Source of the DNA: a virus
Direction: 5' to 3' (one strand)
Virus record (IMG/VR): IMGVR_UViG_3300028115_000083
Location: 1 to 29,049 of that record
Length of the DNA: 29,049 nucleotides
The notes below the pieces were generated by a model. The model saw only the letters and a list, made by a program, of their open reading frames with translations, searched no databases and had not been told where the DNA came from. Position 1 is the stretch's first letter. The number at the start of each line of letters is the position of its first letter. A program made the translations under genes and the position numbers. Below, in pieces: positions 1 to 29,049 of this stretch.

Positions 1-2
1 AT

Positions 3-308
3 AAAAATACAGTTAATGATGCTACTCACGGCCTAGCAGAATTGCTTACACTTCGCCCTGTTACTTACAAAAGCAACAGTGAGGGTGACATCATATATGG
101 TGGATTAATTGCAGAAGAAGTACATGCTGCTGGATTGCCGGAGTTTGTGCAATACGGACAGGATGGTGAGCCGGATGGGCTTAGCTATGGCAACATGGTA
201 TCTCTCTGCATTAAAGCCCTTCAAGAGCAACAAGAGATCATCCAAGAGCAACAAGCACTAACCGCAGCACTCACCGCACGAATCGAAGCCTTAGAAGGAG
301 ACTTATAA
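3..308 (+). CDS. Tail fibre, C-terminal fragment (peptidase S74 chaperone domain), 5' end outside window
   Basis: The frame is open from the left edge (bases 1-2 are the end of a codon), so this is the last ~101 residues of a larger fibre gene. It starts KNTVNDATHGLAELL, nearly identical to the end of the next fibre, and contains GGLIAEEVHAAG and GNMVSLCIKALQEQQ. This is the pattern of the peptidase S74 / intramolecular chaperone domain, which trimerises fibre ends and then cleaves itself off. The autocleavage Ser would lie just outside the window. The tail is a Gln/Glu-rich coiled coil (EQQEIIQEQQ). The TTG at 42 is an internal codon, not a start. The next fibre begins directly after the stop. 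Domain assignment is confident; receptor and upstream part are unknown. Confidence 0.85.
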   Translation, partial: KNTVNDATHGLAELLTLRPVTYKSNSEGDIIYGGLIAEEVHAAGLPEFVQYGQDGEPDGLSYGNMVSLCIKALQEQQEIIQEQQALTAALTARIEALEGDL

Positions 309-2465
309 ATGGCAAGAACAAAAATACCAGTAGAATTTTCGAGCACTCCAGGGATTGTAGATAATTCTAGCACTACAGCAATTACAATTGATAGTGCAGG
401 AGCGGCGACGTTTAGTGGCGACGTAATCACTGCAACATTAGGCACAAGCAACTTCCGCGCAGGTGTCAACGCAGGTAACAGCATTATAGCGGGTGGTAAT
501 TATAATGTTCTCGTAGGCGATCAAGCTGGTGCTGCGCTTGATACTGGTGACGGTAATGTTGCTGTAGGTTATGCAGCGTTAAGCACAGAAGACGGACACG
601 GAAGAAATGTTGCAATTGGAAACAGTGCTTTAACAAATCAAAATGCAGGAGCTAATGCCTACAATGTTGCCGTTGGACATAGCGCAGGATTGTCAGTAAC
701 CACCGGCACAAACAACACCCTCATCGGTGGTCTTGCGGGTGATGCAATTACTACTGGCATATCCAACGTAGCTGTAGGTACTTATGCTTTAACTGATAAT
801 ACCACAGGCGGTCAAAACGTGGCTATTGGCAGGGCTGCTTTAGAATCTAATACAACAGCATCTAACAACACGGCTTTGGGGTATCACGCTTTATTATCAA
901 ACACCACAGGCGCGTCAAACGTAGCATTGGGGTTTGAGGCATTAGATGCAAACACAACTGCAAATTACAACACAGGATTAGGATTTAGGACTTTAAGCGA
1001 TAATACCACAGGTGCAAGCAATGTTGCTGTAGGTGCAGGAGCTTTAAAAACTAACACAACGGCATCTAATAACACAGCCGTTGGTTACGATGCTTTATTC
1101 GCAAACACCACAGGCCCATACAACACAGCAGTGGGTTGGGCTTCTTTAGACGCTAACACGACAGGGGCAGAAAATGTAGCTTTAGGTGCAGACGCTTTAG
1201 GACTAAATACAACGGGTAATAATAATGTTGCAATAGGTACAAATGCACTAGACGCTAATACCACAGCAAGTGCCAACACAGCCGTGGGTTACAGCGCTTT
1301 AGGCGCAAACACCACAGGCGAAAGAAACGTAGCCGTGGGTGCCACCGCAGGTGATGCAATTACGACAGGTATTCGCAACGTCTTGATGGGATATACCGCA
1401 GGAGGTAGCTTAATAACTGGAAGTAATAATGCAGCGTTTGGGGAGCAAGCCTTATCTAGCGACACAAATGGTCACCACTCAACTGCTTTTGGTCATGCAG
1501 CACTAGCTAATCAAAACTTCACCTCCACTGCAGACAGTAACAATACCGCAGTGGGCTACAACGCAGGACTATTAGTAACCACGGGAACCATAAATACTCT
1601 TATCGGTAGTCAAGCAGGCGTTAATCTTACTATAGGAAATTCCAATGTTGCTGTAGGTTATAACGCTCTTAGATATAATACAGCAGGCGATAGGAATGTT
1701 GCGATTGGTGTTGGGGCGCTAGAAGATCAAAACTTCACAAGTACTACAGATTCTTACAATATCGCTATTGGCTATGATGCAGGTACAAACGTAAGCACAG
1801 GTACTCAAAACACTCTCGTCGGTTCCATTGCGGGTGATTCGATAACGTCTGGCAGCTTCAACACGTTAGTTGGTCACAATGCTGGCGGTGCAATGAACGG
1901 CGATTACAATGCTTTTTTCGGGCGTTCCTCTGGTAGCGCAATGACTAGTGGTCAGAGAAACACGATTATTGGTTCTTACAATGGCAATCAAGGCGGCGTA
2001 GATCTCCGCACCACAAACAACCACATTGTCTTATCAGATGGTGATGGTAATCCGCGACTAATTTTAAATGCTTCTGGGGAAATTGTCAGCGCCCCCACGT
2101 TTAACAACACAACAGCGGCTGGTGCAAATATATACATTGCATCTAACAACAAATTTTATCGATCAACGTCTTCTGCACGTTATAAAAACACAGTCAACGA
2201 TGCCGCTCACGGCCTGACTGAATTGCTTACGCTTCGCTCTGTAACTTATAAGGGCAATAATGATGGCGACACTGTCTTTGGCGGTTTAATTGCTGAAGAA
2301 GTGCATGACGCTGGTTTAACTGAGTTTGTGCAATATGATGATGAAGAAAGACCAGATTCACTAGCTTACGGCAACATGGTATCTCTTTGCATCAAAGCAA
2401 TCCAAGAGCAACAAACTTTAATTGAATCATTAACAGCCCGACTCGAAACCTTAGAAGGAAAATAA
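309..2465 (+). CDS. Tail fibre with YadA-head-like NTTG repeats and C-terminal peptidase S74 domain
   Basis: 718 aa, starting at an ATG with a strong GAAGGAG site in the end of the preceding gene. Residues ~60-560 consist of about twenty degenerate repeats of the form NTTGxxNVAVGxxAL. These resemble left-handed beta-roll head repeats of YadA-type trimeric adhesins and are common in phage fibres. A short linker (NNTTAAGANIYIASNN) leads to the S74 chaperone domain from about residue 622 (SARYKNTVND, GGLIAEEVHDAG, GNMVSLCIKAIQEQQ), ending in a coiled coil (LIESLTARLETLEGK). The Ser of SARYK is the likely autocleavage position. The C-terminus is almost the same as that of the gene before it, so the two fibres are tandem duplicates sharing a folding module. 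Likely function is host receptor binding at the virion tip. No signal peptide, as expected for a virion protein. Confidence 0.85.
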   Translation: MARTKIPVEFSSTPGIVDNSSTTAITIDSAGAATFSGDVITATLGTSNFRAGVNAGNSIIAGGNYNVLVGDQAGAALDTGDGNVAVGYAALSTEDGHGRNVAIGNSALTNQNAGANAYNVAVGHSAGLSVTTGTNNTLIGGLAGDAITTGISNVAVGTYALTDNTTGGQNVAIGRAALESNTTASNNTALGYHALLSNTTGASNVALGFEALDANTTANYNTGLGFRTLSDNTTGASNVAVGAGALKTNTTASNNTAVGYDALFANTTGPYNTAVGWASLDANTTGAENVALGADALGLNTTGNNNVAIGTNALDANTTASANTAVGYSALGANTTGERNVAVGATAGDAITTGIRNVLMGYTAGGSLITGSNNAAFGEQALSSDTNGHHSTAFGHAALANQNFTSTADSNNTAVGYNAGLLVTTGTINTLIGSQAGVNLTIGNSNVAVGYNALRYNTAGDRNVAIGVGALEDQNFTSTTDSYNIAIGYDAGTNVSTGTQNTLVGSIAGDSITSGSFNTLVGHNAGGAMNGDYNAFFGRSSGSAMTSGQRNTIIGSYNGNQGGVDLRTTNNHIVLSDGDGNPRLILNASGEIVSAPTFNNTTAAGANIYIASNNKFYRSTSSARYKNTVNDAAHGLTELLTLRSVTYKGNNDGDTVFGGLIAEEVHDAGLTEFVQYDDEERPDSLAYGNMVSLCIKAIQEQQTLIESLTARLETLEGK
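400..2000 (+). repeat. Tandem degenerate NTTG/NVAVG coding repeats
   Basis: About twenty imperfect coding units of 14-24 codons occur in the fibre gene. The protein core is N-T-T-G/A-x-x-N-V-A-V/L-G-x-x-A-L. At DNA level, words such as aataccacaggc and aacaccacaggc recur. Such repeats can expand or contract by recombination and change fibre length. Boundaries are approximate. Confidence 0.75.
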
Positions 2466-2466
2466 A

Positions 2467-2712
2467 ATGGAAAACCGTACTACAGAACAACTAGCGCAAG
2501 ACTACTCAGCGATGGGTGACTCCGTAGCTCTTATTACAGATGTAATCGCAGGAGACTGCATGACTGATGAATCTGCTGAAGATCGTCAGGGGTGTGTAAA
2601 TAGAAACGTACAGCACCTTGAGCTTATGGTAGCTAAAGAAGATTGGGGCGACGAAGACATGACCGCAGTTGAAGCAGCTATCAGCGCAGGTAATGGCTAC
2701 ACAGCCTCTTAA
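2467..2712 (+). CDS. Small acidic protein in tail-fibre cluster, function unknown
   Basis: 81 aa beginning at ATG one base after the preceding fibre stop, with AAGGAAAATAAA as ribosome site. The protein is acidic (DWGDEDMTAVEAAISAG), predicted mostly helical, and has two Cys (GDCMTDE and QGCVNRN). No catalytic motif is visible. It sits between two fibres and is followed by a promoter, so it ends the first fibre transcription unit. It could be a fibre accessory or chaperone, but nothing in the sequence proves this. Confidence 0.7.
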   Translation: MENRTTEQLAQDYSAMGDSVALITDVIAGDCMTDESAEDRQGCVNRNVQHLELMVAKEDWGDEDMTAVEAAISAGNGYTAS

Positions 2713-2722
2713 AAAATAATAT

Positions 2723-2751
2723 TTGACAGTAGAGATATCTATTGTTATAAT
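2723..2751 (+). promoter_or_regulatory. Sigma70 promoter for the collagen-like fibre gene
   Basis: TTGACA at 2723-2728, a 17-base spacer, and TATAAT at 2746-2751 give a full consensus match on both boxes. Transcription should start near 2758, leaving about 50 bases of leader before the ATG at 2807. This is the only consensus rightward promoter seen in the fibre arm. Confidence 0.85.
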
Positions 2752-2806
2752 AGGTAAAAATATAGCAACATACTTATATGATGCAGGCGTTTAATACGAG
2801 AAAATT

Positions 2807-5233
2807 ATGGCAAAATCCAAAGGTAGACACTTAGCAGACCTTATAAGTTCTAGTGGAACGGTAGCCTCTGACCGGTTTGAGGAAAAGACACTAACTATCG
2901 CAGGAAAAGAGGTAGACTTAGGAAGTACTCTAACTTTAAATACTGGAGATATTGGTGAGCATACTGACTATTTATATTTTACGAATGCTCGTGCAGATGC
3001 TCGAATTGCAAATGCAGGATTAGCTGCGAATGATTTAAGTAATGTATCAAGTATACCTCAGTCTATAATTGACACCTTTAAAGGTGTTCCAGGTCTTACT
3101 GGTCCTCAAGGCCCTACTGGTCCTCAAGGTCTTACTGGTCTTACTGGCCCTCAAGGCCCTGTTGGTCTTACAGGTCCCCAAGGTGCTGATGGCGTTGCTG
3201 GTGCTGCAAGTACTGTAGCAGGTCCTACTGGTCCTCAAGGTCTTACTGGTCTTACTGGTCCTACCGGACCACAGGGACCAACAGGTGCTACGGGTGCTAC
3301 GGGTGCTGCAAGTACTGTAGCAGGTCCTACTGGTCCTCAGGGACCACAGGGACCAACAGGTGCTACGGGTGCTACTGGTCTTACAGGTTCTCAAGGTGCT
3401 ACGGGTGCTGCAAGTACTGTGGCAGGTCCTACCGGACCACAGGGACCAACAGGTGCTACGGGTGCTACTGGTGCTACTGGTGCTACAAATGCAGCTAACT
3501 TTAGTGGCTCAACTTTCTATTCTCGTAATTCTGGAAATCCAATCGCCATTGATAATGTTGTTGATAACATGGTCGGCTATGTTAATACATCAACAGCCGC
3601 AGGCTACGCTGACGGAGCTGGATTTTCAGCAGCATATAGTAGTGCCTGGGTTGGGCAATTATTCGTAGACTTTAGAACTGGTAAATTATCATCAAGAGGC
3701 AAAAACAGCGGGACTTGGCAAGCTCATCGATTCATGTGGGATAACCTTAATGACGGCTCTGGCTCAGGCTTAGATGCTGATCTGTTGGATGGATTACAGC
3801 CTTCTCAGTTGTCTGTTAGTTACGCAAACTCTGCCGGTGCCCTCGCAGCAAACACTTCTCCAACCTTCAAGGTTGTAAATTTTACTGGGGTAGGTGGAGA
3901 CTCTGGTAATGGCGCACAAGCAACAGGCTACGGTATTTATCAGCAAGGAGGATCATGGTCACCCCCTTTCCCAGATTTGTGTATTGCGTATCATACCGGT
4001 ATAAAAATTGGGGCTCATTTTAACTACAACGGCACTCGTTTTTATAATAACTCAGATTGGGTAACAGAGCTATTTAGTGTAGGTAATGGAGACAATAATG
4101 TCCGTGTAATTTATAACTTATATAGAGGTGGTAATACCGTTTGGGATGCAGGTAACGACGGCTCAGGTTCTGGCTTAGATGCTGATCTTTTGGATGGATG
4201 GCACGCTGGTAGTATCGTCAAAGGTAGCAGTGGAAAAGGCACCACCCACATTGCATTTGGCAGCAGTGCAAACAGTGACTCTGGGTTCTATGATGTACAT
4301 AACAATGGTACTCCTACAGCCACTTGGTATTCCATGGTAAACATGGAGCATTATGGTGGCAATCATGGACATCAAATTGCTGGTTCGTTCTACTCTGCGG
4401 GAGATTTGTATAACAGAAACAATAGTAACACTAGTTTCAGTGCATGGGCAAGGATATGGAATACAGCAAACGATGGCTCTGGCTCTGGATTAGATGCTGA
4501 TCTGTTGGATGGGCAACAAGCCTCTGCTTTCATGTCGTCTGGCGGAGGAGGCTCTCCAACATTCACAGACTTATACGTAAACTCGTGGTTGAGAAATAAT
4601 GCGGCTAATACGGGAATATATAATCAAGCTCTCGGCGCTCACTGGTACGCCAGTGCGTCAGGTCAATGGAATATGGGCGGGGGTAATACTCACCAATATC
4701 TCCGCATGAGAACAAACCACAACAGCACTGTTATAGGAACTATGTACGCTAACACCTCTTATCAACATGGCTTTCTAAATACTGCTGATGGTTGGAAGTT
4801 CTTTGCTGACAACAGTAATAACTTTTATTGCTACGGTAATATCACAGCGTATTATTCAGACACTCGCCTAAAGGATAACCAAACCCAGCTCACATCTGGT
4901 TCTGGACTAGCTTTAATTAACCAATTAAAAGTTAAGAGTTTTGTTTGGAACAATCTAACAGAAGACAACCCCTCTATTGAAACAGGTACTACTGAAATTG
5001 GTCTGATTGCCCAAGAAGTAGAACACCTTATTCCTAATGCAGTTGTTATCAACGAAGCAAGTAATCCAAGCAGCGCACAAATAGAACAGGCAGAAAAAGA
5101 AGGCTTACCTGTACCAGAAGTACCTAACTATAAAACTATTAATTACGATAAATTAATACCCTTCCTAGTTCAGTCAATTCAGGACTTATCTTCTGAAATC
5201 GACCAACTTAAAAGACAATTAACGGAGAAATAA
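2807..5233 (+). CDS. Collagen-like tail fibre with DGSGSG repeats and C-terminal peptidase S74 domain
   Basis: 808 aa. Residues 1-92 form a head with [13 protein letters not shown], a motif common at the base of phage fibres. Residues ~93-227 are collagen-like Gly-X-Y triplets ([16 protein letters not shown]), three times interrupted by [14 protein letters not shown]. The shaft and knob follow and contain three copies of [15 protein letters not shown], a unit widespread in phage fibres. The S74 chaperone begins near residue 684 (SDTRLKDN; the Ser is the probable autocleavage residue). It continues with [15 protein letters not shown] and [14 protein letters not shown] and ends in a coiled coil. 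It has its own consensus promoter, so it can be expressed apart from the NTTG fibre. The ribosome site before the ATG (acgagaaaatt) is weak. Role: receptor-binding or side fibre on the virion. Confidence 0.88.
3083..3487 (+). repeat. Collagen-like Gly-X-Y coding repeat
   Basis: 135 codons of mainly Gly-Pro-Thr, Gly-Pro-Gln, Gly-Leu-Thr and Gly-Ala-Thr triplets. A longer unit (ggtgctgcaagtactgt, then gcaggtcct) occurs three times near 3200, 3303 and 3403, which suggests growth by duplication. It encodes a triple-helical shaft. Confidence 0.9.
3749..4513 (+). repeat. Three dispersed [14 protein letters not shown] coding repeats
   Basis: The 15-codon unit [15 protein letters not shown] is encoded at 3749-3793, 4154-4198 and 4469-4513, all in frame in the collagen-like fibre. 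The DNA differs at several third positions, so the copies are not recent. They delimit about 400- and 300-base modules, possibly exchangeable knob segments. Confidence 0.9.
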
Positions 5234-5234
5234 A

Positions 5235-5510
5235 ATGACAGTAACATACGAACTGTTAGAAGAATACACCGGCACTCGTTCTAACGAAATGCCTGACCCA
5301 GAAAACGAAGGGCAGACTATAGCTACAGAATCTGCCTGCCGAGACATCAAGGTGAAGTTTACTTGCGATGACTCAGGCTGTATTCATGAGCGTTCAGTCA
5401 ACGTCTGTTTTGATGTGGAGGGTGCTTACGATCACGAAGCTACTCTAGTTCGTGTGGGCGAAGTCGGTATGGGTGTTGCCCATAAGATTTCCTGTGGAGT
5501 GATTAGCTAA
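5235..5510 (+). CDS. Small Cys-containing protein of the fibre cluster, function unknown
   Basis: 91 aa, ATG one base after the preceding stop, with GGAG in ACGGAGAAATAAA. Five Cys occur (ESACRD, KFTCDDSGC, VNVCFD, KISCGV). Alternating hydrophobic residues suggest a small beta-rich fold (IKVKFTC, SVNVCFDVEG). It is followed directly by another small gene whose ribosome site lies inside it. A virion-associated or fibre accessory role is inferred only from position. Confidence 0.7.
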   Translation: MTVTYELLEEYTGTRSNEMPDPENEGQTIATESACRDIKVKFTCDDSGCIHERSVNVCFDVEGAYDHEATLVRVGEVGMGVAHKISCGVIS

Positions 5511-5957
5511 ATGGCACTTCAAGGCTCAGGAACCATAAGCCTTTCTCAAATTCAAACGGAATTTACAGGCGCGAATCCTATAAGCATGTCCGAATACTAC
5601 AGAGGTGGTTCTTATGTGCCTACTAGTGTAGCGGGCGCTGCAGGCGCCTGGACAAGTTTTACAGGGAATACCGCTTATGGTTATTCGTACAATACTACTC
5701 AGTATACAACGGTGTTATATTGGGGAGGAGTTCAAATACGTTTTCAAGGAGGCCCACAGTTTAGCTACAGTCAAGGTGGTTATGACTACGAGCCGGGCCC
5801 TCTGTGGTCTAGTAGTGGTGGTGGTAAAGGTGGTGGTGTTGTATACTATTATCAGGTAAGGAGAAGAATTTCGGCGACTAGCATCACTGTAAATACATCA
5901 ATTCCCGCGTCGGGGCAGATAAGTATGAGCCAATTTTATGGCGGACGTAAGACATGA
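5511..5957 (+). CDS. Putative tail/virion protein with ISLSQIQTEF motif
   Basis: 148 aa. The N-terminus GTISLSQIQTEFTGANPIS, followed by MSEYYRGG, is a signature found in many phage structural proteins near fibres. The C-terminus repeats the second half of that motif as QISMSQFYGGRK. The middle is rich in Gly, Tyr and Ser (GPLWSSSGGGKGGGVVYYYQ), like adhesin loops. The gene follows its neighbour without a gap (GGAG site) and overlaps the next by ATGA. Likely a minor tail or fibre-tip component. Family resemblance is from recall of the motif; function is not established. Confidence 0.7.
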   Translation: MALQGSGTISLSQIQTEFTGANPISMSEYYRGGSYVPTSVAGAAGAWTSFTGNTAYGYSYNTTQYTTVLYWGGVQIRFQGGPQFSYSQGGYDYEPGPLWSSSGGGKGGGVVYYYQVRRRISATSITVNTSIPASGQISMSQFYGGRKT

Positions 5958-6478
5958 GTTATACAATCACAGAGGTTTTAACAATCGATGTAGATATTTT
6001 TGAGACATTATTCAATGCTTCCTATGAAAAAATGGAACAAGGAACAATGCCCTGGGGTTCTTTAAATAACCCAAGTACTTTAGAAGAGAAAAAAGAAGTA
6101 CTTAAAGAGCGTTTTGCTACTTTTTGTACGTGGCCTACTACAAAAGTAATTTTATGGAGTAAAGATGATACTCCTATTCAGATCGCAGCAGGAAACATAG
6201 ATCCCTATGACTCTTCCTATATCGGATGGTCTTGGGCATTGCTTGGACCAGATGCTAACAACTCAAAAAGTTGGCTTTATGATGTAAATTATCTCGCTCA
6301 AACAAAAGAACATCTAAAAGAGTTATTTGGTATTATTGGTCAAAAAATAGAATGTGTTAAAGATGGCACGCTTTACAATTATCACATGAATAAGCCTAGT
6401 GCACCTACTTTTTATGAAGTTACAGAAGAGGTGTCAGAAGATGGTTTACTCGCAGTAATAAAATATACTTATTTATAG
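5954..6478 (+). CDS. Protein of unknown function, possibly GNAT-like
   Basis: 174 aa, start ATG overlapping the previous stop (ATGA), so probably translationally coupled. The region KVILWSKDDTPIQIAAGNID followed by IGWSWALLGPD has a strand-loop-strand pattern that could fit a GNAT acyltransferase core. However, no clear acyl-CoA pyrophosphate loop (Q/RxxGxG/A) is seen, so this stays a guess. It is the last gene of the rightward arm, followed by the terminator at 6486. Phage fibre clusters often end in a fibre-modifying or assembly gene, which would fit. Confidence 0.65.
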   Translation: MSYTITEVLTIDVDIFETLFNASYEKMEQGTMPWGSLNNPSTLEEKKEVLKERFATFCTWPTTKVILWSKDDTPIQIAAGNIDPYDSSYIGWSWALLGPDANNSKSWLYDVNYLAQTKEHLKELFGIIGQKIECVKDGTLYNYHMNKPSAPTFYEVTEEVSEDGLLAVIKYTYL

Positions 6479-6485
6479 ACATAAA

Positions 6486-6505
6486 AAAGGGGCGTTAGCC
6501 CCTTT
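6486..6505. terminator. Bidirectional intrinsic terminator between convergent arms
   Basis: Perfect 8-bp stem AAAGGGGC / GCCCCTTT with a GTTA loop. On the minus strand the stem is followed by a six-T run, an ideal terminator for the 23-kb leftward operon. On the plus strand it is followed by TTTCTCATTT, weaker but serviceable for the fibre arm. It lies between the stops at 6478 and 6511. Confidence 0.92.
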
Positions 6506-6510
6506 CTCAT

Positions 6511-6726
6511 TTACTCTTCTGTTTCAGCAGTTAATTCTGCTTCTAGTAGGTCTTCAAACCCCTTAACAGCTACTGCGATCTGGTCTAGCCTAGCTCGAGA
6601 CTGTGATCCTTGCTGCTGCAAATCTTGAAGTTGAGATATAAGATACTTAGCTTTCTCACTAAGGTCACTTACATTGTAGTTCTGTTCTTTGAATGTAATT
6701 ACTTGCTCTTCTTGTTGTTCTGACAT
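6511..6726 (-). CDS. Small coiled-coil protein downstream of nrdB, function unknown
   Basis: 71 aa, ATG preceded by CAGGAAATAAAATT. The N-terminal part carries QNYNVSDLSEKAKYLISQLQ, a pattern seen in small proteins of marine phages, followed by a heptad-like helix (LQDLQQQGSQSRARLDQIAV) and an acidic tail (ELTAETEE). Probably a short helical dimer. It is the last gene of the leftward arm before the terminator and 15 bases from nrdB, so it shares that transcript. No enzymatic motif. Confidence 0.75.
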   Translation of the reverse strand: MSEQQEEQVITFKEQNYNVSDLSEKAKYLISQLQDLQQQGSQSRARLDQIAVAVKGFEDLLEAELTAETEE

Positions 6727-6741
6727 AATTTTATTTCCTGT

Positions 6742-7704
6742 TTATTTAAAGATATCTTGCCAATTACCGGTAGTGCTTGCGCGGGAATACTCGGTGGCTC
6801 TGTTTTCAAAAAAGTTAGCGTGTTCAACGCCGTTTAACATATAGTCTAGCCAATCTAAAGGATTCTTTTCACTTCCAAAAATCTTCTTCAAGCCTAGTCC
6901 TAGCAGTCGTCTATCAGCAATATAGCGAATATACAACTTTACGTCTTCTGGTGTTAGATTAGGTACATCTGCACCCTCAAAACACAGATCAATAAACGCA
7001 TCTTCCAGCTCAACTGAGCGTTCTGCTGCGCAGTAAATTGCGTACTTTAGGTCATCGTTCCACAGTTCTGGATTTTCTTGAATAAAAGTACGAAATAACT
7101 GTGACATACCTTCCACATGTAGACTTTCGTCTCGAACAGACCAAGTTACAATCTGTCCCATGCCCTTCATGAGGTTGTGTCGTGGAAAGTTCAATAGAAT
7201 AGCAAAACTACTAAATAATTGAACTCCCTCTGTAAATCCGGAATAAATAGCCATTGTTTTAGCAATGTCCATTTTTGTACTCATTCCAAAGTTACTTAAA
7301 TGTTCGTGCTTGTCCATCATAGCTTTATGCTTCATGAACTCTTGGTACTCATCCTCACCATAACCCAGTGTTTCGAGTAGTAGTGAGTATGCTTCCTGAT
7401 GTACGGCTTCCATTGCTGCAAAAGCAGACAACATCATTCGTACTTCAGGTTGTTTGAATGTTGGTAGATAATGTTTAGCATATCCACAACATACGTCAAC
7501 GTCTGCTTGGGTAAAGAATCGGAAAATCTGTGATAATAGTTTTTTATTGCCAGGACTCAGATTTTCACGAAAGTCCTTTAAATCATCTGCTAGATTTACT
7601 TCATCTGGTAGCCAGTGCATGTGCTGCTGTGATTTATAATGTTCAAAAGCCCAAGGGTAGTTAAACGGTTTATAATAATCTCTCTCTTCTAGTAAGTTAC
7701 TCAT
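6742..7704 (-). CDS. nrdB: Ribonucleoside-diphosphate reductase small subunit (class I, R2)
   Basis: 320 aa. It houses the di-iron centre and tyrosyl radical that starts reduction of ribonucleotides by NrdA. Iron-ligand candidates are D68 (TQADVDV), E99 and H102 (AAMEAVHQEAY), E159 (GFTEGVQ), and E193 and H196 (RDESLHVEG). Tyr106, four residues after H102, matches the radical tyrosine of class Ia R2. The C-terminal tail (TEYSRASTTGNWQDIFK) has a Tyr suited to radical transfer to R1. The ATG comes two bases after the nrdA stop, with GAGGGATAGAG as ribosome site, so the two subunits are co-translated. The short length is typical of phage and cyanophage-type R2. Confidence 0.95.
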   Translation of the reverse strand: MSNLLEERDYYKPFNYPWAFEHYKSQQHMHWLPDEVNLADDLKDFRENLSPGNKKLLSQIFRFFTQADVDVCCGYAKHYLPTFKQPEVRMMLSAFAAMEAVHQEAYSLLLETLGYGEDEYQEFMKHKAMMDKHEHLSNFGMSTKMDIAKTMAIYSGFTEGVQLFSSFAILLNFPRHNLMKGMGQIVTWSVRDESLHVEGMSQLFRTFIQENPELWNDDLKYAIYCAAERSVELEDAFIDLCFEGADVPNLTPEDVKLYIRYIADRRLLGLGLKKIFGSEKNPLDWLDYMLNGVEHANFFENRATEYSRASTTGNWQDIFK

Positions 7705-7706
7705 CT

Positions 7707-9482
7707 CTATCCCTCACACGCTAAACAAGCGTCTTCATCTATGCTATCAAACATATACTGTCTTAAAGTTTCATCTGAAACTGTCTCAGCCCTTTTCATT
7801 GCTTCACTACGCAAGTAGTATAATGTTTTTACTTTCTTTTTCCAAGCCATCATATGTACTGCGTGTAACTCTTGCTTTGATATATTAGCGGGGAAAAATA
7901 CATTCAAAGATTGACTTTGACAAATTTCTTTCTGTCTATCCGCTGCCATATCAATAACCCATCTCTGATCTATCTCTACGGCTGTCTTAAATACATCTTT
8001 TGTATACTCATCAAGAAAATCTAGATGTTGTACACTTCCTGCCTTTGTAATGATACTCTTCCAAACTTCATCAGTATCTTGATCTATCTCTTGGAGAATG
8101 TGCTCAAGATACTCGTTCTTCATTAAACTCGACCCCGACTTAGTCTTTTGAGTAAACGCATTAGCTCGATAAGGCTCAATACTAGGACTAGTATTACCGC
8201 AAATAATGCTACTACTAGCATTAGGAGCGATTGCCAAAAGATGACAATTACGCCTTCCAGTACCCGCAGCATCAGGAGCCTCGCCTCGAAGAGTAGCGAG
8301 TACAATACTTTCTTTTTCTGCTTCAGTTTTGATGTGTTTAAAGATTGCCATGTTGCGACCTTTCGCGATAGCACTTTCAAACGGTATATTATGTCTCTGT
8401 AAATAGGCATGAAATCCCATGGCTCCTAATCCAATACTACGTTCTCGTTCAGCACTGTATCGTGCTCGTTCTAGTTCACTTGGAGCATTCGCAATAAAGT
8501 GAGATAGTACATTATCTAACATGCGTACTAAATCAGGTATAAACTGCTCATTGTTGCTCCATTCATCATATTCTTCTAAATTTACACTAGAAAGACAACA
8601 TACCGCTGTACGATCCTTGTCTGTAGCAAGTGTAATTTCACTACATAAGTTTGAGTGATGTACTTGTAAGCCAAGAGCTTTCTGACAATCAGGCAAAGCT
8701 GCTTGTACAGTATCACCAAACATTATGTAAGGCTCTCCAGTTTCAACACGATTCTGGATCAATTTAACCCAAAGTGCCTTAGCCGAAACACTCTTTACTA
8801 CGTTTCCTGTGTGCGGGTCTACTAGATCCCAGGAATCATCGAAACCTTCTACAATTGTAGCTTGTTCGATCAATTCCATAAATTTGTCTGAAATAACAAC
8901 CCCATGATGCAGGTTAGTAGACTTACGGTTGATATCTCCACCAGTAGGCTTTCTGATATCTAAAAACTCTTCAATCTCTGGATGGGAGATTTGTAGATAG
9001 CCAGCGTAGCTACCTCGTCTTGTTACTCCTTGAGAGAAGGCGAGCATTTCTGCATCTACTACTTTCAAGAAGGGGATTACTCCAGTACTCTCTGACCCCG
9101 CTGAGGTTTTACTCCCTACAGAACGAATACCGTTCCAGCAACCGCCAATCCCACCACCAACACTCGAAAGAAAAGCATTCTCAGTATAGTGGTTAGTTAA
9201 ACCTGTTCTACTATCATCAACATAATTCAGAAAACAACTAATAGGTAAACCTCTTGTAGTACCTCCGTTACTCAGAATAGGAGTAGAGAACATGAACCAT
9301 AGCTTACTAACATAATCATACAATCTCTGTGCGTGAGCTTCATCATCTGCAAACGCACTAGCCGCTCTTGCAAACGCCTCTTGTGGAGAAGTCTCACCGT
9401 TTACGAGATACCTATCTTCCAATGTTTTAATACTAAACTCAGATAGATATCTATCTCTTCTATAATCAATTACTACGTTCAT
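7707..9482 (-). CDS. nrdA: Ribonucleoside-diphosphate reductase large subunit (class I, R1)
   Basis: 591 aa. The catalytic subunit makes dNDPs for phage DNA synthesis. Active-site residues are visible: C83 (GLPISCFLN), N278-x-C280-x-E282 (SNLCSEITL), C295 of the CxLSSVNL motif, Y555-Y556 (KTLYYLRSEA) for radical transfer, and the C-terminal redox pair C586/C589 (ACLACEG). It is much shorter than E. coli NrdA (761 aa) because it begins almost at the ten-stranded barrel and lacks the N-terminal ATP-cone, so overall dATP feedback inhibition is probably lost. The start ATG overlaps the upstream 5' nuclease gene by 17 bases and uses a GGAG site (GGCGGAGAATAA). Confidence 0.95.
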   Translation of the reverse strand: MNVVIDYRRDRYLSEFSIKTLEDRYLVNGETSPQEAFARAASAFADDEAHAQRLYDYVSKLWFMFSTPILSNGGTTRGLPISCFLNYVDDSRTGLTNHYTENAFLSSVGGGIGGCWNGIRSVGSKTSAGSESTGVIPFLKVVDAEMLAFSQGVTRRGSYAGYLQISHPEIEEFLDIRKPTGGDINRKSTNLHHGVVISDKFMELIEQATIVEGFDDSWDLVDPHTGNVVKSVSAKALWVKLIQNRVETGEPYIMFGDTVQAALPDCQKALGLQVHHSNLCSEITLATDKDRTAVCCLSSVNLEEYDEWSNNEQFIPDLVRMLDNVLSHFIANAPSELERARYSAERERSIGLGAMGFHAYLQRHNIPFESAIAKGRNMAIFKHIKTEAEKESIVLATLRGEAPDAAGTGRRNCHLLAIAPNASSSIICGNTSPSIEPYRANAFTQKTKSGSSLMKNEYLEHILQEIDQDTDEVWKSIITKAGSVQHLDFLDEYTKDVFKTAVEIDQRWVIDMAADRQKEICQSQSLNVFFPANISKQELHAVHMMAWKKKVKTLYYLRSEAMKRAETVSDETLRQYMFDSIDEDACLACEG

Positions 9483-10311
9483 TTATTCTCCGCCCTATAT
9501 CTGCCAAATTATCAGCTCCAATTGCATCATCGCAATAAGTTATTAAATCCATTAACTCGTAATTTATTAGTAACTGCTCTGCATTCTCATTCAGTGCTTG
9601 TATATACTTATACTTACTAACAAGTGGTAGTACATTGTAGATATCCATTGCATCGCCATATTCTTTTATAAGCTGTTCAGCTCTCTTAGGCCCAATTCCT
9701 GGTATACCTGCAACATTATCACCCTTATCCCCAGTTAAACACTTCATTGAGATGTATTCTTCTGGACTTACGTTGTAATGTTCTTCCCAATTATCTAAAC
9801 GTACTTCTTTTCGAGTAACATAGGAGAATCTTGATACAGTTTCTTGTATAAGTAGATCCCAGTCTCGGTCACTTGATATAAGCCAGATATAATCTAATCC
9901 GTACTTATCTTTTTCTTTTACTAGATGAGCAGCTATATCATCAGCTTCTACACCTTTATAGCGAAGGATGGGATAATCCTCTGCTAGTACAGTTAAAGAC
10001 TCTTCGAACTCTTCAAAGAACTCTTCAAATGCTATCTTCTCTTCTTCTGTTTGAGTAGCAAACTTATCTTTTCGATTCTGTTTATAATCGGGTGAGATAT
10101 TCTTTCTATATACAGAGGAGCCCCAGTCTGCTGTAATTATAACATTCTTACATTTGTATGACTCGGCTAAGCTCTGAACAGTTTTTTGAAAATCATATCT
10201 AAAGTCTGTCCTACCTTGGTGCTTCCATCGAAACGCTAAGTTAAGCGAATCTACTACTAGTGTTGCCTCTTTTCTATCTTTTACAATTTTATCTGTAAAA
10301 TTAAATGCCAT
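9466..10311 (-). CDS. FEN-type 5'-3' exonuclease / flap endonuclease (T5 D15-like)
   Basis: 281 aa, the size of phage 5' nucleases. It removes RNA primers and flaps; the PolA of this phage lacks that domain, so the activity is supplied separately. Metal-binding residues are clear: D21 (LVVDSLNLAF), D62 (TADWG), E122, D124 and D125 (GVEADDIAAH), D148 and D150 (SSDRDWDLL), D195 and D198 (TGDKGDNVAG). The helix-hairpin-helix follows (IPGIGPKRAEQL). The region YRKNISPDYKQNRK matches the helical arch/basic clamp. The ATG overlaps the end of the nuclease gene upstream by 11 bases, and the 3' end overlaps nrdA. Confidence 0.93.
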   Translation of the reverse strand: MAFNFTDKIVKDRKEATLVVDSLNLAFRWKHQGRTDFRYDFQKTVQSLAESYKCKNVIITADWGSSVYRKNISPDYKQNRKDKFATQTEEEKIAFEEFFEEFEESLTVLAEDYPILRYKGVEADDIAAHLVKEKDKYGLDYIWLISSDRDWDLLIQETVSRFSYVTRKEVRLDNWEEHYNVSPEEYISMKCLTGDKGDNVAGIPGIGPKRAEQLIKEYGDAMDIYNVLPLVSKYKYIQALNENAEQLLINYELMDLITYCDDAIGADNLADIGRRINERSN

Positions 10312-10744
10312 TGATAAACTCTACTTTTTCATGCTCTAACCATTCGGTAGCTAATGAAATATAACAATCTAGCCAGCTAATATACATATAGTTTACTACT
10401 TCTGGCTTTATTGCACTTACTACAAATGGTTTTGACCGGTTATATTTAAAAAACAATAAAGGCTCCTGGTTACCGCCTTCAGCTTGTATTACTACTTTCT
10501 TCCACCAACGAATTAAGTTATTCGTTTTCTGAGCTGTAAACATAGAGTCGTTTAAAGGAGAATCAGCATAGTTTTTAACTTCAATACAAAACCGATTCTT
10601 TTCATGAGGGACATATAAATCCCCTTTTAAGTATTCGAGAGCGCCAGAAGCTGGCACTCTCTCAAACTTATATCCTGTAACTTCTCTAAGCATATCTCTA
10701 ATCAGATACTCGCCCCGTGCCCCTTTCGCTCTCGAATCTACCAT
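10301..10744 (-). CDS. PD-(D/E)XK nuclease, Holliday-junction-resolvase-like
   Basis: 147 aa. The pattern E12 (GARGEYLIRDML), D42 (LKGDLYV), E55-V-K57 (FCIEVKNYA) is the PD-(D/E)XK core, arranged as in Hjc-type resolvases (KGxxxE near the N-terminus, VPxSGA, GDL, ExK). It likely cuts branched recombination intermediates before packaging. It stands between SbcC and the 5' nuclease, in a recombination/repair block. Its start lies inside a short upstream ORF (10698-10868), with GAAGAAGAG as a weak ribosome site. Another structure-specific nuclease of the same fold cannot be excluded. Confidence 0.8.
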   Translation of the reverse strand: MVDSRAKGARGEYLIRDMLREVTGYKFERVPASGALEYLKGDLYVPHEKNRFCIEVKNYADSPLNDSMFTAQKTNNLIRWWKKVVIQAEGGNQEPLLFFKYNRSKPFVVSAIKPEVVNYMYISWLDCYISLATEWLEHEKVEFINGI

Positions 10745-10868
10745 TCTCTTCTTCTGTTTCGGATTTCTCCGGCTTGGCTGTAAGCTCTTTAGTTAATAGA
10801 AATGTCCTTCTTTGTGATGATGCTCGTTGTGCAACCTTTGCTATATGTCTCATACGAGTACTTTTCAT
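10698..10868 (-). CDS. Small basic-acidic ORF between SbcC and the resolvase-like nuclease
   Basis: 56 aa. The ATG overlaps the SbcC stop (TAATG), a classic coupling arrangement, and the ORF fills the otherwise empty 120-base gap before the nuclease start. The 3' end overlaps the nuclease gene by 47 bases out of frame. The N-terminal half is strongly basic (MKSTRMRHIAKVAQRASSQR) and the next part acidic (KPEKSETEEENG). No domain recognised. It could be a small DNA-binding protein or simply a coupling peptide. Confidence 0.5.
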   Translation of the reverse strand: MKSTRMRHIAKVAQRASSQRRTFLLTKELTAKPEKSETEEENGRFESERGTGRVSD

Positions 10869-12667
10869 TACTTCTCCAGTTTACTAACGTTTCCTGCCTT
10901 AACCACTTCCACTTTCTCTAACAGAGGATGTGTCCAGCCATGACTGACAACATAAGTATTAAGACCTTCTTCGCCGAGTAGAACTTCTACTAGCTTCTCT
11001 CTGCCTGTATCGTCTAATACATTAATTACTTCATCTAAAAATAAGATATTGATTTGAGACTTTGAAATACTACTCATTAGCTTACGAATCGCAATCAATG
11101 TAGCAGTATTTACTCTTGCTAACTCACCGCTTGAAAGTGCTAGAATATCTACTAGACTTCCGTTGTCAGTGATTTGTACATTTAGTTTGTCATTTGATAC
11201 TACAAACTCAAGTGTAAAACGACCGTCTGAAAGCTCCGCAAGATAAGTATTAGTAAGCTCTTCTAGTTCTTTTACTAGATTTTCAATCTTATATGCAAGC
11301 AATCCATTAGTACTAAAAGACTTCTTCAATACTTCTAAGTTAGAAGCTATCTCTTGCTCGGCTTTGAATAATTTTGTACATTCAGCTAAGTCGGATAAAA
11401 AGTCATCTGTTTGCTCTTGGATTACTTGAATACGAGTATTCCTTTTAGTCCTGCGATCATTCTCTTTCGCAATAGCATTAATACTATCTCTAGACTCTTT
11501 CAGAACTGTCTCTAATTCCTCAATCTTTTCTTCAATATCTGACTTGTTCAAAGGTATAGAAGGTAAATCTGATTCTATACTTCTGTACAAATCTTCCCAT
11601 TCTTTCTGGGTTTTTGTCTTTTTCTGAAATTGTTTATTATTTTCTATAATTTCAGTAATCTGTTGCTGGATACTAGCGGATCTTGCCTTTGCATCATCTA
11701 TTCTTGATTGCTCAGTACTCACTAGCTGACTCATGTGAGTAGGGTCTATCGACTGTTCGCAAGTGTGACAATGAGTACCTAATGTTGTCATCTTCTCGAT
11801 AGCTTTCTTAGACCCCGCTGCGATTTGTTTAAGACCGCCTAACTCTCCCTGTAAATGATCGTAAGATAAAATTTCACTAGCTTTAATACCTTGTACTGAG
11901 GCTAAGTCTATCTCGTTCAGCATGTTTTTATACTGATTATTCATAGAAATTTTTCTATTCGTATCAGAGATATTTTGAAGTTCTATTGATAGAGAACGTA
12001 ACTCTTTCTCGTCTTCTTCCGTGTAAACTTCAATATCTTGCATAGGAAGTAGGGTAGTATCACTCAATTTGTTATCTTGTAACCATTTTTCGATAGTTGC
12101 TATAGTCGCTTCAATCTTAGTTAAGTTATTACCATAACCTTTTGCAGCTTCTTTGAATACTTCAAACAGTTTAACATAGTTCTCTAGGTGCAACAAATCT
12201 ATTAGAAACTTTTTTCTATTTGTGTCTGTCGCTGTAAGAAACTGTAAACTAGTACTTGTATTCTGGTACACTAGCTGAGTGAATGTTTTAAAATCAATAC
12301 CAATTATATCTTGCAGAGTCTTATAAGTATTTGTAGCCGTGTGGCTACTGATGTCCTCTCCATTATGTAATAATTGAATCTTGATATTTGTTTTACGGTT
12401 GATTATAACTTCATAACTTTCCGCATCTTTCTTAAAGTAGAGGTGAATACTATAACCGTTATTCACATATCTATTGGGTATATCTACTTTCTTGATGCCT
12501 TTTGAGTTTTTATTATACAATGCTTCTTCGATAATTAACGGTATGGATGATTTACCCATACCGTTAGTACCAATTATCTGAGTTACTGTATTATCCGATA
12601 AATCTAACTCGTTATCCGCACCGTAGCTGAAGCAGTTACTCCATTTCAACTTTTGAAGCGTAATCAT
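10868..12667 (-). CDS. SbcC/Rad50-like recombination ATPase (T4 gp46 type)
   Basis: 599 aa SMC-family ATPase partner of the SbcD-like nuclease. Walker A is at residues 33-41 (GTNGMGKSS). Long coiled coils surround a zinc hook C300-H-T-C303. The ABC signature LSSGELARV is near 511-519 and Walker B ILFLDEV near 541-547, with a switch His in VVSHGWTH. The complex resects or processes DNA ends to start recombination-dependent replication. The ATG overlaps the end of SbcD by 32 bases with an AGGAAC site, so 1:1 expression by coupling is likely. At 599 aa it is close to gp46 and T5 D13, far shorter than bacterial SbcC. Confidence 0.93.
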   Translation of the reverse strand: MITLQKLKWSNCFSYGADNELDLSDNTVTQIIGTNGMGKSSIPLIIEEALYNKNSKGIKKVDIPNRYVNNGYSIHLYFKKDAESYEVIINRKTNIKIQLLHNGEDISSHTATNTYKTLQDIIGIDFKTFTQLVYQNTSTSLQFLTATDTNRKKFLIDLLHLENYVKLFEVFKEAAKGYGNNLTKIEATIATIEKWLQDNKLSDTTLLPMQDIEVYTEEDEKELRSLSIELQNISDTNRKISMNNQYKNMLNEIDLASVQGIKASEILSYDHLQGELGGLKQIAAGSKKAIEKMTTLGTHCHTCEQSIDPTHMSQLVSTEQSRIDDAKARSASIQQQITEIIENNKQFQKKTKTQKEWEDLYRSIESDLPSIPLNKSDIEEKIEELETVLKESRDSINAIAKENDRRTKRNTRIQVIQEQTDDFLSDLAECTKLFKAEQEIASNLEVLKKSFSTNGLLAYKIENLVKELEELTNTYLAELSDGRFTLEFVVSNDKLNVQITDNGSLVDILALSSGELARVNTATLIAIRKLMSSISKSQINILFLDEVINVLDDTGREKLVEVLLGEEGLNTYVVSHGWTHPLLEKVEVVKAGNVSKLEK

Positions 12668-13595
12668 TAAAAGTTCCTATAATATCAGGTATTCGATCTT
12701 CGTTAATTTCTAGAATATAGTTTAAGTACTCTACTAACTCTTCTTCGATGGTCATATCCTTCTCGATAAAGAGGGCAGCTTCAGAAGAACGTTTTACTAC
12801 TTTTTTATCTAGTAGTTCTGTGTTCTTAATGCCTGCTAGTTCTTGGATGTCACCTTCTATCTCGTAAATAGTATGGTGATAATCGGTAGCTACCATCTCT
12901 TTTGGATCACTAACTGTTTTACGAATTAGTTGCGGTAAGCTAAACCTTTCCCAGAACCATGACCAATTGTTTTCATTAATTAGTAGATATCCTGTCTCAA
13001 CTACGTTTCTATGAAAAGAAGTTGTCATGGGCGAACCAGGATATACTATGTTACGCTGCGTGTTGCTATGTGCGTGTAGATCACCAGCAAACACAACAGG
13101 GAAACTTTCAAATCTACTTAAATCTATTTCTGGTTTAACATGAGGTGGAATCTCACCACGAACATGCGTAAACAAAGGTTTTGATGTATCAAACTGCTCT
13201 ATACTGCCTGGCCTATGCAGGTCAGCGTATGGTAGTATTCCATAACCTAAATCTTCATCAATATACGATATATCTACTATGTTTACTAGAGGATTAATAT
13301 CCCTTGAGACTTGTTTTAACTGTGTAAAGAAAGTCTTGTTCTTCTTAGTAGCTTCGTGATTTCCGTCGTAGATTATGGTTGGAATCTTTACCTTTCTAAT
13401 AAAAGAAAAGTAAAGCTCCAACTCTTCCATATTTGGCAGACGGTCAAATAAATCTCCTCCAATAATGTGCATATTGCACTCTAGTTCGAGGTCATAAATC
13501 TGTTGAAAAAACAGTTTATACCGATTTAGCGCCCACTCTCGTGGTACATTCTTTTGACCAAGCTTGATATGCCAGTCTGCCGTGTATAAAATCAT
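12636..13595 (-). CDS. SbcD/Mre11-like nuclease (T4 gp47 type)
   Basis: 319 aa metallophosphoesterase. Motifs in order: D7-x-H9 (TADWHI), GGDLFD with D48, GNHE (78-81), H144 (LFTHVRG), and GDLHAH with H174 and H176. GSPMTTSF follows. These build the two-metal nuclease site. It acts with the SbcC-like ATPase on DNA ends and hairpins. The start ATG overlaps the SSB stop as ATGA, so it is coupled to SSB translation. The C-terminal ~80 residues probably bind the SbcC coiled-coil base. Confidence 0.93.
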   Translation of the reverse strand: MILYTADWHIKLGQKNVPREWALNRYKLFFQQIYDLELECNMHIIGGDLFDRLPNMEELELYFSFIRKVKIPTIIYDGNHEATKKNKTFFTQLKQVSRDINPLVNIVDISYIDEDLGYGILPYADLHRPGSIEQFDTSKPLFTHVRGEIPPHVKPEIDLSRFESFPVVFAGDLHAHSNTQRNIVYPGSPMTTSFHRNVVETGYLLINENNWSWFWERFSLPQLIRKTVSDPKEMVATDYHHTIYEIEGDIQELAGIKNTELLDKKVVKRSSEAALFIEKDMTIEEELVEYLNYILEINEDRIPDIIGTFNDYASKVEME

Positions 13596-14218
13596 CCTAC
13601 ATTAAACTCATCTTCTAAAGTTTCGTCAATCTCATCAGCACCGTTTTGACGGAATTCATCAAGCAAGGCTTTTTGAGCATCTGGTGTTGGGCGAGGCATA
13701 ACCTCATCCATAGATTTCAACGCATTAAATAATACCATCTCATCGTCATCCAAAGCACGAGTCTTACACTTCAATACTTGAAGCTGGTACTCAACATTGT
13801 ATGCTAGTGGACCGGTTTTTACTCGCTTGAACTTAACTTCCCAGCCAGTTACAGGGTCTGTTGGATCGCCCAAGTCTTCTGCTGCTGTCATGATTTGCTC
13901 AAAGAGCTTCTTCTTTAGATTTACTACTTTGACTTCGCCATTGTCAATGCACTGCATTGCGTAGCTCCAGCCACACTTCAGGTCGGGATTGTACTCTCGA
14001 ACCCAATCTTTTTCTTTGTTGTTGAAACGTTCTTCGTTTCGGTCGAAGGACAGACACTCAAAGGGAATGTTCTTGCCGTTCTTACCTTCAATCCAATATA
14101 CATAACGAGCTAGGATATCACCTACTAAACGAAGACTATTGTCTCCATCTCGATATGTGTAAGAGTTGATTGAGGATTTCTGTGCAGCGCCTTTTGATTT
14201 TCCGAATGTTAAAGCCAT
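13592..14218 (-). CDS. Single-stranded DNA-binding protein (gp32-like)
   Basis: 208 aa. The N-terminal segment (MALTFGKSKGAAQ) is basic and Ser/Lys-rich, the middle has aromatic and Cys residues of an OB-type core (ARYVYWIEGKNG, FECLSFDR, LKCGWSYAMQC), and the tail is acidic (EFRQNGADEIDETLEDEF), the usual docking tail for replication partners. Its place directly before SbcD/SbcC matches phages where SSB leads the recombination genes. The ATG has a GGAG site (ACGGAGAAACATTAA). No zinc-knuckle of the T4 gp32 kind is evident, so assignment rests on length, tail and context. Confidence 0.75.
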   Translation of the reverse strand: MALTFGKSKGAAQKSSINSYTYRDGDNSLRLVGDILARYVYWIEGKNGKNIPFECLSFDRNEERFNNKEKDWVREYNPDLKCGWSYAMQCIDNGEVKVVNLKKKLFEQIMTAAEDLGDPTDPVTGWEVKFKRVKTGPLAYNVEYQLQVLKCKTRALDDDEMVLFNALKSMDEVMPRPTPDAQKALLDEFRQNGADEIDETLEDEFNVG

Positions 14219-14617
14219 TTAATGTTTCTCCGTTGGGACTTCTTCAAATAGAAAATGTAGTGTTTCATCTTCTATTCTCAATAGCCTATTATTAATAAAT
14301 AATGACCTGTCTATAGGGTTATGAAACAGGTCTAAAGTAATTTCTCCACTTGCATAATATTCCGCTAAAGGTCTCAGAGAGGCTAGAGCAAGATATTGTG
14401 CAGCTTCGATATTGGTATATTTGTATAAGTTGTATAAAAGTACATCTGGATGCAATATGTAAGATTTACCACTATAGTCTTTCAGATAAAACTTGTACAG
14501 TTTATCGTACTTGTTGCGAGGAACTAATCCGTTAGTCAACATTTTGAATATCAGGACGACGTCGTTTACACTTCCATTTGCATCTTTAAATACCTTCTTC
14601 CAGTTATACAAGAGCAT
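14219..14617 (-). CDS. Unknown 132-aa protein preceding SSB; start codon uncertain
   Basis: Begins MLLYNWKKVFKDANGSVNDV and is rich in Tyr, Leu and Lys, with helices such as VLLYNLYKYTNIEAAQYLAL. No known motif. It ends with TAA that abuts the SSB ATG. The proposed ATG (14615-14617) directly follows the -10 box of a promoter (14618-14623). A transcript from that promoter would therefore begin inside the gene, near the TTG of codon 3. Either the gene is read from the upstream helicase transcript, or it begins at that TTG without a leader, or at Met26 (14540-14542). The position between UvsW-like helicase and SSB suggests replication or recombination. A gp59-like helicase loader is one idea without sequence proof. 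Confidence 0.7.
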   Translation of the reverse strand: MLLYNWKKVFKDANGSVNDVVLIFKMLTNGLVPRNKYDKLYKFYLKDYSGKSYILHPDVLLYNLYKYTNIEAAQYLALASLRPLAEYYASGEITLDLFHNPIDRSLFINNRLLRIEDETLHFLFEEVPTEKH

Positions 14618-14646
14618 ATTATATCAAACTTTCCCTTATTTGTCAA
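14618..14646 (-). promoter_or_regulatory. Sigma70 promoter before the SSB/SbcDC block
   Basis: On the minus strand TTGACA (14646-14641), 17-base spacer, TATAAT (14623-14618), preceded by the A-rich element GAAAAAAAGTTC. Both boxes are full consensus. The -10 box abuts the ATG at 14617. The most useful products are probably SSB and the genes below it. Confidence 0.85.
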
Positions 14647-14679
14647 GAACTTTTTTTCTTAGGTTCCCGATCTTAGCAT

Positions 14680-15963
14680 TTATAGCTGTTTTATTTCGTA
14701 GCCTTGCTTTATATAGTATCCCATTCGATTTGATGCTTGTCGTTGGGCCGTTTTTCCTACTAGATGTATGTCTAATATTACTGGAGAAGTTTTTCCCTCT
14801 TGCTTCCGTATGACACGACCAATAAGCTGAGTAAGCAATGGTTCATTGTTAACTGGAGTAGCAAGGATGAGACAGCTTAGACTACTAACGGAAATACCTT
14901 CGCTAAAAATAGCTTGAGTGCCGTATAAAACAGTTTTATTCCCGTACAGTATTTCGTCTACTAACTTCTCCCTGTCCTCATGCGATACCTCACCCGTAAC
15001 ACATACGGATGTTTCACCTGTCAGTTCGGCGCAGCTCTTTAAAAAAGCGACTCGATCTGACACCACGAGTACCTTATGCCCTTTTGCAGCGTAGCCTGCT
15101 GCGAGCATAGCTATTGTGTGTCTATAATCACTATTATTGGACAGATCATTAATTCGATTAGCCCAAGGTATGTTAGCTCCGTCCATAAATCTTATTTCAG
15201 ATTTATAAACGTGTATCTTAGGTACCATATAGTTTTCTTTTGGTGGTTGATACAGCTTAGGTCCAAAGTAGTCTCTAAACACCACATGCTTACCGTCTTT
15301 TCTTTCTATAGTGCCTGATAAGCCTATCTTATTCTTGCAGTAATTTGTATCTAAAAGTCTAGAAAAGGTGGGACTACTAACATGGTGCATCTCATCAAGT
15401 ATAATAGTCCCAAACTCTCGTTTTATCTTGTCTATATTTCGGTACAAACTCTGTGTATTCCCAATGACGATAGGAGCATCAATTTCAAATCTACCACTGC
15501 CTATGATGCCAGCCGTAATTCCAAATACTTTTTCTACCTCTCTCGCCCACTGGTTTCTTAGAGGGACGGTGTGGACAATTACAAGAGTCTTTTGACCCAG
15601 CTTAGCTGCGATAGCTAAACCTGTAAAAGTCTTTCCCCAACTGACCCATGCGTTGATTATAGCACTGCCTTCGATATCGTCATAAACAATTTGTTGACTT
15701 TCCCGCAAAGGGAACTTAAACTCAGGAAAGTCAACAGGCAACTCTAAACGTTTATCGACTATTTCGTAGTCATCTGGGATTAAATCCATCCTTCCCACAG
15801 GTATAGTAACAAGATTCTCTCGAATACGTGACATATTCTTGATTACTTGAGGAGCTTCGTGTTCGTTGAACCCAGGAATAGTATAGGTAAGTTCTTTATT
15901 TATAACTTCCCTATACTCTTTCGTGCACTCAAGGTATATCCTGTTACTAATAACTGCTTTCAT
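14680..15963 (-). CDS. UvsW-like superfamily 2 helicase
   Basis: 427 aa. After an N-terminal ~80-residue accessory domain come motif Q-like PLRESQQIVYDD, motif I AWVSWGKT (105-112), motif Ia VHTVPLRNQW, motif II DEMHH (190-194), motif III GLSGTIER, and motifs IV-VI ending in LLTQLIGRVIRKQEGK. It is the layout of T4 UvsW and T5 D10-type branch-migration helicases, which unwind R-loops and move replication forks. Motif I is unusual: W replaces the small residue usually before GKT. The ATG overlaps the phoH stop (ATGA). Its neighbours PhoH, SSB and SbcCD fit a recombination role. Confidence 0.9.
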   Translation of the reverse strand: MKAVISNRIYLECTKEYREVINKELTYTIPGFNEHEAPQVIKNMSRIRENLVTIPVGRMDLIPDDYEIVDKRLELPVDFPEFKFPLRESQQIVYDDIEGSAIINAWVSWGKTFTGLAIAAKLGQKTLVIVHTVPLRNQWAREVEKVFGITAGIIGSGRFEIDAPIVIGNTQSLYRNIDKIKREFGTIILDEMHHVSSPTFSRLLDTNYCKNKIGLSGTIERKDGKHVVFRDYFGPKLYQPPKENYMVPKIHVYKSEIRFMDGANIPWANRINDLSNNSDYRHTIAMLAAGYAAKGHKVLVVSDRVAFLKSCAELTGETSVCVTGEVSHEDREKLVDEILYGNKTVLYGTQAIFSEGISVSSLSCLILATPVNNEPLLTQLIGRVIRKQEGKTSPVILDIHLVGKTAQRQASNRMGYYIKQGYEIKQL

Positions 15964-16634
15964 AATCCTAGTTCATTTTTGGCTATAATATAGTTCTTTA
16001 CGAACTCGGAACGGACAATATCGTCTACACCAAACTCTATAAAGTCGAATTCGTTCATACGCTTGAGTACTTGTATGAAATCCTGCATCCCATTCTGCTT
16101 CAAATCGGCTTGGCGGAAATCTCCACAAAAGATAACTCTACAACCCTCTCCCATCCTAGTAATAATGGAGTCTAACTCATGAAAAGACATATTCTGACAT
16201 TCATCAATCATAATGACAGCATGCTTTAGAGTAATTCCCCGAATAAAGGAGGTAGTCATAAATTCTACTAAACTTTTTTGCTTCAGAATACCATAAGCAT
16301 CCCCTCTACCAAAAAGCTCATTAGCTATATCTTTGTATGGCTCTTCATATACGGAACCCTTTTCTTTTTCTGTCCCTGGAAGAAATCCAATGTCTCGTGT
16401 TGGAACGGCACTACGAATAATTACTAACTTTTCAAAAATCCCTTTTGACATATCGTCAAATGCAAGATAACTTGAAATAAACGTCTTACCCGTTCCCGCT
16501 AGACCGTGCAAAAGAAGATGATTATTAGATTCAAATGCTTTTAACTGATTCCTAGTTAGGGGTTCAATTTCTTGAAGGGTAAGACTAGCTCCTGCTAGAG
16601 TTTTAGTCTTTTTGTTAGCTGCTATTTTAGCCAT
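15960..16634 (-). CDS. phoH: PhoH-like P-loop ATPase
   Basis: 224 aa. Walker A GLAGTGKT at 44-51, conserved IIRSAVPTRDIGFLPGT (71-87), VYEEPYKD (95-102), Walker B IMIDECQN (141-148) and a GDFRQADL arginine/sensor region give the PhoH family, which resembles the helicase core of RecD-type enzymes. PhoH is frequent in marine phages; its true role (RNA or DNA unwinding, phosphate stress) is unsettled. ATG with AAGGAAACC site, eight bases after the upstream stop. Coupled by ATGA to the UvsW-like gene. Confidence 0.92.
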   Translation of the reverse strand: MAKIAANKKTKTLAGASLTLQEIEPLTRNQLKAFESNNHLLLHGLAGTGKTFISSYLAFDDMSKGIFEKLVIIRSAVPTRDIGFLPGTEKEKGSVYEEPYKDIANELFGRGDAYGILKQKSLVEFMTTSFIRGITLKHAVIMIDECQNMSFHELDSIITRMGEGCRVIFCGDFRQADLKQNGMQDFIQVLKRMNEFDFIEFGVDDIVRSEFVKNYIIAKNELGL

Positions 16635-16642
16635 AGGTTTCC

Positions 16643-17146
16643 TTATACTTTTCTGCGAGTGTCTTTGAGTTTAGTCTCAGAATACTCGTATAAAATCCAC
16701 GGAAGTCCGTGAAAATGTAAAATACCCGCCCAGATCATGCCGCTCTCTGGGGGGCGTGGTATAGTAAAAGGAAAATTGATTCCTCTTACCCATAGTAAGG
16801 ATGCTACATCCTTTCTCTCAATTTTTTTAATTTTATAATATGATAACTTACACATTAATGTTTTTTCATATATAAAAGTTCTTCCTAGAGAGTCAATATA
16901 GCAGCCACTCTTCTGTTTTACTATTCCCGATAAGGTATCTATTTGATGCTTTAAAGGCATTAAAGTGCTAGAGAAGGGCGTCTGTATTCTTCTAATCCCA
17001 AGCCGCTCTCCAGGCATATTACGGTCATCTAGTAACATCCCGTCTAAGAATAAAAGTCCGTCTTGTAACCACCAGTCATCAGAAGGTAGTTTATAAACGG
17101 GAAACTTAATATTCTTTGCAGCCCTGAATGAAACTACTATAGACAT
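16643..17146 (-). CDS. Conserved phage protein of unknown function between purM and phoH
   Basis: 167 aa, starting three bases after the purM stop. Segments such as GIRRIQTPFSSTLMPLKHQI, YIDSLGRTFIYEK, FTIPRPPESGMIWAGIL and GLPWILYEYSETKLKDTRRK look conserved and resemble a family recalled from other marine phage genomes next to phoH or polymerase genes. No catalytic motif is recognised; Trp and Arg content fits a nucleic-acid contact. The ribosome site (GAAGTAAGAA) is modest. Same operon as polA, purM and phoH. Confidence 0.75.
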   Translation of the reverse strand: MSIVVSFRAAKNIKFPVYKLPSDDWWLQDGLLFLDGMLLDDRNMPGERLGIRRIQTPFSSTLMPLKHQIDTLSGIVKQKSGCYIDSLGRTFIYEKTLMCKLSYYKIKKIERKDVASLLWVRGINFPFTIPRPPESGMIWAGILHFHGLPWILYEYSETKLKDTRRKV

Positions 17147-17149
17147 TTC

Positions 17150-17980
17150 TTACTTCAACAAACCCAGCACTCGGGCACCTTTAATATCTAAAAACTCAGG
17201 TCTGTTACATATTAATAACATACCCCAACCACAATTGAAAGTATTTTCCATATCTTCCGACGTTAGGTCTAGTTTATGTTTTAAATCCTCCCAATAAGAG
17301 TCTAGGGTGAGATTAATAGCATAATCAAGCCCGTTGAGCACCCGTGGCAGATTTCCATGAATACCACCACCAGTTATATGAGCACAAGCTTTAATATACT
17401 TTAAGTTATTTAAAATCTCGTCTGTATATATTCTAGTAGGGGTTAATAAGTCTTCTGTCCAATTATCTAACTTTTTCCTAATAGTAGTAAATCCATTACT
17501 GTGGACACCACTACTAGGAATGCCTACTATATAGTCTCCTTTCATTACAGGAGAAGAGGGCAGTTTTTGCTCTACTACTCCCATTATGAACCCTGCTAAA
17601 TCAAACCATGAATTCTTAAAAAACATAGGATTTAGCTGAGCGGTCTCTCCTCCTACTAACTTACATCCAGCTAACTCACAGCCTTTCAGTACTCCAGCTA
17701 GAATCTCTTTACTCTTATCAAGATCGAGATTTCCAGTGGCGTAATAGTCTAAAAAGCTGTGTGGGCGTGCTCCAAGACATAAAATGTCATTAGCGCACAT
17801 AGCTACAAGATCAATACCTACAGTGTCGAACTTATTAAAGTGTTCTGCTATGAGAAGTTTAGTACCAACCCCGTCAGTAGATAATACTATTTCACTAGCA
17901 GAATCTACATTAACTACGGCTCCATAACCGGATATTCCTAAGTACTCTGCCAATTCATTTGCTTTAGCTTGATCAACCAT
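17150..17980 (-). CDS. purM: Compact phosphoribosylaminoimidazole synthetase (AIR synthetase, PurM)
   Basis: 276 aa from the ATG at 17980, chosen because it has GAGAAG just upstream and overlaps the polymerase stop by only eight bases. A longer reading would lack a good site. PurM converts FGAM plus ATP to AIR in purine synthesis. Conserved stretches are STDGVGTKL (Asp36), VGIDLVAMCANDILCLGA, FLDYYATGNLDLD, GCKLVGGETAQ, GIPSSGVHSNGF and HITGGGIHGNLPRVL. Compared with ~345-aa bacterial PurM it lacks the start of the N-terminal region before the first strand and part of the C-terminus. No frameshift or stop is seen, and the core is intact, so it is likely active as an auxiliary purine gene. Confidence 0.92.
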   Translation of the reverse strand: MVDQAKANELAEYLGISGYGAVVNVDSASEIVLSTDGVGTKLLIAEHFNKFDTVGIDLVAMCANDILCLGARPHSFLDYYATGNLDLDKSKEILAGVLKGCELAGCKLVGGETAQLNPMFFKNSWFDLAGFIMGVVEQKLPSSPVMKGDYIVGIPSSGVHSNGFTTIRKKLDNWTEDLLTPTRIYTDEILNNLKYIKACAHITGGGIHGNLPRVLNGLDYAINLTLDSYWEDLKHKLDLTSEDMENTFNCGWGMLLICNRPEFLDIKGARVLGLLK

Positions 17981-20255
17981 ATAACTTCTCGAATTTACCC
18001 ATTGAATAATCATCCCCAACTTCAAAGTCACAACCAACTGGGGCACCTGGAATACTAATACCTCTATCTAACTGAATATACTTTTGGAGAGCCTCCATGT
18101 AAGAGTCAATCTCTCCATCTGGAACTTCAGCCAGAATCGAGTCATGTACTAGAGCAAAGATACGAGCCTTCATCTTGTTTGCTTTTAAATGAATCTCCAT
18201 ATCAATAGCACCTAATAAGTTAATGTCAGATGCTACGGATTGTACTAAAAAGTTAAGTCCTGATCTAACACTATGACTCTGTACTCCTTTATCTGTAGAG
18301 GCAACATTAGGTAATCGTCTTTTTCTTCCAAAGAAACTATAGATAAATCCATTCTGTTGTATAAACTTCTGGTTCTGCTCAATCCATGACTTCAACTTAT
18401 GAAACTCTTTGAAGTACTCATCAATGACTTCTTGGGCTTCATTACGGCTAAAGTAAACTCCGCTATCCTTGGTTACTTGTTCACTAATCTTATTAGCGCC
18501 TGCACCATATAGAATACCAAAAGTTACAGCTTTAGTAGCCTGGCGTTGCATTGGGTAAAGTTTTGCTACATCTTCTACTTCACATGGTAGACTAAACACT
18601 TTCTTAGCAAGAGTACTGTGAAAGTTGCCTCCACTACGGAAAACATCTTTCAGTGCTTCATCTTCTGCTAGTACGGCAACAACATATACTTCTGCTGTTG
18701 TTAAGTCCATCGCTACAATCTTATGTCCAGGGGCTGCTTTAATGCAACCTTTTACTGTAGGGTTGTCTCTAGGAAGCTGCTGCATATTCAATTTACCACT
18801 AGAACTCAGGCGACCAGAGGTTGTAGTGTGTAGATTGAAACCAGTACGCAAACGAGAGTCTCTATCTAATTGTGGAATAATTTTATCTAAGTAAGTATTC
18901 TTGATCTTACTTTTCTGTCTAATGTCAATGATAAGTCCTGGCACTGGTGAAACCTGTGCCAACTCTGTCAGTACTTCTACATCTGTACTATCTGCTCCAG
19001 TTCCCGTCTTCTTACCAGTTGGATTAAGTCCCAGGAAGTCAAACATTAGCTTTCGTAGTTGTACTGTACTATTCGGATTAAAAGGTTTTCCTTGGATCTC
19101 CTCGAACTTCTTAATAGCAGGATTCTTGTACATCTCAGTCACAGCATGGTCAATATCATTTTGCATTTTTACTTGAGAGAACTCTAGTCTATCACGGTCA
19201 AATGGTACGCCATTGTCTTGAATGTCTGTCAGAAACCTACAGCCTGGGATAAGAATATTTTCATATACCCAGTTCAGTTTAGGATTCTGCTTAATCTTTA
19301 TAAACTTCTCGAACAACAAGAAAGTACATAAAGCATCCATACCAGCGTACAATTTCATGATATCAAAAGGAATCATTCCCCAATTGAAATCATCTTTCTT
19401 GATACCCCGCTCCTTCCTGTACTGATCCATCCAAGCGTACATCTCCTTTTCATAGTCACCATAAGGGGTGAACTTTAGAGACAGCTCTTTCAAGCCATGA
19501 CCGCCTGGGTTCTCATCAATCAAATAATGGAGAAGCATAGTATCTTCAAACTTAGGAAACTTGAAATTAAACTGATACTCAAAGAATGCCAAATCGAATT
19601 TCGCATTATGAAAGATTACAGTCTTTTTATTAAATAATTCTTGGAGCAGTCGTTCTGTTTCTTCGTCAAAGCACTCTGTATCTATATACGCGCCTTTCTT
19701 ATCGTCATACGCCATAGATAGACCTAGAATGTAGCCATCACGAGGATATAAGCCAGTAGTTTCAGAGTCTAAAGCTATATAAGGTTTAGGAGCATCAATT
19801 GCTTCTTGGATAAATTTATTGGCCTCAGCAGTGTCTTGAATGCCAAAAGCAACACTTTCATCAATTACTACTTCCTTGACTTCACCAGCGATGTATGAAA
19901 TGATACTATCTTTAGATGTGTCCCAGGTTTTCTTTGCTTCTGGTTTAAAAGCAAGCATAGCAGGGTTGATAATAGGCAAAAACTTGCCGTCTACAGCCTT
20001 ACCAGAGTAAGCTGTCACAGAATTGATTTTAGTGAAGTACTTCAAAGCGTCTGAACCTATCAGGATGATCCAGTCATAGGCTGCTATGTCAATTTGAATA
20101 TCACAGTGGCTTTTCAGAACCTTCTTAATAGTAGGGTCTGAACATAGCTGATATTGATCGAACTCAAACGAATGCTCGAATTCTTGCTTAAAATTAGTTC
20201 TACTTGGTTTTGTTTCTACTAGTGCTACTTTAGGCTTTATTAGAGTGCCTGTCAT
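17973..20255 (-). CDS. PolA-family DNA polymerase with 3'-5' exonuclease and UDG-like N-terminus
   Basis: 760 aa. Residues ~60-123 (WIILIGSDALKYFTK ... INPAMLAFKPEAKKTW) resemble the end of family 4/SPO1-type uracil-DNA-glycosylase domains. Proofreading exonuclease: D163-x-E165 (ALDSETTGL), N217/D221 (FHNAKFD), Y303/D307 (YAGMD). Polymerase: TTTSGRLSSSGKLNMQQLP, motif A D517 and E522 (MDLTTAEVYVV), motif B R571, K575, F579, Y583 (RQATKAVTFGILYG), motif C H704-D705 (LVHDSILAEV), where Ser replaces the usual Glu after HD. F579 equals E. coli Phe762. There is no 5' nuclease domain; that is the separate gene at 9466. The ATG lies 10 bases after the primase stop. This is the replicative polymerase. 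Confidence 0.95.
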   Translation of the reverse strand: MTGTLIKPKVALVETKPSRTNFKQEFEHSFEFDQYQLCSDPTIKKVLKSHCDIQIDIAAYDWIILIGSDALKYFTKINSVTAYSGKAVDGKFLPIINPAMLAFKPEAKKTWDTSKDSIISYIAGEVKEVVIDESVAFGIQDTAEANKFIQEAIDAPKPYIALDSETTGLYPRDGYILGLSMAYDDKKGAYIDTECFDEETERLLQELFNKKTVIFHNAKFDLAFFEYQFNFKFPKFEDTMLLHYLIDENPGGHGLKELSLKFTPYGDYEKEMYAWMDQYRKERGIKKDDFNWGMIPFDIMKLYAGMDALCTFLLFEKFIKIKQNPKLNWVYENILIPGCRFLTDIQDNGVPFDRDRLEFSQVKMQNDIDHAVTEMYKNPAIKKFEEIQGKPFNPNSTVQLRKLMFDFLGLNPTGKKTGTGADSTDVEVLTELAQVSPVPGLIIDIRQKSKIKNTYLDKIIPQLDRDSRLRTGFNLHTTTSGRLSSSGKLNMQQLPRDNPTVKGCIKAAPGHKIVAMDLTTAEVYVVAVLAEDEALKDVFRSGGNFHSTLAKKVFSLPCEVEDVAKLYPMQRQATKAVTFGILYGAGANKISEQVTKDSGVYFSRNEAQEVIDEYFKEFHKLKSWIEQNQKFIQQNGFIYSFFGRKRRLPNVASTDKGVQSHSVRSGLNFLVQSVASDINLLGAIDMEIHLKANKMKARIFALVHDSILAEVPDGEIDSYMEALQKYIQLDRGISIPGAPVGCDFEVGDDYSMGKFEKLYG

Positions 20256-20265
20256 ATACTCATCC

Positions 20266-21099
20266 TCAATTATATAGTTTATTTTTTAACTTTGATACTT
20301 GACTCTGTGTTAGTGATCCTGCATCTTGTTCCTTATTACCGAACTTAATGTTACGATTAGTAAGTTTAGCATTATCACATAACTCTATTATTCTAGCTGA
20401 GGCTGCCTGCCCCGCTGCGTCATTGTCTAAGAAGATATCTATGTTATCTACTCCCTGCATAGTGAGCATACTTAGTCTATCATCTGTGACATTCTTAACT
20501 CCAAAACAACATATAGCGTTAGTTAGTCCTTTATCGTGTAGATTAAGCATATCAAATATACCTTCTACTAGAATCACACTACCTTGTATCGGTTTAACTA
20601 TTGGGAACAAAGGCATCTTAGCACCAGCAGGTAAGTTTAAATACTTAGGTATACCCATTGAGGTATGCCGACCTTGAAATGCTACTATCTTACCAGTCCT
20701 GTCTCGTATCGGAAATACAATACGAGATAAATAATCCGATCCGCTATGTATGAAAGCCTCGAACCTTTTGTAAGTCTCTGGCTTAATATCTCGCCAGTCA
20801 CCAACATAAGGCATCGCACCCTCGGGAAAGGCCAATCCAATACTTTCTGCCCTCTTATCTCTAATTTTCTTTTTTAGAAGTTCTCGACGTAATTGTAAAT
20901 AGTTTGGCCTTTCCCCAAAATGCGTGAAAAGGTTTCCTTTAAATTCGCAAGAGAAGCAGTTAAAGATACCAGTAATCTGATCTACTCTCAAGCTAGGGTT
21001 TCTATCTGCGTGCTCGGGATTCAAGCACTTTATTATAAAATCACCGCCCTTTGGTGTATATCGAATATCTTTGCTTATTAGCAGTTCCGATACATTCAT
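20266..21099 (-). CDS. DnaG-type primase (CHC2 zinc finger plus TOPRIM)
   Basis: 277 aa from ATG 21099, preferred over a TTG six codons upstream because AGAGG lies at proper spacing. Zinc ligands C25, H30, C48, C51 (KCLNPEH and NCFSCEF) with PSLRV between them are a CHC2-type finger for template recognition. The catalytic core has VFPIRDRTGKIVAFQGR, TOPRIM E179 (LVEGIFDM) and D225-x-D227 (LDNDAAGQA). It makes primers for PolA. The start overlaps the end of the 91-aa upstream gene by 59 bases. There is no helicase domain; the DnaB-like helicase is a separate gene. Confidence 0.93.
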   Translation of the reverse strand: MNVSELLISKDIRYTPKGGDFIIKCLNPEHADRNPSLRVDQITGIFNCFSCEFKGNLFTHFGERPNYLQLRRELLKKKIRDKRAESIGLAFPEGAMPYVGDWRDIKPETYKRFEAFIHSGSDYLSRIVFPIRDRTGKIVAFQGRHTSMGIPKYLNLPAGAKMPLFPIVKPIQGSVILVEGIFDMLNLHDKGLTNAICCFGVKNVTDDRLSMLTMQGVDNIDIFLDNDAAGQAASARIIELCDNAKLTNRNIKFGNKEQDAGSLTQSQVSKLKNKLYN

Positions 21100-21316
21100 A
21101 GTAAGCCTCTGTGTCAATATGGTATTGTAGTTCTTCGTATCTTTCTAAGCAATCGGCATCCATTTGATGTGAAAGCGCGGATAGCTTATGTATAGTTACT
21201 TCTGCTGCTATGTAGTCATCTAGTTCGATAGAATACTCAACAGTGTCTAAAAGGTTTAAAATCTTAATTTTGGAATTATTCGTCACATTACCATCTACTT
21301 TATAGCTTATTGTCAT
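21041..21316 (-). CDS. Unknown 91-aa protein upstream of primase
   Basis: Strong AAGGAGGATTT site and ATG, and a dedicated promoter 30 bases upstream. The sequence has an N-terminal strand region (MTISYKVDGNV) then helices (ILNLLDTVEYSIELDDYIAA, HKLSALSHQMDADCLERYEE). Acidic overall. It is first in the primase-polymerase transcript and overlaps primase, which suggests a replisome partner such as a loader or primase regulator; this is positional inference only. Confidence 0.7.
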   Translation of the reverse strand: MTISYKVDGNVTNNSKIKILNLLDTVEYSIELDDYIAAEVTIHKLSALSHQMDADCLERYEELQYHIDTEAYYECIGTANKQRYSIYTKGR

Positions 21317-21346
21317 AAATCCTCCTTATCACAATTTAGAATACAT

Positions 21347-21375
21347 AGTATACTAGATTTCATCATAGTAGTCAA
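21347..21375 (-). promoter_or_regulatory. Sigma70 promoter for the primase-polymerase unit
   Basis: Minus strand TTGACT (21375-21370), 17-base spacer, TATACT (21352-21347), with upstream ATAAATAATTC. Sits between the helicase stop (21386) and the 91-aa gene. One of six leftward promoters with the same upstream element. Confidence 0.85.
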
Positions 21376-21385
21376 GAATTATTTA

Positions 21386-22735
21386 TTATATGTCATCTAT
21401 ACTTTCCCCTGTTTTATGCGAACTATCCTCTCTTTCTTTTGGAGTCAACTGTGACTCTGGTCCAATTTTCAAGGTTTCCCAATTTACCTCTGAAGAAAAA
21501 GAACGCATACTGGCGGCTCGCATCTTAACACAGTTAAATGTCATGCAGTTGTCTTCTTGATCCCATGCCTCTAGTGCATAAGCCGCGTCTGCGGAGTCAA
21601 GAATACCTTTAGCGAAGCGAGCTTCACCAGTAGCGTCTGTTTGGTACGGAGAAAACACAGTGCATTCATACTCTTGCGCCATAGCTTTCAATGCTTTACT
21701 AACTTCAATCTGTTCTGTCCAATCGTACTGACCACCACGAGATGGCATGTTAGAGCGTTTAACTTGATTAAGATAATCTACAATAATGACACCAACATTC
21801 AACTTTTTAACTTTCTTATCTAACTCTGCCCGAATCCTGGCTAGTGTTAGAGAAGGATCGTAGACCACGTCCATCTGCTGAGTCGGGAGAAGCTCGCAGT
21901 TGTTCTTTAGGTCATCGGAAAGCGTATCAAAGTTTCTGTGGTCTCTATATTCTTTTAAACGTCCTTCACTACCTTGGTAGCGTGCTGCCCACCATATGGC
22001 TACTTTCTCCCACTCAGTAACACTCAGATTCTTAGTGCGTAAGCGGGCGAAAGGTACTCCAGTAGCTATTGAACATATACGTTGAAATACTGATCTACTA
22101 TCCATTTCGATAGTGAAATATATAGAAGATCGTCCAGAATTGTAAACATTATTGGCAATGTTAGCACAGGTGAGAGATTTTCCAGCACCACGACGACCTC
22201 CAACAAGAACCAAGTCTCGGGGGGAAAACTTAATCTCGTGGTCATAGTCTGAATTTAAGCCTAAGCCTAAGTACTTGGAAATCTCTGCTTCTGGCTCGAA
22301 TAGAGGAATACGTTGCATATTCTCTGCTGGCTCTTGCAAATCGACCTTATCCTCGATGTCTAAGACGATCTGATGCAGCTGACCTACAGACTCATCTGCA
22401 TCCGCAAAGAGTACAGAGTTGTCTATATAGTTCTCAAGAGAGTTGAGTATTTCTTTCTGAGTATACTCATTTTTTAGGTACTCTAGTAGAATATCCGCAT
22501 CAACGTCTACATCTACACTTTCAACGGCAAACACTTTTTCTTGTGTCTGTCGATCTCTAATACCTAACTTGAGGTTATCGAACGTGGGAAGCGAATGAAA
22601 ATTTTCACAATGCTTTTCAATGAGCTTATGCAGCACATGGAATTCTGTAGGCAGATATTCTCTACGCAGGTAACTCCAAGTCTCGAAGTCCTGTGTAGTA
22701 ATAACTTGCTTTAGTAAAGCACTTGCAATATTCAA
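21386..22735 (-). CDS. DnaB-type replicative helicase
   Basis: 449 aa from TTG at 22735, chosen because GGGGG lies five bases upstream; the longer GTG reading at 22765 would start inside the terminator hairpin arm. RecA-fold motor: Walker A GGRRGAGKS at about 179-187, ESxT-like ITIEMDSRSVFQRI region (FTIEMDSRS), Walker B VGVIIVDYLNQV, and an arginine-finger region near the C-terminus. The N-terminal ~140 residues are helical as in DnaB (LLKQVITTQDFETWSYLRR). It unwinds the fork ahead of PolA and binds primase. It follows a strong terminator, so its expression may depend on read-through. Confidence 0.92.
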   Translation of the reverse strand: MNIASALLKQVITTQDFETWSYLRREYLPTEFHVLHKLIEKHCENFHSLPTFDNLKLGIRDRQTQEKVFAVESVDVDVDADILLEYLKNEYTQKEILNSLENYIDNSVLFADADESVGQLHQIVLDIEDKVDLQEPAENMQRIPLFEPEAEISKYLGLGLNSDYDHEIKFSPRDLVLVGGRRGAGKSLTCANIANNVYNSGRSSIYFTIEMDSRSVFQRICSIATGVPFARLRTKNLSVTEWEKVAIWWAARYQGSEGRLKEYRDHRNFDTLSDDLKNNCELLPTQQMDVVYDPSLTLARIRAELDKKVKKLNVGVIIVDYLNQVKRSNMPSRGGQYDWTEQIEVSKALKAMAQEYECTVFSPYQTDATGEARFAKGILDSADAAYALEAWDQEDNCMTFNCVKMRAASMRSFSSEVNWETLKIGPESQLTPKEREDSSHKTGESIDDI

Positions 22736-22751
22736 AAGTTCCCCCGAACAA

Positions 22752-22789
22752 TAAAAAGCCAACACACGCCAAAAAGAGATGTGTTGGCT
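22752..22789 (-). terminator. Intrinsic terminator after the HTH-repeat gene
   Basis: Minus strand stem AGCCAACACA / TGTGTTGGCT (22789-22780 with 22766-22757), perfect 10 bp with a 13-base loop, followed by TTTTTAT. It ends the HTH-repeat transcript and lies just before the helicase ribosome site (22741-22745), so it could reduce helicase expression. Confidence 0.9.
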
Positions 22790-22804
22790 AGAGTTTAGAT
22801 TCTA

Positions 22805-23530
22805 TTACTGAGCTGCTTTAGCAGCTTTAGCAGCACCATCGTAATCAGATGCAGCAGTACCACGACGGGTCAACATAGTCTTAACACCGCGAGCAGTTTT
22901 GCCGATTGACTCAGCGATAGCTTCGACAGTCATGTTAGCAACGTCGAGGTCTTCGAATGGATCACTCTTGTCAGTACCTTTCGTGAACTCTTGACGTGGG
23001 ATTGCATCAATCTCGCCAGCCCGTAGGAGGCTAAGAGCCTTACCACGAACAGAGTTTACACTACGATCCATTGACTCAGCAATAGCTTCTACGAAAGCAC
23101 CATCATTGACCATAGCAATGAAAGTAGCTTCTTCTTCTTCGCTGTACTTACGAACATTCTCGACTTTAGGAGCGGGCTTAACGTGTGCGGTCAGCTCCAT
23201 AGAGAGGATCTTGCCTTGGATTGACTTAGGCTCGAAAGAACCGCCTTCAAACAACTCAGCGATTTGAGCGTAAGTATATTGACCACTGTTGTCTGCTACG
23301 AAAGCAGCCAGAGTAGCTTCTTGTGCTTCAGAGTAAGACTTGCCTTTACCGGCAGAGGCCAGCTCTACATCAAAGCCCATCTTTCGCAGCTTGCTAGAGA
23401 TAGAACGTGTAGAGGTCTCAAGCAGCAAGGCTGCTTCGTTTACAGTACCGTATGATACTGGGCTTTCGTCACCGACGAAGGCTGTAAGTTGTGCTGAACG
23501 ATCATCGTTCCATTTTGGGGTAGTAGCCAT
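22805..23530 (-). CDS. Protein with four Myb/SANT-like HTH repeats, putative DNA-binding regulator or nucleoid protein
   Basis: 241 aa with AAAGGAATATTTAAAG before the ATG. Four related modules: 6-55 (KWNDDRSAQLTAFVGD ... SISSKLRKMGF), 65-118 (SYSEAQEATLAAFVAD ... SIQGKILSMEL), 129-175 (KYSEEEEATFIAMVND ... SVRGKALSLL) and a half module 199-225 (MTVEAIAESIGKTARGVKTM). Each has the aromatic-[NS]-[DE] opening, then IAE-type helix and an S-[IV]-x-x-K helix, as in SANT/Myb or FixJ-like HTH units. The C-terminus is AKAAKAAQ-like. A strong terminator follows, suggesting a separate, perhaps abundant, product. A single-module relative lies at 26060. DNA binding is inferred from fold pattern. Confidence 0.8.
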   Translation of the reverse strand: MATTPKWNDDRSAQLTAFVGDESPVSYGTVNEAALLLETSTRSISSKLRKMGFDVELASAGKGKSYSEAQEATLAAFVADNSGQYTYAQIAELFEGGSFEPKSIQGKILSMELTAHVKPAPKVENVRKYSEEEEATFIAMVNDGAFVEAIAESMDRSVNSVRGKALSLLRAGEIDAIPRQEFTKGTDKSDPFEDLDVANMTVEAIAESIGKTARGVKTMLTRRGTAASDYDGAAKAAKAAQ

Positions 23531-23544
23531 CTTTAAATATTCCT

Positions 23545-24306
23545 TTAAGGTTTAATTAACTCGGGTATGGTAGTCACTATGACTCCTTTGTCCCGAGCAG
23601 TTTTAGTTTTAATTGATTCGATTCCTGACTCATTAATTAAATGAGTACAGTCTTTAGTAAGTGTTGACTTAACAATAAAGCCATTTTGTTCTAAATAAGA
23701 GGTAGCTTCTGATTTACTAGAAAAACTCTTTAGTTTTCCTGTAATACATACTATACCAGCTATTCCATTTGTTGGTATTATATTCTTTGCTTTATTGAAC
23801 TTAAAACTAAATGGGAGATACCCATCGTAGAAAGCATAAAAGTCTTTGTGAAGCCATTCCATTAAACTATCCGTGGCTTTTGGGCCTAGGCCAGCTTCAA
23901 CACAGGTTTCTCTACTGATCTCACTAATACAAGTAATTGTTGTAGATAACTTTCTGGTTGCGTGCGTACCTATCAAGGGGATACCTAATGCGGGCAAAAG
24001 AATATCCAGAGAAGCAGATTTTGAGTTCTGGATCTCGGAATATAATTTTGCTGCAAGTTTATCAGATGAGAGACACTCTGCTATCTGAGCCTCAGATAAG
24101 GCATAGATCATATCAAAATCAGTAATACCTAACTTAGAGATACTACTTGGGCCTAGACCCTTGATCTTGAGTACTTTCGCAAAGTGCTCTACTTTTTTCT
24201 GACACTGTGAGGCACAGGACGTGTTCTCACAATACAAAATATGATTAACAAAAATCAACTCCGATGCACAGCTAGGGCAATGCGTTGGGGCTTCAATTGA
24301 AATCAT
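23545..24306 (-). CDS. ligB: NAD-dependent DNA ligase, C-terminal subunit (zinc finger, HhH, BRCT)
   Basis: 253 aa. Zinc finger C10-x2-C13 ... C26-x4-C31, helix-hairpin-helix motifs (VLKIKGLGPSSISKL, LPALGIPLIGTHATRKL, CVEAGLGPKATDSL) and a BRCT domain from about 175 (NGIAGIVCITGKLKSF ... LTKDCTHLINES). These are the DNA-encircling domains of LigA. The adenylation and OB domains are in the next gene upstream (24383). A full LigA is ~670 aa; the two products total ~560. The start has AAGGAGAG and its own promoter, and the gap is 76 bases, so the split is genuine rather than a frameshift. T5 also splits its ligase. Confidence 0.92.
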   Translation of the reverse strand: MISIEAPTHCPSCASELIFVNHILYCENTSCASQCQKKVEHFAKVLKIKGLGPSSISKLGITDFDMIYALSEAQIAECLSSDKLAAKLYSEIQNSKSASLDILLPALGIPLIGTHATRKLSTTITCISEISRETCVEAGLGPKATDSLMEWLHKDFYAFYDGYLPFSFKFNKAKNIIPTNGIAGIVCITGKLKSFSSKSEATSYLEQNGFIVKSTLTKDCTHLINESGIESIKTKTARDKGVIVTTIPELIKP

Positions 24307-24333
24307 CTAAACTCTCCTTAAATCTGAATGTAT

Positions 24334-24362
24334 ATTATATATATCTTTAGGTATAATGTCAA
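24334..24362 (-). promoter_or_regulatory. Sigma70 promoter for the ligase C-terminal gene
   Basis: Minus strand TTGACA (24362-24357), 17-base spacer, TATAAT (24339-24334), preceded by GAAAAATAGTAC and followed by ATACATTC. Full consensus on both boxes. Sequence around it nearly repeats the promoter at 25335. Confidence 0.88.
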
Positions 24363-24382
24363 GTACTATTTTTCGAAAGCTA

Positions 24383-25306
24383 TTAACAATCTCCAATTCG
24401 TCTAACAACACGAGGTATAATCTCGCCTGACCTAATGATTTCAACCATACATCCAATCTCTAAGTTAAGTCCCCGAATGTACTCAATATTGTGCAGTGTA
24501 GCTTTAGACACAGTAGCCTCGCCAACCATTACTGGCTGAAGAATGGCTACAGGACTAACAACTCCGGACTTGCCGACTTGCCACACAACATCAAGCAATT
24601 CAGTTACTACTCCCTCTTTCTGCTCTTTCAAGGCAAAGGCACCACGTGGGTGGTGGGAAGTATATCCCATACTATCAAACTTTTGGTTATCATCTATCCG
24701 ATAGACTAAGCCGTCGGTAGGATAACTACTCGAATCGAAACTATATACCGTGTTGAAACATTGCGCTTCTAGGTACTTCATAGTTCCAGTCCAGGTTTGG
24801 ATACTAGAACCTTGCAAGGCATAAGCGATGAAGGTCAACGGGCGAGTACGAAACTCACTCATATCCTTCAGGTTTAGAGAGCCTGATGCAAGGTTACGAG
24901 AGTTTGGGACACTCGAAGGGCAAACTACTTCTCCAGTTACCTGGATAACTCCTTGAAGCGGGATAGTTTCAGGAACAAGAGTTTTCATCTTGTCTGTAAT
25001 ATCTCGTCCCAGATTGCCGTCTCCCCGAGTAAGTGCTATAGCTAATTTTCCATTTACATATACAACAGCTACGGCGGCTCCATCCAGTTTGGGTGTTACT
25101 ATGTAACTACCAAGGTCAGGGGCTTTGGAGATGTCAAAATACTTTTGCAAAGAGTACATACGATACAGGTGTGGGACACCGTCAGTAACGGTATGACCTA
25201 CAGAATTGTAGTTGTATATCTCTGCCAGACGATCAAACTCTTCATCGGAAAGCTGAGGCTTTCCTTCGTAGTATGCTTCTGACAGACTCTTTAAGTATTC
25301 TTCCAA
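24383..25306 (-). CDS. ligA: NAD-dependent DNA ligase, N-terminal subunit (adenylation and OB domains)
   Basis: 307 aa. Residues 1-58 keep the NMN-binding Ia element (EAYYEGKPQLSDEEFDRL). The adenylated lysine is K73 in PKLDG. Further nucleotidyltransferase motifs are TRGDGNLGRDIT, TGEVVCP, YPTDGLVYRID and FALKEQKE. The OB fold (WQVGKSGVVSPVAILQPV, ATLHNIEYIRGLNLEIG, IIRSGEIIPRV) ends the protein. Zinc, HhH and BRCT domains are in the separate gene at 23545. The start is TTG with GGGGG eight bases upstream; a TAG lies two codons before it, so no earlier start is possible. It has its own promoter and a very short leader. Confidence 0.93.
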   Translation of the reverse strand: MEEYLKSLSEAYYEGKPQLSDEEFDRLAEIYNYNSVGHTVTDGVPHLYRMYSLQKYFDISKAPDLGSYIVTPKLDGAAVAVVYVNGKLAIALTRGDGNLGRDITDKMKTLVPETIPLQGVIQVTGEVVCPSSVPNSRNLASGSLNLKDMSEFRTRPLTFIAYALQGSSIQTWTGTMKYLEAQCFNTVYSFDSSSYPTDGLVYRIDDNQKFDSMGYTSHHPRGAFALKEQKEGVVTELLDVVWQVGKSGVVSPVAILQPVMVGEATVSKATLHNIEYIRGLNLEIGCMVEIIRSGEIIPRVVRRIGDC

Positions 25307-25334
25307 TTGCTAAACCCCCACTGAATGAATGTAT

Positions 25335-25363
25335 ATTATACAAGGTAATAAGACTAAAGTCAA
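25335..25363 (-). promoter_or_regulatory. Sigma70 promoter for the ligase N-terminal gene
   Basis: Minus strand TTGACT (25363-25358), 17-base spacer, TATAAT (25340-25335), with AAAAATAGTTC upstream and ATACATTC downstream. Expected start near 25328, about 22 bases before the TTG start codon. Confidence 0.88.
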
Positions 25364-25372
25364 GAACTATTT

Positions 25373-25654
25373 TTATGTTAGAGGGAAAATCTCTCTGACT
25401 ATCTCGTCAACTTCTGCTAAAGATAGAATCTCGCATAAGCCAATGAATAGTTCCCTAGAATTACTTAGATCCAGAGGCATAGAGATACCTTCCGGAGAAG
25501 GCTTCCATTCCTCATCAAAGTCTAAATAAAACTTTCGTAAACCAAGATACTCAGTACCTCGGAATATATTAACGGTAAGTCTAACTTGTATCTCTTTAAC
25601 TGCATCATAATGAATAACACGAGAATACGCATCAGGGGATTCGTGAATCTCCAT
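25373..25654 (-). CDS. PC4-like ssDNA-binding transcription coactivator homologue
   Basis: 93 aa from the ATG at 25654, which overlaps the upstream stop (TAATG). The stretch VRLTVNIFRGTEYLGLRKFY, then DFDEEWKPSPEGISMPL and a C-terminal helix (SRELFIGLCEIL), matches the PC4/p15 fold: four strands with R-K-Y/F-Y, GEW-KP and GIS motifs, then a helix that dimerises. PC4 proteins bind and unwind ssDNA. A homologue in phage T5 was linked to recombination-dependent replication. Residues after ~75 (EVDEIVREIFPLT) are an acidic helical tail. Located just before the split ligase. The fold call is confident; a role in transcription or replication is inferred. Confidence 0.85.
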   Translation of the reverse strand: MEIHESPDAYSRVIHYDAVKEIQVRLTVNIFRGTEYLGLRKFYLDFDEEWKPSPEGISMPLDLSNSRELFIGLCEILSLAEVDEIVREIFPLT

Positions 25655-25926
25655 TAGCGAGCACCTGTATTTTTCAATATAGCAGAAAGAGGTGTCACAC
25701 TCGTTACATAGCTGGGTTTTAATAACCGATAAGAATCGGTATCCCAACAAAATAACAGCAGTGTACTATCGGTTTCTTTTGCTCTATTAATTTTTTGTTG
25801 AACATACGGCGTACTAAAATCTAATGTGCAAACATTGTACTTTAGTTTCTTACTATTCTCACTCCGATAGGTGATAATAGCATCTCCGTATTCTTCAACA
25901 AGCTGTGTTAATTGTTCTTTTCTCAC
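25654..25926 (-). CDS. Unknown 90-aa protein coupled to the PC4-like gene
   Basis: GTG start with AAAGGAATAACT upstream. The sequence AIITYRSENSKKLKYNVCTL, followed by DFSTPYVQQK and LLLFCWDTDSYRLLKP, looks highly constrained and resembles small proteins recalled from other phages. Predicted alpha-beta, no catalytic motif. Its stop overlaps the PC4-like ATG (TAATG), so the two are made together, hinting at a shared complex. Function unknown. Confidence 0.75.
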   Translation of the reverse strand: MRKEQLTQLVEEYGDAIITYRSENSKKLKYNVCTLDFSTPYVQQKINRAKETDSTLLLFCWDTDSYRLLKPSYVTSVTPLSAILKNTGAR

Positions 25927-26059
25927 AGTTATTCCTTTGAAGCAGGTTAGCAGAATCTTCTACTGTACTGTTTGCTAAGGTTTAGAGAAAAATGCGTCGT
26001 ATTTTTGATGAGCAGGCAACGCTATCCTCCTGCTTCGGAGAGGTACTAGCTCGATCCGA
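25927..26059 (-). other. 133-base gap with several hairpins, possible structured 3' UTR or small RNA
   Basis: No gene fits. Read on the minus strand it holds two mutually exclusive stems: AGCAGG/CCTGCT (26034-26029 with 26016-26011) and CTCC/GGAG (26040-26037 with 26030-26027). Next comes an AAAAAT/ATTTTT stem (26006-25988), then TTAGCA/TGCTAA around a 20-base loop. None has a clean U-tract. It separates the strongly promoted small HTH gene from the next gene. Confidence 0.35.
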
Positions 26060-26416
26060 TTAGTTGTTGATGGCGGCAATAACAGTAGCAAAATACTGTG
26101 CGGCTTTACCAGTCAACTTACTGATGATTTCGTCATCTACTTCCTGCCCTGCTGAAGTGATTGCAGCAGTGAGGCTTTCTTGCGCGTCAGCTTTGGAAAC
26201 TCGTGTACTACCTGTAGGGGCAGCTGCAGTCTTACCGGCTGCTGGGGTCTTTTTGATATAAACGCCAGCTTTAGTAAGAATCATACGAACGCCGTTAGGG
26301 GACTCTTCGTACTCGTCTGCGATTTCTTTTACAATTTCCATACTGTTTTCTGGGGTAGGTTCTGCTGCTTCGTATGCTTCAACTACTGCTGCTTTCTTTT
26401 CGTCTGTCCAAGCCAT
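26060..26416 (-). CDS. Small Myb/SANT-like HTH protein, paralogue of the HTH-repeat protein
   Basis: 118 aa from ATG 26416 (AAAGGAATAGAAAA site). The first ~55 residues, AWTDEKKAAVVEAYEAAEP ... MEIVKEIADEYEESPNGVRM, follow the same module as the four-repeat protein at 22805. A linker rich in Ala, Thr and Gly and a C-terminal helical part (AAITSAGQEVDDEIISKLTG) follow. An earlier in-frame ATG at 26500 with GAGGAAAG is possible and would add 28 basic residues; ATGs further upstream (26512, 26545) lie too near or before the expected transcript start. Own promoter, so likely well expressed. Probably DNA-binding, maybe a regulator. Confidence 0.78.
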   Translation of the reverse strand: MAWTDEKKAAVVEAYEAAEPTPENSMEIVKEIADEYEESPNGVRMILTKAGVYIKKTPAAGKTAAAPTGSTRVSKADAQESLTAAITSAGQEVDDEIISKLTGKAAQYFATVIAAINN

Positions 26417-26525
26417 TTTTCTATTCCTTTTGGTAGTGTTTTTTATTCCTGGGCAAGTACCCAGTGCTCTAAGCTGTTGTTCGTAAAAGCGATTTCCCAT
26501 TGCTTTCCTCATCTTGTAAGTGTAT

Positions 26526-26555
26526 ATTATACTAGGATATACCAAGTGAAGTCAA
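26526..26555 (-). promoter_or_regulatory. Sigma70 promoter for the small HTH gene
   Basis: Minus strand TTGACT (26555-26550), 18-base spacer, TATAAT (26531-26526), preceded by AAAAATAATTC. It leaves a leader of about 100 bases that includes a CTGGG/CCCAG hairpin (26464-26449). Confidence 0.85.
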
Positions 26556-26565
26556 GAATTATTTT

Positions 26566-27309
26566 TCAAAGGGTGTGTAAATCTACTCCGTATTCTTTTA
26601 AGTGTTCTAAGCTGCCAAGATCATATGCAAGAGAGAAAGCTGAAAAACCTGATTTTCTCTTCTCGTATACACTGTCATTTTCATTTCGAGTAAGTACATA
26701 GATAGCGTAACACTTGCTAGTATACTTATTCTCATAATTTACGTCTGAGTACCCAGGTCTTTCTGCCTGATAGTCTACTGAGATTTCGTCCTCAATAATG
26801 GCGGAGCTGTGATACTTCGCAGACCAAACTATATCCCCAATGTTAAAACTTTCGGCTGTACATTGTTCTGGTAGATAGTCTACTTCCGTACTGTCCTCTC
26901 CCCCAACTCGCTCTGGTACTCCTACTCTCTCAATAATAGCTTTTACAAAAGCTGAGGAGCGGTATAGACCTTTTGCAATATCTGCAATAGGCTCACCTCG
27001 TAGATACCCCGCTACTGATTCTGCTACTTCCTGCTTGGTAGCGGCTCGGCCTCTATTCTTCTTTTTACGAGAAGCAACATACTCTAGCTGCTCATAATAT
27101 TCTGATATAATTTTATCTAATCTAGTAGTATTGTATGCGATATTTAAGATATCACACGCTTCTTTTTTAGATATCGGTTTTTTTATTTGTTCCGTAGGCT
27201 GCCCCGAAGGCTGAACTCCAGGTGTAGACGGGTTTAACAGCGAAATTACTTTCTTTATGTTGCTCGCTGATAAGTTTTCGTATTCCTTCTTCTTTACTCT
27301 TCTGCTCAA
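26566..27309 (-). CDS. HTH-like phage protein, putative regulator
   Basis: 247 aa from TTG 27309 (GGAG seven bases upstream). N-terminus ENLSASNIKKVISLLNP, then a Pro/Gln linker, then KKPISKKEACDILNIAYNTT, which has the look of a helix-turn-helix, followed by a basic stretch (SRKKKNRGRAATKQEV) and a second HTH-like segment (GYLRGEPIADIAKGLYRSSA). The C-terminal half has beta strands (FNIGDIVWSAKYHSSAIIED, KCYAIYVLTR). Likely a DNA-binding regulator. The first 143 bases overlap the upstream hydrolase gene in another frame. Both readings look coding, which is unusual. No known family named with certainty. Confidence 0.75.
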   Translation of the reverse strand: MSRRVKKKEYENLSASNIKKVISLLNPSTPGVQPSGQPTEQIKKPISKKEACDILNIAYNTTRLDKIISEYYEQLEYVASRKKKNRGRAATKQEVAESVAGYLRGEPIADIAKGLYRSSAFVKAIIERVGVPERVGGEDSTEVDYLPEQCTAESFNIGDIVWSAKYHSSAIIEDEISVDYQAERPGYSDVNYENKYTSKCYAIYVLTRNENDSVYEKRKSGFSAFSLAYDLGSLEHLKEYGVDLHTL

Positions 27310-27583
27310 GCTCTATCTCCAATTTGAATAGTAAACAACATATAGCGTGTGCTAAATGGCTGTGCCCTGAGTCTTCGTCTAGTGTCTCTCCATCAAGGTG
27401 TGAGAATATGTGCCGAAGTGCACCACCCGTGTATCTGTTCTGAAGGTTATCTAGCTTGCGCCAGTTTTCTTCATCGTACTTCTCTGCCCCGAACGTAAGA
27501 ACATTACTTACTTCTACTACCGCTTTAGGCGGCAGCAGGTACATTCTAGGCTTACTGCTGTCGTATTTTTTACCTTCCATCAT
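27167..27583 (-). CDS. dATP/dGTP diphosphohydrolase-like protein (MazG-related, MazZ type)
   Basis: 138 aa. YDSSKPRMYLLPPKAVVEVS, VLTFGAEKYDEENWRK, GALRHIFSHLDGETLDEDSG and HSHLAHAICCLLFKLE match the all-alpha dATP/dGTP diphosphohydrolase N-terminal family, which includes MazZ of Z-genome phages. Acidic residues of DEDSG and the E/D of FGAEKYDEEN probably bind metal. It would hydrolyse purine dNTPs to dNMPs and trim the pool. No PurZ is seen here, so a Z-genome is not implied. ATG overlaps the upstream stop (ATGA), with GAGAGGAACA as the ribosome site. The C-terminal ~40 residues, outside the family core, overlap the next gene. Confidence 0.85.
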   Translation of the reverse strand: MMEGKKYDSSKPRMYLLPPKAVVEVSNVLTFGAEKYDEENWRKLDNLQNRYTGGALRHIFSHLDGETLDEDSGHSHLAHAICCLLFKLEIELEQKSKEEGIRKLISEQHKESNFAVKPVYTWSSAFGAAYGTNKKTDI

Positions 27584-27834
27584 TGTTCCTCTCTCTTGTT
27601 AGATATATTATAATAGCTTTCACCTCTTGTAGTCAACAAATAATTTGCTAATCCTACGGCACTATTTATAGGAGGCGAACACACAAAGCACTTAGAATCT
27701 GGAGTTAAAAATTCTACATTACTCCAGCACGTCATACATTTGTAGACAGGAGGTAACTCATATGTACAAAGATAACAATGGTTACCTACTCCAATTAGTC
27801 TTTTACATTCTTTTTGACACTTAGGGCATTTCAT
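27580..27834 (-). CDS. Small protein with four CxxC zinc-binding pairs
   Basis: 84 aa from ATG 27834 (AGGTG six bases upstream); a GTG nine bases earlier is possible. Four CxxC knuckles (CPKC, CYLC, CMTC, CFVC) could form two zinc ribbons in the first ~60 residues. The tail (GLANYLLTTRGESYYNISNK) is helical. Such proteins often bind nucleic acid or partner proteins. It overlaps thyX by 14 bases and the hydrolase by four, so it is part of a coupled nucleotide-metabolism string. Specific role unknown. Confidence 0.75.
   Translation of the reverse strand: MKCPKCQKECKRLIGVGNHCYLCTYELPPVYKCMTCWSNVEFLTPDSKCFVCSPPINSAVGLANYLLTTRGESYYNISNKREEQ
27607..27636 (-). promoter_or_regulatory. Sigma70 promoter inside the end of the CxxC gene
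   Basis: Minus strand TTGACT (27636-27631), 18-base spacer, TATAAT (27612-27607). The upstream GCAAATTATTTG is AT-rich but less like the other five. It would drive the diphosphohydrolase-like and HTH-like genes. Confidence 0.75.
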
Positions 27835-28477
27835 GATCAGCACCTATTTGCGGGAAGTGTTGCACTATAATATCCCAGCACTTTTCTGCTATTTCCATAT
27901 GTTCTTTTTGAGTACCGTTCGACCTGCGCAGATCACAGTAATGTACCCAAGAACGTAAGCTACCTGCCATATACATAGTAGTCTCTGTATTACCTTCTGG
28001 TAGTACAGCTCTTGCTTGTTCTTTTGCAATGCCATTGTCTAATGCCCAATGATATACTTCTTTTGCTTTACTAATAATGGAGGCTTGTTGCATATTCCAT
28101 TCTTCTGATAATTCTTTATTATCAGTCTCATAAGAGTTCTGTCGATTTGTCTTATCCTGCATTCTAGCTTCACGGGTAGTATAGTTTTCACTTACTGCAT
28201 AACGCTGGCTAAACTCTTGAAAAGCAAAAGATCGGTGTCTTAAAATCTGCCTACCAATATCTCTAGTAGTTTGGATTTCAATAGTTAAGTGTACCATTTC
28301 CAGTGGAGACCAATGGTTCTCTTTGATTAAGTATCTAATCAACTTACCAGCAGTCTTAGTATTATTTTGGTTCGCAGGATTACTTACCCTAGCAGCATAA
28401 GCTACTAAGTTTTCGGCTGTATAACACTCTGAATACGCGGTAGGCTTACTTAGTGATATTAAATTTACTTTACTCAT
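27821..28477 (-). CDS. thyX: Flavin-dependent thymidylate synthase
   Basis: 218 aa from ATG 28477, which overlaps the upstream stop (ATGA) and has GAGGAAGAAGA as ribosome site. The ThyX motif RHRx7S is RHRSFAFQEFS at residues 80-90, followed by QR. HWSPLEMVHLTIEIQTTRD and VLPEGNTETTMYMAGSLRSW are further family blocks for FAD and dUMP binding. It methylates dUMP to dTMP using methylene-tetrahydrofolate and FAD, without needing dihydrofolate reductase. Works with RNR in the same arm to supply dTTP. Confidence 0.95.
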   Translation of the reverse strand: MSKVNLISLSKPTAYSECYTAENLVAYAARVSNPANQNNTKTAGKLIRYLIKENHWSPLEMVHLTIEIQTTRDIGRQILRHRSFAFQEFSQRYAVSENYTTREARMQDKTNRQNSYETDNKELSEEWNMQQASIISKAKEVYHWALDNGIAKEQARAVLPEGNTETTMYMAGSLRSWVHYCDLRRSNGTQKEHMEIAEKCWDIIVQHFPQIGADHEMP

Positions 28478-28734
28478 TCTTCTTCCTCTAAACAATAATA
28501 TGGGCCGGAGTCTGGTTCTGTATACCACCAGCGTTCTTCTAAAGCATTAGGGCAGCGTTCAGGCGTACCATAACCGTCACCATTAAGATACTCTCCACAA
28601 TTTGGGCATGATTCATCCATTTCTTGGTATCCTTTGTGTTTGCTGTAGCCTTTTTTAGCCTCTACCTTGCGGTCAATAAATACTTGCGCTTTATTATAAG
28701 CTCTGGCGTGTTTTGCTACAAAATTATTTTTCAT
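28474..28734 (-). CDS. Small Cys-containing protein upstream of thyX, function unknown
   Basis: 86 aa. The N-terminus MKNNFVAKHARAYNKAQVF, continuing IDRKVEAKKGYSKHKGYQEM, is basic, and a short Cys cluster follows (CPNCGEYL ... GTPERCPN ... PYYCLEEEE) that could bind one zinc. The acidic EEEE end overlaps thyX. The start ATG overlaps the upstream stop by four bases. Possibly a small nucleic-acid-binding or scaffold protein; no named family. Confidence 0.72.
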   Translation of the reverse strand: MKNNFVAKHARAYNKAQVFIDRKVEAKKGYSKHKGYQEMDESCPNCGEYLNGDGYGTPERCPNALEERWWYTEPDSGPYYCLEEEE

Positions 28735-29048
28735 TTTCTTGATATTCTTTGGTCGTAATCTGCGAGACTCTCATCCCACCAATACGGCTTGTCTCTATGC
28801 TTCCACGAAGCGAACGTAGCTTTGTCAAGCATATAGAAATTACGATAAGACTGTATAGGATCGCTATAGTCTTTTAACTCTTCGGTCATTGCGAGTGCGA
28901 ACTGAGTAAACCCATGGTCTTCCATATTCTTTGGCTCTGGTAAATTCATTAGCATTTTCATGCTTTTGTGTTCACTACCATAACGATAGTGTGCCTCACT
29001 ACCAAGAGCAAAAGCATAGTTATTTGTCCAGTAAAAGTTTTCTAGCGA
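28731..29048 (-). CDS. Partial gene at right edge, conserved unknown phage protein
   Basis: At least 105 aa. The reading frame stays open to the edge of the window, starting SLENFYWTNNYAFALGSEAH, so the ATG at 28961 is probably internal. DYSDPIQSYRNFYMLDKATF followed by ASWKHRDKPYWW resembles a short block seen in small proteins of many marine phages. Tyr/Trp-rich, no catalytic motif. Its stop overlaps the next gene's ATG (ATGA). True N-terminus lies beyond 29048. Confidence 0.75.
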   Translation of the reverse strand, partial: SLENFYWTNNYAFALGSEAHYRYGSEHKSMKMLMNLPEPKNMEDHGFTQFALAMTEELKDYSDPIQSYRNFYMLDKATFASWKHRDKPYWWDESLADYDQRISRK

Positions 29049-29049
29049 A

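Follow-up and report, generated by a model that had tools for sequence, protein, structure and literature searches.

Background

The closest described relative of the gene considered here is D5 of phage T5 (T5.118). According to the T5 record, D5 binds DNA, is needed both to replicate DNA and for late transcription, and is involved in expression shut-off. In that record the genes run ligA, ligB, D5, D6 (helicase), primase, polymerase, interrupted after D6 by a homing endonuclease gene, and two promoters are annotated upstream of ligB. A study of T5 transcription called the mechanism of the class switch, from early to late, unknown (PMC7472727). According to a 2026 preprint, retron-Kva2 is triggered by T5 D5, which is toxic alone; the preprint also reports that D5 remodels a DNA-containing retron complex in vitro, that its HTH is predicted by AlphaFold3 to bind the retron msdDNA, and that mutations allowing escape from retron-Kva2 are located in D2, D3 and D5 (PMC13405049). 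Proteomics placed D5 among the major proteins of particles of the Yersinia phage phiR2-01, while it was not found in T5 virions (PMC8624392); given the latter, the D5 in the phiR2-01 particles may reflect carry-over.

We analysed a 29-kb viral genome fragment (29,049 nucleotides, hereafter the window), in which one gene had been singled out by an initial annotation as encoding a protein of four HTH modules with a possible nucleoid-like or regulatory role.

Identity and genomic place of the gene

Two neighbouring genes of the window are needed for what follows.

22805..23530, minus strand: D5 protein gene, 241 aa, four HTH modules (phrog_323 match, tblastn and an alignment of 25 relatives)
23545..24306, minus strand: ligB, NAD+ DNA ligase, C-terminal subunit (phrog_3498, E 4e-57)

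The coordinates, strand and open reading frame first given for the D5 gene were right; it starts with ATG and has AAGGA upstream. In PHROGs, phrog_323 ('transcriptional regulator, D5-like') matches residues 3-238 with E 9.9e-40. A tblastn search found 899 phage records matching the protein, with at least 80% of it covered in 895. Nearly all of these phages are T5-like, their hosts being Vibrio, Salmonella, Escherichia, Klebsiella, Proteus, Aeromonas and others, and the records label the product 'D5 protein', 'late gene transcription factor' or hypothetical. A relative is also encoded on at least 590 viral-contig stretches, the closest among the matches listed being 97-99% identical. The protein can hence no longer be regarded as unusual for a phage, nor its function as new, since D5 of the relative T5 is already annotated. 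No near-identical named phages were found. T5 itself is about 49% identical over 81%, and other T5-like phages, those of Vibrio and Klebsiella among them, are 41-50% identical over 94-96%.

The gene lies, as first reported, between ligase subunit B, which precedes it and with which it is presumably co-transcribed, and the DnaB-type helicase D6, which follows. The gene order is identical to that of T5, from ligA through ligB, D5, D6 and primase to polymerase. Full-length homology (45% identity in an alignment to T5-type D5), genome place, and the pattern of modules and recognition helices described below all agree with membership of the phrog_323 D5 family. Judged by sequence comparison, the gene is that of the D5 protein of a T5-like marine phage. 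Binding of double-stranded DNA and a requirement in replication and late transcription are annotated for T5 D5 and would extend to the window protein by analogy; the DNA-binding role, nucleoid-like or regulatory or both, that had been proposed from the sequence matches that annotation.

The two proteins also differ. In T5 D5, module 1 contains a 6-aa insertion and the tail is longer, leaving window D5 14 aa shorter; window D5 is also the more acidic (pI 4.9 versus 6.3).

Two side observations may be added. In a single scan of genome contigs for cellular homologues, only five D5 relatives turned up, in metagenome-assembled bins. Labels of bins with D5 genes are Halieaceae, Porticoccaceae, Alphaproteobacteria and Aureispira; these are probably phage contigs binned with bacteria, and the labels hint only weakly at hosts. 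The window also carries, at 17150-18046 on the minus strand, a phosphoribosylaminoimidazole synthetase gene (PurM-like, phrog_1207), a probable auxiliary metabolic gene. It is placed between polymerase and D10 helicase, an interval from which it is absent in T5.

Four HTH modules on one chain

The protein divides into the following parts.

23363..23518, minus strand: HTH module 1, residues 5-56 (AlphaFold2 helices 9-19, 27-36 and 41-50; recognition helix 41-50)
23183..23347, minus strand: HTH module 2, residues 62-116 (AlphaFold2 helices 68-80, 87-97 and 101-110; recognition helix 101-110)
23006..23158, minus strand: HTH module 3, residues 125-175 (AlphaFold2 helices 131-142, 147-153 and 158-170; recognition helix 158-170, with the motif VRGKALSLLR)
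22853..22963, minus strand: HTH module 4, residues 190-226 (AlphaFold2 helices 202-209 and 213-223; recognition helix 213-223)
22808..22852, minus strand: conserved C-terminal tail (SDYDGAAKAAKAAQ), predicted helix

We compared the modules (M1, residues 3-60; M2, 61-118; M3, 122-178; M4, 184-232) by running hhalign on sub-alignments from the 25 relatives, with 60 column-shuffled controls. All six pairs score 17-39, above every control (null means 9-10, maxima 14-16), which bears out the earlier view that the four are related. The best pair is M2-M3 (39.0, null maximum 16.0) and the weakest M2-M4 (17.3, null maximum 15.7); M4 is tied to the others mainly through its likeness to M1 and M3. The shared motifs noticed earlier hold in part. 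An aromatic-[NS]-[DE] opening is present in three modules (WND, YSE, YSE), as is an S-[IV]-x-x-K helix (SISSK, SIQGK, SVRGK), but module 4, which is short and resembles sigma-70 region 4, lacks the aromatic opening and has RGVKT in place of the helix motif.

AlphaFold2 predicts four modules of about three helices each for window D5 (pLDDT 84.9, pTM 0.34), and the model of T5 D5 likewise has four helical modules (pLDDT 88.1, pTM 0.46). Neither model fixes the arrangement between modules. Such high local and low overall confidence suggests beads on a string, that is, HTH domains joined by flexible linkers; the structure prediction proposed earlier as a check agrees with the HTH reading.

Conservation among the 25 relatives is concentrated where DNA would be read. 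Invariant positions make up 21 of 44 in the four recognition helices, compared with 6 of 72 in helices 1-2, and 10 of the 11 invariant K/R residues fall in recognition helices, spread across all four modules. With invariant residues in every module, all four look like working DNA-contact modules. Invariant residues (D229, D231, G232 and K238) also occur in the C-terminal tail. The window protein as a whole is acidic (pI 4.9, net charge -8), which argues against simple electrostatic coating and for binding through helix faces.

As to the kind of HTH, the Myb/SANT likeness proposed at first is not supported. Window D5 has no match to the Pfam Myb model, and PF00249 matches weakly in only seven of the 25 relatives (best E 0.0043). 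Sigma-70 region 4 and HTH_23 fit better than Myb, yet below the cut-off for window D5: its module 4 scores 20.2 bits with Sigma70_r4_2, under the Pfam cut-off of 25.7. The likeness to sigma-70 region 4 is seen in all 25 relatives (best E 4.5e-9). Tandem three-helix DNA-binding modules are what D5 shares with Myb/SANT and homeodomain repeats, but there is no significant sequence membership. Sequence searches of the PDB (phmmer and profile) gave nothing meaningful, the top profile matches being engrailed-type homeodomain chains at E 0.002, and Foldseek found no match in the PDB at E <= 0.001, a blank to be expected of flexibly linked modules. With HU, H-NS and Fis, D5 has in common its abundance and a proposed coating of DNA. 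A sequence relation was not found, no Pfam match to these families appearing for window D5 or among the families listed for its relatives, and D5 differs in carrying four HTH beads per chain.

A nearer relation is offered by another gene of the same early region.

26060..26416, minus strand: D3 protein gene (phrog_1725, E 2.5e-30)

The D3 profile matches D5 from module 1 on (hhalign 41.2, shuffled maximum 20.3), which makes D3 (T5.113 in T5) a one-module relative of D5. Like D5 it has a W-T-D-E opening, an HTH akin to module 1 and high codon optimality; unlike D5, it has a single HTH followed by a different C-terminal part, within about 118 aa. A PC4-like protein is encoded nearby, at 25373-25750 on the minus strand (PF02229, E 1.4e-9), and by position corresponds to T5.115.

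A predicted transcription unit of its own

Signals for expression flank ligB and D5.

24334..24362, minus strand: sigma-70 promoter of the ligB-D5 unit, 12/12 consensus, just upstream of ligB
22749..22789, minus strand: terminator-type hairpin with a T tail, perfect 10-bp stem, directly after D5

A promoter matching at least 11/12 is found at the corresponding place in 59 of the 60 loci that have enough upstream sequence, where 0.11 per locus would be expected. One strong promoter is found in the window, compared with the two annotated in T5. The strong terminator initially noted right after D5 is indeed there, as a perfect 10-bp inverted repeat (22757-22766/22780-22789) followed by TTTTTATT on the minus strand. 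Its loop exceeds 8 nt, which is why a simple terminator scan misses it; it was detected by an inverted-repeat search and a longer-loop scan. Under strict criteria, 55 of 72 distinct loci have a terminator-type hairpin no more than 100 nt from the D5 stop, where shuffled sequences would give 0.45. Terminator density after D5 is 7.6 per kb, compared with at most 0.2 per kb in the surroundings. Most of the other 17 loci have a hairpin with a mismatch or G-T pairs. This is also the case in T5, whose record annotates no terminator after D5 and whose hairpin (AAGGGGAGGGGGCTATGCTCCTTCCCCTTTTT) is visible by eye though missed by the strict scan. Many of the loci behind the promoter and terminator counts are closely related, hence these are counts of non-independent events. 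The hairpin stems vary in sequence among loci, which suggests that structure is kept rather than sequence. Read from these signals, promoter, ligB, D5 and terminator form a predicted transcription unit that is dedicated and conserved.

The listed GTG start of the helicase gene D6 (22765, minus strand) falls within this hairpin. Translation probably begins instead at an in-frame TTG (22735) preceded by GGGGGAAC, as in many relatives.

An extended element, AAAAATARTWCTTGAC, is common to the early promoters of D3, ligA and ligB (26566, 25374 and 24373, minus strand), and relatives too keep it ahead of ligB. Possible readings are an UP element and the site of a phage regulator.

Codon usage

Codon optimality was corrected for amino-acid composition, the raw value being inflated by the alanine content of D5. 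In T5, D5 ranks first in observed over expected optimality (1.53), with the major capsid protein at 1.48. D3 (1.30) and D11 (1.28) lie below these, and the neighbours of D5 are low (ligB 0.79, D6 0.98). The window gene at the place of D11 has matches to families of single-strand DNA-binding proteins. Among 21 window genes D5 again comes first (z 4.4-5.4), and D3 second; the optimal codons were taken to be those of E. coli rather than of the marine host, so the window values are a lower-grade test. Optimisation of this order, capsid-like in T5, fits a DNA-coating protein made in stoichiometric amounts better than it fits a scarce regulator. Abundance is backed by codon usage and by the one published proteomics study.

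What D5 may do

The explanation that we consider probable is that D5 of this marine T5-like phage is an abundant, early-made protein binding double-stranded DNA, with four HTH beads on flexible linkers, that coats or organises replicating phage DNA and thereby aids both replication and the shift from early to late transcription. Its computed basis is the family, the gene order, the four HTH modules, the conserved basic recognition helices, the promoter-ligB-D5-terminator unit and codon usage of the kind found in highly abundant phage proteins. DNA binding, the need in replication and late transcription, and shut-off come from the T5 record and would apply here by analogy. Under such a scheme the modules would bind side by side on the duplex, so that one protein might span several turns. 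Many such proteins could together build up a nucleoid-like coat, displacing RNA polymerase from early promoters or blocking it there, and the terminator after D5 would leave D5 in excess over the replisome enzymes encoded downstream. Support of late transcription by coating would follow the T5 annotation. Abundance and DNA contact are supported by the present data; the link from coating to the transcription switch is what we infer. There are points against the scheme. The acidity of window D5 is unlike typical electrostatic nucleoid coats, and the retron preprint describes a T5 escaper whose D5 gene carries a stop at W74 (PMC13405049), which sits badly with an indispensable D5 unless the stop is suppressed. 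The failure to see D5 in T5 virions, noted above, also counts against it.

D5 might instead be mainly a sequence-specific transcription factor, its four modules reading arrayed sites in early or late promoters, with action confined to those sites. HTH arrays often confer specificity, module 4 has its sigma-70-like character in all 25 relatives, many records call D5 a late transcription factor, and the extra element AAAAATARTTC upstream of early promoters is something that might be read. But codon usage and a dedicated strong promoter point to high copy number rather than to a scarce factor, the upstream element is A-rich and might serve host RNA polymerase as an ordinary UP element, and the analysis linked D5 to no site. 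We regard this reading as rather improbable. Less probable still is that D5 is chiefly a replication accessory, for example one that loads the helicase or replisome by contacting D6, and that it affects transcription only indirectly. Its gene does lie between ligase and helicase in the replication cluster, and late transcription in phages often depends on replication; against this, D5 consists of four DNA-reading modules with no enzymatic or loader domain, and its expression signals set it apart from the downstream replisome genes. That the four-module look is a chance similarity of helical, Ala-rich segments is hardly credible: although the modules are short and weakly alike, with M2-M4 barely above its controls, every pair beats every shuffled control, invariant basic residues recur at the same place in each module, and the two structure models agree.

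Returning to an abundant coat of HTH beads, a bolder version can be proposed tentatively, as a possibility we would not bet on: D5 may be a four-bead phage chromatin protein whose stoichiometric cover of the whole replicating genome itself performs the T5 early-to-late switch, with D3 as a one-bead partner sharing its sites.

Significance

Membership of the D5 family and the general function, in T5, were already known. In a partial literature search we found no earlier description of the four-module architecture, the relationship with D3, the promoter-ligB-D5-terminator unit or the codon evidence for abundance. The unit and the D3 relationship can be used in annotating a very common group of marine phages. 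Since D5 is a reported trigger of retron defence, its modular anatomy bears on how defence senses phages. A four-module DNA reader made at a capsid-like codon level is a plausible direct cause of the early-to-late switch of T5, and one that can be dissected module by module.
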